NCBI RefSeq assembly: GCF_035978755.1
Contig: NZ_CP108416.1
Span: 97,413 to 161,412 of the forward strand
Source of the DNA: Streptomyces sp. NBC_01298
GTDB lineage: Bacteria > Actinomycetota > Actinomycetes > Streptomycetales > Streptomycetaceae
Length of the DNA stretch: 64,000 nucleotides
Direction of reading: 5' to 3'
In this document: positions 1 to 64,000 of the stretch, piece after piece
Numbering within the stretch: the stretch's first letter is position 1
Layout: each line of letters begins with the position of its first letter
The notes under the pieces: generated by a model
Database searches by the model: none
The model's input: only the letters and a program-made list of their open reading frames with translations
Told to the model about the DNA's origin: nothing
Position numbers and translations under genes: made by a program

Positions 1-209
1 AGGGCCCCCTCGCGGGCATCCTCACCTACACCGACGAGCCGATCGTCTCCAGCGACATCGTCACCGACCCCGCGTCGTGCATCTTCGACTCGGGCCTGAC
101 CAAGGTGATCGGCGACGGCCGCCAGGTCAAGATCGTCGGCTGGTACGACAACGAGTGGGGCTTCTCCAACCGTGTCGTGGACACCGCCCTGCTGATCGGC
201 GCCCGCTGA
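1..209 (+). CDS. gap: Glyceraldehyde-3-phosphate dehydrogenase, C-terminal fragment (cut by window edge)
   Basis: The last 68 codons of a type I GAPDH, open at the left edge and read in frame from base 3. The catalytic cysteine part lies outside the window. Visible family signatures are the stretch around SSDIVTDPASCIFDSGLT and the near-terminal WYDNEWGFSNR motif that closes the catalytic domain. GAPDH oxidises glyceraldehyde-3-phosphate with NAD and phosphate in central carbon metabolism. It sits immediately before a flavin protein and an aminotransferase and 10 kb from duplicated aromatic-pathway genes, so it may be a second, cluster-linked copy rather than the housekeeping one; that is inference. 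Confidence 0.93.
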   Translation, partial: GPLAGILTYTDEPIVSSDIVTDPASCIFDSGLTKVIGDGRQVKIVGWYDNEWGFSNRVVDTALLIGAR

Positions 210-290
210 CCGGCGCCCCGTAGACGGGCGCCCGCCGACGGCGACCCCGTCGGCCGCGGCGCCCGTCCCGACCGGAGGTTTCCGATTCCC

Positions 291-1205
291 GTGATCAAGA
301 CCCCCCATCACGAGGGTGAACAGGCCGTCCAGAAGCAGGCCGGCGAAGGCGGTCCCGGCTGGGGTTCGCCGATGTTCGACGACGTGATCCAGCCCGGGTT
401 CGACCAGTACCTGATGCGCCAGCGCATGCTCTTCCTGGGCGGCGCCGACGCCACGGGCGCCATGTGGTCCTCGCTGGTCACCGGCGACCCCGGCTTCGCC
501 CTGCCCACCAGCCGGCGCACGATCACGCTGTCCTCCCTGCCCGTGCCGGGCGATCCGCTCGCCGAAGCCTTCGCGGAGACGGCCGACATCGGGCTGCTCG
601 CCCTCGAACCGCACACGACGACCCGGATCCGGATCAACGGCGTGGCGCGGCGCGAGGGGGAATCCCTGCAGATCCGCACCGAACAGGTGCTGGGCAACTG
701 CCCCAAGTACCTCCAGGTACGGGTCCCGGTCGCGGACGGGCCGGCCTCGGCGCCCCGGGAGACCCGGGACGGCGACGAGCTGACGCCCGAACAGGAGAAG
801 TGGATCCGCGGCGCGGACACCTTCTTCATCGCCAGCCAGGCCGACGGCTACGGCGCGGACTCCTCGCACCGGGGCGGCGACCCCGGTTTCGTCACGGTGG
901 CGGGACCGCGCAGGCTCGTATGGCCCGACTACTTCGGCAATTCCTTCTACATGACCCTGGGCAATCTGCAGCTCAACGAGAACTGCGGACTGCTCTTCCT
1001 GGACTGGGAGTCCGGCCACACCCTGCAACTGACGGGCAAGGCACGGATCAACTGGGCCGAGGGGGACCGGGCGGACGTGCCCGGAGCCCTGCGGATGTGC
1101 GAGTTCGACATCGAGCGCGTGGTGCAGATCGACGGGGCGACCCGGCTGCGCTGGGCGTTCGGCGGTCCCTCGCCCTACAACCCGGCGGCACCGGCGCGGG
1201 CCTGA
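291..1205 (+). CDS. Pyridoxamine 5'-phosphate oxidase-like FMN-binding protein
   Basis: A 304-residue protein of the PNPOx-like split-barrel type. The run [19 protein letters not shown] near residues 40-60, the later [11 protein letters not shown] and the segment around [18 protein letters not shown] fit the long PNPOx-like proteins that bind flavin at a dimer interface and reduce small substrates. I see no signal peptide, so it should be cytosolic. The start is GTG, preceded by GGAGG about 12 bases upstream. It follows the GAPDH gene by 80 bases in the same direction and is closed by a strong hairpin, so the two could be co-transcribed. The substrate cannot be read from the sequence. Confidence 0.75.
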
Positions 1206-1252
1206 TCCCCCTCAGCCCCGCGCCGTCCCCCTCCCCCGGTCTCCCCTGGTCA

Positions 1253-1295
1253 CCGTCCGGCCGTGCCGCCCTCCCCCGTCGGCGCGGCCGGACGG
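1253..1295 (+). terminator. Hairpin terminator after the PNPOx-like gene
   Basis: Two 16-base arms, CCGTCCGGCCGTGCCG and CGGCGCGGCCGGACGG, pair at 15 of 16 positions around a C-rich loop. It lies 48 bases past the upstream stop and about 60 bases before the aminotransferase start, so it probably separates the two transcripts. Confidence 0.6.
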
Positions 1296-1354
1296 TGCTG
1301 TACTCCCGCCCGGCACCCTCGCCGCCCACGGCTTCCCCATCGAAGGATTGCGCC

Positions 1355-2464
1355 ATGCCCGATGCCGATCCGCACACGGCCCCCACGCCCTCCACGGCCT
1401 CCCCCACCTCCCCCAGGCTCCGGGCCGACGTCTCGACGCTCCCCGCGTACGTGCCGGGCCGCGCCGCACGCGACGAGTTCGTCGACAAGCTCTCCTCGAA
1501 CGAGAACCCCTACCCGCCGCTCCCCTCGGTGATCTCCGCGGTCGAGACCTGGCTGGGCCGCCTCAACCGCTACCCCGACCCCACCGCGGCCGAGCTCGTC
1601 GCGGAACTCGCCGACCGCCTCGCCGTACCCGCCGACCACCTGGTGCTGGGCACCGGCTCGGTCGGCATCACCCAGCACCTGGTCGCCGCCGCCGCGGGCC
1701 CGGGCGACGAGGTCGTCTTCGCGTGGCGCTCGTTCGAGGCGTACCCGCTGCTGGCCTGGGCCGCCGGGGCCACCTCCGTCCAGGTCCCGCTGCGCGACGA
1801 GACCCACGACCTGGACGCCCTGGCCGACGCGGTCACCGACCGCACCCGCCTGATCTTCGTCTGCAACCCGAACAACCCGACCGGCACCGCCGTGCGCCGG
1901 GCCGAACTGGAACGCTTCCTGGACCGCGTACCCCCGCACATCCTCATCGTCATCGACGAGGCCTACCGCGAGTTCGTGGACGCCGCCGAGGACATCCCGG
2001 ACGGCATCGACCTCTACCGGGACCGCCCCAACGTGGCCGTCCTGCGCACCTTCTCCAAGGCCTACGGTCTGGCCGCGCTCCGCGTCGGCTACGCGGTGGC
2101 CCACCCCCGGGTCACGGCCGCCCTGCGCGCCTGCTCCGTCCCCCTCGGCGTGAGCGGCCCCGCCCAGGCCGCCGCCCTGGCCTCGCTGCGCGCCACGGAG
2201 GAACTCCGCGAACGCGTGACCGACCTGGTCGCGGAACGCGACCGCGTCAGCGCCGCCCTCCGCGCGGAGGGCTACGAGGTCCCCGAAAGCCACGCCAACT
2301 TCGTCTGGCTGCGCCTGGGCTCCCGCACCGCCTACTTCGCGGACGCCTGCGAGGCGGCCGGCCTGATGGTCCGCCCCTTCGGCGAAGAGGGCGTCCGCAT
2401 CACGATCGGCACCCCAACCGCAAACGACCGCCTCCTGAAAACCGCCTCCCACTGGAACCAGTAA
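1355..2464 (+). CDS. HisC/Pat-type PLP aminotransferase (aromatic or histidinol-phosphate)
   Basis: A 369-residue fold-type I aminotransferase of subclass I beta. Seen directly: the SSNENPYPP substrate loop at about 48-55, CNPNNPTGT at 170-178, VIDEAY near 199-204 and the Schiff-base lysine K235 in [18 protein letters not shown] 1355 is chosen because a GAAGGA ribosome site precedes it; the longer open frame upstream only overlaps the PNPOx gene in another frame. The family interconverts histidinol phosphate or phenylalanine/tyrosine and their keto acids. With a prephenate-to-tyrosine gene set 15 kb away, a role as a phenylpyruvate or 4-hydroxyphenylpyruvate aminotransferase is the better guess, but no residue I can see decides between HisC and Pat. 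Confidence 0.88.
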
Positions 2465-2476
2465 CCCCGCTCCCCC

Positions 2477-3202
2477 TCACGTCAAGACGACGCAGCCCCG
2501 CCGCTCCAGCTCGATGATGACCGGTAGGGAAGGGTCCACTTCGTTCCAGCGCAGATCCAGCTTCTCCAACGACGGCATGTCGGCGAGCCAGTCGGCCGGC
2601 CGGCCCAGCCGGTTGCTCCGCAGGTCGATCTGGCGCAGTCGCGGGAGGCCCGCCAGCGACTCCGGCACCCCGGCCAGGGAGTTCTCGCGTAGGTCCAGGT
2701 GGCGCAGTTCGTGCAGCTCGGAGGCCGACGAGGGGAGCTGCTCGATCGAGTTCCCCCGCAGCCACAGCTCACGCAGGCCGCGGAGCCCGCCGATGGCGTC
2801 GGGCAGGGTGGTGAGCCGGTTGTGCTGCGCTCTGAGCTCGATGAGGCCGCTCATCCCACCGATGCTCTCGGGGAGGGTGGTGAGGGAGTTCTCGCCGACG
2901 TTGAGGTAACGCAACCGGGTCAGGTTTCCCACCGAGTCCGGAAGCCGCGTCAGCCGGTTGTCGTGCAGGTAGAGGAAGTCGCCGAGCCCCGCCAGCCTGC
3001 CGATTTCTTCGGGCACCGACGTCAGCGCGTTGTGGCCCAGGTCCAGCGTGTTCAGCCGGTGAAGGCGCCCGATCTCCGGCGGCAGCGCCGTCAGCCCGTT
3101 GTCCGCGAGGATCAGCACCTCGAGCCCGGTCTCGTGCCACACCGACTCGGGCACCTCCCCGAGCCCTCGACGCCACAGGTCCAGTGTGTGCCTCACTGCC
3201 AT
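2477..3202 (-). CDS. Leucine-rich-repeat protein
   Basis: About 241 residues made almost wholly of eight to nine consecutive LRR units of roughly 23 residues (pattern LxxLxLxxNxLxxLPxxIGxL), of the plant-intracellular or bacterial 'Ran GTPase-like' style. There is no signal peptide or membrane segment. The N-terminal cap contains WRRGLGEVPESVW and the last repeat degenerates near the C terminus. Such proteins are protein-interaction scaffolds; no partner is evident here. It converges on the aminotransferase, with 12 bases between stops. A GTG nine bases further upstream is an alternative start. Confidence 0.8.
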   Translation of the reverse strand: MAVRHTLDLWRRGLGEVPESVWHETGLEVLILADNGLTALPPEIGRLHRLNTLDLGHNALTSVPEEIGRLAGLGDFLYLHDNRLTRLPDSVGNLTRLRYLNVGENSLTTLPESIGGMSGLIELRAQHNRLTTLPDAIGGLRGLRELWLRGNSIEQLPSSASELHELRHLDLRENSLAGVPESLAGLPRLRQIDLRSNRLGRPADWLADMPSLEKLDLRWNEVDPSLPVIIELERRGCVVLT

Positions 3203-3321
3203 CCCCCTCACCCACAGCCCTGGACTCGATTCTCACTCGGCCGGGATGGGGCCCACGGACCAGCCTCAGCCACAGAAGGTGCGCCCAGTGCAGCCCGCAG
3301 CCGGTATCCGGCGTACGGGCG

Positions 3322-3543
3322 CTACTCCGCACCACAGACGGCATCAGCCACTGTGCTGCTTGCCTCCGACGGAAACCCCCACCCGGCCCGCCACTGGCCG
3401 CTACGAAATCGCGCCCCCCAAGAGGCAGCACCGAGAACTCCGTGCCGTCCGCGGCGCGTAGCCACCGCGGACATCCGCGAACGAACGAGGCGGCCCACTT
3501 CCGACCTGTCGTCGTAGCCGAGGAGTCCGCGCAGGCTGATCAT
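3322..3543 (-). CDS. Short hypothetical protein, possible remnant behind DUF4097 copy 1
   Basis: A 73-codon frame starting at ATG 3543 with a convincing AAAGGAG site. It begins at exactly the place where, behind the second DUF4097 copy, the ABC ATPase gene begins (the sequence before both ATGs is nearly the same). The peptide (MISLRGLLGYDD... rich in Arg, Ser and Gly) has no recognised domain and bears no resemblance to the ATPase. It may be the stump of a replaced downstream gene. The rest of the 3203-3565 interval holds nothing else I can support. Confidence 0.35.
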   Translation of the reverse strand: MISLRGLLGYDDRSEVGRLVRSRMSAVATRRGRHGVLGAASWGARFRSGQWRAGWGFPSEASSTVADAVCGAE

Positions 3544-4289
3544 GAGCGGTGCTCCTTTACGGTTGTCAGAGGCTGCGGGCGGCGATGTCGCCGTAGGCGG
3601 TGGTCGCGTGGATGGCGAGGCCCGCGGCGGCGCCCTCGCTGTTGCGAAGGGCGTTGTCGATCCGGCCGAGGGCGGTGCCGGCGTCGAGGGTGGCACTGAC
3701 CCCACGGCCCGCGCCGACCGAGATGTCTCCGTACTCGGTGTGCAGTTCGACCGTGCCGCGCACGGCTTCGACGATGCTCAGGTCGCCCTTCTGCGTACTG
3801 ATCCGGGCAGAGCCCGCCAGGCGGCCGACCGAGACGTCACCGGCCGCCAGGGTCAGGTGCGCGCTCGCGGCCTCGTCGATCTTGACCGAGCCCTGCGCGG
3901 CCTCGAAGACCACGTCACCAAGGCGTCCGACGCCCCGGAGCTCGGCGCTGGCCGCCTTCGCCTCGACGCCGGAGCCGGCGGGCAGCTGAACGGTCACCTC
4001 AACGGAACCGGAGGCGCCCAGGATCTGGTTCTTCGCGGGGACCGCGATCCGCAGGACCCCGTCGGCGTACTCGACCACGGTCTGCTCGGCCGCCTTCACA
4101 TCGCGGCCCTTCGAAGCGTCGGCGGGCCGGACCTCGACCACGGTGTCCGCGCGGTCAGCGGCGATGAGCCGGACGGCGCCGGCCGGGATGTCCAGAACGG
4201 CGGAGATCGGGGCGGTGGTAGCGAACTTCTGCATGATTCTCTCCTGCGACTCGTTGTTTCCGATGAAGGAAAAGCTACGTTGCTTTCCA
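3541..4289. repeat. Long direct repeat, copy 1 (DUF4097 gene plus promoter start)
   Basis: About 750 bases nearly identical to 8513-9266. The homology starts at the ATG of the next gene, runs through the whole DUF4097 coding region and its leader, and stops abruptly after GCTTTCCA, beyond which the two intergenic regions differ. Confidence 0.93.
3566..4234 (-). CDS. DUF4097-family beta-repeat protein, copy 1
   Basis: A 222-residue protein of the DUF4097 (putative adhesin, beta-strand repeat) family: repeated short strands such as GVEAKAASAELRGVGRLGDV and GSARISTQKGDLSIVEAVRG form a right-handed beta-solenoid-like pattern, with TTAYGDIAARSL at the end. It has no signal sequence, so it is probably cytosolic. 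ATG 4234 is chosen for its AGGAGAG site 8 bases upstream. The only protein difference I find from the copy at 8543-9211 is Ser versus Thr in ALRN(S/T)EGAA. In Streptomyces such genes often precede a DrrAB-like exporter; here the following gene is only a short stump. Its function is unknown. Confidence 0.85.
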   Translation of the reverse strand: MQKFATTAPISAVLDIPAGAVRLIAADRADTVVEVRPADASKGRDVKAAEQTVVEYADGVLRIAVPAKNQILGASGSVEVTVQLPAGSGVEAKAASAELRGVGRLGDVVFEAAQGSVKIDEAASAHLTLAAGDVSVGRLAGSARISTQKGDLSIVEAVRGTVELHTEYGDISVGAGRGVSATLDAGTALGRIDNALRNSEGAAAGLAIHATTAYGDIAARSL

Positions 4290-4398
4290 TATTTCGACAA
4301 GGAAGTCGTTGCGAAGAAACTTAATAAATGCAGGTCAGCGCCTTACAATCGTTGCGAAAGCCTAAAGCTGAATGCAACGACGAAGCCGCAAACGTTGC
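4278..4398. promoter_or_regulatory. CGTTGC operator cluster upstream of DUF4097 copy 1
   Basis: Five CGTTGC hexamers (4278, 4307, 4350 and 4393 forward; 4374 as GCAACG) lie in 120 bases. On the minus strand TTGTCG, 17 bases, TAGCTT gives a plausible promoter for the DUF4097 gene with one hexamer inside the spacer. The same five hexamers recur at 9255-9376 although the sequence between them has diverged. No regulator gene remains on this side: bases 4400-4500 hold only an inverted-repeat-rich spacer. Confidence 0.6.
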
Positions 4399-4500
4399 AA
4401 TGGACTGAAAGTGAAAGCTACAGCGGCGCGGCTACGCCCGGGCATGACGATGCCTCCGCCCGGCGGGTTTCCCGGCCGACGGAGGCTCGCTCGCGGGGTG

Positions 4501-4935
4501 TCAGCCGCGCAGGGTGGCGATGGCCTTCTCGATGCGCCCCAGGCGCGTCTCGGGCTTCTTCGCGCTCTCGATGGCGCGCACGTGCTCGCGCTTGCGGCTG
4601 TACGTCAGGTTGTCGTACGCGGCGCGGGCGGCCGGGTCCCCGTCCAGAGCCCGGGCGAAGTCGTCGGGCTCGACGACGACGCGCGGCTCGGTGTCCAGCT
4701 CCAGCTCCACCTCGACCTCCTCGCCGATCTCGACACCCGCGGCATCTCGGTTGGCATGGCTGAGGCCGATCAAGTGGCGGCCGCGCAGGAGGGCGACCCG
4801 GCTCTGCCAGGAATGCCCGTTGATCGTGATCGTCACCGGCGGCCGCGCGCCACCGGCGAGTGCCGCCACCACCTCGGACGGAACTTCGAGGCCCCGCATG
4901 GGCTCGGGCGGCTCGACGACGGACTGGAACTTCAA
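4501..4935 (-). CDS. YdeI/OmpD-associated-like protein with DUF1905 domain
   Basis: About 144 residues. The N-terminal half (VPSEVVAALAGGARPPVTITINGHSWQSRVALLRGRHLIGLSHANR) is a DUF1905 beta-barrel domain, and the C-terminal half (DDFARALDGDPAARAAYDNLTYSRKREHVRAI..KKPETRLGRIEKAI) is the YdeI/bacteriocin-resistance (Omdp) helical motif. A TTG at 4935 with AGGAG 8 bases upstream gives an N terminus (LKFQSVVEPP) that starts like the family; an ATG at 4986 would add 17 charged residues. It is a cytosolic protein of unknown biochemical role, a single gene between two terminator-like structures. Confidence 0.8.
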   Translation of the reverse strand: MKFQSVVEPPEPMRGLEVPSEVVAALAGGARPPVTITINGHSWQSRVALLRGRHLIGLSHANRDAAGVEIGEEVEVELELDTEPRVVVEPDDFARALDGDPAARAAYDNLTYSRKREHVRAIESAKKPETRLGRIEKAIATLRG

Positions 4936-4987
4936 GACCTTCTCCTCTTCGTCTCTTCGTCCTGCTGCTTCCCGCACCCGGGTCAAA

Positions 4988-5034
4988 GCCGTCCGGGACG
5001 GCGGGGGAAACGTTCCCCCGCCGTCCCGGACGGC
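4988..5034 (-). terminator. Perfect 22-bp hairpin terminator
   Basis: Arms 4988-5009 and 5013-5034 are exact reverse complements with an ACG loop. It lies directly downstream of the minus-strand VOC gene (stop at 5054) and upstream of the DUF1905 gene, so it should end the VOC transcript. Confidence 0.85.
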
Positions 5035-5053
5035 TGTCGGACACAGGTCGCGG

Positions 5054-5467
5054 CTACTCCGCGTAGGGCTGGTCGGTGCCCTGGTCGCTGTAGCCGAGGC
5101 TCCAGACGTAGCCGTCCGGGTCGGCGAAGGTGCCGCCGTAACCGCCCCACGGCAGGGCGCCGGCCGGCTTGAGGACCGTGGCGCCGGCCTTCGAGGCCTC
5201 CGCCATGATCTCGTCGACCCGCGTCTCGCTGCGGACCACGTACGTCAGGACCAGCCCGCTGAAACCGCTGCCCTCCTGGTCCGTGCCCACCTGCTGGGCC
5301 AGGCCTTCGCGGCTGTAGAAGCCGACCGGCGAGGCGCCGTCCGACTCGAAGAACACCGAGATGCCGAAGTCGCTCTGGATCTTCCAGCCGAGTCCCTCGG
5401 TGTAGAACTGCTTGGCCCGGTCCATGTCCCGGACACCAAGAAGGATCGAGCTGACGTGCGCCTTCAT
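5054..5467 (-). CDS. VOC-family (glyoxalase/dioxygenase fold) protein
   Basis: 137 residues with the paired beta-alpha-beta-beta-beta modules of the vicinal oxygen chelate fold: LLGVRDMDRAKQFYTEGLGW at the N terminus and GGYGGTFADPDGYVWSLGY at the C terminus (the usual FxDPDGN end). Such proteins are metal-dependent lyases, dioxygenases or drug-binding proteins; the metal ligands and substrate here are uncertain. The start has a good AGGAGCAGGAC site. It is followed within 55 bases upstream by an AraC-type regulator on the same strand, which may be transcribed with it. Confidence 0.85.
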   Translation of the reverse strand: MKAHVSSILLGVRDMDRAKQFYTEGLGWKIQSDFGISVFFESDGASPVGFYSREGLAQQVGTDQEGSGFSGLVLTYVVRSETRVDEIMAEASKAGATVLKPAGALPWGGYGGTFADPDGYVWSLGYSDQGTDQPYAE

Positions 5468-5519
5468 GTCCTGCTCCTCTCACTGTGAACGGATGCGGTT
5501 CCTGCGGTTGCTGTGACCA

Positions 5520-6005
5520 TCACGCTAGGGCTTGCGGGGCGGCCGTGGCTTCTCGATTCCTGACCGGTCTGGAGACTTGCTTCGCCACGCACGCCGGCAT
5601 CCCCTCCACCGTGATCGCCGGCCCCGCGTCGTCGGCTGCGGCCTGACGCCGGAAGGCCCCCGGGGGCATGCCGACCAGCTCGGTGAAGCGGGTGGTGAAC
5701 GTTCCCAGCGACGCGCAGCCGACCTCGAAGCAGACCTCGGTGACGCTGAGGTCCCCCCGCCGCAGCAGCGCCGTCGCCCGCTCGATGCGACGCGTCATCA
5801 GGTACGCGTACGGCGACTCCCCGTACGCGGCACGGAACTGCCGGCTCAGGTGCCCGGCGGACATGTTCACATCGTGGGCGAGCGCTTCCACGTTCAGCGG
5901 CTGCGCGTACTCCCGGTCGATCCGGTCCCGGACGCGGCGCAGCCGTGCGAGATCCTCCAGGCGCTGCGCCTGGACGCGTGCACGTCGCCATTCGGGCTTG
6001 CACAT
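5520..6005 (-). CDS. AraC-family transcriptional regulator (small)
   Basis: 161 residues consisting of little more than the AraC/XylS DNA-binding domain: two helix-turn-helix units, the first around NVEALAHDVNMSAGHLSRQF and the second around VTEVCFEVGCASLGTFTTRF, followed by ELVGMPPGAFRR. No sensory domain precedes it, as in MarA/SoxS-like regulators. It lies between two VOC genes on the same strand and probably controls them; the start is supported by an AAGGGG site. Confidence 0.88.
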   Translation of the reverse strand: MCKPEWRRARVQAQRLEDLARLRRVRDRIDREYAQPLNVEALAHDVNMSAGHLSRQFRAAYGESPYAYLMTRRIERATALLRRGDLSVTEVCFEVGCASLGTFTTRFTELVGMPPGAFRRQAAADDAGPAITVEGMPACVAKQVSRPVRNREATAAPQALA

Positions 6006-6029
6006 GAGAACCCCTTGCCCTTCGTCGGC

Positions 6030-6440
6030 TCAGCGCAGTTCCTGGATGCGGACCAGGTTGCCCGCGGGGTCGCGGAACGCGCAGTCACGGACGCCGTACG
6101 GCTGCTCGGTCGGTTCCTGGACGACCTCGGTGTCACCGGCCTGCGCCTTCTCGAAGGTGGCGTCGAGGTCCGGGGTGGCCAGCAGGATCCAGCCGTAGGT
6201 GCCCTTGGCCATCATCTCGGTGATGGTTCGGCGCTCGTCCTCGGTGACGCCGGGATCGGAGGCCGGCGGCGCCAGCAGGATCGACGTGCCCGGCTGACCG
6301 GGCGGGCCGACCGTGATCCAGCGCATCCTCCCCTGCCCGGCATCGCTGCGGACCTCGAAGCCGAGGACGTCGCGGTAGAAGGCGAGCGACGCGTCCGGGT
6401 CGTCGTGCGGAAGCGACGTCGTGTGAATGGTGATGTCCAT
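6030..6440 (-). CDS. VOC-family protein
   Basis: 136 residues from ATG 6440 (MDITIHTTSLPHDDPDASL). Visible are the first module AFYRDVLGFEVRSDAG, the ILLAPPASDP edge strand, and the final GVRDCAFRDPAGNLVRIQEL with the family's FxDPxGN closing motif, where a metal-binding glutamate usually sits near the end. A longer open frame runs upstream to 6524, but it lacks a ribosome site and a family-like sequence. It is 24 bases from the AraC gene, in the same direction, and probably in one operon with it and the second VOC gene. Confidence 0.85.
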   Translation of the reverse strand: MDITIHTTSLPHDDPDASLAFYRDVLGFEVRSDAGQGRMRWITVGPPGQPGTSILLAPPASDPGVTEDERRTITEMMAKGTYGWILLATPDLDATFEKAQAGDTEVVQEPTEQPYGVRDCAFRDPAGNLVRIQELR

Positions 6441-6752
6441 GGTGAGCAGGCTAGGACGGCTCCCCGAACCGCGCTTCTCGATTCCTGATCGGTCCGGACA
6501 TCCCGGGCGTTCGCGGGCAGGCACGCGAGAACTCCCCCACGATCACGGCCGGTTGAGGACAGAAGCTGTCCTCAAGGGCGCTGACCCGCGATCCGCAGCG
6601 CCCGGTGTGGCCGGCCGAGGCCGAGGCCGTCGCGGGCGCGCCGACGGCGCCCCGGGCGCATACGAACGAGGCGGCGCACTCCGACGTGTGGTCGGGGTAC
6701 GCCGCCTCGGGGCGGAGCGGGGTGCGGGAGGGGGCCTGTGCTGCCTCGGCCG
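6441..6752. other. Intergenic stretch with a 10-bp perfect hairpin
   Basis: Of this 312-base gap the only structure I can support is TTGAGGACAG-AAG-CTGTCCTCAA at 6553-6575, a perfect 10-bp inverted repeat upstream of the VOC/AraC operon and downstream of the ABC exporter. It could be an operator for the AraC protein or a terminator. No coding sequence is convincing. Confidence 0.45.
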
Positions 6753-7538
6753 CTACTTCGGGTCACTGTTGAACTTCGCGGCCGACCAGAAGTAGCCGAG
6801 GACGGCGAGGCCCAGGCACCAGGCGACGGCGATCCATCCGTTGTTGCCGATCTCGGTGCCCAGGAGGAGTCCGCGCAGGGTTTCGATGGCCGGGGTGAAG
6901 GGCTGGTACTCGGCGATCGGCCGGAACCAGCCCGGCATCCCCTCGACCGGCACGAACGCGCTGGAGAGGAGCGGGAGGAGGATCATCGGCATCGCGTTGT
7001 TGCTCGCGGCCTCGGCGTTCGGACTGATCAGTCCCATGCCGACGGCGATCCAGGTGAGCGCCAGGGCGAACAGGACCAGGAGCCCGAAGGCCGCCAGCCA
7101 TTCCAGGGCCGTCGCGTCCGTCGAACGGAAGCCGATGGCCACCCCCACGGCTCCGACCAGGACCACGCTCGCGATCGACTGCAGCACGCTGCCGATGACG
7201 TGCCCGATGAGCACCGACCCTCGGTGGATCGCCATCGTCCGGAAGCGGGCCATGATCCCCTCGCTCATGTCGGTGGAGACGGACACCGCCGTGCCGATCG
7301 TGGTCGAACCGATCGTCATCAGGAGCAGGCCGGGGACGAGGTAGGCGATGTAGTCGGCGCGGCTGCCGCCGCCGATGCCGGCGCTCATCACGTCTCCGAA
7401 GATGTAGACGAAGAGCAGCAGGAGCATGATCGGCGTGAGCAGCAGGTTCAGGGTCAAGGACGGGTAGCGGCGGGCGTGGAGGAGGTTGCGGCGCAGCATC
7501 GTGGACGAGTCGCGGACGGCGAGGGACAGGGAACTCAT
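6753..7538 (-). CDS. ABC-2 type exporter permease (DrrB-like)
   Basis: 261 residues with six hydrophobic segments: about 27-49 (LTLNLLLTPIMLLLLFVYIFG), 65-85, 110-140, 145-170, 175-195 and 230-250. The sequence ending FVPVEGMPGWFRPIAEYQPFTPAIETLRGLLLG is the usual signature of DrrB/ABC2 membrane proteins. It forms the membrane half of a small-molecule exporter with the ATPase just upstream, overlapping it by four bases (ATGA), so they are translationally coupled. DrrAB-like pumps confer resistance to hydrophobic compounds; the cargo here is unknown. Confidence 0.93.
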   Translation of the reverse strand: MSSLSLAVRDSSTMLRRNLLHARRYPSLTLNLLLTPIMLLLLFVYIFGDVMSAGIGGGSRADYIAYLVPGLLLMTIGSTTIGTAVSVSTDMSEGIMARFRTMAIHRGSVLIGHVIGSVLQSIASVVLVGAVGVAIGFRSTDATALEWLAAFGLLVLFALALTWIAVGMGLISPNAEAASNNAMPMILLPLLSSAFVPVEGMPGWFRPIAEYQPFTPAIETLRGLLLGTEIGNNGWIAVAWCLGLAVLGYFWSAAKFNSDPK

Positions 7539-8515
7539 CGGAGGTTCTCCTTGGACTGGGCGGGGACGGTGGACTGGGCGGGGCGGGGGTCGGTGCCGGT
7601 CAGGGCGAAGAACACGTCGTCGAGATCCGGGGTGTGCACGGTCAGCTCGTCCGCCTCCACGCCGGCCGAGTCCAGCCGGTCGAGGATCGAGCGCAGCGCG
7701 CGCTGGCTGCCGTCACTGGGGATCTGCAGCGCCAGCGCCTCGTCATCCAAAGCGACCTCACCGAGCACCGCAGACGCGGACCGGTAGGCGTGCGGGTCCG
7801 AGAACCGCAGACGCACATGGCCGCCCGGGATCATCCGCTTCAGCTCTTCCGCCGTGCCCTCGGCGGCGATCCGGCCGTCGTTCAGCACCGCGATGCGGTC
7901 CGCGAGTTCGTCCGCCTCCTCCAAATACTGCGTGGTCAGGAAGACCGTCACACCACCCGTGACCAGCTCGCGGATGATCTGCCACATGTTGTGGCGCGAC
8001 CGCGGGTCGAGACCGGTGGTCGGCTCGTCGAGGAAGATGATCCGCGGATCACCCACCAGCGTCATGGCGATATCCAGGCGTCGCTTCATACCGCCGGAGT
8101 AGGTGGAGGCGGGCTTCTTCGCCGCCTCCGTCAGGTCGAACCGCTCGAGGAGTTCGGCGGTGACCCGCCGCCCCTCCGCCTTCGACAGGTGGTGCAGGTC
8201 GGCCATGAGGAGCATGTTCTCCTCTCCCGTGATCAACCCGTCGACCGCGGAGAACTGCCCCGTGACACCGATGGCGGCGCGGGCCGCCCGCGGGTCGGCG
8301 GCCAGGTCGTGGCCCCCGACCCGGATCTCGCCGGAGGCGGGATCCGGGGAGACGAGGGTGGAGAGGATCTTGACGGCGGTGGTCTTGCCCGCGCCGTTCG
8401 GGCCGAGCAGGGCGAAGACCGTTCCTTCGGGGACGGCCAGGTCGATGCCGTCGAGGACCGTCTTGTCGCCGTAGGACTTGCGCAGACCGTTCGCCGTGAT
8501 GGCCGAGGTCGTCAT
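7535..8515 (-). CDS. ABC exporter ATP-binding protein (DrrA-like)
   Basis: 326 residues. Walker A GPNGAGKTT near 40-48, signature YSGGMKRRLD near 140, Walker B IIFLDEPTTGLDPRSR near 160, and the H-loop region FLTTQYLEEADELADRIAVL. The C-terminal extension after about residue 230, which ends LTVHTPDLDDVFFALTG, is the DrrA/DUF4162 domain that contacts the permease. It is coupled to the permease and preceded by DUF4097 copy 2 with 27 bases between, so the three form one operon expressed from the divergent promoter near 9250. Confidence 0.95.
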   Translation of the reverse strand: MTTSAITANGLRKSYGDKTVLDGIDLAVPEGTVFALLGPNGAGKTTAVKILSTLVSPDPASGEIRVGGHDLAADPRAARAAIGVTGQFSAVDGLITGEENMLLMADLHHLSKAEGRRVTAELLERFDLTEAAKKPASTYSGGMKRRLDIAMTLVGDPRIIFLDEPTTGLDPRSRHNMWQIIRELVTGGVTVFLTTQYLEEADELADRIAVLNDGRIAAEGTAEELKRMIPGGHVRLRFSDPHAYRSASAVLGEVALDDEALALQIPSDGSQRALRSILDRLDSAGVEADELTVHTPDLDDVFFALTGTDPRPAQSTVPAQSKENLR

Positions 8516-9266
8516 GAGCGGTACTCCTTCTGTGACTGGTTGTCAGAGGCTGCGGGCGGCGATGTCGCCGTAGGCGGTGGTCGCGTGGATGGCGAGGCCG
8601 GCCGCCGCGCCCTCGGTGTTGCGAAGGGCGTTGTCGATCCGGCCGAGGGCGGTGCCGGCGTCGAGGGTGGCACTGACCCCACGGCCCGCGCCGACCGAGA
8701 TGTCTCCGTACTCCGTGTGCAGTTCGACCGTGCCGCGCACGGCTTCGACGATGCTCAGGTCGCCCTTCTGCGTACTGATCCGGGCAGAGCCCGCCAGGCG
8801 GCCGACCGAGACGTCACCGGCCGCCAGGGTCAGGTGCGCGCTCGCGGCCTCGTCGATCTTGACCGAGCCCTGCGCGGCCTCGAAGACCACGTCACCAAGG
8901 CGTCCGACGCCCCGGAGCTCGGCGCTGGCCGCCTTCGCCTCGACGCCGGAGCCGGCGGGCAGCTGAACGGTCACCTCAACGGAACCGGAGGCGCCCAGGA
9001 TCTGGTTCTTCGCGGGGACCGCGATCCGCAGGACCCCGTCGGCGTACTCGACCACGGTCTGCTCGGCCGCCTTCACATCGCGGCCCTTCGAAGCGTCGGC
9101 GGGCCGGACCTCGACCACGGTGTCCGCGCGGTCAGCGGCGATGAGCCGGACGGCGCCGGCCGGGATGTCCAGAACGGCGGAGATCGGGGCGGTGGTAGCG
9201 AACTTCTGCATGATTCTCTCCTGCGACTCGTTGTTTCCGATGAAGGAAAAGCTACGTTGCTTTCCA
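8513..9266. repeat. Long direct repeat, copy 2
   Basis: Partner of 3541-4289. It differs by a 5-base length change in the spacer after the stop and by only scattered substitutions in the coding part, implying recent duplication or gene conversion. Confidence 0.93.
8543..9211 (-). CDS. DUF4097-family beta-repeat protein, copy 2
   Basis: 222 residues from ATG 9211, virtually identical to copy 1 (Thr for Ser in ALRNTEGAA). It heads an operon with the DrrAB-like exporter genes. Its position between an operator-bearing divergent promoter and an exporter is the more typical family context, so this copy is probably the ancestral location. A role as an accessory or sensory component of the efflux system is inference from context only. 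Confidence 0.87.
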   Translation of the reverse strand: MQKFATTAPISAVLDIPAGAVRLIAADRADTVVEVRPADASKGRDVKAAEQTVVEYADGVLRIAVPAKNQILGASGSVEVTVQLPAGSGVEAKAASAELRGVGRLGDVVFEAAQGSVKIDEAASAHLTLAAGDVSVGRLAGSARISTQKGDLSIVEAVRGTVELHTEYGDISVGAGRGVSATLDAGTALGRIDNALRNTEGAAAGLAIHATTAYGDIAARSL

Positions 9267-9402
9267 AGTCCCAGCAAGAAGTTCGTTGCGATGAATCCTA
9301 GTATTTGCAGGTCAAAGCCGTGAAATCGTTGCGAAGAACTGAAGTTAAATGCAACGACAGCCACTCAGAACGTTGCAATGACATGGAAGCGAACGCTATA
9401 CT
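9255..9402. promoter_or_regulatory. Divergent promoter region with five CGTTGC operators
   Basis: Hexamers CGTTGC at 9255, 9284, 9327 and 9371, and GCAACG at 9351. Rightwards, TTGCAA (9373-9378), 18 bases, TATACT (9397-9402) is a good promoter for the regulator at 9434, and its -35 box overlaps the last hexamer. Leftwards, TTGCTG, 17 bases, TAGCTT serves the DUF4097 operon with a hexamer in the spacer. This arrangement fits repression of both directions by the divergently encoded regulator. Confidence 0.65.
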
Positions 9403-9433
9403 GGAGGCACGACGACGCACGAAGGAGACCGCG

Positions 9434-10225
9434 ATGCCGGGAGGCAGGCTCACCCAGCAGGAACGCCAGCAGATCGCGCTGGGAGTGGCCGACGGCCTCG
9501 CCTACGCGGAGATCGCCCGACAGCTGGACCGACCGACCTCGACCATCACGCGCGAGGTCATGCGCAACGGCGGCCCCGGCGCCTACCGCGCCGATCTGGC
9601 CCACCGCGCCACCGAAGCCCGCGCGCACCGGCGCAAGCAGACCGCGCCCCGTGGACCGCAGGCCGCCCCGCAGGCCTACGGACGGGACGCCGAGGCCGTA
9701 CGCGCCTACGAGGAGGTGTTCACCACCGTCATGATGGCTTCGGGCATGCCCACCATGACGGCCCGGGTGATGGCCTGCCTCACCCTCACCGACACGGGCA
9801 GCCTCACCGCGTCGGAACTCGTCCAGCGCCTCCAGGTCAGCCCGGCCTCGGTATCGAAGTCGATAACGTTCCTGGAGGGACAGGGCCTCATCCGACGGGA
9901 ACGCGAGGAAGGCCGCCGCGAGCGCTACGTCGTCGACGACGACATCTGGTACCAGTCGATGATGGCCAGCGCCCGCTCCACCGCCCAGATCGTCGAGACG
10001 GCGCGGCAGGGCGTCACCGTCCTCGGCGCCGGCACCCCGGCCGGCACCCGCATGGAGAACATCGCCCGCTTCCTCGACTTCGTCTCGGAGAGCATCGCCC
10101 GCGCCGCGGAACAGGCCCGCGAGATCCTCCACACGAAACCGGAGGCGCCCTCGGACACCTCCACCGAAAGATCCGAAAGAAATATCGCCGGGACCGATGA
10201 GTTCCCCGGGGAGCCACGGTCTTAG
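9434..10225 (+). CDS. GbsR/MarR-type transcriptional regulator with extra N-terminal HTH
   Basis: 263 residues from ATG 9434 (GAAGGAG site). Residues 1-45 (LTQQERQQIALGVADGLAYA, then EIARQLDRPTSTITREV) are an IS30-like HTH_38 helix-turn-helix, and residues 100-190 are a winged helix of the GbsR/MarR kind (SLTASELVQRLQVSPASVSKSITFLEGQGLIRRER). The tail is charged and probably disordered. It is divergent from the DUF4097-DrrAB operon and separated from it by the CGTTGC cluster, so it is the likely local repressor of efflux. The IS30-like HTH does not make it a transposase, as no DDE domain follows. Confidence 0.85.
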   Translation: MPGGRLTQQERQQIALGVADGLAYAEIARQLDRPTSTITREVMRNGGPGAYRADLAHRATEARAHRRKQTAPRGPQAAPQAYGRDAEAVRAYEEVFTTVMMASGMPTMTARVMACLTLTDTGSLTASELVQRLQVSPASVSKSITFLEGQGLIRREREEGRRERYVVDDDIWYQSMMASARSTAQIVETARQGVTVLGAGTPAGTRMENIARFLDFVSESIARAAEQAREILHTKPEAPSDTSTERSERNIAGTDEFPGEPRS

Positions 10226-10320
10226 ATCATGAAAGGCACGCCGCGGCAGCCACGCACGTGGTCGCGGGGCGCGCCGGACGGACCGCCGAGAGCCAGCCAC
10301 GAGATTCCGAGGAACCCCAG

Positions 10321-10893
10321 ATGCGCACCCTGATCAGCTCCGCCTTCGTCTCCCTCGACGGCGTCGTGGAGGCCCCCGGCGGCGAGCCCGGGTACCGGAA
10401 CTCCGGCTGGACCTTCAAGGACGTCGAGTTCCTGCCCGAGGCGTTCGAGATCAAGGGCCGGGAGCAGAAGGAGGCCTCCGCGATCCTGCTGGGCCGCACC
10501 AGCTACGAGGCCTTCAGCCCCGTGTGGCCCGCCATGGAGGACTTCGCCGACTACAAGGTGATGCCCAAGTACGTCGTCTCCACCACCCTCACCGAGGACG
10601 ACCTGGTGTCGGACTGGGGCGACACCACGATCCTGCGCACCCTCGACGAGGTCGCCGCGCTCAAGGAGACCGAGGGCGGCCCGATCATCGTGCACGGCAG
10701 CGCCGCCCTGAACCGGGCGCTCTCCGACGCCGGCCTGATCGACCGTTACCACCTGCTCGTCTTCCCGCTGCTGCTCGGTGCGGGCAAGCGCCTCTTCAGC
10801 GCCACGGACAAGGACGCGCAGAAGCTGAAGCTCGTCGAACACGCGGCGTACGCCAACGGCCTGCAGCTGAACGTCTTCGACGTCGTCCGCTGA
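10321..10893 (+). CDS. Dihydrofolate-reductase-like (RibD C-terminal) protein
   Basis: 190 residues of the RibD_C/DHFR fold: MRTLISSAFVSLDGVVEAPG at the start, ILLGRTSYEAFSPVWP in the middle, GGPIIVHGSAALNRALSDAGLIDRY and LLLGAGKRLF towards the end. Family members bind NADPH and reduce small heterocycles; most in actinomycetes have no known substrate. ATG 10321 has a GAGGAA site 7 bases upstream. It is convergent with the aroA end of the aromatic operon, with a shared terminator between them. Confidence 0.9.
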   Translation: MRTLISSAFVSLDGVVEAPGGEPGYRNSGWTFKDVEFLPEAFEIKGREQKEASAILLGRTSYEAFSPVWPAMEDFADYKVMPKYVVSTTLTEDDLVSDWGDTTILRTLDEVAALKETEGGPIIVHGSAALNRALSDAGLIDRYHLLVFPLLLGAGKRLFSATDKDAQKLKLVEHAAYANGLQLNVFDVVR

Positions 10894-10913
10894 CCCGTAC
10901 GACAAACGACACA

Positions 10914-10945
10914 GGAGCGGCGCCCCCACGGGGGAGCGCCGCTCC
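10914..10945. terminator. Bidirectional hairpin terminator
   Basis: GGAGCGGCG-CCCCC, a short loop, then GGGGGAGCGCCGCTCC form a long stem with one bulge between the convergent DHFR-like gene and aroA. It should stop both transcripts. Confidence 0.8.
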
Positions 10946-10952
10946 GTGCGTC

Positions 10953-12236
10953 TCAGCCGAACAGCCGCCGCAGCTCCTCGTGGAACCCGGGGAAGGTCTT
11001 GGCCACGCAGGCCGGGTCGTCGAGGGTGATCCCGGCGGCGCGCAGGCCCAGTACCGAGAAGGACATCGCGATGCGGTGGTCGCGGCGGCAGTCGATCGTC
11101 GCCGGGGCGGGGGTGCCCGGGTGCACGGTGATGCGGTCCGGTCCCTCCTCCACCTCGATGCCCAGTGCGCGGAGGTTCTCCGCTACCGCGGCGATCCGGT
11201 CGGACTCCTTCAGCCGGGCGTGCGCGATGCCCGTGATGGTGACCGGGGCGTCCGCGAGCGGGGCGATCGCGGCCATCGTCATGAAGGTGTCCGAGATATC
11301 GCCCATGTCGACGGTGAATCCGCCGCGCAGCGCGCCGGTGCCCGTGACCTCGGTCCAGTTGGCGGTCGTGGTGACCCGGGCGCCGGCCTGCCGCAGCACC
11401 TCCACGAAGGCGGTGTCGCCCTGCAGGCTGCCCTCGCCCAGCGCCCGGACCCGTACGGTACGGCCGGTGACGGCGGCCGCCGCGAAGAAGTACGAGGCGG
11501 TCGAGGCGTCCGGCTCGATGTCGAGGTCGGTGGGCCGGTAGCCGCCCGGGTGGACCGTGATCGCGCTGCCCTCCTCCTCGACCCGGGCACCGAACTGCCG
11601 CATCAGGGCCAGGGTCATGTCCACGTACGGACGGCTGACCAGCCGCGGCACGTCCACCGTGAGCGGCCCGCCCATCAGCGGGGCGGCCATCAGCAGCCCG
11701 GAGAGGTACTGGCTGCTCAGCCCGGAATCCAGCTCGATGCGGCCCCCGGCCAGCCCCCGCGCGGTCAGGGTGAAGGGCAGGCCCGTACCGCGCACCCTCG
11801 CCCCGAGCCCGGTGAGCGCCTCCAGCAGCGGCCCGAGCGGGCGCGCCCGCAACTGGTCGGAGCCGTCGAAGGCGATCTCCCCGCGCCCGGTGGCCGCGAA
11901 GGGCGGCAGGAAGCGTGCCGCGGTGCCGGCGTCGGCGCACCAGACCCGGCCGGGGCCGGCCGGTCCGGTGCCGCGCCCGGTGACCTCCCAGACCTCGCCG
12001 GAGCCGTCGCCGTAGCCGGAGCCGTCCCCGTACCCGTAGCCGCTGTCGCCGATGTCGCGGACCCCGGTGCCCAGGTCCGTCAGCGCGGCCCGGAAGGCGA
12101 GGGTGTCGTCGCTGACCAGGGGCGCGCCGAGGCGGCTGCTGCCGGGGGCGGCGGCCGCGAGGAGCAGCGCCCGGTTGGTGATGCTCTTGGACCCGGGTAT
12201 CCGGGCCTCCAGTACGGGAGTTGTCACGCCGCTCAT
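10953..12236 (-). CDS. aroA: 3-phosphoshikimate 1-carboxyvinyltransferase (EPSP synthase)
   Basis: 427 residues from ATG 12236. It transfers the enolpyruvyl group of PEP to shikimate-3-phosphate, the sixth shikimate step, in the cytosol. Landmarks are GSKSITNRALLLAAAA at 14-29, ADAGTAARFLPPFAA near 100, SSQYLSGLLMAAPL near 190, the catalytic-region ARLKESDRIAAV near 345 and DHRIAMSFSVLGL near 390. An unusual insert of tandem Gly-Tyr-Gly-Asp-Gly-Ser units (about residues 66-80) lies in a surface region before the TAARF motif. It overlaps the transketolase stop by four bases, so the two are translationally coupled. It is the last gene of the aromatic operon. Confidence 0.95.
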   Translation of the reverse strand: MSGVTTPVLEARIPGSKSITNRALLLAAAAPGSSRLGAPLVSDDTLAFRAALTDLGTGVRDIGDSGYGYGDGSGYGDGSGEVWEVTGRGTGPAGPGRVWCADAGTAARFLPPFAATGRGEIAFDGSDQLRARPLGPLLEALTGLGARVRGTGLPFTLTARGLAGGRIELDSGLSSQYLSGLLMAAPLMGGPLTVDVPRLVSRPYVDMTLALMRQFGARVEEEGSAITVHPGGYRPTDLDIEPDASTASYFFAAAAVTGRTVRVRALGEGSLQGDTAFVEVLRQAGARVTTTANWTEVTGTGALRGGFTVDMGDISDTFMTMAAIAPLADAPVTITGIAHARLKESDRIAAVAENLRALGIEVEEGPDRITVHPGTPAPATIDCRRDHRIAMSFSVLGLRAAGITLDDPACVAKTFPGFHEELRRLFG

Positions 12237-14359
12237 CGTACGGAGCCTCTGCGCTGGGCCCGCTCGAAGCTCGCGCGGGCCGCCGCCGCCACCTTCGGCG
12301 CCGTCAGGCCGTGGAGTTCGTACAGGGACTGGTACGGGGCGGAGGCACCGAAGGAGTCGATGCCCAGCGAGGTGCCGGCCGCGCCGACCAGGGCGTACCA
12401 GCCGAGGCTGGACCCGGCCTCGACGGAGACCCGGGCGGCCACATCCGTGGGGAGCACCTCCTCCCGGTAGGCCTCCTCCTGTGCCTGGAACCACTCCAGG
12501 CAGGGCATGGACACCACCCGGGTGGCGAGGCCCCCGTCCTGGAGGATGCGGCGGGCGTCGAGCGCGATGGGCACCTCGCTGCCGGTGGCGATGAGGATGG
12601 CCTCGGGGCGCCCGCCCTCGGCCTCGGCCAGGACGTACCCGCCGCGCGCGGCGCCCTCTGCGGGGGACAGCCCGCTCTCCTCGGTGCGCTCCAGCACGGG
12701 CAGGTTCTGCCGGGACAGGCACAGGCCCGCCGGGCGGTCGTCGTTCTCCAGGATGGTGCGCCAGGCGACGACGGTCTCGTTGGCGTCGGCGGGCCGGACC
12801 ACGTCCAGGCCGGGGATGGCGCGCAGCGACCAGAGGTGCTCGATGGGCTGGTGGGTGGGGCCGTCCTCGCCGAGGCCGATGGAGTCGTGGGTCCAGACGT
12901 AGGTGACGGGCAGCTTCATCATGGCCGCGAGGCGCACGGCCGGCCGCATGTAGTCGGAGAACACCAGGAAGGTGCCGCCGTAGGGGCGGGTCCCGCCGTG
13001 CAGGGCGATGCCGTTGAGGATCGCGCCCATGGCGTGCTCGCGGATGCCGAAGTGCAGGGTCCGCCCGTACCGGTGGCCGGAGTACGCCTCCGTCGCCAAC
13101 TCCTCGGGGACGAAGGAGGGTTCGCCCTTCATCGTGGTCAGGTTGGACTCGGCGAGGTCCGCGGAGCCGCCCCACAGTTCGGGCAGGACGGGGGCCAGGG
13201 CGTTCAGCACCTCCCCGGACGCCTTGCGGGTGGCCATCTGGCCGCCCCCGGCGAACACCGGCAGGCTCTCCTGCCAGCCCTCGGGCAGCCGGCGCTCCGA
13301 GAGCCGGTCGAAGAGCTCGGCGCGCCCGGGGTTGAGGGCGCGCCAGTCGGCGAGGGTCTTGTCCCACTGGCGGTGGGCCTCGGCGCCGCGGTCGGCGACC
13401 CGGCGGGCGTGGGCCAGGACCTCGTCGGGGACCTGGAAGGAGAGCGAGGGGTCGAGGCCCATCGCCGCCTTGGCGGCGGCGGCCTCCTCGGCGCCGAGGG
13501 CGGATCCGTGGATGCCGCCGGTGTTGCGCTTCTTCGGCGCGGGCCAGCCGATGATCGTGCGCAGCGATACCAGGGAGGGCCGGTCGGTGGTCTCCCGGGC
13601 GGTGACGAGCGCCCGGTTCAGGGCCTCGACATCCTCGGTGTACTCCCCGCCCGCCGTCCAGTCGACCTCCTGCACGTGCCAGCCGTACGCCCGGTAGCGG
13701 GCGAGGGTGTCCTCGGAGTGCGCGATCTGCCGGTCGTCCTCGATGGAGATGCGGTTCTCGTCGTAGAGAACGACGAGGTTGCCGAGGCGCTGGTGTCCGG
13801 CCAGCGAGCTGGCTTCGTGCGCGACGCCCTCCTCCAGGTCTCCCTCGGAGGCGATGGCCCAGATGGTGTGGTCGAAGGGGGAGGCGCCGGGCGCGGCCTC
13901 CGGGTCGAACAGGCCGCGCTCGCGCCGGGCCGCCATGGCCATGCCCACCGCGTTGGCGAGGCCCTGGCCGAGGGGGCCGGTGGTGGTCTCCACGCCCGGG
14001 GTGTGCCCGTACTCGGGGTGCGCGGGGGTCAGACTGCCCTCGGTGCGCAGGCCCTTGAGATCGTCGAGGGTGAGCCCGTAGCCCGACAGGTAGAGCTGCG
14101 TGTAGAGGGTCAGGCTGGCGTGGCCGCAGGAGAGCACGAACCGGTCCCGGCCGGCCCAGCGCGGGTCCCGGGGGTCGTGCCGCAGCAGCCGCTGGAAGAG
14201 CAGGTAGGCGGCCGGCGCGAGGCTCATGGCGGTGCCGGGGTGTCCGTGCCCGGCCGCCTCGACCGCGTCCACGGTCAGCGCGCGGGCGACCTCGACGGCC
14301 CGGCGGTCGGCGTCCCCCCAGAGCAGGGCGGGCGCCTGCGGGGCGGTGGCGACGGTCAT
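12233..14359 (-). CDS. tkt: Transketolase
   Basis: 708 residues, the usual length of the family, from ATG 14359 with an AGGAAGG site. Thiamine-diphosphate signatures are GHPGTAMSLAPAAYLLF near 35, GPLGQGLANAVGMAMA near 110 and SEGDLEEGVAHEASS near 150. The pyrimidine-domain motifs HDSIGLGEDGPTHQPIEHLW, near 470, and SGHRYGRTLHFGIREHAMGA are intact. It makes erythrose-4-phosphate, the DAHP synthase substrate, from fructose-6-phosphate and glyceraldehyde-3-phosphate. Placed between aroA and aroB, it is most simply read as a dedicated E4P supply enzyme for the local aromatic pathway rather than the housekeeping copy. Confidence 0.96.
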   Translation of the reverse strand: MTVATAPQAPALLWGDADRRAVEVARALTVDAVEAAGHGHPGTAMSLAPAAYLLFQRLLRHDPRDPRWAGRDRFVLSCGHASLTLYTQLYLSGYGLTLDDLKGLRTEGSLTPAHPEYGHTPGVETTTGPLGQGLANAVGMAMAARRERGLFDPEAAPGASPFDHTIWAIASEGDLEEGVAHEASSLAGHQRLGNLVVLYDENRISIEDDRQIAHSEDTLARYRAYGWHVQEVDWTAGGEYTEDVEALNRALVTARETTDRPSLVSLRTIIGWPAPKKRNTGGIHGSALGAEEAAAAKAAMGLDPSLSFQVPDEVLAHARRVADRGAEAHRQWDKTLADWRALNPGRAELFDRLSERRLPEGWQESLPVFAGGGQMATRKASGEVLNALAPVLPELWGGSADLAESNLTTMKGEPSFVPEELATEAYSGHRYGRTLHFGIREHAMGAILNGIALHGGTRPYGGTFLVFSDYMRPAVRLAAMMKLPVTYVWTHDSIGLGEDGPTHQPIEHLWSLRAIPGLDVVRPADANETVVAWRTILENDDRPAGLCLSRQNLPVLERTEESGLSPAEGAARGGYVLAEAEGGRPEAILIATGSEVPIALDARRILQDGGLATRVVSMPCLEWFQAQEEAYREEVLPTDVAARVSVEAGSSLGWYALVGAAGTSLGIDSFGASAPYQSLYELHGLTAPKVAAAARASFERAQRRGSVR

Positions 14360-14564
14360 GACGGGCCTTCCTGTTCGGGGGATTCGGATACGGGTGTGCG
14401 TGCGGGTCCCGCGGCTCCCACCGCTTCCGCGCGTACGGGGCCTGCGGTGCGTTCGGCTGCTGCGCCCCCGCCGGCCCACCCCGCCGGCCGGACCGATCCG
14501 CCGTGGCGGACCGCGCGGGCACGCCGGACGGCGCGGGCACGGGCGTAGCGGACGGGGGCCCGCT

Positions 14565-15656
14565 TCACCGGGAGATCCGCTCGTAGGCGGCCCGGAGCAG
14601 GTCCTCGTCCGGGGCGGTGAGCAGGGCGGGGCGGCCGATGGCGTCGAGCACGACGAACCGCAGCCGGTTGCCCCGGGTCTTCTTGTCGATGCCCATCGCG
14701 TCGCGCAGCGGGGCCCAGGCCCCGGCGTGGGTGGTGGGCAGGCCGGCGGCGGCGAGGAGGGTGCGGTGGCGGTCGGCGTCGGCGGCGGACAGCCGGCCGT
14801 CGAGCCGGGCGAGTTCGGCGGCGAAGACCATGCCGGCGGCCACCGCGTGACCGTGCCGGACCCGGTAGCCGGCGACCCGCTCGATGGCGTGGCCCAGCGT
14901 GTGCCCGTAGTTGAGGTGCTCGCGGCGGCCGTCCTCCCGGAAGTCCTCGGTGACGACCTCCGCCTTGACGCGGATGGCGCGCTCCACGAGCTCCCGGGTG
15001 TGGACGGGCCCGGCGGGGTCCTCCTCGACCAGGCGCAGGATCTCCGGGTCGGCGATGAACCCGGCCTTGATCACCTCGGCGAGGCCGCTGACGTAGTCGG
15101 CGGGCGGCAGGGTGTCCAGCAGGTCCAGGTCGCACAGCACCCCGGCGGGCGGGTGGAAGGCGCCGACCAGGTTCTTGCCCTGGGGCAGGTTCACGGCGGT
15201 CTTCCCGCCGATGGCGGCGTCGACCATGCCGAGCAGGGTGGTCGGGACGAGCACCAGCCGCACGCCGCGCAGCCACCCGGCGGCGGCGAACCCGGCGAGG
15301 TCGGTGGTGGCGCCGCCCCCGACGGCCACGACGGCGTCGGAGCGGGTGAACCCGGCGTCGGCGAGGGCCCGCCACAGGCCGGTCACGACGGTCATGTCCT
15401 TGGCGGCTTCGCCCTCGGGCACTTCCAGCGAGACGACGACGCGTCCCTCGTCGTTGAGTTCCCGCGCGATCCGCCGGGCGGTCGCCAGCAGCGTGCGGGA
15501 GTGCACGACGGCCACCCGCAGCGGTTCGGAGCCCAGTACGCGCCCGGTCTCACCGGTCAGCCCGTGACCGACGACGACCTCGTAGGGACGCTCGCCCCCG
15601 ACCGTGATCCGGGTGCTCCCCGCCAGCGCCGGCGTGTTCAGCGTCGGGGCGCTCAC
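14565..15656 (-). CDS. aroB: 3-dehydroquinate synthase
   Basis: 363 residues from GTG 15656. It converts DAHP to 3-dehydroquinate with catalytic NAD and a divalent metal. NAD-site [19 protein letters not shown] near 105-123 and [20 protein letters not shown] near 135-155 are intact. Also intact are [11 protein letters not shown], the metal-ligand region [13 protein letters not shown] near 260, and the catalytic-domain lysines in [14 protein letters not shown]. It overlaps aroC by four bases (GTGA), so it is coupled to it. A 205-base spacer separates it from the transketolase gene; I see no terminator there, only short GC-rich inverted repeats. Confidence 0.96.
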
Positions 15657-16840
15657 CGGACGGCCAGGTTCTCGAGGTAGCCCCGGTGGTTGCGGGCGGT
15701 CTCGGCGAGGGAGTCCCCGCCGAACTTCTCCAGCGCGGCGTGCGCGAGGACCAGCGCCGTCATCGCCTCGGCCACGACGGCCGCGGCGGGCACCGCGCAG
15801 ACGTCGGAGCGCTGGTGGTGGGCGACGGCCGGCTCGCCGGTGGCGACGTCGATGGTGGCCAGGGCCCGCGGCACGGTGGCGATGGGCTTCATGGCGGCGC
15901 GCACCCGCAGCGGTTCGCCGGTGGTCATCCCGCCCTCGACCCCGCCGGAGCGGGCGGTGCGGCGGCGGACGGCCCCCTGCCCGTCCCGCTCGATCTCGTC
16001 GTGCGCGAGGGAGCCGGGGACCTTGGCTAGGCCGAAGCCGTCGCCGAACTCCACGCCCTTGATGGCCTGGATGCCCATGAGGGCGGCCGCGAGCCGGGAG
16101 TCGACGCGCCGGTCGCCGTGGACGTAGCTGCCCAGGCCCGGCGGAAGTCCGTACGCGAGCACCTCGACGACCCCGCCGAGGGTGTCGCCGTTCTCGTGGG
16201 CCCGGTCGATCTCGGCGACCATCGCGGCGGAGGCCTCCGGGTCCAGGCAGCGCACCGGGTCGGCGTCCACGCGCTCGGTGTCGTACGGCTCCGGCACCAG
16301 TCCCTCGGGTGCGACGGCCGCGCCGAGCGAGACGACGTGGCTGACGATCGTGATCCCGTACGCCTGCTTGAGGAAGGCCCGGGCGACTTCCCCGACGGCG
16401 ACCCGGGCGGCGGTCTCGCGGGCGCTGGCCCGCTCCAGGACCGGGCGGGCGTCGTCGAATCCGTACTTCTGCATCCCGGCGAGGTCGGCGTGGCCGGGGC
16501 GGGGGCGCGAGAGCGGGGCGTTGCGCGCCCGGCCGGCCAGCACCTCCGGGTCCACCCCGTCGGCGGCCATCACCGTCTCCCACTTGGGCCATTCGGTGTT
16601 GCCGACCTGGATCGACACCGGTCCGCCCTGGGTGAGGCCGTGGCGGACACCGCCGAGGAAGGTCACCTCGTCCCGCTCGAAGGCCATCCGGGCGCCCCGG
16701 CCGTGGCCGAGGCGGCGGCGGGCGAGGGAGTCGGCGACCGCCTTGGTGGAGATCTCCACGCCGGCGGGCAGGCCTTCGAGGACGGCGGTGAGGGCGGGGC
16801 CGTGCGATTCGCCCGCGGTGAGCCATCGCAAAGTACTCAA
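15653..16840 (-). CDS. aroC: Chorismate synthase
   Basis: 395 residues. It catalyses the reduced-FMN-dependent loss of phosphate from EPSP to give chorismate. Motifs seen are [11 protein letters not shown] at 7-17, [20 protein letters not shown] near 50-70, GNTEWPKW near 83, [19 protein letters not shown] near 110, [11 protein letters not shown] near 140 and the later [17 protein letters not shown]. The start is TTG, which is common for this gene in Streptomyces, with an AGAGGA site. Its length is typical. The next upstream gene ends 132 bases away, a gap holding no gene. Confidence 0.97.
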
Positions 16841-16972
16841 GGGTGATCCTCTGTCATGCGGGGTGGTGGGCCGGCGTGGTGGGCGGTCGGACCCGGCCGG
16901 TGGGGCGGCCGGATCCCCGTGGAGGGGGGAGGGATGGCGGAAGGGGTCGTACGGGGATCCGCGGGCGCGGGG

Positions 16973-18100
16973 TCAGACGCCCACGGCCACCGGCGGAGCC
17001 TCGATCGGCCCCATCCGCTGGACCCGCCAGCCGGCTCCCATCAGGCCCTGGGACAGGGTGACGGCGGTCCCGCGGGCGACCATCAGCTCGACCAGGCCGC
17101 TCTCGTCGCCGGGCGAGTGGTCAATGGTCATGTCCTCGATGTTGACGGCGAGTTCGGCGGCGTTCGCGAGGAGCCGGGCGAGTTCGCCGGGCTGGTCCCC
17201 GATCAGGACGCGGACCGGAGCGCAGGCGGGCACCGGGTGCCCGTGCTTGCCGGGGATGCGGTCGCGGCCGCTGAGGCCGCGGCCGAGCAGGTCGGCCAGG
17301 AGCGTGGTGCCCTGGGCGCGTTCGTCGGCGTCGTCGGTGGCGAGGCCCCGCAGGGCGGCCACGGTGACCTGGAGGTCCTCGGCGAGCTCGGTCAGCACGT
17401 CGGCGACCGCGGTGGCGTTGGACTCCAGGATGTCGCTCCACAGCCGGGGGTCGCCCCCGGCGATCCGGGTCACGTCGCGCAGCCCCTGTCCGGCCAGCCG
17501 GCAGGCGTCCTCCGGGAGGTGCTGGAGGCGGGCGGCCATCAGCGAGGCCACCACGTGCGGGGTGTGGGAGACGCGGGCCACGGCCCGGTCGTGGACGTCG
17601 CTGTCCATGACGACGGGCATCGCCCCGCACAGGGAGACCATCATGAGCGCCATGTTGAGGGCGTCGCGGCTGGTGTGGGCCGTGGGGGTCAGCACCCAGG
17701 AGCGGCCCTCGAAGAGGGTGGCGCAGGCGGCGAGCGGGCCGGAGCGCTCCCGGCCGGCCATCGGGTGTCCGCCGATGAAGCTGACGGGATCGGCGCCGGC
17801 GGCGAGGACCCCGATCTCCGGTTCGGTCTTGACGCTGGCGACGTCGGTGTACGAGCGGGCCAGGCCCAGCCTCTGCTGGGCGGCGAGCACGGTGCCGACC
17901 TGGGCCGGCGGGACGGCCAGTACGGCCAGGTCCACGGTGGTCTTCGGGGCGCCGACGGTGCCGGCGCCGAGCGAGGCGGCGGTGCGGGCGGCCGAGTCGT
18001 TCGCGTCCATGAGGTGGACGGCCACCCCTCGGCGGGACAGGGCCAGTGCGATGGAGGTTCCGATGAGGCCCGTCCCCACCACCGCGGCGGAGCGGATCAT
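16973..18100 (-). CDS. tyrA: Prephenate dehydrogenase
   Basis: 375 residues from ATG 18100. It oxidatively decarboxylates prephenate to 4-hydroxyphenylpyruvate. Rossmann motif VVGTGLIGTSIALALSRRG at 7-25; FIGGHPMAGRERSG near 130; DVHDRAVARVSHTPHVVASL near 190 with the family's catalytic histidine. A C-terminal ACT-like domain starts at about residue 295 (VRVLIGDQPGELARLLANAA) and probably mediates feedback by tyrosine. It overlaps the chorismate mutase gene by four bases, so carbon is steered from chorismate to 4-hydroxyphenylpyruvate, the clearest hint of what the cluster consumes. Confidence 0.95.
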   Translation of the reverse strand: MIRSAAVVGTGLIGTSIALALSRRGVAVHLMDANDSAARTAASLGAGTVGAPKTTVDLAVLAVPPAQVGTVLAAQQRLGLARSYTDVASVKTEPEIGVLAAGADPVSFIGGHPMAGRERSGPLAACATLFEGRSWVLTPTAHTSRDALNMALMMVSLCGAMPVVMDSDVHDRAVARVSHTPHVVASLMAARLQHLPEDACRLAGQGLRDVTRIAGGDPRLWSDILESNATAVADVLTELAEDLQVTVAALRGLATDDADERAQGTTLLADLLGRGLSGRDRIPGKHGHPVPACAPVRVLIGDQPGELARLLANAAELAVNIEDMTIDHSPGDESGLVELMVARGTAVTLSQGLMGAGWRVQRMGPIEAPPVAVGV

Positions 18101-18474
18101 CTGGATTCCCCGGCGGTGACCAGGTCTCGGCGCAGGGCGGCCGCACCGCCCAGGTAGACGTGCTTGATCTCGCGCTTGGACAGTTCCGTCTCGGCGTACG
18201 CGAGGATCCGCACGACCCGGGGCAGGGCCCCGGCGATGTCCAGTTCCTGCGCGCACATCATCGGCACGTCGGTCACGCCCAGTTCGCGGGCGGCGACCGC
18301 CGGGAACTCGCTGACCAGGTCGGGGGTCGCCGTGAAGAACAGGCTGACCAGCTCCTCCTGGTCGAGCCCGTTGGCGGCGAGCATCTCCTGGAACAGCGTT
18401 CGGACCCCGTCCAGCAGGTGGCCCCGCTCGTCGACTTCCAGCTGGATGGCACCGCGCAGGGCACGCACGGACAT
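18097..18474 (-). CDS. aroH: Monofunctional chorismate mutase, AroH (trimeric) class
   Basis: 125 residues, the right size for the AroH pseudo-alpha/beta-barrel class. It rearranges chorismate to prephenate. Aligning by eye with Bacillus AroH, the active-site residues are present: Arg7, Glu77 (Glu78 in Bacillus), Arg89 (Arg90) and Tyr107 (Tyr108), with a one-residue deletion before them. Landmarks are SLFFTATPDLVSEFPA and HVYLGGAAALRRDL. ATG 18474 has an AAGGGAG site. It is translationally coupled to tyrA. Confidence 0.95.
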   Translation of the reverse strand: MSVRALRGAIQLEVDERGHLLDGVRTLFQEMLAANGLDQEELVSLFFTATPDLVSEFPAVAARELGVTDVPMMCAQELDIAGALPRVVRILAYAETELSKREIKHVYLGGAAALRRDLVTAGESR

Positions 18475-18522
18475 GGGCTTCTCCCTTTGCTTCAGGACGG
18501 TACGTCGATCGGTCGCTCGGGA

Positions 18523-19914
18523 TCAGGCGGCGGCCGGTACGGCTTCGGGGCGGGCCGCGCCGGCCGTCGCGCGACCGCGGTACAGCTCGGCGACCCGGAA
18601 GGCCAGGTCGAGCGACTGCTTGCGGTTCAGCCGCGGGTCGCAGGCGGACTCGTAGCGCTGTCCGAGGTCGGTGAGCCGGACCTCGGCGCCGCCTCCGACG
18701 CATTCGGTGACGTCGTCGCCGGTCAGCTCGATGTGGATGCCGCCGGGGTGGGTGCCGAGCGCGCGGTGGACCTCGAAGAAGCCGGTGACCTCGTCGAGGA
18801 CGTCGTCGAAGTGCCGGGTCTTGTGGCCGCTGGGCGCCTCGAAGGTGTTGCCGTGCATCGGGTCGCAGATCCACGCGGGTCGCGCGCCCTCGGCGGTGAC
18901 CTTGCCGATCAGCTCGGGGAGGATCTCGCGGATGTTGCGGGCGCCCATCCGGGTGATGAAGGTGAGGCGGCCGGGTTCGCGCTGCGGGTCCAGCTTGTCG
19001 ATGAGGCGCAGGGCCTCGTCGGCGGAGGTCGTGGGGCCGAGCTTGACTCCGATGGGGTTCTGCACCGTGGAGGCGAACTCGATGTGGGCGCCGTCCAGTT
19101 GACGGGTGCGCTCACCGATCCAGATCATGTGGCCGGAGACGTCGTACAGCTGGCCGGTACGGGCGTCGACGCGGGTGAGCGCGGCCTCGTAGTCCAGCAG
19201 CAGGGCCTCGTGGCTGGCGAAGATCTCGGAGGAGTGGACGGCGGCCGGGTCGGCGCCGCAGGCGGCGAGGAAGGTCAGGGCGTAGTCGATGTCCCCGGCG
19301 AGGCGCTCGTAGCGCTCACCGACCGGGGAGGCGGCGACGAAGTCGCGGTTCCACTCGTGGACCTGGCGCAGGTCGGCGTAGCCGCCGGTGGTGAAGGCCC
19401 GTACGAGGTTCAGGGTGGCGGCGGAGGAGTGGTACATCCGCTTGAGCCGCTCCGGGTCCGGGGTGCGGGACTCGGGCGTGAAGGCGAGGCCGTTGACGGA
19501 GTCACCGCGGTAGACGGGCAGTTCGACACCATCGCGGATCTCGGTGGGCTTGGAGCGGGGCTTGGAGTACTGCCCGGCGATCCGGCCGATCTTCACCACG
19601 GGCACGGAGCTCGCGTAGGTGAGGACGGCGGCCATCTGGAGCAGCGTCTGCACCTTGTCGCGGACCTGGTCGGAGCTGACGGCGTCGAAGGTCTCGGCGC
19701 AGTCCCCGCCCTGGAGGACGAAGGCCTCGCCCCGGGCGACGTCGGCGAGCCGGTCGCGCAGCCGGTCGCACTCGCCGGCGAAGACCAGGGGCGGGAAGGA
19801 GGCGAGGTCGTCGAGCGCGGAGCGCAGGGCGACCGGATCGGGGTAGGACGGCTGCTGGGCGGCGGGCAGCAGCCGCCAGGAGTCGACGGCCGTGGCGTGC
19901 GTGGCGAGGGTCAT
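18523..19914 (-). CDS. 3-deoxy-7-phosphoheptulonate (DAHP) synthase, class II
   Basis: 463 residues of the plant-type (class II) enzyme, condensing PEP and erythrose-4-phosphate as the entry step to the shikimate pathway. Visible are LQGGDCAETF near 67-76 (metal-binding Cys), RIAGQYSKPRS near 110, WICDPMHGNT near 345, and HPGGIHIELTGDDVTEC near 400, with metal-binding His, Glu and Asp. Class II enzymes from clusters are often less feedback-sensitive; the N-terminal regulatory extension here is of ordinary length. It is the first gene of the long minus-strand aromatic run and lies 48 bases before the mutase. Confidence 0.96.
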   Translation of the reverse strand: MTLATHATAVDSWRLLPAAQQPSYPDPVALRSALDDLASFPPLVFAGECDRLRDRLADVARGEAFVLQGGDCAETFDAVSSDQVRDKVQTLLQMAAVLTYASSVPVVKIGRIAGQYSKPRSKPTEIRDGVELPVYRGDSVNGLAFTPESRTPDPERLKRMYHSSAATLNLVRAFTTGGYADLRQVHEWNRDFVAASPVGERYERLAGDIDYALTFLAACGADPAAVHSSEIFASHEALLLDYEAALTRVDARTGQLYDVSGHMIWIGERTRQLDGAHIEFASTVQNPIGVKLGPTTSADEALRLIDKLDPQREPGRLTFITRMGARNIREILPELIGKVTAEGARPAWICDPMHGNTFEAPSGHKTRHFDDVLDEVTGFFEVHRALGTHPGGIHIELTGDDVTECVGGGAEVRLTDLGQRYESACDPRLNRKQSLDLAFRVAELYRGRATAGAARPEAVPAAA

Positions 19915-19994
19915 GGTGGCTGTGCCTCGATCGGTTTCGGTGGGAAAGGGAAGAGGTGTGGGCCTGTCGCCGCCCGGGATGGCGGCCCCGGGAG

Positions 19995-20034
19995 CCGGGG
20001 GTCCGTACGGTGGTGCGGCCGTACGGACCCCCGG
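19995..20034 (-). terminator. Perfect 16-bp hairpin between MFS gene and aromatic operon
   Basis: Arms 19995-20010 and 20019-20034 are exact reverse complements with an 8-base loop. It follows the exporter stop (20072, minus strand) and precedes the DAHP synthase start by 80 bases. It is probably the exporter's terminator. It is too near the operon promoter to exclude an attenuation role, but I find no leader peptide rich in aromatic codons. Confidence 0.75.
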
Positions 20035-20071
20035 TGGGCAATCCGTTGCGGGTGCCTGTCTCGCCAGGGGC

Positions 20072-21340
20072 CTAGACCGGCTCGTGGACCCCGGAAGGAA
20101 CGGCCTCGGGTGCCTGGGCTCCGGGCCCGGCTTCCTCACCGGCGGCCTTGTGGCCCTTGGTGAGGCCGAAGAAGAGCAGACCGCCGACGCCGAGGACGGC
20201 GATGACGATGCCCATCGGAACCGCGCTGTCCTCGCCGGCCAGGCCGACGAGCGGCACCACGGCCGCGCCGATCAGGTGCTGGGACAGGCCCAGCAGCGCG
20301 GCGGCCGAACCGGCCACGTCGCCGTGGTCCTGGAGGGCCAGCGCGAAGGAGTTCGGCAGGACGAGGCCGACGCTGGAGACGACCAGGAAGAGCGCGACGA
20401 GCAGCGGGGCCAGACCGGCGTCGGTGAGGACGACGGCGAGCAGCCCGAGGCCGCCGACCGCGGAGACGGCCAGACCGGTGGCGAGCAGGGCGCGCGGGCC
20501 GGTCTTGTGCACGATGCGGCCGCTGACCTGCGCGGCGATGACCAGGCCGAGGGCGTTGACGCCGAAGACGACGCTGTACGCCTGCGGGGACATTCCGTGG
20601 ATGGACTGGAGCACGAAGGTCGAGCCGGAGATGTAGGCGAACATCGCGGCGAAGGCGAAGCCGCAGGCCAGGTTGTAGCCGACGAACACCTTGTCGCCGA
20701 GCAGCCGGCGGAAGATCGGGCCGGTGGCCTTGAGGCCGCCGTGCACGCGCCGTTCGGCGGGGTGCGTCTCGGGCAGGGCGCCGGCGACGCCGATGAGCAT
20801 CAGGGCGCCGATGATGGCGAGGGCGATGAAGATGCCCTTCCACGAGGTGACGAGCATCAGCTGGCCGCCGAGGACGGGGGCCAGGATCGGCGCGATGCCG
20901 GTGATGAGCATCAGCATCGCGAAGAACCGGGCCGCGGCGGGCCCGGTGTGCCGGTCGCGCACGACCGCGGAGGCGATGACGATGCCGGTGGCGCCGCCGA
21001 GGCCCTGGAGGGCGCGCAGCCCGACCAGCGTCCAGATGTTGGGGGCGAAGGCGCACAGCAGGGCGGTGACGGCGAACAGCGCCAGACCCGCGATGAGCGG
21101 CCGGCGGCGGCCGAGCGCGTCGCTGACGGGTCCGGCGATGAGCTGGCCGATGCCGAGGCCCAGCAGGCAGGCGGTGAGGCTGAGCTGGGCCGCCGAGGCG
21201 CTGGTGCTCAGGTCCTCGGCGATCTGCGGAAGGCCCGGCATGTAGGCGTCGTTGGCCAGCGGGCCGAGAGCGGTGAGTGCACCGAGGATGATCGCGAACC
21301 GGACGATGCCGGCGCTCTTCGGTGTGGCGGATGAAGTCAT
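20072..21340 (-). CDS. MFS multidrug exporter, Bcr/CflA family
   Basis: 422 residues with twelve predicted membrane helices. The first helix and loop (ILGALTALGPLANDAYMPGL) carries the Bcr/CflA signature with Asp in helix 1; SDALGRRRPLIAGLALF is the MFS loop 2-3 motif; VLGGQLMLVTSWKGIFIAL occurs in helix 5. The tail is short, acidic and Ala/Gly-rich. It is a proton-driven drug exporter in the cytoplasmic membrane and may pump out the cluster product. It lies 29 bases downstream of the NAD(P)-binding gene, in the same direction. Confidence 0.93.
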   Translation of the reverse strand: MTSSATPKSAGIVRFAIILGALTALGPLANDAYMPGLPQIAEDLSTSASAAQLSLTACLLGLGIGQLIAGPVSDALGRRRPLIAGLALFAVTALLCAFAPNIWTLVGLRALQGLGGATGIVIASAVVRDRHTGPAAARFFAMLMLITGIAPILAPVLGGQLMLVTSWKGIFIALAIIGALMLIGVAGALPETHPAERRVHGGLKATGPIFRRLLGDKVFVGYNLACGFAFAAMFAYISGSTFVLQSIHGMSPQAYSVVFGVNALGLVIAAQVSGRIVHKTGPRALLATGLAVSAVGGLGLLAVVLTDAGLAPLLVALFLVVSSVGLVLPNSFALALQDHGDVAGSAAALLGLSQHLIGAAVVPLVGLAGEDSAVPMGIVIAVLGVGGLLFFGLTKGHKAAGEEAGPGAQAPEAVPSGVHEPV

Positions 21341-21369
21341 GTGTCTGATCCCCTCCGGGGGACGCGGAA

Positions 21370-22017
21370 TCAGTAGGCGACGGTGATGCGGGCCTGGATC
21401 GCGTCGCCGCGCTCCAGTTCGTCCGCGAAGGCGACCGCGTAGTCGGCGATGCTGATCTGGCTCTTGCCTTCGGCGTCCACCAGGAGCTGCTCACCACCGA
21501 CGCGATAGGTCCCGGTGCGCGGACCGGGCTCGATCTGGGCGGCGGGGGAGATGAACGTCCAGTCCAGGGAGCCGGCCTGGCGGTAGAGGGCGAGCGCCTC
21601 GCTCTGGGCGAGCGCGTTCTGCTTCCACATGGCCGGGAAGTTCGGGTTGTCGATGACCTTGACGCCCGGGGCGACCTCCAGGCTGCCGGCGCCGCCGAGG
21701 ACCACGACACGGCGTACGCCGCTGCGGGTGAGGCCCTCGATGAGCGCGTTGGCCGCACCGACGATGATCTTGTGGTCGTCGTCGACGCCGAGCTTGGGGC
21801 CGACGGCCGAGGCGACGGCGTCGTAGCCCGCCGCGGACAGGTCGGCCACGGTGTCCGCGTCGGTGGCGTCACCGGCGATGACCTTGAGGCCTTCGTGGCC
21901 GTTGCCCGCGATCTCGCCGGTGCGGGTCACGCCGGTGACGGCGTGGCCGCGGGAGAGCAGTTCGCCGGCGATGGCGCTGCCGATGTGTCCGCTGGCTCCG
22001 AAAAGCAGGATGTTCAT
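21370..22017 (-). CDS. NAD(P)-binding Rossmann protein (NmrA/YwnB-like)
   Basis: 215 residues of the atypical short-chain dehydrogenase group: MNILLFGASGHIGSAIAGELLSRG carries GASGxxGS in place of the classic GxxGxxG. VIAGDATDADTVADLSAAGYDAVASAVGP follows, and then RRVVVLGGAGSLEVAPG. There is no YxxxK catalytic pair in the usual place. Such proteins are NADPH sensors or reductases. It is part of the 20-28 kb block of consistent direction; substrate unknown. Confidence 0.88.
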   Translation of the reverse strand: MNILLFGASGHIGSAIAGELLSRGHAVTGVTRTGEIAGNGHEGLKVIAGDATDADTVADLSAAGYDAVASAVGPKLGVDDDHKIIVGAANALIEGLTRSGVRRVVVLGGAGSLEVAPGVKVIDNPNFPAMWKQNALAQSEALALYRQAGSLDWTFISPAAQIEPGPRTGTYRVGGEQLLVDAEGKSQISIADYAVAFADELERGDAIQARITVAY

Positions 22018-22076
22018 GGTGGTGCCTCTTCTTCCTCGGTGATTCTTCGGGGGTGGTGCCGGACGAGGAGCGCGGG

Positions 22077-22889
22077 CTAGTCCTCTTCGAGGAAGTCGGG
22101 CTGCTCGCGGATGATCTCGTCCCAGAGCAGCTGGAAGCTGAACCAGCCCAGCTGCTCGTTGCCGAAGCCGTCCCCAGCGGCGACGGCCTGCTCATGGGTG
22201 AAGCTCTTGGGCGTGCCCGCGGCCCTGGCGAGCAGCTGCACCTGGGCGCAGCTGTCGTAGGTGAAGAACCAGTGCACGGCCTCGTCGAGCGATCCGCCGA
22301 CGGTTATCAGGCCGTGGTGGCGCAGCAGGATCGCGCGGTTGTCGCCCAGCTTCTCCGCGATGTCGCGGCCGAGTTCGGCCGAGACGGAGGGGCCTTCGTA
22401 CTCCTCGTAGAGGACCTGGCGGTTGTAGAAGGCCGACGATTCCTGGTCGATGGGGTCCAGCAGGCGGCCCAGGGCGCCCAGCGCGCGGGAGTGCGCGGTG
22501 TGGCCGTGGGCGGCCGCCGTGGCACCCGGCTGCATCTCGTGGATGGCCGAATGGATGACGAACGCACTGGGGTTGACCCGGTGCTTACCCTCTACGACGT
22601 TGCCCGCCGAGTCCACGCAGATAAGGTCGGCGACGCGGACCAGGTTGAAGGAGACGCCGAAGGGGTTCACCCAGAACCGGTCCTCGTGCTCCGGGTCGCG
22701 GACCGAGATGTGGCCCGAGATGCCCTCACCGAAGCCGTACTTCCCGAACAGCCTCAGCGCGGCGGCGAGCCGCTGCTTGCGGTGGCGGCGCGTCTCCTCG
22801 TGGGTGGCGAAGACCGGCTCGCTGGGGATCGGCAGGCCGGTGTGCGTGTCCGCCAGGTAGGCGGGCCGGTCGGTCTCGGTGACGCTCAT
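22077..22889 (-). CDS. Class II aldolase/adducin-family protein
   Basis: 270 residues. The class II aldolase core is visible: FGKYGFGEGISGHISVRDPE near 50-70, ATAAAHGHTAHSRALGALGR near 135-155 with the HxH zinc ligands, and AILLRHHGLITVGGSLDEAV near 205-224 with the third zinc histidine. Family members cleave or isomerise sugar-phosphate-like substrates by retro-aldol chemistry, or act as decarboxylases. Inside an aromatic cluster it may work on a hydroxylated side chain or ring-derived aldol; that is inference. Confidence 0.9.
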   Translation of the reverse strand: MSVTETDRPAYLADTHTGLPIPSEPVFATHEETRRHRKQRLAAALRLFGKYGFGEGISGHISVRDPEHEDRFWVNPFGVSFNLVRVADLICVDSAGNVVEGKHRVNPSAFVIHSAIHEMQPGATAAAHGHTAHSRALGALGRLLDPIDQESSAFYNRQVLYEEYEGPSVSAELGRDIAEKLGDNRAILLRHHGLITVGGSLDEAVHWFFTYDSCAQVQLLARAAGTPKSFTHEQAVAAGDGFGNEQLGWFSFQLLWDEIIREQPDFLEED

Positions 22890-22997
22890 GCTCGGGGGTC
22901 CTCATCTCCGGAATCTCCGGGTCGTCTTCCGGTGTCGGTGCGGGTACGGCTACGGGTACTGGTGCGGGCGGCGGTACGGATGCGGGTGCGGGCGGCG

Positions 22998-24542
22998 CTA
23001 GACCGTGAGCAGGACGTCCTCGTTCTCCTGGGTGGCGGCCGTGACGGTCTCGGCGTGCTGCAGGATCGCGCCGACGATGTCCTGGCTGCGGTCGACCAGG
23101 GAGGGGATCCCGAAGGTGAAGAAGAGCGAGCCGGCGGCGATGTTGCCGAGCCCGTACAGGCGCGGGTCGGGCCGGCCGTTGGTGGTCAGCTGGCTGGTCG
23201 GACGCGCTATGTGCAGGCCGCCGTGGGGGTGCCGGCTGGCGACGCGGCTGCGCATGAGCGAGGTGACCAGGGGCGCGGCGCTGGTGGGGATGCGCCCCTC
23301 GGAGGCGTTGACCGCGCTGATGACGCGGTCGGCCGTGAAGTCGTGTCCCTCGGCGGTGACGACGTCGAAGCCGGCCTCGGGGTTCGGGGTGATGTTCTGC
23401 AGGCCGGCGACGATCTCCAGCTTGTCCGCCTCGACGAGGTCGAGGAGGACTCCGGCGCTGCCGGGCGGCATCGGGCAGCACAGGCTCATGATCGTGCGGT
23501 AGTGGGCGCGCAGCAGCTGGACCTTGTCCTGCTCGCGCAGCATCGGCCAGACGTCGGGGCCGGTCTCGGGAACCGCGCGCTGGAGGATGCGCAGGCCCAT
23601 GTGGGGGGAGTCGACCTCTTCGATCTGCCGGCGCAGCCGGTCGACCGGGTCCTCCAGGTCAACCCGGATGATCTCCGAGACGACGGCGTCGAGGTCGGCG
23701 CCCACGTCGCGGAACTCGGCCCGCATGATGGTGGCGATGTCCTCGAGGGAGATCTCGGGGTGGATCGCGGCCAGCTCCTCCATCCGGTGCGGGGTGAAGT
23801 GCCGCAGCTCGAAGGGGACCGCCTTCTGCCGTACGCCGGGCAGGACGCCTCGCCGGGACAGCAGGCTGATCTTGCCCTGGTGCCCCTGGGCGGCCAGCGA
23901 CAGGATGATGTCGATGGCGGTCAGGCCGCTGCCGATGATCGCGACGTGCTCCCGCTCGCCGACGTTCGCCAGCTTGTTGACGATCGGGTACGGGTCCCCG
24001 ACGAAGCCGGGGGTGTCGCCCAGACCGTAGACGTCCTTGGGGCTGTCGCCGCCGACGCACAGGATGGCGTAGTCGAAGGCGCGGGCCCGGCCGTTGCCGG
24101 TGCGCAGCAGCACCCGGTTGGCGGCGCGGCTCGCGGAGGTGACCCCCTCGCCGACGAGGTCGACCCGCCAGCCCTGGCGGCGCAGTTCGCCGAGGGCCGC
24201 GTAGGCCGTCTGCTCCAGGTACTCGCCGTAGACGGTGCGGGGGGCGAAGCGGCTCCCCGACCAGCGGTCGACTCCGGTGCGGACCCCGATGACCTTGTCC
24301 CGCGTCTCCAGCCAGTTCTCGAAGTGCTGGAGGTCGCCGGCGCGCACGGACATGTCGTCGGGGGTCGCGTTGACCTTGAGGGTCTCGGTGTCCACCTGGT
24401 AGGCGCGCCCCCGCCACAGGTGCGGTGACGGTTCGAAGACCGTGAGGCTGCCCGGTTCGCTTTGTGTTCGCGACAACGCGTCGATCAAGCAGACTGCAGC
24501 CGCGCCTCCTCCGACGATGCCGATCGAGAATCCACGGGACAT
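22998..24542 (-). CDS. FAD/NAD(P)-binding oxidoreductase (PF13454-like)
   Basis: 514 residues. An N-terminal FAD site, FSIGIVGGGAAAVCLIDALSR at 5-25, a second nucleotide site HVAIIGSGLTAIDIILSLAAQG near 195-216, and ATG-like LLVTGNG segments are present. The sequence LWRGRAYQVDTETLKVNATPD and the overall length match FAD_NAD_bind proteins, flavin monooxygenase relatives seen in many antibiotic clusters. It is a cytosolic, likely NADPH-dependent, oxidase or hydroxylase. It lies in the same direction as the aldolase gene and could act on the same intermediate. Confidence 0.87.
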   Translation of the reverse strand: MSRGFSIGIVGGGAAAVCLIDALSRTQSEPGSLTVFEPSPHLWRGRAYQVDTETLKVNATPDDMSVRAGDLQHFENWLETRDKVIGVRTGVDRWSGSRFAPRTVYGEYLEQTAYAALGELRRQGWRVDLVGEGVTSASRAANRVLLRTGNGRARAFDYAILCVGGDSPKDVYGLGDTPGFVGDPYPIVNKLANVGEREHVAIIGSGLTAIDIILSLAAQGHQGKISLLSRRGVLPGVRQKAVPFELRHFTPHRMEELAAIHPEISLEDIATIMRAEFRDVGADLDAVVSEIIRVDLEDPVDRLRRQIEEVDSPHMGLRILQRAVPETGPDVWPMLREQDKVQLLRAHYRTIMSLCCPMPPGSAGVLLDLVEADKLEIVAGLQNITPNPEAGFDVVTAEGHDFTADRVISAVNASEGRIPTSAAPLVTSLMRSRVASRHPHGGLHIARPTSQLTTNGRPDPRLYGLGNIAAGSLFFTFGIPSLVDRSQDIVGAILQHAETVTAATQENEDVLLTV

Positions 24543-24715
24543 GTGTCAGTCACCTATCAATTCGTGGAAGGCGCGGGGTCGTCGTGCGCCGGCCTTGCTG
24601 TCCGCGATCACGGTGGCCCTTTCCTCGCCTACTCCGGGGATTCAGTGGGAGCCGCCGGCCACCCCCGGTGCGGCGGGGGCGGAACCGGTCGGCCAAGGGT
24701 TTGGGTCTTTGCGAC

Positions 24716-25759
24716 TCAGGCGGCGGAGTTCTTGAAGTTCTTCATCGAGACGGTGAAGTCCCCGCGATTGGCGCGGTAGTCGATGCAGTACTCCTGCGGG
24801 TACCAGCCGCCTATCTGCCACTGCTGCGGCTGCTTTATGGGCCAGCAGCGGCTCGGGTTGACCCCGGCGGCTATGCCCTCGAACCAGGCCTTCGTGATCA
24901 TCGGCTCGAGGAAGCTGATCTTGGCGTCGTAGGCGCCGTATATGAAGGTCTGGGTGAAGGCGATCGAGCTCCACTCGGGCGAGTTGAGGTCGATCAGGTG
25001 GTTGCCCATGGCCGCCTCGGCCACGTTGTTGTTCACGTAGTCCGCCGGCAGGTACTGCGGGGGGATCGGCTCGATGGCCGTCGCGTAGTCGTCGCAGTTG
25101 ATGGCCAGGCCGCAGGGGCCGCTGCGGATCGCGTCGCGCTCCGCCTTGGACTGCGTGTAGAAGTGGAAGTCGAAGTGCGGGGTGTCGTAGATGTGCTCCG
25201 GCCCGTGGCCCATCGGGTTGAAGTTGACCAGGGCCCACTTGAGCGGCATGCCGGGCAGCGCGGTGAGCTGCGAGGGAAGGTCCAGCGGGCGCTCGTGGCC
25301 GCCGACGCACTCGGTGTGCTGGTCGACCGAGCCGTCACCGTTCACGTCGAAGCAGTGGTGCCCGTCGGTCATGGTGGTCGGCAGGTTGGTCAGCATGGAC
25401 TGGGGGAATACGATGCCGACGGTCTGCGGCTTCACGCCGTTGATCTGCGCGTACGTGCGCACCGTGCCGTTGCCCAGGGCGCTCGGGGTGCCGTAGGAGG
25501 AGCACGGGCCCGCGTAGGAGAGCGTCTCCTGGAGCAGGACCTGCGAGGCCCACTGCGCGACCTTGACGGTGCGCTCGCGGGTCGGGGCGTCCCGCGTCAC
25601 CAGGCACACGGTCACCGGGCCCGACGTACGCGCCGCGGCCTCCGCGGTGGAGTCCGTGGCCTGGGCCGGGTCGCCCGGCAGGATCAGCAGGGTCAGGGCC
25701 GATATGGCCAGGGCAGCTCCGAGGAGCACCCGCCAGCTCAGCAGCTTCTTCGCGCGCAC
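24716..25759 (-). CDS. Secreted protein, possibly TTHB210-like (DUF5602)
   Basis: 347 residues from GTG 25759. An N-terminal signal sequence is clear: RAKKLLSWR, a hydrophobic stretch of about 20 residues (VLLGAALAISALTLLIL) and an ALA-like region before ATDSTAEA. The mature part has six or more cysteines, and the motif GPEHIYDTPHFDFHFYTQ resembles the HxDFHFY metal-like site of TTHB210-type proteins. One base separates its start codon from the flavin reductase stop, so it is co-translated with the monooxygenase system, which is odd for an exported protein. Confidence 0.7.
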   Translation of the reverse strand: MRAKKLLSWRVLLGAALAISALTLLILPGDPAQATDSTAEAAARTSGPVTVCLVTRDAPTRERTVKVAQWASQVLLQETLSYAGPCSSYGTPSALGNGTVRTYAQINGVKPQTVGIVFPQSMLTNLPTTMTDGHHCFDVNGDGSVDQHTECVGGHERPLDLPSQLTALPGMPLKWALVNFNPMGHGPEHIYDTPHFDFHFYTQSKAERDAIRSGPCGLAINCDDYATAIEPIPPQYLPADYVNNNVAEAAMGNHLIDLNSPEWSSIAFTQTFIYGAYDAKISFLEPMITKAWFEGIAAGVNPSRCWPIKQPQQWQIGGWYPQEYCIDYRANRGDFTVSMKNFKNSAA

Positions 25760-25760
25760 T

Positions 25761-26258
25761 TCACACCTGTTCCAGTTCGAATCTGTGGAATCCGCCCTGA
25801 AGGAAGATCAGGGGGGTCTGGGTCTCGCGGGCACCCATGGCGACGACTTCGCCGATGACCATCACGTGGTCGCCGGCCACCACGTGGTCGCGCAGGCTGC
25901 ACTCCATCCAGGCAGCCGCGTCGAACAGGAGCGTCCCGGTGGCCTCGCCCGGAGCCCCGGCCACCTCGGTCAGCGCCTGGTCGCGCTCGGGCCGCCGGCG
26001 CGCGAACGCGCGGGCCGTCGACTCGCCCTCGGCGCCGAGGATCGAGATCCCCACGACCCCGGTGCGCAGCAGCTCGGCGAAGAACTCCGAGTCGTGACGG
26101 AAGCTCAGGGACACCAGCGGCGGTTCCAGGGAAACGGAGGTGAGCGAGTTGACGGTGATCGCGTTGTGGGTGCGCGCGCCGTCCTTGTCGGTGTAGGTGC
26201 TGACGACGCACACCCCGGTGGCGAAGGAACGCATCACATCGCGCAGGTCGTGGTTCAT
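25761..26258 (-). CDS. Flavin reductase (HpaC-like) partner of the monooxygenase
   Basis: 165 residues of the flavin_reduct split-barrel family: FATGVCVVSTYTDKDGARTHN at 12-32, AITVNSLTSVSLEPPLVSLSF near 33-53, and the GDHVMVIGEVVAM, LIFLQGGFHRF end. It reduces FMN or FAD with NAD(P)H and passes the free reduced flavin to a hydroxylase. It lies 80 bases behind the HpaB-type gene on the same strand, the standard two-component arrangement. Confidence 0.94.
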   Translation of the reverse strand: MNHDLRDVMRSFATGVCVVSTYTDKDGARTHNAITVNSLTSVSLEPPLVSLSFRHDSEFFAELLRTGVVGISILGAEGESTARAFARRRPERDQALTEVAGAPGEATGTLLFDAAAWMECSLRDHVVAGDHVMVIGEVVAMGARETQTPLIFLQGGFHRFELEQV

Positions 26259-26338
26259 GGCCGGGCCTCTCTGCTGGGCGCGGACGGGTGCGCGCGGCGC
26301 TTCGGCCGCGGGCACCCGTCCGTACGCGGGCTTGACGG

Positions 26339-27877
26339 TCAGCTGTCCTGGGCCCAGCGGCCGCGGGTCCAGCCGTCGAGGTCGTAGTCGTCCAGGGCCT
26401 TCTGGACGAGGTCGCCGTAGTTGTCGAGCAGACCGGCGCCGCGCGACCAGTTCAGCGTGTCGAGGCGCACCTGGTCGGGACCGCCGGCGTAGTTGAGCTC
26501 GTACAGCTCGTGGCGGGCGCCGAACTCGGTGCCGATCGCGTCCCAGGCCAGCTTGAAGAGCTTGGTGCGCTCCTCGGCGGTGGCGCCGGTGCCGCGGTAG
26601 TAGCGGTCGAGCAGCGGACGCAGCTCGGGGTGCTGGAGGTCCTTGGCGCTGGAGGGGGTCATCAGCAGCGCGCCCGCGAGGTGCTCCTCGAAGAAGCGGT
26701 GCGTGCGCTCCCAGCTGAGCGGGGCGAGCGCCCGGTAGCCGGCCGAGTAGTCCATGCGCGGCAGGACGGTGCCGGCCGGGCCGGCCTCCGGGTCCAGGGC
26801 CATGGCGGTGGTGACGGCCCAGGTCTGGTGGCGCCAGGCGAGCAGTTCGCCGAGGCCGGCCTGGACGCCGCGGAAGCCGTCCGTGCCGTTGATGCGGGTG
26901 CCCCGGTCGAGGACGCCCGCCATGAACTCCAGCTTGACCGACATGCGGATCGCGCCCTGGAAGAAGCCGCGGGAGAGCAGGCCGGAGCGCGGGAAGTACT
27001 GGTGGATCTTCTCGGTGTCCCGGTAGATCAGGACGTTCTCCCACGGGATGAACGCCTTGTCGAAGACCAGCACCGCGTCGTTCTCGTCGAACCGGCTGGA
27101 GAGCGGGTTGTCGAACGGGCTGGTGGCCTTGGACTCGTAGGAGGTGCGGCAGACGACCTTCATGCCGGGGGTGTTCAGCGGGGCCAGGAAGGCCAGCGCC
27201 ATGTCCTCGGCCTTGCCCTTTTCGAGGTTGGCCAGGTGGATCTGGCCGACGAAGGCGACGTTGCTCAGCGCCGAGGCGGTGGCCATGAGCTTGGCGCCCT
27301 CGACGACGATGCCGTCCTCGCGCTCCTCGACGACCTTGAGGTAGACGTCGCGGATCTCGTGCGCCGACTTGTTGCGGTCGACGGGCGGGTTGACGATCGC
27401 GTGGCTGATCGAGAGGCCCTGGCGGGCGTACTTCTCGTACCAGGCGCGGGCGTTGTCGCCGAAGGGCTCGTAGAAGTCGTGGGTGACGGCCAGGCCGGCC
27501 ATGAACGACGCCTTGTAGTCGGGCGTGCGGTTCATGAAGCCGTAGCTCAGGCGGGCCCAGTGCTCGATGGCGTCGCGGGCCTTGATGAGGTCCTCGCCCG
27601 AGTGCGCCGGGGTGAAGAAGCGGTGGACGCGGTACCCCGTGTACCGGTCGACCGTCGTCATCAGGTCCTTGGTGTCCGGGTGGTGGAGCGCGTCGTAGAG
27701 GTGCGCGGTCGACCGCGCGGCCATGGCGAAGGCCGGGTGCGTCGTCACGTCCTTGACGAGCTCGCCGTCCACGAAGACCTGGCGACCGTCGCGCAGGCTC
27801 TCCAGGTAGGAGTCGCCCGTCATGAGGTCGTTCGGAGCCTCGCCGGCCGACTGATCCACTATCGGGACCTGACCCAT
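26339..27877 (-). CDS. 4-hydroxyphenylacetate 3-hydroxylase-family (HpaB) flavin monooxygenase
   Basis: 512 residues from ATG 27877 (GGAGAGGAC site); the upstream extension of the frame is non-coding in character. The HpaB fold is recognised from SYLESLRDGRQVFVDGELV at the start, DRYTGYRVHRFFTPAHSGED near 80, GLAVTHDFYEPFGDNARAWYEKYARQGL near 130-157, NPPVDRNKS near 165 and the C-terminal FGARHELYELNYAGGPDQVR. These FADH2-dependent enzymes ortho-hydroxylate phenols (4-hydroxyphenylacetate, 4-coumarate, tyrosine derivatives). With prephenate dehydrogenase supply nearby, a tyrosine or 4-hydroxyphenylpyruvate-derived phenol is the likely substrate. Confidence 0.94.
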   Translation of the reverse strand: MGQVPIVDQSAGEAPNDLMTGDSYLESLRDGRQVFVDGELVKDVTTHPAFAMAARSTAHLYDALHHPDTKDLMTTVDRYTGYRVHRFFTPAHSGEDLIKARDAIEHWARLSYGFMNRTPDYKASFMAGLAVTHDFYEPFGDNARAWYEKYARQGLSISHAIVNPPVDRNKSAHEIRDVYLKVVEEREDGIVVEGAKLMATASALSNVAFVGQIHLANLEKGKAEDMALAFLAPLNTPGMKVVCRTSYESKATSPFDNPLSSRFDENDAVLVFDKAFIPWENVLIYRDTEKIHQYFPRSGLLSRGFFQGAIRMSVKLEFMAGVLDRGTRINGTDGFRGVQAGLGELLAWRHQTWAVTTAMALDPEAGPAGTVLPRMDYSAGYRALAPLSWERTHRFFEEHLAGALLMTPSSAKDLQHPELRPLLDRYYRGTGATAEERTKLFKLAWDAIGTEFGARHELYELNYAGGPDQVRLDTLNWSRGAGLLDNYGDLVQKALDDYDLDGWTRGRWAQDS

Positions 27878-28136
27878 TTTGGTGTCCTCTCCAGGGGTAA
27901 TACACGCGACCGCTGCCGGACGCACAGTTCGATTGCCCCGAGCGTAGGCTCGGCCGCCGATCCGCTCTTGCGGGGCCGCGCACGGACAATTGCCCATCTA
28001 CGCCAACCCTGGCGCCATCACGTTCGAGGGGGTACGTCAACTGCGAGCAGGAGAAGCCTTGTTGACTTCAGAGAGAAGGGGCGCTCCACGCTTCTCGATA
28101 TTGCGGAGTCATGCGTTCCGGATGCTCCGAAATAAC

Positions 28137-28184
28137 TTCGGCCCGGCATTGATCCAGGTAATTCGGATACGCGGCCGGGCCGAA
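28137..28184 (-). terminator. Hairpin downstream of the LysR stub
   Basis: Arms TTCGGCCCGGC (28137-28147) and GCCGGGCCGAA (28174-28184) enclose a 26-base AT-richer loop, just past the LysR stop. The remaining 27878-28136 interval is the leader of the HpaB gene; I see no gene there and only a weak TTGACG-type promoter box near 28036. Confidence 0.6.
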
Positions 28185-28218
28185 TGGAAAAGAACCGCAA
28201 AAGATGTCGGCCGGCTGG

Positions 28219-28497
28219 TCAGGCCGCGGGACGGGTGTGGCTGGCGGACGCCGCGTCGATACAGGCGGCCTCGGCTATCAGAATGATCTTCTCCACGTGC
28301 GGCAGCAGTCGCATGCCCGCCTCGGTGAGCTGGACCCGGCCGCCGGCGCGATGGAACAGCTCGGCCCCGATGTAGTCCTCGAGGTTCTTGATGTGGGCGG
28401 TGACGCTGGGCTGCGAGTAGTGGAGGTTGCGAGCGGCGCGAGTGAAGCTCATCTCGGCGGCCACTTCACGGAACGAGCGTAACTGCTGGAACTGCAC
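28219..28497 (-). CDS. LysR-type DNA-binding domain only (truncated regulator)
   Basis: A 92-residue frame: residues 1-60 (MQFQQLRSFREVAAEMSFTR, then AARNLHYSQPSVTAHIKNLE) are a full LysR winged helix-turn-helix, followed by the start of the linker helix and an Ala-rich end. Normal LysR regulators are about 300 residues; the effector-binding domain is missing and I cannot find it in any frame in the 340 bases downstream. It may be a stable small DNA-binding protein or a pseudogene. It sits upstream of, and on the same strand as, the HpaB gene, a normal place for a pathway regulator. Confidence 0.75.
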   Translation of the reverse strand: MQFQQLRSFREVAAEMSFTRAARNLHYSQPSVTAHIKNLEDYIGAELFHRAGGRVQLTEAGMRLLPHVEKIILIAEAACIDAASASHTRPAA

Positions 28498-28612
28498 GGC
28501 AGGGGCTCCCTTCTGCGAGACTCAGAGCCTCGGAGACTGGGAACATACCACGGTGCAGGTATAACTGCAGTACGAGGATTCGCGCTTCACGTTCCCGACG
28601 TACCCCGGACAT

Positions 28613-28651
28613 ACCTGTGGCCATGCCCGCAGGGAGGGCATGGCCACAGGT
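28613..28651 (-). terminator. Perfect 16-bp hairpin terminator
   Basis: ACCTGTGGCCATGCCC (28613-28628) and its exact complement (28636-28651) with a 7-base loop, 40 bases past the stop of the 127-residue C-domain gene. It ends the adenylating-enzyme operon. Confidence 0.85.
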
Positions 28652-28693
28652 CAGCCGCTGCTTCGTGGTTGACAGCGGGTTGGGCGGAGTGGA

Positions 28694-29077
28694 CTAGTCG
28701 GACATCTCCATCGGCGAGAGGAGGTCCCGGGCGATCTGCGGGAGCAGACGGTCGATCAGGAGCCCCGTGCGCGCGGATCCGTCGGCCGCCCGCGGGATCG
28801 CGTCGACGGCCACCGCGTGCGAGAGCACCCATGGCATGCGCCGCTCGCAGGCGGCCAGCGCGGCCTGGCGCCCGCCGGCCTCCTGGTCCTCCTCCAGGAG
28901 CGGTACGAAGGCCACCACCAGCGTCTCTCCCACCTCGGGGAGCCTGGTGCGCATCACCGCGATGTCCTGGACGCAGGGCAGGTCGAGGAGTTCGAGTTCG
29001 AGCGCGAAGAAGGCCGCCTCGAAGTCCTCCACCAGCACCTCGTCGTACGGCTGGTCGTCGAAGGAGGGCAGGTTCAC
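28694..29077 (-). CDS. Stand-alone copy of an adenylating-enzyme C-terminal domain
   Basis: 127 residues that align along their length with the C-terminal domain of the protein encoded just upstream: LELELLDLPCVQDIAVMR against LESDLLNLPCLRDTAVMR, VVAFVPL against VVPFIAV, and AVAVDAIPRAADGSARTGLL against VIAVDTIPYSPTGRIRTGDL. The position normally held by the catalytic lysine of ANL enzymes is not lysine (DGSARTG). It overlaps the upstream gene by four bases, so the two are made together. I interpret it as a duplicated, separately encoded C-domain that may complement or regulate the larger protein. Confidence 0.75.
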   Translation of the reverse strand: MNLPSFDDQPYDEVLVEDFEAAFFALELELLDLPCVQDIAVMRTRLPEVGETLVVAFVPLLEEDQEAGGRQAALAACERRMPWVLSHAVAVDAIPRAADGSARTGLLIDRLLPQIARDLLSPMEMSD

Positions 29078-30687
29078 GCGGACATCTCCTGTTGCATCGA
29101 CTGCTCAAGCTGCAGGTTCAGAGTGATGATGGGCAGCACCGCGTCGAGCAGGTCCCCGGTGCGGATCCGGCCCGTCGGGCTGTACGGGATGGTGTCGACG
29201 GCGATGACGTGCGCGGGCAGCGACGGGACCCGGCGGGCGCAGGCGGCGCTGAGCGCCTGGTACCCGGTGGCCTCGCGGCCGACCGCCACGGCGATGAAGG
29301 GGACCACGATCGCGTCGCCCAGCACCGCGTTGCTGACCCGCATGACGGCGGTGTCGCGCAGGCAGGGCAGGTTGAGCAGGTCCGACTCCAGCCGGAACAG
29401 CTCGGTGTCGACCGCCGAATCGCGGACCACCACGGGTACTTCGGTGACCCGCCCGGTGACCAGCAGCCGGCCGGTCTCGTCCACGTACCCGGACTCGTCG
29501 GTGACCAGGAAGCGCTCCGCGCCCCAGCCGAGGTCCAGCTCGGCGACCTGCGTCTCGCCGTCCAGGTAGCCGTCCATGACCTGGTGGCCCGCGAACGCCA
29601 GGCGCCCGCTCTCGCCCTGCCGCACCGGCTGCCCGTCCTCGCCGAGGACGGCGACGGTGGTGCCGAGCGTGGTGTGGCCCGAGCGCGGCGGCGAGACCAG
29701 CAGTTCCTCGGGGCCCATGACGGCGGTCAGCCCGGTCTCCGCGCTGCCGAGCGCGGTGTGCAGCACCGGGCCGAGCCGCTCCCAGGCCGTGTTGACGGTC
29801 CAGCGGCCCAGGTGGGCGCCGGGGGTGAGGAGGAACCGCAGGTGGCGGGTGCGCGGCGAGGGATCGGCGGTCTCCGGCAGTCCGAGCAGCCCGTGCAGGG
29901 CGGAGGGGGTGATCACCCCGGTGCTGACCCGCTCGGCGACGAGCAGCGCGGTCAGGGTCTCGGGGCCGGCTCCGTCCGCGAGGACGACGGTGGCGCCGAT
30001 GCCGAGCATCGTGCGGGCCAGCGCCAGAGCGGTGGGCTCGGTCGGCGGGGCGCAGGCCAGGTGCACGTCGTCCCGGTTGAGCCCGAACTCGTCCACGAGG
30101 TCGACCAGGTGGCGGCCCTCGGAGGGGGTGCGGCGCACGGCGAGGCGGGAGGGGCCCTCGCTGCGCGCGCTGACCGCGAAGGACTCGTACGGCCGGGGAG
30201 CCGGCAGGGTGCGCAGGGGTTCGGCCGAGGTCAGCAGGTCGAAGTTGAGCGCCTCGTGCTTGCCGGGGGCGGCCGGGGCGCCGGGAGCCGTGATCCCGTC
30301 CAGCAGGACGTGCACGGCCTTCGGGCCGCTGGGCCACACGAGCTGGTCGAGGGTGGCGTGGTGCTCCGAGGTCACGAAGACCACGGACGGCTCCAGCCAG
30401 GAGAGCACCTGACCCAGATCGTCCTTGCCGCTCTGCGGGTCGAGACCGGTGCAGGAGACGCCGAGGGTGGCGCAGGCGCTCATCGCGACGGTGAGCTGCC
30501 AGCTGTTCCCGGCGAGGAAGACCGCCCGGACCGCGCCCTCCTGCGGCAGGTGCTCGGTGAGTCCGGCCGCCGTCCGCTCCACGGTCTCGGCGAACTGGCC
30601 CCAGGTCAGCCGCACCTGGCCGTCGACCAAGGCATCCCGCGTCACGCCGCCCGCCGCGTGCCGGCGGATGTCATCGAGCTTGATCAT
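29074..30687 (-). CDS. AMP-dependent ligase-like (ANL superfamily) protein with degenerate motifs
   Basis: 537 residues from ATG 30687. The overall ANL layout is clear: LTWGQFAETVERTAAGL at the N terminus, VFLAGNSWQLTVAMSACATLG (A1/A2 area), ALGSAETGLTAV (A5-like), GEDGQPVRQGESGRLAFAGHQVMDGYL (A6-A7 area), FLVTDESGYVDETGRLLVTGR and the C-terminal PTGRIRTGDLLD. However, the phosphate-binding loop that should read TSGTTGxPKG is only SARSEGPSRLAV, and the A10 lysine is Arg. It could bind an acyl substrate without adenylating it, or use altered chemistry. It is coupled to its own stand-alone C-domain. Confidence 0.82.
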   Translation of the reverse strand: MIKLDDIRRHAAGGVTRDALVDGQVRLTWGQFAETVERTAAGLTEHLPQEGAVRAVFLAGNSWQLTVAMSACATLGVSCTGLDPQSGKDDLGQVLSWLEPSVVFVTSEHHATLDQLVWPSGPKAVHVLLDGITAPGAPAAPGKHEALNFDLLTSAEPLRTLPAPRPYESFAVSARSEGPSRLAVRRTPSEGRHLVDLVDEFGLNRDDVHLACAPPTEPTALALARTMLGIGATVVLADGAGPETLTALLVAERVSTGVITPSALHGLLGLPETADPSPRTRHLRFLLTPGAHLGRWTVNTAWERLGPVLHTALGSAETGLTAVMGPEELLVSPPRSGHTTLGTTVAVLGEDGQPVRQGESGRLAFAGHQVMDGYLDGETQVAELDLGWGAERFLVTDESGYVDETGRLLVTGRVTEVPVVVRDSAVDTELFRLESDLLNLPCLRDTAVMRVSNAVLGDAIVVPFIAVAVGREATGYQALSAACARRVPSLPAHVIAVDTIPYSPTGRIRTGDLLDAVLPIITLNLQLEQSMQQEMSA

Positions 30688-30827
30688 GTGGGTTCTCCGT
30701 GGTCGGTCAAGAGCCTCGTATGTGGCCCGGGGCCGCGCCCATGGAAACAAACGTGCATGAAGGTAGGCAACGGCTCATCGGAAGATCTGATGTCGCCGCC
30801 CGGAGCGCCGAATGGGTTGCGCAAACG

Positions 30828-30860
30828 CCTCCGCCGGGCGTCGATGACGCCCGGCGGAGG
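30828..30860 (-). terminator. Perfect 15-bp hairpin terminator of the receptor gene
   Basis: CCTCCGCCGGGCGTC-GAT-GACGCCCGGCGGAGG, 60 bases beyond the stop of the minus-strand TetR-type gene. Confidence 0.85.
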
Positions 30861-30919
30861 GAAGTGTCGGAACCGGGCCGCCCACAGGACGCCCGACCGC
30901 GGGGTGCTGCGCGGCGGTG

Positions 30920-31615
30920 CTAGGCCTGGAGCTCGGCCGACTCGACGAGTTCGGCCTCGGCCCGCTCCCGCAGGTGCTTCTCCAGGTCGGCCATGACCCG
31001 CTCGGCGCGACCGGGTGCCATGTCGAGCTCGGCCAGCACCGTCGGCAGCGCGATGATCGGCATGATGTGCCTGAGCAGCACGGATACCCGTACTTCCAGG
31101 TCCTCCCAGTCGGCCATCACCTCCGAGAGCACCTGCACTCCGGTGAAGCCGCCGACGAACAGGTTGGCGACCGCGTCCAGGTCCACGTGCGCGTGGAGTT
31201 CACCGCACGCCCGGGCCTCGCCCAGGGCGAACCGGTTGTGGTCGATCCAGTCCTGGTAGGGGCGCATGCGGTGCTCGTGGTGGCTGCCGCGCTCCAGGGA
31301 CAGCCGCAGACTGCCCTGCACGATCGGATCGCTGCGGATCTGAACGGCGAAGAGCATGCCCTTGTCGATCAGCTCCTGCAGCCGGGTGCTCCGCGGTACG
31401 AGCGGGAAGCCGACCGTGTCGATCTGGCTGGCCAAAACGGCCTGGGCCAGCTCTTCCTTGCCTTTGAAGTAGTAGTAGAAGGCGCCCTTGGTCAGCCCGA
31501 GCCGCTGGTAGACGTCCGCGATCGTGGCCCCGTTGAAGCCCTTCTCTGCGAACACGGCGCCGGCGGCCTCGACGATGAGTTGCCGGGTGCGCCGAGAAGT
31601 CTCCCTCTGAGACAC
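30920..31615 (-). CDS. Gamma-butyrolactone receptor-like TetR regulator (ScbR/ArpA type)
   Basis: 231 residues from GTG 31615 (GGAAGGAG site; a longer ATG start at 31675 would add 20 residues into the operator region). The TetR N-domain is textbook: RQLIVEAAGAVFAEKGFNGA, then TIADVYQRLGLTKGAFYYYF and KGKEELAQAV. The ligand domain carries the receptor-like LFVGGFTGVQVLSEVMADWEDL. It is divergent from an AfsA homologue with an ARE-like site overlapping its own -10 box, so it should repress itself and afsA until a butyrolactone binds. A pseudo-receptor that does not bind signal is the alternative. Confidence 0.9.
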   Translation of the reverse strand: MSQRETSRRTRQLIVEAAGAVFAEKGFNGATIADVYQRLGLTKGAFYYYFKGKEELAQAVLASQIDTVGFPLVPRSTRLQELIDKGMLFAVQIRSDPIVQGSLRLSLERGSHHEHRMRPYQDWIDHNRFALGEARACGELHAHVDLDAVANLFVGGFTGVQVLSEVMADWEDLEVRVSVLLRHIMPIIALPTVLAELDMAPGRAERVMADLEKHLRERAEAELVESAELQA

Positions 31616-31697
31616 CCTCGCTCCTTCCACGCTGCTGGTGGCCAACTGAATGCACCTCCTCGGGGGTATGAGCATGTCACCGAAAACAGCCGTTGCA

Positions 31698-31719
31698 AAT
31701 TATACCAGGCAGCACGTAT
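31698..31719 (-). promoter_or_regulatory. ARE-like operator overlapping the receptor -10 box
   Basis: Read on the minus strand this 22-mer matches 17 of 22 positions of the autoregulatory element consensus AWACSWRCYRRWCGGTWTGTTT as I remember it. It contains a perfect TATAAT (31699-31704) suitable as the -10 of the TetR gene, while the upstream -35 is weak. Location between receptor and afsA homologue is where such sites are found. Confidence 0.6.
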
Positions 31720-31783
31720 CTTGCGGCGGACCAAGACTTACCACGAGTGGCTCGAATCTGCCTCGAAGTCCGGAGGGGAATTC

Positions 31784-32728
31784 ATGTTAATCACCTCGTA
31801 TGCGAACGAAAACGCCCAAAGACCGCCGGTCGGGGTCTCAGATGCAAGGCCTCCGGCCGTACCCAACTGGCTCGTGCACCGGCCTGACACCTCCGAGGTT
31901 TTCCTCTCGGCTTGGAAACGCACAGCTCCCGACCGATTCGACGTCACCGTGCGTTGGCCTGAAAACCACCCGTTCCATACCGGGCTCCACGGTTTCCGTT
32001 CGCCGGCCGTCATCGCGGAGGCCATCCGCCAGACGGGCATCCTGCTCTCGCACGCCGAGTACGACGTCCCCCTCGGGCACCACTTCCTGATGTCCGACCT
32101 CCAGTACCGGATCAATCCCGAACTGCTGGCAGCGGACGACGACTCCCCCATGCACATCGACGTCACCTGCACGAACGTCAACCGCCGCGGCACCCGCTTC
32201 TCCGGCATGGTGTGCCACATGGACGTGATCCAGAGCGGCCGGGTCATCGCCACCGGCGACGGCAGCATGACGTGCACCTCTCCCGGCGCCTACCGCCGGA
32301 TGCGCGGTGAGTACGCGGACGCCCGCCCGGTCCTGCCCGTGCCGGAGCCGGTGCACCCCTCCCTCGTCCTGCGGACCGATCCGAGTCATGTCCTGCTGGC
32401 TCCCACCATGGATCCCCTCTGCTGGACGCTGCGGCCGTACACCACGAACACCACGCTGTTCGCGCACAAGAACGATCACGTGCCCGGCATGGTCCTCCTG
32501 GAAGCCACCCACCAGGCCGCGTTCGCCGTCGCCGGCACCACCCGGCTGTACCCCGTGGCCCTGCGCCTGGCCTTCGAGCGGTACGTGGAGTTCCACTCCC
32601 CCTGTCTGATCCAGGCGCAGCCGATGGCCCGGAGCCGTGACAACACCCTCTCCCTGAGCGTGACCGGCCATCAGAGCGGCCAGCGGGTCTTCGACGCCCA
32701 CCTGGAAGCAATTCCCGTTTCCTCCTGA
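31784..32728 (+). CDS. AfsA-like gamma-butyrolactone synthase (A-factor biosynthesis)
   Basis: 314 residues from ATG 31784 with a GGAGGGG site. Two AfsA hotdog repeats are visible: the first, [17 protein letters not shown] then [12 protein letters not shown], with [20 protein letters not shown]; the second, [20 protein letters not shown] then [19 protein letters not shown]. AfsA joins a beta-ketoacyl chain to dihydroxyacetone phosphate to start signal synthesis. The downstream P450, SDR and epimerase form a likely tailoring set for the signal. Its length is typical. Confidence 0.93.
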
Positions 32729-32877
32729 TCACCTCACTTTCGAACGAAATGGGCATCGGTTCCCTGCGATCCGCTGGCCGACGGACCCATGCGCAAAGTG
32801 GCGGGAAGGTCGTGGGCGTGTCAGCCTGTGACGTCATCCGACTCACCGTCACCAGCAGTTGTAGGAGGGATACTCCT

Positions 32878-34140
32878 GTGAGCAGGCAGTGCCCGTTCGC
32901 CATCGATCCGCTCGGCCAGGACATACACGGAGAGATCAAGGAAATACGCTCCCTTGGCCGGGCCGTGCGGATCGTGCTCCCCGGCGGAGTGGAGGCGTGG
33001 TCCGTCACGGACTACGCGCTCGTGAAACGCCTGCTCACCGATCCCCGGGTATCGAAGGACGCCTACCGGCACTGGCCGGCGTGGATCAACGGAGAAGTCG
33101 ACCAGGAGTGGCCGCTGGCCATCTGGGTCTCGGTGCAGAACATGGTCACCGCCTACGGAGAGGAGCACGCGCGCCTGCGCAAGCCGGTGGCGGGGGAGTT
33201 CACCATGCGCCGCGTGGCGGCCCTGCGGCCCCGGGTCGAGGAAATCGCCGCCGGACTGCTCGACCGATTGGAACGGGGACCGCGGGAAGAGCCCGTGGAC
33301 CTCCGCGAGGAATTCGCCCACCTACTGCCGCACGCCGTGGTCTGCGAGCTGTTCGGAATACCGGATTCCGCGCGCGACCCGCTCCAGAAGATCATCGAAG
33401 GATTCTTCGCCACCTCGATCACCCCCGAGGACGCGATGGCGAACGGCATAGCCATGTACGAAATCCTCAACGAAGTCGTGGCCCACAAGAGAAAAAATCC
33501 CGCCGACGACCTGGCATCGGGCCTCATCTCCGCACGCGACTCGGGCATGGCGGATATGAGCGAGAAGGAACTGCTCGACAACCTCATTCTCCTCTTCACC
33601 GCCGGCTACGAGACCACCGTGAACCTCATAGACAACGCGGTCGTCTCCCTCCTCACGCACCCCGACCAGCTCGCCCTCGTACGGGACGGCAAGGCCTCCT
33701 GGGAAGACGTCATCGACGAATCCCTGCGCGTGGACCCGCCCGGCGCGCACAGCATCCTGCGCTACGCCGTCGAGACGATCGAGATCGACGACGACGTGCG
33801 GATCCCGCAGGGCGACGCGATCGTCATCTGCTTCGCCGGAGCGGGCCGCGACCCCCTCCACCACGGGGCCGGGGCGGACCACTTCGACATCACCCGCGTC
33901 ACCCGGGCCGACCACGTGTCGTTCGGGTACGGAGCCCACCACTGCCTCGGCGTGAACCTGGCCCGGATGGAGGTCGCCATCGCACTGTCGGCGCTCTTCG
34001 AGCGGTTCCCCGGCATCGCCCTGGCCGTGCCGGCCGATGAACTCCGGCCCAAGTTCTCCTTCGTCTCCAACGGCCACCGCACGGTTCCGGTGATCCTGGG
34101 CGGGCCCAGCTCTCACAACGCGGCAATTTTCAGCCAATAG
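32878..34140 (+). CDS. Cytochrome P450
   Basis: 420 residues from GTG 32878, which has AGGAGG 10 bases upstream; frames starting earlier only add non-family sequence. I-helix [14 protein letters not shown] near 240 with the AGxET core, K-helix ESLRVDPP near 285, and heme loop [14 protein letters not shown] near 355 with the cysteine ligand. There is no membrane anchor, so it is a soluble bacterial monooxygenase needing ferredoxin partners, which are not encoded here. In other Streptomyces butyrolactone clusters a P450 hydroxylates the side chain (the SrrO-type role); that is the likely role here, though a cluster tailoring function cannot be excluded. Confidence 0.93.
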
Positions 34141-34218
34141 TGCCGGGCATCCCCTCCCTGAAGGCCCCACCGGACCACGGCAGTCACAAGGCGCAAGACG
34201 ACAGACGGAAGAGTCACC

Positions 34219-34983
34219 ATGACGGAAAAGACCGGCCTCCTCGAGGGCAGGCGCGCCCTGATCACCGGCGCGAGCAGCGGCATCGGGGCGGCCGCCGCCC
34301 GGGTGTTCTGCGAGAACGGGGCCTCGGTGCTCCTCACCGCCCGGCGTGAGGAGGAACTGGCCACGCTCACCCGCGAGCTGACGGACCAGGGTTTCACCGC
34401 CGCCTACGCGGTCGTAGACGTGTCCCGCGCCGAAGAGGTCGAGGCGGCCGTGGACAAGGCGGTACGGCTCTTCGGCGGCCTGGACGCCGCCTTCAACAAC
34501 GCCGGACTCGGTACCGTGCCCGCGCCGCTGCACCTCACCGAGGACGCGGAGTTCGAGGCCGTCATGGCCACCAATGTCCGCGGCACGTGGAACTGCATGA
34601 AGTACGAGATCGCCGCGATGCTGCCGGGCGGCGGGGCCATCGTGAACAACAGCAGCGTCGCGGGCCTGGTCGGCACCCCGGCGTCCGCGGCGTACATCGC
34701 GGCGAAGCACGCCGTCATCGGGCTGACGAAGGCCGCGGCCGAGTACGCCGCCCGGGGCGTCCGGGTCAATGCCGTCGCGCCCGGCACCACCCGCAGCGAG
34801 ATGATGGCCCAATGGTTCGATCTGAACCCGGGGCTGGAGGAGCAACTGCACGCCAGGGCCCCGCTGCCGCGTACGGCGGACCCGCGCGAGATCGCACGGG
34901 CGGCCGCGTGGCTGCTCAGCGACCAGGCGTCCTTCGTGGTCGGCGCGACCGTCCCGGTGGACGGCGGCTGGACCGCCCGCTGA
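34219..34983 (+). CDS. Short-chain dehydrogenase/reductase
   Basis: 254 residues, a classical SDR: cofactor loop ITGASSGIGAAAARVF at 14-29, NNAGLG near 90, catalytic Ser in NNSSVAGL near 143, and YIAAKHA near 156 (YxxxK). The C-terminal VNAVAPGTTRSEMMAQWF and VVGATVPVDGGWT are typical. It probably reduces a ketone with NAD(P)H. Lying 78 bases after the P450 in the same direction, it fits the 6-keto reduction step of virginiae-butanolide-type signals, by analogy only. Confidence 0.93.
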   Translation: MTEKTGLLEGRRALITGASSGIGAAAARVFCENGASVLLTARREEELATLTRELTDQGFTAAYAVVDVSRAEEVEAAVDKAVRLFGGLDAAFNNAGLGTVPAPLHLTEDAEFEAVMATNVRGTWNCMKYEIAAMLPGGGAIVNNSSVAGLVGTPASAAYIAAKHAVIGLTKAAAEYAARGVRVNAVAPGTTRSEMMAQWFDLNPGLEEQLHARAPLPRTADPREIARAAAWLLSDQASFVVGATVPVDGGWTAR

Positions 34984-35121
34984 CCGCTCCGCACGACACC
35001 GGCCGGCCGCGACGGCCGTACAACCGGAACACCGGGCAACTCGGCGGAACTCGGCGGCAACGAACAGGCGAAGAGCTGTACGAGCACTTCAGAGCACCCG
35101 GCCCGGCCACCCACAGACCGA

Positions 35122-35135
35122 TAAAATCGCCCCTA
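35122..35135 (+). promoter_or_regulatory. Likely leaderless promoter of the epimerase gene
   Basis: An AT-rich GATAAAAT element (-10 TAAAAT at 35122-35127) ends seven bases before the ATG at 35135, and there is no ribosome site. This spacing is that of Streptomyces leaderless transcripts. I see no good -35. Confidence 0.5.
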
Positions 35136-36082
35136 TGCAGACATCTGAAAGACCCAGGGTCATTGTCCTCACGGGAGCCACCGGTTTCGTCGGCTCGGCC
35201 GCACTGGACGCCCTGGCCCGCCATCCCGGAATCCTGGTGCGGGCCCTCGCCCGCACCCCCGGTGCGGCGCGCGAAGGCGTGGAGTGGGTACGCGCGGATC
35301 TGGGCGACCCCTGCTCCCTGAAAGGGACCTGCGAGGGCGCGGCCGCGCTGGTGAACCTGGCCTCGTACATCGGGCGGGACGAGGAGCGCTGCCACACGGT
35401 CAACGTTCTGGGCGGCGCGTCCCTCCTCGCGGAGGCCGTGCGGGCGGGGGTGGACCGGATCGTCCACCTGTCCACGGCCGCGGTCTACGGGAACCTCCCG
35501 CACCGCGGGATCGAGGTCGACGAGGTGACCCCGGATCCGGCGTCCGCCGCGAGCCGCACCCGGCTGGCGGCGGAGGCCCCGGTGCTGGCCGCCGGCGGTA
35601 CCGTCCTGCGGCCGGGTCTGGTGCTGGGCGCCGGTGACCGCTGGGTGGTCCCGGCCCTGGCCGAGCTGATGGACCGGGTCCCGGCCAGCTGGGACGGCGG
35701 CCGCGCCCTGCTGTCCGTGGTCGACGTCGGCGAGCTGGCCCGCCTGATCGACACCCTGGCCACGGCCCCCGGCCCCGCCGTGGGCGGGGTCCACCACGCG
35801 AGCCACCCCGCCGCGGTGACCAGCTCCGGCCTCATGTCGGCCCTCGCCGCCGAAGGGATCCTGCCGGTGGTACGGGAGAACTGGCCGTGGGACCGCTGCG
35901 TGGAACAACTCCGGGCGCGCCCAGGTCAGGTGACGGAGCGCCAGTTCTCCTTACTGGCCCGCGACTACTACCAGCGCTCCGACACCATCTGGCAGCTGAC
36001 CGGCCTGCGCCCCACGCCCACACCCCTCACCCTGCTCCCGTCCGCGGCCCCCTGGTACCGCACCCACCTGGCCGGCACCTGA
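35135..36082 (+). CDS. NAD-dependent epimerase/dehydratase
   Basis: 315 residues of the extended SDR type: IVLTGATGFVGSAALDALAR at 10-29, LVNLASYIGRDEERCHTVNV near 72-91, and a HLSTAAVYGNLP segment near 112-123 where the usual YxxxK tyrosine motif region follows. It is a possible reductase or epimerase in butyrolactone signal maturation (as the SrrH-type proteins), given that it ends the afsA-P450-SDR run; otherwise function unassigned. Confidence 0.87.
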   Translation: MQTSERPRVIVLTGATGFVGSAALDALARHPGILVRALARTPGAAREGVEWVRADLGDPCSLKGTCEGAAALVNLASYIGRDEERCHTVNVLGGASLLAEAVRAGVDRIVHLSTAAVYGNLPHRGIEVDEVTPDPASAASRTRLAAEAPVLAAGGTVLRPGLVLGAGDRWVVPALAELMDRVPASWDGGRALLSVVDVGELARLIDTLATAPGPAVGGVHHASHPAAVTSSGLMSALAAEGILPVVRENWPWDRCVEQLRARPGQVTERQFSLLARDYYQRSDTIWQLTGLRPTPTPLTLLPSAAPWYRTHLAGT

Positions 36083-36101
36083 ACGAAGGCCACCACCGGC
36101 C

Positions 36102-37217
36102 TCATTCGCCGTGGAGGATCCGAAAGGGACCGGTGACGTCCGCCGGGTCCCGGTCGACCACACGGACGGGTGCCCAGACCCACTGCCAGACACCGATCCC
36201 CGGCGTCCGGGAGAACCGGATCGGCCCACGGGTGCCCTCGACCTCCACCCGCGGCCATGCCGCGGCGATGGCCGCCCGGTCCGTGCCGTGCGAACGGAAC
36301 ACCTCGGCGAGGACGGTGACGCTGTCCCAGCCCTCGAAGGCCACGAACGAGGGCTCCTCGCCCAGCCGCTCGCGGAGCTCCTTCCCCACCCGCTCCCCGA
36401 GCGGACCGAGCCGCTCGGGCAGGTAGCGCAGGAAGGGGACCCCGGCGCCGTCCCCGCCCAGCGCCTCGGCCCATCCGGCGAACTCCGGCTGTCCGGCCGG
36501 AGCGCCGATCAGCACCTCCCCGAGCCGCCGGTCGCCCCGTACCGCCCGGACGATCGCCGCCGCCGGCTCCGGATATCCGACCAGCAGGAGGAGCGCGGTA
36601 GCCCCCTCCCCGGCGAGCACGTCACACACCCCTTCAACAGAGGTCCCGTCCACCTCGATCTCGACGACGCCGCCCCCACGACCGGCAAACCGCTCCCGCA
36701 GGATGCGCGTCCCGGAAGCCCAGTAGACACTCGGCTGGATCGCCACCGCGATCCGCCTGTGGCCCGCCTCAAACAGAAAGTCCGCGTACGTCCGCCAGCC
36801 GTGGGACTGCGCCGGAGCCAGCCGCGCGACCCACTCCGTCGGCTCCTCGGTGAGCACGTCGAGCACCGCGGAGGAACACAGGTACGGCACCCCGAGGGCA
36901 TCGGCCCGAGCGGCGGCGGCCCGGGCGACGACGCTGTGGTACTCCCCCACCACGGCGGCCACCCCCAGCCCGGCCAGCTCCTCCACGGCCGCCGCGGCCC
37001 GCCCCGGATCGGCGGCGGTGTCCCGCACCATGAGCTCCAGCGCCCGCCCGTCAACCCCTCCCGCGTCATTGGCCTCCCGCACGGCAAGCTCAAGCCCCGC
37101 AAGCAGCTGCCGCCCCGCATCGACCCACCCGGGCCGCGCCAACGGCACGAGAGCCCCCAGCCGCACGACCGCCCCACCGGCCGGCCCCCCTGACGACGGC
37201 ACTGCCGAGGCGTTCAC
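36102..37217 (-). CDS. Branched-chain-type periplasmic-binding-fold protein without signal peptide
   Basis: 371 residues from GTG 37217. The Peripla_BP_6 fold is recognised from VRLGALVPLARPGWVDAGRQ, LLAGLELAVREANDAGGVDG, ELMVRDTAADPGRAAAAVEE, VVGEYHSVVARAAA and the C-terminal VAFEGWDSVTVLAEVF. There is neither a lipobox nor a hydrophobic leader, so unlike an ABC transporter receptor it should be cytosolic, perhaps an amide or sugar sensor such as the AmiC type. No transporter genes are nearby. It is convergent with the epimerase. Confidence 0.8.
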   Translation of the reverse strand: MNASAVPSSGGPAGGAVVRLGALVPLARPGWVDAGRQLLAGLELAVREANDAGGVDGRALELMVRDTAADPGRAAAAVEELAGLGVAAVVGEYHSVVARAAAARADALGVPYLCSSAVLDVLTEEPTEWVARLAPAQSHGWRTYADFLFEAGHRRIAVAIQPSVYWASGTRILRERFAGRGGGVVEIEVDGTSVEGVCDVLAGEGATALLLLVGYPEPAAAIVRAVRGDRRLGEVLIGAPAGQPEFAGWAEALGGDGAGVPFLRYLPERLGPLGERVGKELRERLGEEPSFVAFEGWDSVTVLAEVFRSHGTDRAAIAAAWPRVEVEGTRGPIRFSRTPGIGVWQWVWAPVRVVDRDPADVTGPFRILHGE

Positions 37218-37517
37218 AGATAACGCTCCTCTACTCCACGCCCACAGGCCCAAACCCACCGGCGCACCCAACTGATCATCCCGCCCATTGGACCCACCCC
37301 ACCCCCAAAAAACAACCGCGTACCTCCACCCCCAAACCCCACAACACCCCAGCCCAGCACCACAAAAACCCCCACCACCCCGGCCCCCCACACCCCCAAC
37401 CGAACACTCCCACCCGCGAACACACACCCACGGGAACCGGTACCCCGCCCCCGACGTCGTCGTACCAGCCGCACCCCCACACCACACACCCCAAACGGAA
37501 CAGGCAGGAACGGCCCC
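37218..37517. other. Guanine-poor, strand-asymmetric spacer
   Basis: This 300-base gap between divergent genes has a plus strand almost free of G between about 37283 and 37410 and dominated by C and A runs (for example CCCCACCCCCAAAAAACAA). I see no gene. It must contain both divergent promoters, but no clear -10/-35 pair stands out. Confidence 0.6.
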
Positions 37518-38621
37518 ATGACCCAGGCAGACTCGGGGCCGACCCCCACCCCAACCCCCGACCCCGCCCACCGCCTCCTCCCCCGCCAACCACCCCGCCC
37601 CCAACCCCGCCCACGCCCTTGGCCTTGGCCCTGGCCCACGGCCTTCAACGGCACACCCGTCCCCGTACGCCCCACACTCCCCGTACTCGCCACGCTCCTC
37701 TCCACACTCCTCGCCGTACTCCTGACCCGCCCCTCCCTCGTCCCCAACACCCCCGGCCACCTAGGCAGCTTCCTGGAGACGTTCCTGCCCTGGCTCGGCC
37801 TGGCCGTCCCGCTCCTCCTCGCCCTGGCCCTACACCGCCGCTCCGCCGCCACCGCCCTGGCCCTCCTGCTCCCCACCGCAGCCTGGCTCCTCCAGTTCGG
37901 CAACCTCCTCCCCCACACCCCCACCCAAGCCCCCGCCTCCACCCACCCCACCCTCACCGCCGTCCAGCACAACATCAGCGACGAGAACCCGAACCCCTCC
38001 CGAACGGCCAGCGCCCTCGCCGCCTCCCACCCCACCCTCATCGCCGTCGAGGAGCTCACCCCCGCCGCCCTCGCTGCCTTCACCGCCGCCCTCGCCGCGG
38101 ACTACCCCCACCACGCCACCCACGGCACGGTCGGCCTCTGGTCGGCGTACCCGCTCACCGACGTCCGCCCCGTCGACATCAGACCGTCGGCCCTAACCGG
38201 CGACCCGCACTGGAACCGCGCCCTGCGCGCCACCGCCGCCACCCCCGGCGGGCCCGTCGCCGTCTACGTCGTCCACCTCCCCTCTCTACGCCTCGGCACC
38301 TCCGGCTTCGGATCCGCCCGCCGTGACGAGAGCGCAGTGCGGCTCGGCGCCGTCCTCGCCGCGGAACCCGCCGACCGCGTCGTCCTGCTCGGGGACCTCA
38401 ACGGCACTGCCGACGACCGCGGCCTGGCCCCCCTTCGCACCGGCCTGGTAGCAAAGGCAACACCCGCCACCCCCGGCTTCGCCTTCACCTGGCCCGCGGC
38501 CTTCCCGCTGGCCCGGATCGACCAGATCCTGGCCCGCTCAGGCAACGTCACCCGCGTCCGTACGCTCCCCGCCACCTCCAGCGATCACCTGCCCCTCACC
38601 GCCGAGATCCTGTTCGATTAA
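37518..38621 (+). CDS. Membrane-anchored endonuclease/exonuclease/phosphatase-family protein
   Basis: 367 residues. A Pro/Arg/Trp-rich cytosolic start (about 1-45) is followed by two or three membrane helices (about 55-75, 88-108 and 113-130) and then an extracellular EEP domain. Catalytic elements are Asn in VQHNIS near 153, Glu in IAVEEL near 177, GDLNG near 295, and SDHLP near 357, with RIDQIL before it. This layout matches actinobacterial membrane-bound EEP hydrolases (nuclease, phosphatase or phospholipase-like), substrate unknown. The start is ATG 37518 after a CAGGAA element. Confidence 0.87.
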   Translation: MTQADSGPTPTPTPDPAHRLLPRQPPRPQPRPRPWPWPWPTAFNGTPVPVRPTLPVLATLLSTLLAVLLTRPSLVPNTPGHLGSFLETFLPWLGLAVPLLLALALHRRSAATALALLLPTAAWLLQFGNLLPHTPTQAPASTHPTLTAVQHNISDENPNPSRTASALAASHPTLIAVEELTPAALAAFTAALAADYPHHATHGTVGLWSAYPLTDVRPVDIRPSALTGDPHWNRALRATAATPGGPVAVYVVHLPSLRLGTSGFGSARRDESAVRLGAVLAAEPADRVVLLGDLNGTADDRGLAPLRTGLVAKATPATPGFAFTWPAAFPLARIDQILARSGNVTRVRTLPATSSDHLPLTAEILFD

Positions 38622-38630
38622 CGTACGCTC

Positions 38631-39809
38631 ATGAGCGAATTCGTACTGGTGGCAGGCGCCTGGCTGGGAGCAGCGGCATGGGACGAGGTGGCCACCGAAC
38701 TACGCACCGCACTGCGCACCACGGACGGCAGCCACGAGGTCCACGCACTGACCCTGTCCGGCCTCGCGGACAGACAGGGCGTCACGGTCGGCCTGCAGAC
38801 GCACGTCACGGACATAGTCGACGCCATCGACGAACTCGGCCTGCGCGATGTGGTCCTCGTGGGCCACAGCTACTCCGGCATCCCGGTGGGCCAGGCCGCG
38901 GAGCGGATCGGCGCCCGCCTGAACCGGGTCGTCTTCGTCGATGCCAACGTCCCCGTCCACAACGAATCCTTCCTCTCCGCCTGGCCGGACGGCCGGGCAG
39001 CCGTAGAGGCCTCGATCGCCGCGAACGGCGGTTTCTGGCCGCCCCTGCAGGCCGCCGACTGTGAGGGCCAGGGCCTCAACGCCGAGCAGAGCGCCCGGCT
39101 CCTCGCCGGTGCGACCCCGCACCCGGGTGCCACGCTCACCGAACCGGCCGTACTGACCCACCCCCTCACCGAGCTCCCCGCGACCTACGTCAAGTGCCTG
39201 CTGGACGGCGCCGACCCCCACCCCGACGTGGCGGAGCTCCTGGCCGCCGGCCCGGACTGGCAGTGGGTCACCCTGGACACGGGCCACTGGCCGATGTTCT
39301 CCGCCCCGTCCGACCTGGCCCGCGTCCTCCTCGACGCCGCCGCGCAGGACGCCCCGCCGCCGGCTTCAGGTCTTCGCATCCACCCGGTGGACGCCGCCTC
39401 CGAAGCCGCGCTGAGCGACTGGCAGCACGTCCACAACACGGTCATCCCAACAACCCCCCTCTCCTTGGAAGACGTACGGGAGCGCTCCGCGCGCAACGTC
39501 CTTCACATCGCCCATCTCGGCGACACCATCGTCGGATGCACGACGGTCCGGCCCCCCGCGACCGGCTCCTCGACCGCCACCGTGATCGCGCGCGTCCTGC
39601 CCGCGTACCGGGGACGGGGTTTCGGCCGCGAGCTGTACTCCTACGCACTCGCCCAGGCACGGTCCCTCGGCGCCGAGGTGATCGAGACCGTGGTCCTCGC
39701 GTCCAACCCCGAGGGCCTGGACTTCGCGCGCCGAGCCGGCTTCATCGAGTTCGACCGCTACGTCCTCCCCGGCGACACCGTGGCCTTCGTAGACCTACGC
39801 CTCGCGTGA
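38631..39809 (+). CDS. Alpha/beta hydrolase fused to a GNAT acetyltransferase
   Basis: 392 residues in two parts. Residues 1-235 are an alpha/beta hydrolase: VLVAGAWLGAAAWDEVA, VVLVGHSYSGIPVGQAAERI with the GHSYSG nucleophile elbow near 82, and catalytic-His region TLDTGHWPMFSAPSDLARVL near 215-234. Residues 245-392 are a GNAT domain: VIARVLPAYRGRGFGRELYS with the acetyl-CoA loop RGRGFG near 330, and NPEGLDFARRAGFIEFDRYV. The frame is continuous through a Pro/Ala linker, so this is a real fusion and not two genes. Substrates are unknown. Confidence 0.85.
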   Translation: MSEFVLVAGAWLGAAAWDEVATELRTALRTTDGSHEVHALTLSGLADRQGVTVGLQTHVTDIVDAIDELGLRDVVLVGHSYSGIPVGQAAERIGARLNRVVFVDANVPVHNESFLSAWPDGRAAVEASIAANGGFWPPLQAADCEGQGLNAEQSARLLAGATPHPGATLTEPAVLTHPLTELPATYVKCLLDGADPHPDVAELLAAGPDWQWVTLDTGHWPMFSAPSDLARVLLDAAAQDAPPPASGLRIHPVDAASEAALSDWQHVHNTVIPTTPLSLEDVRERSARNVLHIAHLGDTIVGCTTVRPPATGSSTATVIARVLPAYRGRGFGRELYSYALAQARSLGAEVIETVVLASNPEGLDFARRAGFIEFDRYVLPGDTVAFVDLRLA

Positions 39810-40174
39810 GCGTCCGCTGGGTACGCCTCGAACTCACCGTGCGCACCTTCGACTCCGCCCGGTTCACCCCGTGGGTCGACCGGTGCCGGGCGGCGGGGCT
39901 CAGCTCCACGACCCTCGCCCGGCTGAGCGACACAGAGGACGAGCGCCGCAGGCTCGACGACCCGAACAAACAATGCTCGGCCAACATCCCCGAGCGAGGC
40001 GCTTTCCACTCCTGCGATCCGGCCGGCACCATCGTCGCCCCGAACCAGGACGGCACGTGGGGCGGCATGACTGCGAACACCTCGGCCATCGCCTTGAACC
40101 GCACGCTCGGCTACGCGGACGCGAACCGGAACCGGGAGGCATCGGCCCAGGCCCAAGCCCCGGTCCCGGCCTAG
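39806..40174 (+). pseudogene. Internally deleted GNAT acetyltransferase
   Basis: A 122-codon frame starting with GTG that overlaps the previous stop (GTGA). It keeps the ends of a GNAT protein: LNKQCSxxIPxRG-like DPNKQCSANIPERGAFHS, DPAGTIVAPNQDGTWGGM, and the C-terminal ANTSAIALNRTLGYADANRN. The middle that should hold the acetyl-CoA binding loop (RxxGxG/A) is absent: GGMT joins directly to ANTSAIA. The deletion is in frame, so the frame stays open, but an active enzyme is unlikely. Confidence 0.7.
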
Positions 40175-41064
40175 GCCGGGACCCGGCGCTTCCTGGAGAC
40201 GGCGACCCCGGCCAGGCAGACCGCACCACCGAGCAGGGTCAGCGCGGCCGGGACCTCGTCGAGGGCGATCCAGGCGATGAGCACCACGACGGCGGGCACC
40301 GCGTAGGTGGTCGCGCCCATCTTCCCCGCGGTGGTCCGCGACAGCGCGAACGACCAGGTGGTGAAGGCGAGTGCGGTCGGGAAGAGCCCCAGGTAGAGCA
40401 TGTTGAGGACGGCGGAGAGCGGAGCCCCGGGAAGCTGGTCGACGAGCTGCCCGACGAAGGGCAGGGTGACGGCCGTGCCGACGAAGCAGCCGTACGTGGT
40501 CACCTGGAGCGGGCTGGCATACGCCAGCGCCGGCTTCTGCGCGACCACCCCGGCCCCGTACGTGAGCGCGGCGACCAGGCAGAGCAGGACACCTCCCACC
40601 GACGCGGACCCACCGTTCGAGGTGGACAGTCCGACCAGCACCGCCCCGGCGAACGAGACCGCCATGCCCGCCAACAGCAGGGGCGGGAAACCCTCCTTCA
40701 GCAGCCAGCCGCTGAGCAGGGCGATCACGATCGGGCCGATGTTGACGATCATGGCCGCCGTACCGGCGTCCACGAGCTGCTCGCCCCAGTTCAGCGTCAC
40801 CATGTAGAGCCCGAACCAGAGCACCCCGGAGATCAGGATCCCGGGCCACGCCTGCTTCGGCGGCGGCGGCACCCGCTTGACGACCAGCACCAGCCCGAGC
40901 GCGACCGAAGCGGTCAGCAAGCGTCCGAACGCGAGCGCTCCGGGCCCGAAGTGCGCGGCCGCCGAGCGGATGGAAACAAACGCGGAGGCCCACAGCACGA
41001 CGGTGACTCCGGCGGCTATCAGGGCCCGCCGGTCGGTCCTGACCTGATCAGACGTCTTGTTCAT
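40171..41064 (-). CDS. EamA-family (DMT) transporter
   Basis: 297 residues with ten hydrophobic helices in two EamA halves (about 12-140 and 150-290). Signature stretches are VVLWASAFVSIRSAAAHFGP near the start, and TTAGKMGATTYAVPAVVVLIAWIALDEVP in the second half, the usual 9th-helix region. It is a cytoplasmic membrane metabolite exporter of unknown substrate. Its stop overlaps the decayed GNAT gene by four bases in convergent orientation. Confidence 0.93.
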   Translation of the reverse strand: MNKTSDQVRTDRRALIAAGVTVVLWASAFVSIRSAAAHFGPGALAFGRLLTASVALGLVLVVKRVPPPPKQAWPGILISGVLWFGLYMVTLNWGEQLVDAGTAAMIVNIGPIVIALLSGWLLKEGFPPLLLAGMAVSFAGAVLVGLSTSNGGSASVGGVLLCLVAALTYGAGVVAQKPALAYASPLQVTTYGCFVGTAVTLPFVGQLVDQLPGAPLSAVLNMLYLGLFPTALAFTTWSFALSRTTAGKMGATTYAVPAVVVLIAWIALDEVPAALTLLGGAVCLAGVAVSRKRRVPA

Positions 41065-41116
41065 GCGAGCAAGCTACCCGCCCCACCCGAAAGGCCCGTC
41101 GCCCTTTTCCGAGCGC

Positions 41117-41923
41117 CTACGCTCCCTCCGGAGCCAGCAGGCCCCGCAGCCTCTCCGCGTAGCCGCGGGGGTGCGTGGTGTTGCCGTTGTGGCCGCCCGG
41201 GAAGACCCGTATCTCCGTGCCCAGGAGGGCCGCGAGTTCCGTCGCGCACCGGTGGTCGAAGACGGTGGACGGGGTGGCTGCGCCCAGCGCCGGGATGATC
41301 CGCGTCGGGGTCCGGGTGAGGGCGTCCACGTCGAGGGTGTCCTCGACGATCGCCGTGAAGTCGTGCTCGATGAAGTAGCCGAAGTTGGCACGCCGGCGCT
41401 CGTCCAGGGGCTGCGGGGTCAAGCCCGGCTCGGCGTCGCGCCGCGCGAGGTCTATCCCGAGGACCCGCGCCATCTCCGGAAAGACGGCTCCGAGCCCGCC
41501 CCTGCGGTAGATCCCCTGCAGTTCCTCCAGTTCCGCTTCGTGCCGGGCCCTCTCCCCCTCGGGCAACAGCCGCGGGGCCACCGGCTCGTGCGCGATGAGG
41601 GTGCTCACCTGCTCCGGGTGCCGAACGGCCAGGTGCAGGCCGATGACGGCCCCCAGACTGCAGCCGAGCATCAGCACCGGCTCGTCGGTGACGGTCGCCA
41701 GCAGCCGGTGGACGTCTTCGGCGTGCTCGGCGAGCGACGCCGTCCGGCCGGGCTCCGCCGGCCGGCTGCGCGAGAGTCCACGGCGGTCGTAGGTCAGCAC
41801 GGTGAACGCATCGGCGAGGTGCGGCACGAGATCCACGGTGCGGTCGGCGTCCCCCTCCCCGCTCTGCGCGATGAGCAGCATCGGGCCGGAGCCCTGCAGT
41901 TGGTAGTGGAGCACATCACCCAT
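41117..41923 (-). CDS. Alpha/beta hydrolase
   Basis: 268 residues from ATG 41923 (AAGGAG site). VLTYDRRGLSRS near 43, nucleophile elbow LGCSLGAVIGLHLA near 88-101 (GCSLG, a permitted GxSxG variant), and the end VFPGGHNGNTTHPRGYAERL with the catalytic histidine. It is of the peroxidase/esterase-like group. It is divergent from a MarR regulator across an operator-like region, so probably under its control. Confidence 0.9.
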   Translation of the reverse strand: MGDVLHYQLQGSGPMLLIAQSGEGDADRTVDLVPHLADAFTVLTYDRRGLSRSRPAEPGRTASLAEHAEDVHRLLATVTDEPVLMLGCSLGAVIGLHLAVRHPEQVSTLIAHEPVAPRLLPEGERARHEAELEELQGIYRRGGLGAVFPEMARVLGIDLARRDAEPGLTPQPLDERRRANFGYFIEHDFTAIVEDTLDVDALTRTPTRIIPALGAATPSTVFDHRCATELAALLGTEIRVFPGGHNGNTTHPRGYAERLRGLLAPEGA

Positions 41924-41983
41924 GACAACTCCTTGTCCTCGGCGCCGGACCCCCAGTCCGTCACTCTCTGCAACCACAGTAAC

Positions 41984-42041
41984 CCATCGAATCGGATACA
42001 TCAATATCGATGGATCAAAAAAGATGCATCTTCTTCGATGG
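41984..42041. promoter_or_regulatory. MarR operator candidate: CCATCGA/TCGATGG repeats
   Basis: CCATCGA at 41984-41990 and TCGATGG at 42007-42013 form an inverted repeat, and a third TCGATGG begins at 42035. This AT-richer stretch lies between the divergent hydrolase and MarR genes, which is where a MarR protein would bind. Confidence 0.5.
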
Positions 42042-42070
42042 TTCACCGGGTTCCGATGTACCGTGCTCCC

Positions 42071-42526
42071 GTGGACGGAATCGAACTCTTCCTGCTGGGC
42101 CGCACCTTGATGAAGCTCGGTGAGGAGGCCCTGCCCGAGCCCCCCGGCGGCACCGGGCAATACGCCGGCGGCACCCGCTCCGTCGTGATCGTGGCCGGGG
42201 ACATCGCCGCGCACCCCGACACCACGGTCGGCGAGACGGCCCAGCGCACGGGCCTCCCGCAGAGCCAGGTATCCGGCGCCGTCGCCCGCCTGCGCGAGGC
42301 CGGCTCGGTACAGACCTCGCCCGACCCGGCCGACCGCCGCCGCACGCTGGTCCGCCAGTCCCCCGGAACCTCCGCGCGCGTGGCCGCCGTACGCGCCGCC
42401 GGTGCTTCCAAGGTCGAGGAAACCCTCGCCCGCGCCCTCGGCGAGACCGAAGCGGAACAACTGCCGGAGCTGACCCGGGCCCTGGAGGTCCTGGCCCGCC
42501 ACCTGGTCCCCCGCGCCCCCCGCTGA
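42071..42526 (+). CDS. MarR-family transcriptional regulator
   Basis: 151 residues from GTG 42071, which yields the family-like beginning VDGIELFLLGRTLMKLGEEA; an ATG at 42038 would add 11 residues. The winged helix is VGETAQRTGLPQSQVSGAVARLREAGSVQT with wing DPADRRRTLV. A C-terminal helix rich in Glu and Leu should dimerise. It is divergent from the alpha/beta hydrolase, which is its probable target. Confidence 0.85.
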   Translation: MDGIELFLLGRTLMKLGEEALPEPPGGTGQYAGGTRSVVIVAGDIAAHPDTTVGETAQRTGLPQSQVSGAVARLREAGSVQTSPDPADRRRTLVRQSPGTSARVAAVRAAGASKVEETLARALGETEAEQLPELTRALEVLARHLVPRAPR

Positions 42527-42536
42527 ACCGCCCGAA

Positions 42537-42560
42537 CCGGGGCCCCGCGAAGGGGCCCGG
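42537..42560. terminator. Hairpin between convergent MarR and DUF1254 genes
   Basis: CCGGGGCCCC, GCGAA, GGGGCCCGG: a near-perfect stem placed between two convergent stops, so probably bidirectional. Confidence 0.7.
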
Positions 42561-42573
42561 GCCGAGCCCCGTG

Positions 42574-43950
42574 TCAGCCGTCGGTACGCACGACCGCCGG
42601 CGGCGCGTAGCGCCCGGTGAGGATGTCGGGGTGGGGCAGGTACTGGCGCAGGATGAGCCGGAACAGCGTGCCCGGTTCGGTGGTGGGCAACCAGTTGGCC
42701 TCCTTGTCGGGGCCCGGGCTCTCGCGCTGCAGGTAGAGGGCCAAGGACCCGTCGGCCCCGTACTGCAGGCCCTTGGTCAGGGATCCCAGGTGGTAACGGC
42801 CGATCGGGTTCTCCACGAGGAACCCCTCGGGGTTGAGGTACATGGTCACCGACCAGAAGGCGCCCACCGGTGGAAAGCCGTCGGGGGCGAAGCGGATCTC
42901 GTACGTGTGGTCGCCGGACATGGGCCTGCCGTCGGCGTCCAGCATGGCGCCGACGTAGTACGCCTCCTGGGCCTTGTTGGCGAGCAGGCCGAGCTGGGCG
43001 ATCTCCAGACGGGAGAAGTAGTCCGTGCCCCAGTCGCCGATGGTGTCGGGGTCGACCATGACCCAGCCGTTGCGCGAGGGCCCCGCGAAGGGCATCTCGG
43101 CGTACAGGTCCCGCAGGCTGTCGGCCACCGCGCGCCGCATGCCGTCCAGCGCGGCCGGGTGCAGGGCGTCCGGGTCGAAGGGGCGGTGCGGGGCGATGCC
43201 CAGCGGCGCGAGCAGGCCCAGGACACCGGCATCGGCGGCGGGGGGCGGGCTGGCGGAGAGGCAGTCGGCGAGCATGCGGTAGAAGTCGAGCGGGTCGCCG
43301 GTACGGAAGTCTCGCGCGGGCGGGTTGGCGGCGGCGTCGGGCGCGGGTGCGCCGGGGTCGGCCGGGCGCAGGGCGATCCGCCCCTGGAGGGCCACGGCGG
43401 CGGGGACGTCGTCGTCGAGGATGGTGACGCGGGCCAGGAGGCAGACGAGCGAGGTGGGCGCGGTGATGACCCGGGTGATGCCGGGCGGTGTGGTGCCGCG
43501 CCGGCCGGGGCCGGTGATCAGGTAGTCGCCGCCGGTGGTGTCACCGGTGCGGGTGCCGACGTAGGCGAAGCTGTTGGTGTACATGTCCAGCAGCTGCACG
43601 GTGAAGTACCGGTCCGCGACCGGGGGTACGGACAGCACGACCGGCCCGGCCGAGAGGTCGACGAAGGTCCGTGAGTAGGGTGCGTCGACGATCGGGGTGA
43701 CGAAGTAGGTGTCCTTCGGCTCCGCACGCCGCGGAGTGTGGTGCACCTGGTTGATCGCCCCCATGTGGGTGGGCGCACTCCTGTCGACGTGCCACTCCCA
43801 CAGGCTGCGGTGCATCTCCACCAGCGGATAGCCGTAGCGGAACGCGGCCATCCCCGCCCAGTACCCCTCGTCCCCGCGTGCCTTCTCGTGGCCCTGCGCG
43901 ATCTGCTCCAGCAACGACTCCACGTCCACGCGCACTCCGATCGACCCCAC
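42574..43950 (-). CDS. DUF1254/DUF1214 domain protein
   Basis: About 458 residues. The N-terminal DUF1254 domain covers roughly 5-190 (FRYGYPLVEMHRSLW, QVHHTPRRAEPKDTYFVTPI, and YSRTFVDLSAGPVVLSVPPV), and the DUF1214 domain the last 120 (GAFWSVTMYLNPEGFLVENP, then RYHLGSLTKGLQYGADGSLALYLQ). This pair is common in actinobacteria; biochemical function is unknown. I take GTG 43950 as start because the conserved part begins just after it; an ATG at 44019 or a nearer GTG are alternatives. Confidence 0.85.
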   Translation of the reverse strand: MGSIGVRVDVESLLEQIAQGHEKARGDEGYWAGMAAFRYGYPLVEMHRSLWEWHVDRSAPTHMGAINQVHHTPRRAEPKDTYFVTPIVDAPYSRTFVDLSAGPVVLSVPPVADRYFTVQLLDMYTNSFAYVGTRTGDTTGGDYLITGPGRRGTTPPGITRVITAPTSLVCLLARVTILDDDVPAAVALQGRIALRPADPGAPAPDAAANPPARDFRTGDPLDFYRMLADCLSASPPPAADAGVLGLLAPLGIAPHRPFDPDALHPAALDGMRRAVADSLRDLYAEMPFAGPSRNGWVMVDPDTIGDWGTDYFSRLEIAQLGLLANKAQEAYYVGAMLDADGRPMSGDHTYEIRFAPDGFPPVGAFWSVTMYLNPEGFLVENPIGRYHLGSLTKGLQYGADGSLALYLQRESPGPDKEANWLPTTEPGTLFRLILRQYLPHPDILTGRYAPPAVVRTDG

Positions 43951-44025
43951 CCGAAACGGACAAAACCTCCCACTACCCTCGACGTTCACCACGCCTACGG
44001 CAACCGGGGAGGCACGCACGTACCG

Positions 44026-45372
44026 TCAGGAGTCGCCCAGCGACAGCAGCTTCTTCTGCGGCTTGCCCATCGCGTTGCGCGGAATCGCCGCCACGAACCG
44101 CACCTCGCGCGGCCGCTTGTGCACCGACAGGTGTGCGGCGACGAAGTCCGTCAGTTCCGGACCGGTGACGCCCTCGGCCACCACGAAGGCCACGATCCGC
44201 TGCCCGAGATCCGCGTCCGGCAGCCCCACCACCGCCGCCTCGCTCACCTTGGGGTGGTCCAGCAGCGCGTTTTCGATCTCCCCGGCGCCGATCCGGTAAC
44301 CGCCCGACTTGATCATGTCGATGGAGGCCCGTCCCACGATCCGGTGGACTCCGTCGGCCTCGTCGACGGCCGCGATGTCGCCCGTACGGAACCACCCGTC
44401 CTCGGTGTAGGCGGCGGCCGTGGCCTCGGGCCGGCCCAGGTACCCGGAGAACAGCGTCGGCCCGGTGAGCTGGAGCTCGCCGATCTCCGCGCCCGCCTCC
44501 GCCACGATCCGTGTACGGATGCCCCGGAGCGGGGTTCCGACCGTCCCGGGCCGCACCTCCCCGCCCGCGCGCCCGCTCACCGTGATCAGCGTCTCGGTCA
44601 TCCCGTACCGCTCCACGGGCCGCAGCCCGGTCAGCCGCTCCAGGTCCCGGAAGACCGGCGCGGGCAGCGCGGCACTGCCGGAGACGAGCAACCGGGCCCC
44701 GCCCAGCGCGGCGGCCGCCGCCGGCGCCCCCGCGATACGGGACCACACGGTCGGCACCCCGAAGTACAGGCTGCCTCCGGCCTCCGCGTAGGCCTCCGGG
44801 GTGGGCCGCCCGGTGTGCACGAGACGGCTGCCGGTACGCAGCGCACCCAGCACGCCGAGGACCAGTCCGTGTACGTGGAACAGCGGCAGCCCGTGCACCA
44901 GGGTGTCCTCGGCGCTCCACTGCCAGGCCTCGGCGAGGGCGTCGAGATCGGCGGCCACGGCCTCGGCGGTGAGAACGACCCCCTTGGGCGGGCCGGTGGT
45001 CCCGGAGGTGTAGAGGATCAGCGCCGCCCGACCGGGCTCGGCCACGGCCCCGAGATCACCGCCACCGCCGCCGCGCCGCGCGAAGTCCACGTCGACGAGC
45101 ACGGCGCCGGAGTCCCGCAGGATGTGCTCCCGCTCGGCGGGCCCCGCATCGGGCGGCAGCGGTACGAAGGGCACCCCGGCCAGCAGCCCGCCGACGACGG
45201 CGGCGACGGTCTCCAGGGAGGCCGTCGCGGTCACCGCGAAGGCGGGCGCCCCGGCGACGTCGGCGGCCACGGCACGGGCCGCCCCGAGCAGGTCCTCATA
45301 GGAGGCGTCCCGCCCGGCCACCCTCAGGGCATCGGGCCGGTCTCCATACACCCCGGTGAGCGCGGTCAGCAC
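44026..45372 (-). CDS. MatB-like malonyl/acyl-CoA synthetase
   Basis: 448 residues, an intact ANL enzyme: LYTSGTTGPPKGVVLT near 117-132, LVHGLPLFHVHGLVLGVLGA near 160, ERYGMTET near 255, GWFRTGD near 325, SGGYRIGAGEIENALLDHP near 350 and the catalytic Lys in MGKPQKKLL near the end. The HVHGLVLGVLG stretch and the compact N terminus closely resemble Streptomyces MatB, which activates malonate or methylmalonate; other short acids remain possible. It starts at GTG 45372 and is not obviously linked to its neighbours. Confidence 0.88.
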   Translation of the reverse strand: MLTALTGVYGDRPDALRVAGRDASYEDLLGAARAVAADVAGAPAFAVTATASLETVAAVVGGLLAGVPFVPLPPDAGPAEREHILRDSGAVLVDVDFARRGGGGGDLGAVAEPGRAALILYTSGTTGPPKGVVLTAEAVAADLDALAEAWQWSAEDTLVHGLPLFHVHGLVLGVLGALRTGSRLVHTGRPTPEAYAEAGGSLYFGVPTVWSRIAGAPAAAAALGGARLLVSGSAALPAPVFRDLERLTGLRPVERYGMTETLITVSGRAGGEVRPGTVGTPLRGIRTRIVAEAGAEIGELQLTGPTLFSGYLGRPEATAAAYTEDGWFRTGDIAAVDEADGVHRIVGRASIDMIKSGGYRIGAGEIENALLDHPKVSEAAVVGLPDADLGQRIVAFVVAEGVTGPELTDFVAAHLSVHKRPREVRFVAAIPRNAMGKPQKKLLSLGDS

Positions 45373-45458
45373 TGATCCCCCTACGGAGTCCGATCACATC
45401 CAACCGCCCCACCCTACGACCGCCACCACCCGAGCCCCGCCCCCCGACCGGAACCCAG

Positions 45459-45500
45459 CCCCGCCGGCGTTTGAGGCGCGGGGTCCGGGCAGAGCCCGGG
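45459..45500. repeat. Streptomyces-type repeated hairpin element
   Basis: CCCCGCCGGCGTTTGAGGCG then CGGGG, followed by CCGGGC-AGA-GCCCGG, is a common dispersed intergenic element of Streptomyces genomes, here between the MatB-like gene and gdhA. It can act as a terminator. Confidence 0.7.
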
Positions 45501-45578
45501 GAACGGAGGAGGGGCGGGTCGGGGAAACCCCCGCCCGCCCCACCCCGGCACGTCAGGGCCGGCGTCGGCGTCGGCGCC

Positions 45579-47102
<1,524 letters not shown>

Positions 47103-47184
47103 TCATCGGCACCACTCCACCATGGCCGACTCGATCTTCGCACCACCATGGACAGGAGCACGGGGCAGAACATAGACAGGCCAT

Positions 47185-47673
47185 ATGGACATCGCACGGG
47201 TCGCCGCCCTCGTCGCCGCGACGCTCACCACGGGCCTGATGGCGGGCCTGTTCTTCGCCTTCGACGTCGCGGTGATGCCGGCGCTGAAGCGCTCCGACGA
47301 CCGGACCCTCATCTCCGTGATGCAGCGCGTGAACACTTCCATCATCAATGGCTGGTTCATGCTCGCGTTCCTGGGCGCGCTCCTGTTCACCGGCCTCGCG
47401 GTGGCCCTGCATCTGCCCGCCGGCGAGCACGCGCCGTTGCCCGCGCTGACGGGCGCCCTCGTCCTCTACGTGCTCGCCGTCGCGGTCACCGGCCGGGTGA
47501 ACATCCCGCTCAACAACGCCCTGGAGGCGGCCGGACCCGCCGAACGGATCGCGGATCCGGCCACCGTACGCGCGGCGTTCGAGAAGAAGTGGGTACCCGC
47601 CAACCGCTGGCGTACCACCCTGTGCACGGCCGCCCTGGCCTGCCAGGCCTGTGCCCTCCTGGCGGCCGCCTAG
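47185..47673 (+). CDS. DUF1772 membrane protein (copy A)
   Basis: 162 residues with four hydrophobic helices (about 5-28, 50-75, 85-105 and 135-160). The DUF1772/anthrone-oxygenase-like signature is GLMAGLFFAFDVAVMPALKR near 15-34, with DRTLISVMQRVNTSIIN and VNIPLNNALEAA. Most members have no known function; some relatives oxidise anthrones. It converges on a related protein (copy B), with 4 bases between their stops. Confidence 0.88.
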   Translation: MDIARVAALVAATLTTGLMAGLFFAFDVAVMPALKRSDDRTLISVMQRVNTSIINGWFMLAFLGALLFTGLAVALHLPAGEHAPLPALTGALVLYVLAVAVTGRVNIPLNNALEAAGPAERIADPATVRAAFEKKWVPANRWRTTLCTAALACQACALLAAA

Positions 47674-47677
47674 CCCC

Positions 47678-48244
47678 TCAGCGTCCGGCCCCGGACGCCG
47701 CGGACGCCCCCGATGCCCCGGACGCCGCCGATGTACCCGTCGCCCGCCCGTACAGTACGAGCGCCCGCGCCAGGGCGGTCAGCGCCGCCGCGCAGAGCAG
47801 GGTGCGCACGATGTTCGGCGTCTCCCAGGTGCCCTTGAACTTCTCCACGACCGAGAAGTCGGTCAGCTTCGCGGCATCGCCCAGGTCGGCGAGTTCATTG
47901 TTGAGCGGAATGTTGACCGCGAAGGTGACGACGAGCACGACGAGGTACGCCGCCGCGCCCAGCGAGGCCCACAGCGCGACCGTGCGGCGCCCGGCCCGCG
48001 CCTCGACGAACGCCGAGGCGAAGGCGGCGAGCAGCGCGACGACGAAGACCGTCCCGAAGAGCGGATTGCCGTCGATGACGGCGTTGAAGCTCTGCATCGC
48101 CGTGACGTACGTACGGTCGTCGGTCTTCGCCAGTCCCGGCATCACCGAGACGTCGAAGGCGAAGAAGAGCCCCGCCATCAGCCCGACCAGGACGGTCGAC
48201 AGGCCGAGCAGCGCGGTGGAGAGTCTGGTGCCGTTGGATCCCAT
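47678..48244 (-). CDS. DUF1772 membrane protein (copy B)
   Basis: 188 residues, four membrane helices, with the same landmarks as copy A: GLMAGLFFAFDVSVMPGLAK, DDRTYVTAMQSFNAVIDGNP, VNIPLNNELADLGDA. It ends in an unusual Ala/Ser/Gly tail. The two paralogues converge tail to tail, an arrangement suggesting inverted duplication of an old gene, although they have since diverged well. Confidence 0.88.
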   Translation of the reverse strand: MGSNGTRLSTALLGLSTVLVGLMAGLFFAFDVSVMPGLAKTDDRTYVTAMQSFNAVIDGNPLFGTVFVVALLAAFASAFVEARAGRRTVALWASLGAAAYLVVLVVTFAVNIPLNNELADLGDAAKLTDFSVVEKFKGTWETPNIVRTLLCAAALTALARALVLYGRATGTSAASGASGASAASGAGR

Positions 48245-48406
48245 CGGATGTGCCCCCCGTATGTATGTGTATAGGTCCGTATGCCTGTACGTCCGCGGCT
48301 GTTGATCGTGCCATCACCCGTACCGCCTTGCCAGTGAATCCTCAGTGCCGGACGGCCCCCGCACGGACCCGCACAACCCCCTGCCAACTCACATGTACTG
48401 CACACG

Positions 48407-48419
48407 TAGGCTGCTCGAA
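48407..48419 (+). promoter_or_regulatory. Leaderless promoter of the GNAT gene
   Basis: TAGGCT at 48407-48412 lies seven bases before the ATG at 48419 and no ribosome site is present, the usual picture of a leaderless Streptomyces transcript. The -35 is weak. Confidence 0.5.
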
Positions 48420-48904
48420 TGAGCGCACCCGCCAAGCCCCTCCGTCTCGCCCCGGTCACCCCCGAGAACTTCGCCGCAGTCTCCGCGCTGTCGGTCCGTC
48501 CCGACCAGGAGCACCTCGTCTCGCCGGTCGTGAAGTCGCTGGCGGAGGCCTACGCCCACGGGGAAACGGCCTGGCCCCGGGCGATCGTCGACGGCGACGA
48601 GGTCGTCGGCTTCGTGATGGCCTTCCTCGACATCCCCTGGGACCCGGCCGAGGACCCCCACGACATCCGCTCCGGCCTCTGGCGCCTGAACGTCTCGGCC
48701 GCCCACCAGTCCAAGGGCTACGGCCGCTTCGCCGTCACGGCGGTCACCGAGGAACTCCGCCGGCGCGGCACCTCCCACGCCTACGTCACCTGGCACCCGG
48801 GCCCCGGTACACCCGAACCCTTCTACCTCTCCCTCGGCTTCCGCCCGACGGGCGAACAGAGCGACGGCGAAACGGTGGCCGTCCTGGACCTCCGGACCAC
48901 CTGA
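48419..48904 (+). CDS. GNAT-family N-acetyltransferase (spermidine/DiaA-like)
   Basis: 161 residues: LRLAPVTPENFAAVSALSV at the start, VDGDEVVGFVMAFLDIPWDP, acetyl-CoA loop LNVSAAHQSKGYGRFAVTAV with QSKGYG near 101, and PGTPEPFYLSLGFRPTGE near 130-145. It resembles the polyamine or aminoglycoside-type GNATs (BltD/SpeG-like). It stands alone with its own leaderless promoter. Confidence 0.9.
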   Translation: MSAPAKPLRLAPVTPENFAAVSALSVRPDQEHLVSPVVKSLAEAYAHGETAWPRAIVDGDEVVGFVMAFLDIPWDPAEDPHDIRSGLWRLNVSAAHQSKGYGRFAVTAVTEELRRRGTSHAYVTWHPGPGTPEPFYLSLGFRPTGEQSDGETVAVLDLRTT

Positions 48905-48951
48905 CCCCGAAGAACCCGACGCCCAAACCACCTCACCCCCTGGCCCCGTCC

Positions 48952-49869
48952 CTACCCCGCGGCAGCCGCCGCCCCCACCCGGTACTCCCGCGGGCTGACC
49001 CCCCGTACCCGCTTGAAGGCGGTCGAGAGCGCGAACGCCGAGCTGTAGCCGACCCTGTGGGCGGCCGAGGCGAGCGTGGTGGCCGGGTCGCTCAACAGGT
49101 CCGCCGCCAACGCCAGCCGCCAGCCCGTCAGATAGGACATCGGCGGCTCGCCGACCAGCTCGGTGAAACGGCGGGCGAACGCGGCCCGCGAGACGCCGAC
49201 CTCGCGCGCCAGCGACTCCACCGTCCAGCCGTGGGCGGGGTTCTCGTGCAGCAGCCGCAGCGCCGGGCCGGTGACCGGATCGCTCTCGGCGCCACCGCGC
49301 TCCGCGAGCCAGCCGCGTACGACGCCGATCAGCAGCAGGTCCAGGATCCGGTTCAGTACGAGCTTTTGGGCCGGCTCCGTACGGGAGATCTCCACGCCCA
49401 GCAGCCCGACCAGCGCGGAGTCCACCGGACCGACCAACACCCGCGGAAGCGCGTTGAGCAGGCGGCTGCCGATTTCGCCCGGGTCCTGGTAGGTGCCGCT
49501 CAGCATCACCGCCGAGCCTTCCGCCGCACCCCACGTCCGTACCCCGAGAGCCATGGAGTCCGACACGTCCTCCCCGCCCTCGACCTTGCTGCACCGCTGG
49601 TCAGGACCCACCCTGATCTGCGGGGGCGTGTCCTTGGAATCGGCGACGCTGTACGGAACCGGTCCCCGCACCAGTGCAGCCTCACCCGGCGCGACGAGCA
49701 CCGGTTCGCCGTCGTCGGGCAGCAGCCACGCCGATCCGTGCACCATCGTCATCACCGACAGCGGGGCCCGGTCCTCGATCCGGATCGACCAGGGCGGATT
49801 GAACACGCACTTGATGAGGAAGGCGGATTTGGCCTTGGGGCCTTCGAGCAGAGCCGTCAGCGTATCCAT
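48952..49869 (-). CDS. AraC-family regulator with cupin-like sensor domain (AraC_binding_2/6 type)
   Basis: 305 residues starting at ATG 49869 (MDTLTALLEGPKAKSAFLIK); an ATG seven codons upstream is an alternative. Residues 1-180 form a cupin-like sensor (MTMVHGSAWLLPDDGEPVLV, APGEAALVRGPVPYSVAD). Residues 200-300 are the AraC DNA-binding domain (VESLAREVGVSRAAFARRFT; LASAAHRVGYSSAFALSTAF; RVRGVSPREYR). It is adjacent and in the same direction to an NAD(P)-binding oxidoreductase gene 24 bases upstream of its start, which such regulators usually control. Confidence 0.92.
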   Translation of the reverse strand: MDTLTALLEGPKAKSAFLIKCVFNPPWSIRIEDRAPLSVMTMVHGSAWLLPDDGEPVLVAPGEAALVRGPVPYSVADSKDTPPQIRVGPDQRCSKVEGGEDVSDSMALGVRTWGAAEGSAVMLSGTYQDPGEIGSRLLNALPRVLVGPVDSALVGLLGVEISRTEPAQKLVLNRILDLLLIGVVRGWLAERGGAESDPVTGPALRLLHENPAHGWTVESLAREVGVSRAAFARRFTELVGEPPMSYLTGWRLALAADLLSDPATTLASAAHRVGYSSAFALSTAFKRVRGVSPREYRVGAAAAAG

Positions 49870-49893
49870 CGCCCCATTCTCCCCGTCCACTCC

Positions 49894-50739
49894 CTACACG
49901 TCCCAGGCCCCGCGGCCCGCCGCCTCCCGCGCGAAGTCCGAGAAGTCCCGCGGCCCCCGGCCCAGCACTTCCTCGACCCCGTCCACGAGGTGCGCGTTGC
50001 GCCCGTCCAGGATCAGCGTGAACAGGTCCGCGAACTCCTCCGGCAGCCCGTTCTCGCGCAGCACCTCGCGGTAGGCCCCGTCCGAGACCGGGACGTACGA
50101 GATCTCGCGCCCGGTCGCCTTCGACAGCTCGGCCGCGACATCGTGGAAGCTGAGCAGCCGCGGGCCGGAGAGCTCGTACGTACGGCCGATGTGCCGGTCG
50201 TCCTCGGTCAGCGCGGCGACCACCACGTCGGCGATGTCCTCGGCGTCGACGAACGGCTCGACGGCGTCGGCCGTCGGCAGGGCGATCTCCCCGGCGAGCA
50301 CCGGCTCCAGGAAGAAGCTCTCGTCGAAGTTCTGGTTGAACCAGGCCGCGCGCACCACCGTCCAGTCGGCCCCGGACTCCTTCAGCGCTTCCTCGCTCCG
50401 CCGGGCCGCCTCCTCGCCGCGGCCCGAAAGCAGCACCAGCCGGCGTACCCCGGCGGCCACGGCCACCCGTGCGAAGGCTCCGACCTGTTCGGCGGCGCCG
50501 GGGAAACCGAGGTCGGGGTAGTACGTGACGTACGCCCGGTCCACGCCCTCCAGGGCCGGTCCCCAGCTCTCGGGCTCGTTCCAGTCGAAGGCCGGCTCAC
50601 CGGAGCGCGACCCGATGCGGACCAGACGGCCCAGGGCGGTGAGCTTCTCGGCCACGCGCCGGCCCGTCTTGCCCGTGCCGCCGATGACCAGCGTGCGGAG
50701 GTCGTTGTCGTTCTGCGTCTGCTGCGTTGTCTTCGTCAT
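49894..50739 (-). CDS. NmrA-like NAD(P)H-binding protein
   Basis: 281 residues. TLVIGGTGKTGRRVAEKLTA at 16-35 gives the NmrA GGTGxTG nucleotide loop; RLVLLSGRGEEAARRSEEAL near 95-115; DWTVVRAAWFNQNFDESFFL near 120; EPFVDAEDIADVVVAAL near 160. These atypical SDRs are redox sensors or quinone reductases (QorB-like). Its transcript probably runs into the AraC gene. Confidence 0.9.
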   Translation of the reverse strand: MTKTTQQTQNDNDLRTLVIGGTGKTGRRVAEKLTALGRLVRIGSRSGEPAFDWNEPESWGPALEGVDRAYVTYYPDLGFPGAAEQVGAFARVAVAAGVRRLVLLSGRGEEAARRSEEALKESGADWTVVRAAWFNQNFDESFFLEPVLAGEIALPTADAVEPFVDAEDIADVVVAALTEDDRHIGRTYELSGPRLLSFHDVAAELSKATGREISYVPVSDGAYREVLRENGLPEEFADLFTLILDGRNAHLVDGVEEVLGRGPRDFSDFAREAAGRGAWDV

Positions 50740-50843
50740 GGGGACCAGTCAACTCCCCGGGCCCGAGACGGAACATCGCCGAGAAGCTCAACCGCATACG
50801 CCTGCGTCCACGGCCCCGTCGACACCCCCGCGGGCGGCTCCCG

Positions 50844-51047
50844 CTACTGCTCGGTGAGCGTGTGCTTCACGAGCGCGTTGGCGTGTCCGTGCCCGATCCC
50901 GTGCTCGGTCTTGAGCCAGCCGACGAGCTCCATGTGCTTGGTCAGCGGCGAGGCACGGATGAGCTCCTGCCACTCCGAGACCGGACGGCCGTACTTCTTC
51001 TCGATGGAAGGGAAGTAACTGGCGGGGCCCTTCACCGGCTCGGTCAT
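50844..51047 (-). CDS. DUF4287 domain protein
   Basis: 67 residues from ATG 51047 (MTEPVKGPASYFPSIEKKYG). The DUF4287 motif covers nearly all of it, ending in HGIGHGHANALVKHTL. Small cytosolic protein, function unknown, a single gene with its own promoter space. Confidence 0.9.
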   Translation of the reverse strand: MTEPVKGPASYFPSIEKKYGRPVSEWQELIRASPLTKHMELVGWLKTEHGIGHGHANALVKHTLTEQ

Positions 51048-51151
51048 GGCGATCCTCTTCTCTCGTTGCCTTCTGGTGCACACGAAGCGACGTACAAGGG
51101 GTAGACCGGAGCCCCCGCGAAAACTCATCGGCCCCATCCCGAAAATATCGG

Positions 51152-51994
51152 ATGATCCGCTTCATGATGTGGACCGAACGCGCCGTCACCCGAGCCGGCG
51201 TCCGTCTGACCTGCCGTGACTGGAACTCCCCCCACCCCGCCTCCGCGCCCCCCGTCGTCCTCCTCCACGGCCTCGCGGGCCACGCGGGCGAATGGGACGC
51301 CACCGCCGCGCACCTGGCCCCGCACCACCGCGTGGTGGTGGTGGACCAGCGCGGTCACGGAGCCAGCGAGCGCCGCCCCGCGGACGTCTCCCGCGCCGCG
51401 TACGTGGCGGACGTGCGGGCCGTCTGCGAGCAGCTCGGCGTGCACCGCCCGGTACTGGTGGGCCAGTCGCTCGGCGGCCACACCGCGATGCTCACCGCCG
51501 CCGCCCACCCGGACCTCGTACGGGGCCTCGTGCTGATCGACGCCGGCGCCGCCCGGGCCGACCCGGACACCCCGGAACAGATCGGCGGCTGGCTGGCCTC
51601 CTGGCCGCTCCCGTTCCCCAGCCTCGACGGGGCTCGCACCTTCCTCACCGGTCAGGGGCTGAACGGCGAGGCCTGGGCAGCCGGCCTGGAGCAGCGCGCG
51701 GACGGCTGGTACCCCCGCTTCGAGCGCTCGGTGATGGTCGCGGCCATCGCCGAGAACGGCGCCCGCGACTGGTGGCCGCAGTGGCGCGCGGTCCGGTGCC
51801 CCACCCTGCTGGTCATCGGAGAGAAGGGGATCATGCCGCCGGAGGAGTCCGTCCGGATGCTCGACTCGGCCGCCCCGTCCACCGCTACGACGGCGGTCTC
51901 CGTCCCGGGCTCGGGCCACGACGTCCACCTGGACCGGCCCGCCGTCGTGCACTGCCTGCTGTCCACCTTCCTTTCGGAGCTGCGGACGGAGTAG
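51152..51994 (+). CDS. Alpha/beta hydrolase
   Basis: 280 residues. Oxyanion strand VVLLHGLAGHAGEWDATAAH near 35-55, VVVVDQRGHGASER near 61-74, nucleophile VLVGQSLGGHTAML near 100-113 (GQSLGG), and the end PGSGHDVHLDRP with the histidine. Esterase or C-C hydrolase type; substrate unknown. ATG 51152 is used; an in-frame ATG five codons later is also possible. Confidence 0.92.
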   Translation: MIRFMMWTERAVTRAGVRLTCRDWNSPHPASAPPVVLLHGLAGHAGEWDATAAHLAPHHRVVVVDQRGHGASERRPADVSRAAYVADVRAVCEQLGVHRPVLVGQSLGGHTAMLTAAAHPDLVRGLVLIDAGAARADPDTPEQIGGWLASWPLPFPSLDGARTFLTGQGLNGEAWAAGLEQRADGWYPRFERSVMVAAIAENGARDWWPQWRAVRCPTLLVIGEKGIMPPEESVRMLDSAAPSTATTAVSVPGSGHDVHLDRPAVVHCLLSTFLSELRTE

Positions 51995-52059
51995 CAGCCG
52001 AAGTTCCGGCAACCGGGTGGCCTTGGTGACCCCCGTCCGACCACGTCGTTCACCAGGAC

Positions 52060-52299
52060 ATGATCAAGCGCATCGCCACCACGGCCCTCCTCGCCGGTAC
52101 CGCCGCCCTCGCCATCGCCGCCCCCGCCATGGCCGCCGAGCCGCCGCTCGCCGACTCCGTCACCAGCACCGTCGCGGACGCCCCCCAGGACATCGCGGGC
52201 CTGGTGCCCGGCCAGGCCGGCGACGACCTGACCGACTTCTCGGGCGCGTTCGGAGCGTTCACCGCGGGCAACGCCCAGCAGACCGTCTCCAACGGCTGA
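52060..52299 (+). CDS. Small secreted protein
   Basis: 79 residues: a Sec signal peptide (MIKRIATTALLAGTAALAIA, cleavage likely after AMA) and a mature part of about 53 acidic, Ala/Asp/Gly-rich residues without cysteine. No domain recognised. It has a terminator directly after it, so it is a monocistronic exported small protein of the kind common in Streptomyces. Confidence 0.8.
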   Translation: MIKRIATTALLAGTAALAIAAPAMAAEPPLADSVTSTVADAPQDIAGLVPGQAGDDLTDFSGAFGAFTAGNAQQTVSNG

Positions 52300-52357
52300 C
52301 CCGCACACTCACCCCGGACTCCCGGACTCCCGGACTCCTCGGAGCGGCGGATCCCCC

Positions 52358-52391
52358 CGAACCCCTGGACCGAATCCGGTCCGGGGGTTCG
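52358..52391 (+). terminator. Terminator of the small secreted protein gene
   Basis: CGAACCCC-T-GGACCG, loop AATC, CGGTCC-G-GGGGTTCG: an 8+6 bp stem with one mismatch, 60 bases past the stop. Just before it the bases 52316-52337 repeat an ACTCCCGG unit three times. Confidence 0.85.
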
Positions 52392-52474
52392 TCCGTCCGG
52401 CGCCCGGGTACGACGCTCACGAGCCACCACGACCTGGGTCAACCACAGGTCAAGCAATATGATCACATTGCGGT

Positions 52475-53026
52475 ATGACCACGACGAAGACCCTCTACCT
52501 GCTCTGCTCCGCCGCCCCGCCCGTCTTCGACGTGGCCCGTGTCATCGAGGACGCCCAGTCCCGCGGCTGGGACGTCTGCCTCGGCCTCACCCCCACCGCC
52601 GCGCACTGGCTCTCCGGCAGCCTCGACGGTCTCGCCGCGCTCACCGGCCATCCCGTCCGCTGGCAGTACAAACTGCCCGGCGATCCCGACGTATGGCCGA
52701 CGGCCGACGCCCTGCTCTTCGCCCCGGCCACGTTCAACTCCGTCAACGCCTGGGCCCTCGGCCTGACCGACCGGTTCGTCGTCGGGGTCGCAGCCGAGGC
52801 CATCGGCAAGGGAACCCCCGTCGTCACCATGCCCTGCGCGAACTCCGCCCTCACCGCCCACCCGCAGTTCGACCAGTCCCTGGCCGTCCTGCGCGGCGCC
52901 GGCGTCTCGGTCCTGTTCGGCGACGGCGGATTCGTACCCGGACCGGCCGGCCCCGACGCCCCCGCGCACTTCCCCTGGGCGGCAGCCCTGGCCGAGGTGG
53001 ACCGCACGGCGGTATCCGCCGCGTAG
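52475..53026 (+). CDS. Flavoprotein (phosphopantothenoylcysteine decarboxylase-like fold)
   Basis: 183 residues of the homo-oligomeric flavin-containing Cys decarboxylase (HFCD) type: LYLLCSAAPPVFDVARVIED at the start, ADALLFAPATFNSVNAWALG near 72-91 with the PATFNSxN flavin/substrate motif, and VTMPCANSALTAHPQFDQSL near 110 with a Cys in the PCANSAL motif comparable to the PAMN motif. Likely binds FMN; reaction unknown. It converges on the DinB gene. Confidence 0.88.
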   Translation: MTTTKTLYLLCSAAPPVFDVARVIEDAQSRGWDVCLGLTPTAAHWLSGSLDGLAALTGHPVRWQYKLPGDPDVWPTADALLFAPATFNSVNAWALGLTDRFVVGVAAEAIGKGTPVVTMPCANSALTAHPQFDQSLAVLRGAGVSVLFGDGGFVPGPAGPDAPAHFPWAAALAEVDRTAVSAA

Positions 53027-53042
53027 CCCGCCCGGGGCGCCG

Positions 53043-53549
53043 CTACTCCCCGGTGACCCCGTCGATCGCCTCGCACAGCAGGTCCGCGTGCCCGTTGTGC
53101 CGGGCGTACTCCTCGATCATGTGGGCCAGTACGTAGTGCAGGGAGTAGGCCTGCTCCTCGTAGGAGCCGATGACGTCCAGGGACTCGGCCGCGTCCACGA
53201 TCGCCCGCGAGCGCGCACAGGTGTCCTCCCAGATCTTGAACGACCCGGCGACGTCGGCGTCGTCCACGTGGAACTCCGTCCACTCCCCCGCCTCGTTCTT
53301 CGGGAAGTACCCGCGGACGTCCTCGCCGCCCACGACATTGCGGAACCAGCCGCGCTCGACCTCCGCGAGATGCCGTACCAGCCCGAGCAGACTCAGCCCC
53401 GACGGAGCCACCGCCCTGCGCCGCAGCTGCTCGTCGGACAGCCCGGCGCACTTCATCATCAGGGTGTCCCGCTGCCACTGGAGCATGCTGGTCAAAGTGG
53501 CCCGTTCGTCGCCCACCAGCACGGGCCGGGTCCGCTGCTCATCGATCAT
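53043..53549 (-). CDS. DinB-family protein (DUF664)
   Basis: 168 residues forming the four-helix DinB/DUF664 bundle: LTSMLQWQRDTLMMKCAGLS near 18-37, GLSLLGLVRHLAEVERGWFR near 52-71 with the first metal His, and SLHYVLAHMIEEYARHNGHADLL near 135-158 with the other histidines. Such proteins are metal-dependent thiol transferases (for example mycothiol-S-transferases). The downstream neighbour is a pseudogene. Confidence 0.92.
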   Translation of the reverse strand: MIDEQRTRPVLVGDERATLTSMLQWQRDTLMMKCAGLSDEQLRRRAVAPSGLSLLGLVRHLAEVERGWFRNVVGGEDVRGYFPKNEAGEWTEFHVDDADVAGSFKIWEDTCARSRAIVDAAESLDVIGSYEEQAYSLHYVLAHMIEEYARHNGHADLLCEAIDGVTGE

Positions 53550-53592
53550 CGGATGATGATCACAGCCCTACGGCAATGACCGCACCGCGATT

Positions 53593-54287
53593 TCACATCA
53601 CGGACACGGCGGACGGGGCCGCCTCCTTCTCCGGATTCACCTGCAGCCGCAGGTCCACGACCCGCCCGTCCATCGCGTCCAGGTCGTAGGTCAGCGCCGC
53701 GCACGCGACTCCCCCGTGGACGAACACCACCGGCTCCTCCCCGTTGACCCGCGCGGACTCCAGGGTCACCGCCCGCAGCGCGGGCTTGGCGGGCATCCCC
53801 AGCAGCCAGCGCGCCACGTGGTCGGCAACGCGCAGCGGCCGCCGGGCCGCCGCCGTCCGACCAGGCCGTCACCTCGGGAGCGAGCAACTCCATCACCGCG
53901 TTCAGCTCCCCACCCACACATGCCGCGAGGAACCGCCGCGCCGCCTCGCCCCGTTGCCCCGGCTCGGTGGCGAACCGCGGCCGCCGGGCCTGTACATGGG
54001 CCCGGGCCGCCGGCTCCACCCGCTCCGCACCGTCGGGCACGGCCGGAAGTGAGCCGGTTCGAGGACAGATTGGTGACCGTGCGCACCAGATACGCCCTCG
54101 GGTCGAGGACGGCCGACCGGTCCGCGCGGTCCCCGTTCAACCACGCGTCCTGGAGCACGTCCTCGGCATCGACGAGGCTGCCGAGCATGCGGCAGGCGAC
54201 GTCGAACAGCACCCGCCGATGCGCGGTGAAGGGTCCGATGGCATCGGCAGGGGCTTCCGGGGCGCGGCAGCGCTCACGAACGATCAT
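53593..54287 (-). pseudogene. Decayed ECF41/SigJ-type sigma factor
   Basis: Pieces of one ECF41-type sigma factor in order but in different frames. Starting at ATG 54287 is sigma region 2 (FTAHRRVLFDVACRMLGSLV, DAEDVLQDAWLNGDRADRSA, YLVRTVTNLSSNRL). A second-frame piece below 54040 reads AHVQARRPRFATEPGQRGEA, then RFLAACVGGELNAVMELLAP. A third piece (53593-53817) carries the SnoaL-like C-terminal end from ARWLLGMPAKPALRAVTLES on. Region 4, the promoter -35 binding domain, is missing, and there are at least two frame breaks, so it cannot work. It overlaps the next gene's stop by 14 bases. Confidence 0.75.
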
Positions 54288-55197
54288 GCTGCCGCGCCGC
54301 TCCCGCCAGCGCACGCGCCCCGGCCGCGCTGCTCGCGTACGTGGGAGCCCAGCCCAGCTCACGCCGCGCCTTGGCGTTCGTCAGCCGCAGATCCGTCCCC
54401 ATGATGGTGTGCGCGAGCGGAGCCGGCTTCAGCACCCACAGCGGTACGGTCATCGGCGCGGGCGCCCCGAACGCCGCGGCCACCGCCCGCATGTGCGCGT
54501 CCCACCCCAGCGGCTCGTCGTCGACGATGTTGTACGCCTGCCCGGGCCGCCCCGACTCCACGCCGGCCACGACGGCGTTCGCCGCGTCGTCCACGTCGAC
54601 CCAACTCAGCGCCCGCCCCTTGGACGGCACCACGGGCAGGGCGCGCTTGCGCAGCATCGACACCACGTGGACATCGGTGATCCCGGCTCCGTAGAACAGC
54701 CCGAAGCGCAGGCTCACGCCCTCGATCCCGTCGGCGGTGAAGGCCAGCTCCTCCTTGGTCCGCATCGCGCCCACGTGCCGCTCCAGCCAGACGTTCGCCC
54801 CCTGCGGCCCGAAGCCGTCGTCCTCGCCGAGCACGGCCCCGCCGTGGTCCCCGTACCCGTAGCCGAACATCATCGACTCCACGACGAACCGACGCGCCCC
54901 GGTCTCCCGCGCGGCGGCCAGGAGATGGGCGGTCCCCTCGGTGCGCAGCACGTTGGTCCCCGCCATGTCCTGGTGCCGGGCCATGGTCTTCCCCGACAGC
55001 GCCGTGGCCGCGTGCACCACCACGTCGAAGCCGAGCCCGTCCACGGCCCGCAACAGGCCCTCCCGGTCGAGCAAGTCGGCCCGGACATCCATCCCGGCGC
55101 CCCGCCCGAGACCGGCGACCTCATGCCCGGCCGCACGCAGAGCCCGTACCGCCCGCTGTCCCAGAACCCCGCTCGCACCCGCCAGCAGAACCTTCAT
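54274..55197 (-). CDS. NAD-dependent epimerase/dehydratase
   Basis: 307 residues of the extended SDR type: MKVLLAGASGVLGQRAVRAL at 1-20, VVVHAATALSGKTMARHQDM near 62-81, FVVESMMFGYGYGD near 115-128 (Tyr in place of the typical YxxxK site), LPVVPSKGRALSWVDVDDAA near 195. Substrate unknown. An ECF41 sigma factor often lies next to a small oxidoreductase that it controls, which fits the decayed sigma factor at its 3' end. This is the last ordinary gene before the plasmid-maintenance module. Confidence 0.9.
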   Translation of the reverse strand: MKVLLAGASGVLGQRAVRALRAAGHEVAGLGRGAGMDVRADLLDREGLLRAVDGLGFDVVVHAATALSGKTMARHQDMAGTNVLRTEGTAHLLAAARETGARRFVVESMMFGYGYGDHGGAVLGEDDGFGPQGANVWLERHVGAMRTKEELAFTADGIEGVSLRFGLFYGAGITDVHVVSMLRKRALPVVPSKGRALSWVDVDDAANAVVAGVESGRPGQAYNIVDDEPLGWDAHMRAVAAAFGAPAPMTVPLWVLKPAPLAHTIMGTDLRLTNAKARRELGWAPTYASSAAGARALAGAARQHDRS

Positions 55198-55340
55198 GGC
55201 CGTCTCCCTCGTCGCTCGCTCTTCGCGATGTCATCCATGGGACAAACGGGAGCCCCGGAAGGTGACACGACAGAAGGGTGACCTGCCCCACAACGCGCGG
55301 CAGAAGTCCCGGACGTCACCGAGCGCGCCCGGAACACCCA

Positions 55341-55774
55341 GCGTTAACGCCGTTAATGCCCGCCCCCTCCACCAACCCCCGGCCCTCCGGCGTTAACGCC
55401 GTTAATGCCCCCACCCCACCCCACCGCGCCAAGCCCCTACGCGACTCCGGCGTTAACGCCGTTAACGCCAACCTCACCACCCGGTCCAGCTCCACCCGGC
55501 GTTAACGCCGTTAATGCCCTGCCCCACCACCGAGCCCGCCGCCCCTCCAGCGTTAACGCCGTTAATGCTTCCCACGGCCAACCCGCGAGACCCAGCCCCT
55601 CGATCGTTAACGCCGTTAATGCCCCACCGCACCGCACCGCCAACCGTCCAGGCCCACACCCTCAGCCGTTAACGCCGTTAATACCTCGCGCCTCCGCCCT
55701 CGCCCCACGCCACCTCCCCCAGCCGGGCAACGGCAGCGAACCCCCACACCACATCAAGGCGTTAACGCCGTTAA
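55341..55774. repeat. Array of eight TTAACGCCGTTAA palindromes (parS-like centromere candidate)
   Basis: Eight copies begin (as GTTAACGCCGTTAA) at 55343, 55392, 55452, 55501, 55552, 55606, 55668 and 55761; spacing is 49-62 bases, then 93. The 13-base core is invariant: arms TTAACG and CGTTAA around one central C, always in the same orientation. Spacers between are unrelated C-rich sequence. It lies 250 bases upstream of parA in the 826-base gap 55198-56023 with no gene, which is the classic place of a plasmid centromere. The rest of the gap (55780-55950) shows nothing special. Confidence 0.9.
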
Positions 55775-55963
55775 TGATCCACTTCCCCAAAAAACGCTGC
55801 CCCTGCTTCCACCTCCGCTTCGACCCGGCCCGCTCGCCCGAGTGCCGGTCCGAACCGGGCCCGTCGGCCCCGGACTCCGCACCCTCCCCGACCGGCTGAC
55901 GACGCGTCCCGGGCGGCCTCACCCCCGCCCGGGAGGCGAATCCCGGCCGATCCACACCACTCC

Positions 55964-56016
55964 GTTAGCAAAACTCAAGCGTGGTGCCCACGAACACCCT
56001 TGAACGTTAGTAAAGT
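55964..56016 (+). promoter_or_regulatory. parA promoter region with a repeated GTTAGYAAA element
   Basis: GTTAGCAAAACTC at 55964 and GTTAGTAAAGTCC at 56006 are 42 bases (four helical turns) apart. The second supplies TAAAGT (56011-56016) seven bases before the parA ATG, so the transcript is probably leaderless. The pair may be an operator for ParA or ParB. Confidence 0.5.
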
Positions 56017-56023
56017 CCCTCGC

Positions 56024-57304
56024 ATGACTTCACCCTCGTCACCGAGCGACCGCGAGAAGGTCGTCTCCAAGCTCCCTCCGTGGCTGCGCCAGGAGCTCAA
56101 GATCCGCACCGCCCAACTGAGGGTGGACATCCAGGACGCCGTCCACCAGGGCATCGCCCACTGGAGCGCGCTCGCCTCCTCCCCCTCCCCCGTCGACACC
56201 TCCGGCGCCGAGTCCTTCTCGACCTGGCTGCCCGCCGGCCAGTGGGAGTCCTTCCGCTCCGACTCCAAGGACCGCGGCGTCTCCCTCATCCAGGGACTGG
56301 CCCAAGCCGTCTCCCTCTGGCTGGAGATGAACCCGGCCCCCACCGTGATGCGGCCCTCGGTCGTGCGCCGCATCGTGGTGTGCAACCAGAAGGGCGGTGT
56401 CGGCAAGACCGCCATCACCGCCGGCACCGCCGAAGCCCTCGCGGAGGACCCGGACACCCTCCACCCGGTCCGCGTGGCCCGCCAATTGGCCCGGCTGTCG
56501 GCGACCGAGGACTCCGACCAGGCGGCCCCGGATGCCATCGCGTCCGCCACCTCCGGCCCGCCGGTAGACCTGGAAGACCTGCCCGGACTCGGCATGCGCG
56601 TCCTGCTCGTCGACTTCGACCCCCAGGGCCACCTCACCAAGCAGCTCGGCCGGCAGCCACTGCCCATCGGCGGAGACAGCCTCACCTGCCACATGGCGGG
56701 CGAGGCCAAGGGCCCCCTCGCCGACCTGATCGTCCCCATCCCGGACGAGCACTTCGGCGACCGGCTCCACATCCTCCCGGCCTGCACGGACGCGTTCCTC
56801 CTCGACGTCCGCCTCTCCACGGTCCGCGCCCGCGAGGCCGCGCTCGAACGGGCCCTCGCCCCCGTGGAGGCCGACTACGACGTCATCCTCATCGACTGCC
56901 CGCCCAGCCTCGGCCTGAGCATGGACGCCGCCATCTACTACGGCCGCCGCCGCGACGCCGAACAGCCGGGAGCCTCCGGCGCGCTGATCGTGGTCCAGGC
57001 GGAGGACTCCTCGGCGGACGCCTACGACCTCCTCACCTCCCAGATCAACGATCTCCGCGACGACCTCAGCCTCGACATCGACTACCTCGGTCTCGTCGTC
57101 AACCTCTACGACGGCCGCCGCGGTTACATCGCGACCTCCTCCCTCCAGGCCTGGATGGACATAAAGGATCCGCGCGTGGTGGCCATCGTTCCCGACCTCA
57201 AGGAACAGCGCGAAGCGGTCCGCGTGAAGCAACCGCTGTTCGTCTACGCACCCAAGGGCGAGCAGGCCGTCGCCCTGCGCGCGCTCGCAAGGGAGATCTC
57301 ATGA
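56024..57304 (+). CDS. parA: ParA-family partition ATPase
   Basis: 426 residues from ATG 56024; a TTG at 56000 would add eight. Deviant Walker A NQKGGVGKTAIT at 121-132, Walker A' VLLVDFDPQGHLTKQLG near 195-211, Walker B DVILIDCPPSLG near 290-301. An N-terminal extension of about 115 residues and a 50-residue acidic insert between Walker A and A' make it longer than chromosomal ParA (about 310-330). It acts with ParB to segregate the replicon along the nucleoid. It overlaps parB by four bases. Confidence 0.96.
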   Translation: MTSPSSPSDREKVVSKLPPWLRQELKIRTAQLRVDIQDAVHQGIAHWSALASSPSPVDTSGAESFSTWLPAGQWESFRSDSKDRGVSLIQGLAQAVSLWLEMNPAPTVMRPSVVRRIVVCNQKGGVGKTAITAGTAEALAEDPDTLHPVRVARQLARLSATEDSDQAAPDAIASATSGPPVDLEDLPGLGMRVLLVDFDPQGHLTKQLGRQPLPIGGDSLTCHMAGEAKGPLADLIVPIPDEHFGDRLHILPACTDAFLLDVRLSTVRAREAALERALAPVEADYDVILIDCPPSLGLSMDAAIYYGRRRDAEQPGASGALIVVQAEDSSADAYDLLTSQINDLRDDLSLDIDYLGLVVNLYDGRRGYIATSSLQAWMDIKDPRVVAIVPDLKEQREAVRVKQPLFVYAPKGEQAVALRALAREIS

Positions 57305-58200
57305 GCAAGGCCGACAAACTCGGAGTCTCGAGTTCCTTCGCCCGCGCCCAGCCCGTCGGCGTCAGTTCCCGCCGCGCGGCGATCGCCGAAGCCACCGGCG
57401 CCCCCACCTCCGGCGTGATCCCGCCCTCCGAGGTGCCGATCGAGGCCCTCGCCCACAACCCGTTCAACCTCCGCGAGGACCTCACGGAGCTCGAAGAGCT
57501 GGCCGCGTCCCTGACCGTCCGGGGTCAGCTCCAGCCCCTGGCGGTCGCCACCCGCATGGCCTTCATGGAGGCGCACCCCGGCAACGCCGAGGGCCTGGGC
57601 CGCGCCCCGTACGTGGTCATCGACGGCAACCGGCGCCTGGCGGCGGCCCAGCGCGCCGGCCTGCGCACCATGCAGATCCACGTCAACGACTCCCTCGCCT
57701 CCTCGGCGGCGGACATCCTGGAGTCGGCGCTCATCGCCAACGTCCACCGCGTCGACGTGGCACCCATGGACCAGGCCCGCGCCCTGCAGGAGCTCGTCGA
57801 GGTGCACGGCTCCCAGGCCCAGGTCGCCAAGCGCCTCGGCAAGACACCGGCCTGGGTCTCCCAGCGCCTGACCCTCCTCAACCTCACCCCGGAGCTCCAG
57901 GACAAGGTGGAGACCGGCGAACTCAAGGTGGAACCGGCCCGCCGCATCGGCCGCCTCCCCCAGGGGGACCAGGCGTCCGCGGCGGAGGAGGCCGTTAACG
58001 CCGTTAACCCCCCGCGCCAACGCACCCGCCCGGCCCCCGCCCCCACCCCCGAGCCCGGGCCTGAGCTCTCCCCCTCCGCGTCCCCCCGCCGCATCACCAT
58101 CGCGGCGGACTCCCCGGACACGATCGCGGACGCCCTCACCGCCCACCTCACCCCGGACGACCTGAAGGCGGTAACAGAACTCCTCCTGACCCGCATCTAA
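57301..58200 (+). CDS. parB: ParB-family centromere-binding protein
   Basis: 299 residues. N-terminal CTP-binding ParB/Srx domain: PPSEVPIEALAHNPFNLRED near 42-61, LTVRGQLQPLAV, and VIDGNRRLAAAQRAG near 105-119 (the GERR-like box is GNRR). The central KorB/HTH domain is VHGSQAQVAKRLGKTPAWVS, then QRLTLLNLTPELQDKV. A Pro/Ala-rich linker follows, then a short dimerisation end (TIADALTAHLTPDDLKAVTELL). One copy of the TTAACGCCGTTAA palindrome lies in its own coding sequence, read as VNAVN in the linker. Confidence 0.96.
   Translation: MSKADKLGVSSSFARAQPVGVSSRRAAIAEATGAPTSGVIPPSEVPIEALAHNPFNLREDLTELEELAASLTVRGQLQPLAVATRMAFMEAHPGNAEGLGRAPYVVIDGNRRLAAAQRAGLRTMQIHVNDSLASSAADILESALIANVHRVDVAPMDQARALQELVEVHGSQAQVAKRLGKTPAWVSQRLTLLNLTPELQDKVETGELKVEPARRIGRLPQGDQASAAEEAVNAVNPPRQRTRPAPAPTPEPGPELSPSASPRRITIAADSPDTIADALTAHLTPDDLKAVTELLLTRI
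57994..58007 (+). repeat. TTAACGCCGTTAA palindrome inside parB
   Basis: One exact copy, in codon phase GTT AAC GCC GTT AAC, at the start of the disordered linker of ParB, where an insertion costs least. Confidence 0.9.
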
Positions 58201-58335
58201 CCCACCCCACCCCACCCAGACCCGACCCCACTCGACACGAAGGGGGCGTTGGCCCGGTCGGACCACCATCGCCCCCACGTGTGTTTCAGGTGCGTTCCAT
58301 GGTGCGGTTCGCATAAGCTGCGCCTGGAGGTGCCC

Positions 58336-60651
58336 ATGCCCAACGCGCACGAAAACGAACAGACCTCGCTCTTCGCCGCGGTCGATGCCCTGCTGGAAGA
58401 GGCCGCGGCACAGGACGCCCTCCCGCACCCGGACGAGCGCAAGCGCCTCCGCGAGGCCGCGGGCCTGAGCCAGGACCAGATCGCACAGGCCCTGGCCGTC
58501 CGCCGCGAAACGGTCACCTCCTGGGAAACCGGCCGCACGGCCCCCCGCCCCCCGAAACGCGCCGCCTACGCCCGCCTCCTCAACGGCCTGGCAGACCTCC
58601 ACGGCATTAACGCCGTTAACGCCCCCGCCCCACCCCGGCCCGCGGCCCCTCACGCCACCCCAAGCATTAACGCCGTTAACGCCCCGCAGGCCCCCGCACC
58701 GCAGGTTGTCGTCCCTGAGGCCGAGACCCCTCAACCGGCCACCCCCGTTAACGGCGTTAACGCCGTTAACGCCACCCCCCACTCCATGGACGCCCGCCCC
58801 GAGGCCTCACCCCCGCACCCGGGGCCTGGGGCGGAGCCCCAGTTCCGGGAAGGCACGGGCAGGGCAACAGCCCCGCAGAGCCCCACCACACCCCCCACCC
58901 ACCCACACCCCGCGCCCCGCGCCCCCCACCCCCAAACGGGAGCGGGAAGGCTCACACCCCACCCGGAGGGCAACGGCCCCCTGGCCGTACTGGACGGCGC
59001 GGGCAAGGCCCACGCGGCCCACGGCGCGGTCCTTTCACCCCCCGCCACCCCCACCCTCCCCGCCCTCGTCGAATGGGCCCTCTCCCCCGCCGCCGACCTC
59101 CGCTCCCCCCGCCTCCACCGCAACGGCAAGGACGGCGACCCCCTCCTCGTCCTCACCCCCGCCGCCACCGAGGCACTCGGACTCCCCCTGGTCCTCGAAG
59201 ACCGCCGCGGCCTGCGCCTCCCCGACGACCACCCGGTCATCAAGCAGCTCACCAAGGCGAAATGGCAGCTGACCCGCCGTGGCTTCGGCCCGTGGCCCCG
59301 CATCTACCGCCCCGCCACCCCCACCACCGGCCGCCAGTGCGTCCAGCTCGCGATCCTCCCCTGGGGCGCCCTCGACCCCCGCGCCTGGGGCGAGCACACC
59401 GCCGACCTCCCCGCACCGGAACTCGCCGAGCTCCTCACCTCCTACGCGACCCGCGTCCTCACCCCCCGCGGCTCCACGGCCGTCTCGGGCCTGGAACTCA
59501 TGACGGCGCTCCGCCCGCCCACCCGCGCGGCCCGCGACGAGTCGACGAACACCTGGGTCTCCGCCCCGGTACCCGGCTCCCTGACCCGCCCCGTCGACCC
59601 CGCTCCCCCGGAGGCCCCCGACGAGCACCCGGTCGTCGCGGCCCTCTACCCCCGGTCCCACCAGCGCACCCCGGACCAGGTCCTCGACGAGGAGGCGTAC
59701 GACTGGATCCGCGACCCCCAGCTCCTCAGCGACGCCGAGTGCACCCGCACCCACGCCGTCGGCATCGACGTGAACATGGCCTTCGCCGCGGCCGCCAACC
59801 GCCTCCTCGTCGGCACCGGCCCCGCGGTCCACACCGACGGCCCCCGCTTCGACCCGAAGCTCCCCGGCTCCTGGCTGGTGGACCTCTCCGCCCAAGCCGC
59901 AGCCATGGACCCCCGGCTCCCCAGCCCCTTCACCCCGCAGGGCCTCCCGCCCACCGGCCCCGCCTGGTACGCCACTCCGACCCTCGCCTACGCCCAGGAG
60001 CTCGGCCTCACCGTCCGGCCCACCGAGGCCTGGCTCCGCCCGGAGCACGGCCCGTACCTCGACGCCTGGTACACCCGCCTGCGCGACGCCTACATGGCGA
60101 CGATGGCCGAACTCGGGGTCCACGCCTCCCTCACGGACTCCGCCTTCCTCCAAGCGATGGCGGAGTACAAGGGCGACCCCGACTCCCCCGCCCCGCAGAC
60201 AGCGGTCCTCTCCGCGATCAAGTCCACCGTCAAGGGCGGCATCGGCAAGCTCCGCGAACGCCCGCAGGGCGCCGGCTACCGCCCCGGCGAAAGCTGGCCC
60301 GCCCTCGAACGCCCCACCTGGCGCCCCGACATCCGAGCCGCCGTCATCTCCACGGCCCGAGTCAACATGCACCGCAAGATGCAGAAACTCGCGACAGCCG
60401 CGGACCTCTACCCCATCGCCGTCCTCTCCGACTGCGCGGTCTACCTCTCGAACGGCCCCAGCCCCCTCGACTTCCTCCCCCGCACCCCCGAGGGCAAGCC
60501 CCTGCCCGGCGGCTTCCGTCTCGGCGTCAGCCCCGGCATGGTCAAGCACGAGGGCACCCAACCCCTCCTCTGGGCCGTTCAACTACTCGACGAACGCCAC
60601 AACCCCGCCCGTCACATCAAGGGCCACGACGCCGCGGCCGACGGAGAGTAA
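58336..60651 (+). CDS. tap: Telomere-associated protein Tap
   Basis: 771 residues from ATG 58336 (GGAGG 7 bases upstream). An N-terminal XRE-type HTH (RKRLREAAGLSQDQIAQALA, VRRETVTSWETGRT) at 34-67 is followed by a disordered linker, about 90-215, containing INAVNA, INAVNA and VNGVNAVNA peptides. The large conserved Tap domain follows (DDHPVIKQLTKAKWQLTRRG, VGIDVNMAFAAAANRLLVGT, AYMATMAELGVHASLTDSAF). Tap binds the 3' single-stranded telomere ends of linear Streptomyces replicons and recruits the terminal protein. tpg follows after 9 bases, as in the known operon. The linker looks expanded by inserted palindromes and one dispersed hairpin. Confidence 0.95.
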   Translation: MPNAHENEQTSLFAAVDALLEEAAAQDALPHPDERKRLREAAGLSQDQIAQALAVRRETVTSWETGRTAPRPPKRAAYARLLNGLADLHGINAVNAPAPPRPAAPHATPSINAVNAPQAPAPQVVVPEAETPQPATPVNGVNAVNATPHSMDARPEASPPHPGPGAEPQFREGTGRATAPQSPTTPPTHPHPAPRAPHPQTGAGRLTPHPEGNGPLAVLDGAGKAHAAHGAVLSPPATPTLPALVEWALSPAADLRSPRLHRNGKDGDPLLVLTPAATEALGLPLVLEDRRGLRLPDDHPVIKQLTKAKWQLTRRGFGPWPRIYRPATPTTGRQCVQLAILPWGALDPRAWGEHTADLPAPELAELLTSYATRVLTPRGSTAVSGLELMTALRPPTRAARDESTNTWVSAPVPGSLTRPVDPAPPEAPDEHPVVAALYPRSHQRTPDQVLDEEAYDWIRDPQLLSDAECTRTHAVGIDVNMAFAAAANRLLVGTGPAVHTDGPRFDPKLPGSWLVDLSAQAAAMDPRLPSPFTPQGLPPTGPAWYATPTLAYAQELGLTVRPTEAWLRPEHGPYLDAWYTRLRDAYMATMAELGVHASLTDSAFLQAMAEYKGDPDSPAPQTAVLSAIKSTVKGGIGKLRERPQGAGYRPGESWPALERPTWRPDIRAAVISTARVNMHRKMQKLATAADLYPIAVLSDCAVYLSNGPSPLDFLPRTPEGKPLPGGFRLGVSPGMVKHEGTQPLLWAVQLLDERHNPARHIKGHDAAADGE
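58606..58769 (+). repeat. Three TTAACGCCGTTAA palindromes inside tap
   Basis: Cores begin at 58607, 58667 and 58757 (all in the phase xTT AAC GCC GTT AAC). The third overlaps a reverse-centre copy (TTAACGGCGTTAA, from 58748) to give 24 bases of continuous palindrome. The first two are preceded by A instead of G, so the peptides read I-N-A-V-N-A. Confidence 0.9.
58826..58842. repeat. Dispersed Streptomyces hairpin (CTGGGGC-GGA-GCCCCAG) inside tap
   Basis: The stem, followed by TTCCGGGAAGG, resembles the GGGGCGGAGCCCC...TTCGGGAAGGGG element common between Streptomyces genes. Here it is translated in the Tap linker without breaking the frame. Confidence 0.6.
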
Positions 60652-60660
60652 GAGCCACCC

Positions 60661-61215
60661 ATGTCCGAGATCAGCGACAGCCTCGACCGCGCCGACGAAC
60701 AGAACTTCACCCGTCCCATCCCCAAATCGGCCGGCGCCCAAATCCGATACCTCGTCAAACAGCTCAAATCAACCAAGGCCGTGGCCGACCTCCTCGCCAT
60801 CTCCCGGCGCACGGTCGAGCGGTACGTGAAGGACCAGATCAAACAGCCCAAGCCGGCCCTCTCCGCCCGCCTGGAGCGCGAGGTGCGCCGCCGCTGGCAG
60901 CCCCTGGTCCGCAAGCGCGCCCGCGACAAGGCCGCGAAGCAGACCGGGCTGGTCATCGAGACCCGCGCCCGCTTCGGCTTCAGCGCGGCCCCCGGCACCA
61001 CCGACGACGGCCGGATGCGCCGCATCACCCAGCACCTCCCCCCGGAGTACGCCTCCCGCCTCTTCAGCGCCCACGAGGCCGGAGCCTCCGAAGCCCAGCT
61101 CCGCGGCATCACCGCCGAAGGGCTCCAGGAGATCTACTTCAAGGACAACGGCGCCCGCGCCCAGGGCCTCCTGGTCGAGTTCACCGACATCGACTACGTG
61201 GAGCTCAACTTCTAG
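60661..61215 (+). CDS. tpg: Telomere terminal protein Tpg
   Basis: 184 residues, exactly the usual Tpg length (184-185). An HTH lies at about 38-60 (KAVADLLAISRRTVERYVKD), followed by basic helices (ARLEREVRRRWQPLVRKRAR). Thr114 is present in PGTTDDGRMR; as I recall, Thr114 is the residue deoxynucleotidylated in characterised Tpg proteins. Tpg stays covalently on the 5' ends and primes end patching of linear replicons. It forms an operon with tap. Confidence 0.96.
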   Translation: MSEISDSLDRADEQNFTRPIPKSAGAQIRYLVKQLKSTKAVADLLAISRRTVERYVKDQIKQPKPALSARLEREVRRRWQPLVRKRARDKAAKQTGLVIETRARFGFSAAPGTTDDGRMRRITQHLPPEYASRLFSAHEAGASEAQLRGITAEGLQEIYFKDNGARAQGLLVEFTDIDYVELNF

Positions 61216-61337
61216 AAACCGGACAACGCCCCCCGCAAAGCAGCAGGGGGCAACTTGTCAACGGCACCGAGGGCACCGTGGCCAATTCCCACCCCCGAGC
61301 CCTTCCAAGCCCCCCTGAGCCCCTCAGCCAACACAAA

Positions 61338-61361
61338 GGGCCCCGGAGTGCTCCGGGGCCC
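61338..61361. terminator. Bidirectional terminator between tpg and the RepL-like genes
   Basis: GGGCCCCGGAG-TG-CTCCGGGGCCC, an 11-bp perfect stem with a 2-base loop between convergent genes. Confidence 0.75.
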
Positions 61362-61408
61362 CCACAAGCCCCTGAGCACCCCTCAGAAGCCCTGCAAACA
61401 CCACTCAC

Positions 61409-61882
61409 TCAGCCAACCGCGTGCAGCGCCCTACGCCGCTTCGACTCAGCCGCCTTCTTGGCGACGGCCTGAGCCGCCCGCTTCTTGCGCTGCTCGGCGA
61501 GCTGGTCCTGATACGCCGCCACTGCCCGGTGGTAGCTGGCCACATAGCCCCGAGCGTCCAGCCGCTCCTCCGCGTCCATCTCGTTCACGGCCGCGACCGC
61601 ATCCTCGAACGAGGTGTAACCGGCGAGCATCGGGTTGATCTGGTAGACCCCGTTCCGGATCTTCCTGACCAACTTCGCCAGTTCCAGGCTCCGCAGCGCG
61701 GCGTTCACGCTCGGCCGGCTCAGGTCCAGCATCCCGCCGACCGTCGCCTGGTCGATGAGGATCCGCCCGCCCGGCTCGCTGAGCGAGCGCAACTTCAGCA
61801 ACACCCGGTACGCCGCCGGAGGCAGGTCGAGGTCGGAGAGCAGCCCGTCTGCGTTGACCGCAGCGAATCGCAAGGTACTCAC
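61409..61882 (-). CDS. RepL-like winged-helix protein (short)
   Basis: 157 residues. A winged helix covers about 20-85: LPPAAYRVLLKLRSLSEPGG, VGGMLDLSRPSVNAALRSLE, LAKLVRKIRNGVYQINPMLA. The wing ending GVYQINP is typical for RepL-type plasmid initiators and shared with the neighbouring 238-residue protein. A basic coiled-coil tail (AEQRKKRAAQAVAKKAAESKRRRALH) could bind DNA. It overlaps the upstream gene by four bases. Replication or copy-control role is inferred from fold and position. Confidence 0.75.
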   Translation of the reverse strand: MSTLRFAAVNADGLLSDLDLPPAAYRVLLKLRSLSEPGGRILIDQATVGGMLDLSRPSVNAALRSLELAKLVRKIRNGVYQINPMLAGYTSFEDAVAAVNEMDAEERLDARGYVASYHRAVAAYQDQLAEQRKKRAAQAVAKKAAESKRRRALHAVG

Positions 61883-62595
61883 TGAGCCGTCCCTTCTCCC
61901 GTGCGCTTCGTCCGGCTCACCCGACGCGCAGCGCGCTCTCTTGCCCGTTCGGCCCGCAGTTCCGCGATGGCCTGCCTCATGTGGTCCAGCGAGGGGAAGC
62001 GCACCAGGTCCGGCAGGCTCGTATCGCTACGAATCTGCGAGATGGTCCCGTGCTGCTCCACCTTCACGAACTCACCCGTCATCTCGGTACCCGGGATGAA
62101 CTCCGCTACCCGGTAACTGTAGGGCGGGTTGAACTGATAGACACCCCGCCGCACCTTGAAGACGATCCCATGAGACATCACCGTGTGCAGAGCTTCCGAC
62201 GTCTTCGTCCGACTGACATCCAGGATGGTAGCCATCTCCTCCTGGGTAAGTGGAATCCGCCCCCCCGCCCGCTGGCAGGCGATGAGCAGCAGGATCAGCC
62301 GCAGAGGCAGCGCTTCGCGGAAGTACTGGGCGATCACGAGGAAGAACTCGAGGCTGTCCATCGAGAACGCATTCGGCTGATTCTCGGTCCCGTAGAACTC
62401 CAGCGGCTTGCGCTCACCGTCCAAGGTCAGCTTCCGCGTGGGGTACCGCTTCGCGAGGCTGTCCAGATCCTTGACCGGAGCCAGGGGCTGACTCCACGCG
62501 GAGATCGCATCGTCCACCGGCAGATCGGGACGCGGGGTCCCTACCGGATTGCCCCGGCGGCGCTGTGGCTCTGATGACACGAGGCTGCTCTCCAC
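61879..62595 (-). CDS. RepL-like replication initiator candidate
   Basis: 238 residues from GTG 62595. Central winged helix at about 100-165: ALPLRLILLLIACQRAGGRI, PLTQEEMATILDVSRTKTSE, ALHTVMSHGIVFKVRRGVYQ, FNPPYSY. The same GVYQxNP wing as its partner shows they are paralogues. The basic C terminus (RAERARERAARRVSRTKR) may contact DNA. It is transcribed from the inverted-repeat-rich region at 62600-62900, an arrangement expected of an initiator beside its origin. Related RepL genes are known from Streptomyces linear plasmids such as pSLA2-L, from memory. Confidence 0.75.
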   Translation of the reverse strand: MESSLVSSEPQRRRGNPVGTPRPDLPVDDAISAWSQPLAPVKDLDSLAKRYPTRKLTLDGERKPLEFYGTENQPNAFSMDSLEFFLVIAQYFREALPLRLILLLIACQRAGGRIPLTQEEMATILDVSRTKTSEALHTVMSHGIVFKVRRGVYQFNPPYSYRVAEFIPGTEMTGEFVKVEQHGTISQIRSDTSLPDLVRFPSLDHMRQAIAELRAERARERAARRVSRTKRTGEGTAQ

Positions 62596-62600
62596 TCCGT

Positions 62601-62904
62601 TGATCTGCGGAGATCAGTATGTCAACAAGGGTGACACAAGTGTCACGCTCGTTGACGTTCGGCGTGTCTTGTGTCCCCTCACAGGTGACATATCTCAGCC
62701 ACACACCCCCCGGACCCCCTCCCGACCCTCCCCGGCCAACCGCACCCACCCCACCACCAGTTAGCCGGCAGATCTCCCCCCATACGTCAGCCCCGCCGAC
62801 GTTTTAGCGCATTTTACGTCAGTACCACTGACATTTTGCAGTCGTTGTGTCCCCCTAGCAGCGACACAACACCCGAGATATGTCCCTCCTGAGGGGACAT
62901 ATCT
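62601..62904. other. Inverted-repeat-rich non-coding region, candidate replication origin
   Basis: Five inverted repeats: TGATCT-GCGG-AGATCA (62601-62616); GTGACAC-AA-GTGTCAC (62631-62646), itself flanked by GTCAAC and GTTGAC (62621, 62651); GTCAGT-ACC-ACTGAC (62818-62832); GTTGTGTC...GACACAAC (62844-62870); and AGATATGTCCC-N7-GGGACATATCT (62876-62904). TGACA/TGTCA and GACATATCT units recur in both halves. The DNA is more AT-rich than the surroundings. It sits directly upstream of the RepL-like genes and 1.1 kb from the window end; no coding sequence is convincing. Confidence 0.6.
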
Positions 62905-63155
62905 TTTCCCCCGTACCCCCTCTGACCTGCAACGACGCATCTCCGTACCTTCTATAGGCCGGTGGACGCTCCCGCCCAAGCTTTAAACACCGTCTCAACC
63001 CGCACGCAAGACCTCCCATCCGCCCCAAAAACCACCCCCTCCCCAAGCCCGCCCACCCCACCGGAACCCCTCGCTCCTCAGCCACAACCCCGCAGAATCT
63101 GACTGATTCCCATCTCTATCCACCCATCATTTTGAAGCAGCCCTCATCTACAACC

Positions 63156-63202
63156 CTTAACGCCGTTAACAACCCACTCAGCAGACCCGTTAACGCCGTT
63201 AA
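63156..63202 (+). repeat. Two TTAACGCCGTTAA palindromes on the telomere side of the rep genes
   Basis: Cores begin at 63157 and 63190, 33 bases apart, in the same orientation as all others. The bases 63203-63560 between them and the terminal palindromes contain no gene or structure I can support. Confidence 0.9.
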
Positions 63203-63562
63203 GACCACAACCAAAACCCGAGGTGACAGCCCCTCACTCTCAACCTCACCCGACGCACCCCAAGAACCACCCTTCACGTGTGCTAACCCCGATGCTTGCC
63301 CAGGAAACGACCTCAACCCTGTAGGAAACCGCGGTGGCCGATTCCTTCAAGGTCCAACAGCCCTTTTTCAACACTCCACGCTTGCCACAGTTCACAAGGC
63401 GAAGCCCAACATGTTCGTCCATGAGCGAGTAAGAATGACTCTCCCAACCGCCAGCCCTGACTATGTGACACAACGTCACTGGGGCCCCCAAGCAGGCTCT
63501 TCCCACCAGAGCCAGTCCGCAGCCAAGCGAAGGACCCCGGAACGAAGCGAGGCATGTCACTG

Positions 63563-64000
63563 CTCCGGAGCGAAGCGGAGGGGCCCTCTCGCGAAGCGCG
63601 AGGCACCAGGCCGCAAAGCGGCCTCCGCCGAACTCAGCCGGCAGCTTCAGTCCGAAGCGCTTCGGTACCCCTTGGCCCAAAGCTCCCAGCCCCGGAGCGA
63701 AGCGGAGGGGTCCCCTCGCGAAGCGAGAGGCTCTGGGCCGCAAAGCGGCCCCCACCGGTGGAGCGCAGCGGAACCGGTGGCAGTCCAGAGCAAAGCGCAG
63801 GACTCCGGGCCGAAGGCCCGGCTATGACTCGGAGCGAAGCGGAGAGGCAAGCCCGAAGGGCCTCGCCCGAGCGCAGCCAGGGCCTTCGGTCCTGAGCGCG
63901 CAGCGCTCAGGTACCCGCTCCGAAGGAGCGGGCTCTAGCTGCGCTCAGCGCAGCCCGCCGAGCGCAGCGAGGCGGTTCTAGTCCCCAGCGCGCAGCGCTG
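63563..64000. repeat. Telomere-type dense palindromes with three-base loops
   Basis: At least fourteen close inverted repeats, most with GAA, GCA, AAA or AAG loops. Examples: CTCGCG-AAG-CGCGAG (63588-63602), GGCCGC-AAA-GCGGCC (63609-63623), GGGCCGC-AAA-GCGGCCC (63735-63751), CCGGGCC-GAA-GGCCCGG (63805-63821), CCTGAGCGC-GCA-GCGCTCAGG (63891-63911), CCCGCTCC-GAA-GGAGCGGG (63914-63932), CAGCGC-GCA-GCGCTG (63986-64000). This is the structure of Streptomyces telomere ends, which fold back during end patching. The last palindrome touches the window edge, so the true tip may lie beyond. Confidence 0.85.

Follow-up and report, generated by a model that had tools for sequence, protein, structure and literature searches.

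The DNA analysed here, referred to as the window, is a 64-kb stretch of contig C3, which comprises 161,412 bases. The two ends of this contig are inverted copies of each other (171 bp, 86%), and C3 therefore looks like a complete linear plasmid. The right-hand part of the window contains the following features.

54274-55197, minus strand: NAD-dependent epimerase-like gene, the left flank of the eight-site array, which has parA on its other side
55344..55774, plus strand: eight exact 13-bp sites, starting at 55344, 55393, 55453, 55502, 55553, 55607, 55669 and 55762 (spacings 49-93 bp)
56024..57304, plus strand: parA, Walker ATPase (AAA_31, CbiA), overlapping the start of parB
57301..58200, plus strand: parB, 299 aa (ParB_N and HTH_ParB)
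57931..57933, plus strand: codon for ParB E211, which aligns with G201 of Caulobacter ParB and co-varies with half-site base 6
57995..58007, plus strand: putative parS inside parB, encoding VNAVN after the HTH
58336..60651, plus strand: tap, telomere-associated protein (NF047542, 1008.8 bits)
58607..58619, plus strand: putative parS in the tap linker
58667..58679, plus strand: putative parS in the tap linker
58748..58769, no strand: 22-bp composite, itself a palindrome, of a reverse site (58748-58760) and a forward site (58757-58769) overlapping by 4 bp
60661..61215, plus strand: tpg, terminal protein (NF047541, 298.7 bits)
61409..61882, minus strand: small winged-HTH protein, below Pfam cut-offs, likely a replication gene
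61879..62595, minus strand: second winged-HTH protein, likewise below Pfam cut-offs, likely a replication gene
62596..63156, no strand: non-coding DNA with short direct and inverted repeats, a possible replication origin
63157..63169, plus strand: first of two putative parS sites beyond the small HTH gene pair, towards the plasmid end
63190..63202, plus strand: second of these two putative parS sites
63831..63998, no strand: telomere-like end, the inverted copy of the opposite contig end

The gene for the ParA Walker ATPase (AAA_31/CbiA) lies directly 5' of parB with a 4-bp overlap, as in type I partition systems, and ParB combines a ParB_N domain with the CTPase fold (PF02195, 5.8e-08) with an HTH_ParB domain (PF17762, 9e-14), scoring above the cut-off of TIGR00180. 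The pair of small HTH genes is present in the six plasmids of the clade of close relatives that were examined and are typed rep_cluster_1789; it was not found in the stretches examined of five clade plasmids outside this cluster.

The 13-bp palindrome TTAACGCCGTTAA is present in 15 exact copies between 55344 and 63202. A preliminary description had listed 14 copies, always in one orientation. The repeat itself is real, but the copy at 58748 had been missed, and it is this copy (58748-58760) that lies in reverse, the other 14 being forward. As it overlaps the site at 58757-58769, the number of sites in tap becomes four instead of the three described before. The eight copies upstream of parA, the single copy in parB (57995) and the two beyond the small HTH genes (63157 and 63190) were all recovered. 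In the 38 closely related loci the central base is C in 318 sites, G in 153 and A in 2, and a single orientation is therefore not a rule.

In the whole genome of 9.7 Mb, TTAACGCCGTTAA occurs exactly 15 times, always on contig C3 and within the window at its par-tap-rep end; the same count found no exact copy on the host chromosome, and a search of the whole genome with the reversed pattern gave 0 matches. When up to two mismatches were allowed, 31 strand-matches were observed in the window versus 0.10 expected from shuffles. Besides the exact sites, this search added one position only (25431, two mismatches). Streptomyces chromosomes also carry a closely similar palindrome, flanked there by tetR- and monooxygenase-like genes.

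Ten of the 15 sites are in non-coding DNA. The five coding sites, in tap and parB, share one reading frame and read (V/I)N(A/G)VN, so one might suppose that the repeat is a protein-level feature, a VNAVN or INAVN peptide. We give this almost no credence, given the ten non-coding sites and the codons with which the others are spelled, which these genes otherwise avoid. All 9 Ile and Val codons under the motif are of kinds that parA, parB, tap and tpg hardly use outside it: ATT is used for Ile in 2/2 cases under the motif versus 0/55 elsewhere, and GTT for Val in 7/7 versus 3/100.

We compared the locus with related parAB loci, as had been proposed, and the word recurs near the close ones, while in those more distant it lies within parB. 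The 38 close loci (36 different by DNA) have 2-26 copies each; parB itself contains one or more of them in 33 loci and none in the other five. Of the more distant relatives, 34 loci (33 different) combine E211 with TTAACG sites, in 2-5 copies each; in 31 of these loci, parB holds every site. In whole records, all sites are at the par-tap end in three plasmids (8/8, 17/17 and 20/20) and nearly all in two others (14/15 and 14/16). One locus (L051) has no more than 2 sites in a whole record of 313 kb. The rightmost site on C3 is 798 bp from the contig end, so that the position next to the telomere noted previously holds here, but it is not general: in pSMg1-1, ~76-81 kb separate 17/18 sites, all at the par-tap end, from the closer end of the record, and in pSA3239, 13/15 sites are in the vicinity of tap, with parAB 27 kb or more away from them. 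Double sites of the 9-bp overlapping kind account for 203 of the 473 clade sites (38 loci) and for 0 of 127 sites in 45 comparison loci outside the clade. A Rayleigh test for helical phasing of the site spacing gave R values of 0.25-0.34 (199 distances, 38 loci), from which we draw nothing because these loci are closely related to one another and codons constrain many of the sites.

Next, we considered whether the bases of the sites follow the residues of ParB. Residues 183, 184 and 211 of the window ParB correspond to 173, 174 and 201 of Caulobacter ParB, and 124 of 139 loci were used (15 dropped; four repeat the DNA of another). An acidic residue at 211 (E/D) goes with G at half-site base 6 in 90/90 loci, and a basic one (K/R) with C in 29/32, the three exceptions being mixed at base 6; with A at 211, base 6 is mixed (2/2). 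Residue 183 tracks base 1 and residue 184 tracks base 3. In a blind test, palindromes were called at the 139 ParB loci without regard to base 6. Above the score threshold of 7.5, acidic residues at 211 went with G in 81/81 cases and basic ones with C in 29/31; of 21 loci below the threshold, 14 agreed with the rule and the other 7 had no clear site, and one more locus gave no call. Among the 299 window-numbered columns, 211 alone assigns all 121 unmixed G-or-C rows, with L215 and L216 forming a separate class of small residues. These two loci are exceptions to the rule, having A with G in a doubtful alignment; others are L105, with K at 211 and a GC-rich repeat that scored above its two copies of TTAACC, and L211, with R at 211 and GACGGATATCCGTC.

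In a tree that omits the HTH columns, the residue-211 class changes at least eight times and base 6 changes nine times (eight without L105). Three residue/base pairs switch on strongly supported (starred) branches, a number with which the p value of a sign test cannot reach 0.05, so that independence on the tree is weakly tested. For bases 1 and 6, the highest scores belong to the known contacts 173 and 201 of Caulobacter, which in structures of ParB and Noc touch these half-site bases according to passages of PMC7383237. A literature search on the motif string found no report, and the acidic-residue/G6 rule was not found in open-licence literature covered at the level of titles, the start of abstracts and passages; given this scope, there is weak evidence that the rule is new, as far as found in print.

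It is very probable that the 13-bp palindrome is parS and that the plasmid's own ParB binds to it. The earlier proposal of a dispersed centromere bound by this ParB is supported by the confinement of the repeat to the par-tap-rep end and its absence from the chromosome, by its recurrence with related parB genes, by the DNA-level constraint within genes and, most strongly, by the covariation.

Two further explanations give the copies to other proteins. The sites might serve Tap, Tpg or the replication proteins in a telomere or origin function, considering that some of them are found within tap and next to the putative origin and that the array of pSA3239 mostly stays with tap. However, the tap gene of one relative (L056) has no site while sites are present upstream of its parA, the tap gene of contig C4 in the present genome has no exact TTAACGCCGTTAA, the SLP2 stretch has only two sites, both inside parB, and the word co-varies with ParB; such a role seems very improbable. 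It is extremely improbable that a TetR-family regulator uses the copies as its operators. The exact word does occur on other Streptomyces chromosomes, singly or in twos and threes, where 24/30 loci compared align mutually across the site and where, in three inspected loci, its neighbours are a tetR-like gene and a gene for an FAD monooxygenase. At a comparable place on the host chromosome itself, two copies of TTAACGCTGTTAA are flanked by genes for TetR-domain and FAD_binding_3-domain proteins, and a tetR/FAD-monooxygenase pair is near the array in some clade plasmids (L053 and L055). In the window, by contrast, the array has no tetR gene beside it, its neighbours being the epimerase-like gene and parA; moreover, sites lie within parB, within tap and beyond the rep genes, they are in parB only at 31/34 of the more distant loci, and the word tracks ParB residues across Actinobacteria.

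With the palindrome read as parS, a ParB dimer would bind it via its helix-turn-helix domains, one half-site TTAACG per subunit, with residue 183 contacting base 1, 184 base 3 and E211 G6. ParB would load at the many sites over ~8 kb, spread from them as sliding CTP clamps and recruit ParA; ParA would then move the plasmid copies apart, and more sites may give firmer partition. This ParB should then prefer TTAACGCCGTTAA over TTAACCnGGTTAA.

We lean slightly towards a broader proposition, in which actinobacterial plasmid ParBs follow a modular three-contact code (183-base 1, 184-base 3, 211-base 6) that predicts parS and compatibility from ParB alone, and in which the centromere of the clade has in most cases expanded into the telomere-protein gene and so reached 6-26 sites, some of them in 22-bp double sites where ParB may be loaded in a manner not described so far. 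If the code is true, the substitution E211K should shift the preference of ParB from G6 to C6 (among TTAACGCCGTTAA, TTAACCGGGTTAA and TTTACC-type sites). With such a rule, centromeres and compatibility groups could be predicted from ParB sequences. A second replicon of this genome, contig C4, is a case in point: its ParB has R at the switch position and its C6 site TTTACCnGGTAAA occurs twice, versus E211 and G6 on C3, so the two ParBs should not cross-bind.

The chromosomal parS of Streptomyces is GTTTCACGTGAAAC. It too is a centromere read by an HTH ParB, but it is a 14-bp even palindrome with A at base 6 and, in one example (L219), G at residue 201; the repeat, a 13-bp TTAACGnCGTTAA, does not match this consensus, as the preliminary description had noted. 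For streptomycete chromosomes, 11-65 parS sites are predicted in passages of PMC8743542. In those of Jalal et al. 2020 (PMC7383237), the ParB-parS/Noc-NBS code likewise pairs residue 173 with base 1 and 201 with base 6 (glutamine 173 with A1, arginine 201 with C6); E/D with G6, A without preference and 184 (Caulobacter 174) with base 3 go beyond these passages.

Passages of the study on SCP1 of Streptomyces coelicolor (PMC13245405), whose authors call Streptomyces plasmid partition systems poorly characterised, report a 13-bp inverted repeat bound by ParB1, with three copies around the operon; the methods text mentions a site inside parB1. ChIP-seq, binding, CTP-dependent sliding and destabilisation of the plasmid by par loss are all reported there. 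The SCP1 systems parABS1 and parABS2 resemble the present one in belonging to a Streptomyces linear plasmid, in their type-I HTH ParB and in a short inverted-repeat parS (13 bp for parS1) with a copy inside parB; they differ in having three sites each versus 15 on C3. From the ParB1 residue numbers (G108-S-S-R) given in these passages, we infer that parS1 is of the ATTACGnCGTAAT type. Short parS sites are thus already known from SCP1. What is new, judged from the putative sites, is their number of up to 26, their spread into the tap linker and the 9-bp overlapping double sites restricted to the clade.

The par locus of SLP2 from S. lividans (NC_004933, L048) shares the exact TTAACGSCGTTAA, the recognition helix GKTPAWVSQRL and E at 211, but has two exact sites, both in parB, and no array or tap copies (38.9 of 50.4 kb). 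Relative to the 2-5 sites of SLP2-type relatives, most clade members would have multiplied their centromere, which may have invaded the low-complexity, probably disordered tap linker and the region beside the replication genes; the clade would thus show the growth of a centromere inside protein-coding genes.

The 13-bp palindrome TTAACGCCGTTAA, the putative parS of the window's ParB, is present 15 times in the window, 14 times in the forward and once in the reverse orientation, and all copies lie within 55344-63202. The preliminary description gave 14 copies, always in one orientation, and thereby overlooked the copy at 58748 that reads in reverse and shares four bases with its neighbour. Allowing up to two mismatches, we found 31 matches in the window versus 0.10 in shuffled sequences, and the single similar place outside the cluster (25431) has two mismatches. 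A count over the replicon and the host chromosome agrees with the dispersed plasmid centromere proposed in that description: the whole genome (9,695,021 bases, five contigs) contains no TTAACGCCGTTAA beyond the 15 in the window's cluster. The window runs to the end of contig C3 (161,412 bases), whose two ends match each other as an inverted repeat. The genes at this end are:

56024-57304, forward strand: parA, overlapping parB by four bases
57301-58200, forward strand: parB, its start overlapping parA by four bases
58336-60651, forward strand: tap, above the cut-off of its NCBIfam model
60661-61215, forward strand: tpg, above the cut-off of its NCBIfam model
after tpg, strand opposite to par-tap-tpg: two small winged-HTH genes, probably replication genes

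The assignment of the last pair is based on its tracking of the rep_cluster_1789 typing among plasmids of the clade, i.e., those with closely related ParBs: it is present in all six examined plasmids of this type and was not seen in the examined stretches (partial records) of five clade plasmids not so typed. The adjoining non-coding region 62596-63156, which contains several short direct and inverted repeats, is a possible replication origin. In seven of the 11 clade plasmids compared (L047, L050, L053, L054, L055, L058 and L059), the genes after parB are, as in the window, two HTH genes of the sizes of tap and tpg. Within the window's own genome, full-length tap and tpg matches above the curated cut-offs are located on C3 (window 58336-61215) and the plasmid-sized contig C4 only, and the 9.0-Mb contig C1, the chromosome, gave none. 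The chromosome may rely on the telomere genes of the plasmids. Such a dependence has reportedly been found in S. rochei, according to the title of one study.

Five TTAACGCCGTTAA sites are located in coding sequence, and every one is read as (V/I)N(A/G)VN. In parA, parB, tap and tpg, the Ile codon ATT is used at 2/2 positions inside the motif versus 0/55 outside it, and the Val codon GTT at 7/7 versus 3/100. Because these genes otherwise avoid the motif codons, it is the DNA word that is kept and not the peptide. The Tap sites lie in a proline/alanine-rich stretch C-terminal of the N-terminal HTH, and the same stretch contains zero to eight sites in eight relatives. The four relatives with six to eight sites have the longest Taps (792-916 aa). 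With zero to two sites, the Taps of the other four measure 721-773 aa; the Tap of the window, which has four, measures 771 aa. Site number and length are not strictly linked, since the Tap of L053 (two sites) is shorter than that of L056 (none).

The sequence TTAACGSCGTTAA was found in 16 of the 17 plasmid ParB loci examined first, and the remaining one (L063) contains TTAACCnGGTTAA three times instead; a scan of genome contigs provided a further 79 loci. A ParB at least 73% identical to that of the window is encoded at 38 loci (36 different by DNA, as L076 equals L057 and L190 equals L070), which have two to 26 copies each, with at least six in 33 loci and at least one site within parB in 33. 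A more distant set of 34 loci (33 different by DNA) has E211 together with TTAAC sites; here there are two to five copies per locus, all of them within parB in 31 loci; SLP2 of S. lividans groups with this kind. Whole-record counts for 11 plasmids range from two to 20, the minimum being NZ_CP034352 (L051). The five fully listed many-site records have their sites almost exclusively at the par-tap end; the exceptions are a single distant site in NZ_CP097323 and a pair in NZ_CP102510. Similarly, 17 of the 18 sites of pSMg1-1 are clustered. In pSA3239, 13 of 15 sites are located at 0.9-8.4 kb together with tap and the rep pair and two at 38.6 kb near parA; here parAB has moved.

Many clade sites overlap. 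Counting 38 clade loci (with L085, without L190), 203 of 473 sites are paired at a shift of exactly 9 bp, sharing TTAA, in 30 of the 38 loci, and in 67 of 105 such pairs the centres complete a 22-bp palindrome, as at 58748-58769 in the window. None of 127 sites in 45 other TTAACS loci forms such pairs. Two HTHs can hardly occupy a shared TTAA simultaneously.

Exact TTAACGCCGTTAA copies occur in 110 of 392 genomes of the genus, 18 of which (the window's genome included) have at least eight, and the reversed-pattern control occurs in 10 of the 392. We sampled 30 loci with the word, each from a different genome. In 24 of them the sequences across the site can be aligned with each other, and in the three inspected the site lies in the gap between a tetR-like and an FAD monooxygenase gene; four loci have parB or tap, and two (L019, L034) were assigned to neither kind. 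The window's own chromosome contains TTAACGCTGTTAA twice, at a distance of 39 bp, where genes for a TetR protein and an FAD monooxygenase diverge (L149 2297-2360; C1 about 8686796-8686847), and exact TTAACGCCGTTAA occurs at similar places in other Streptomyces. As far as the sample goes, most isolated chromosomal copies are therefore a TetR-type operator whose word is similar, and not evidence against TTAACGCCGTTAA being parS. The plasmid ParB and the chromosomal TetR might read each other's sites.

We then compared ParB residues (window numbering) with half-site bases (1-6) in 139 loci: the window, its own C4, 28 plasmid stretches, 79 genome-contig loci and 30 further genome stretches; four loci duplicate another's DNA (L057/L076, L070/L190, L085/L191, L091/L192). 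The site of each locus was called, blind to base 6 and the centre, as the palindrome with the strongest over-representation no more than 3 kb from parB. At scores of at least 7.5, an acidic residue 211 goes with G at base 6 in 81/81 loci (for L056 the E was taken from the annotated gene), whilst a basic one goes with C in 29/31, the exceptions being L105 and L211. The best palindrome near L211 (R211) is GACGGATATCCGTC, contrary to the rule, and it may not be the parS of that ParB. Alanine is found with a mixed base 6 in two loci (L183 and L202, with sites TTTTAC-SnS-GTAAAA lacking a symmetric preference there) and, in the doubtful loci L215 and L216, with G; glycine is found with A, the classic chromosomal site (L219). 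Below 7.5 there are 21 loci, of which 14 fit the rule and seven are without a clear site; one more gave no call. Column 211, alone of 299 window-numbered columns, assigns all 121 unmixed rows; its information of 0.780 bits equals the full entropy, and the next best column reaches 0.465. The ParB of C4, 58% identical to that of the window, has R at this position and TTTACCnGGTAAA twice, as the rule predicts.

A score of at least 6.5 retained 131 loci, and 124 after leaving out L056 (its aligned row lacks the HTH), L105, L211, L215, L216, L218 and L219; of these seven, two (L056, L218) obey the rule, one (L219) has the chromosomal kind of site and four are the exceptions already named. Among the 124, G at base 6 goes with residue 211 E (82) or D (8), C with K (18) or R (11), and a mixed base with K (1), R (2) or A (2). 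Residue 183 pairs with base 1 (Q with A, 16/16; S with C, 3/3; all others T except one G) and residue 184 with base 3 (G with T, 20/20; A with A, 89/92; P with A, 6/6). Keeping one row per distinct HTH sequence (107 rows) left this picture unchanged.

In a gap-free alignment, residues 183 and 211 correspond to R173 and G201 of Caulobacter ParB (numbering from PMC7383237). According to the accessible part of that paper, structures place residue 173 in contact with base 1, and an arginine of Noc (201 in ParB numbering) in contact with the guanine opposite C6. The top residues for bases 1 and 6 are thus the known contacts, so that sequence alone picks out both touching residues. On a tree of 130 rows built without the HTH columns, in which 47 of 120 inner branches are poorly supported, the residue class changes at least eight times and base 6 nine times (eight without L105). 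Independent pairs number eight on the best tree and three on strongly supported branches; in the latter, the base follows the residue in 2.9 of three on average, and in 3/3 without L105, which is consistent with the rule and not significant by itself.

Our literature search found no paper containing the motif string. According to the accessible part of PMC13245405, ChIP-seq and binding show that the two ParBs of the Streptomyces linear plasmid SCP1 each use three inverted repeats, 13 bp long for one ParB and 15-19 bp for the other, and therefore this kind of system is already known. As far as our searches reach, and judged from sequence comparison, what would be new are the exact motif family of the clade, the multiplication of its sites and their extension into tap, the double sites that overlap, and the pairings of acidic residue 211 with G6 and of residue 184 with base 3.
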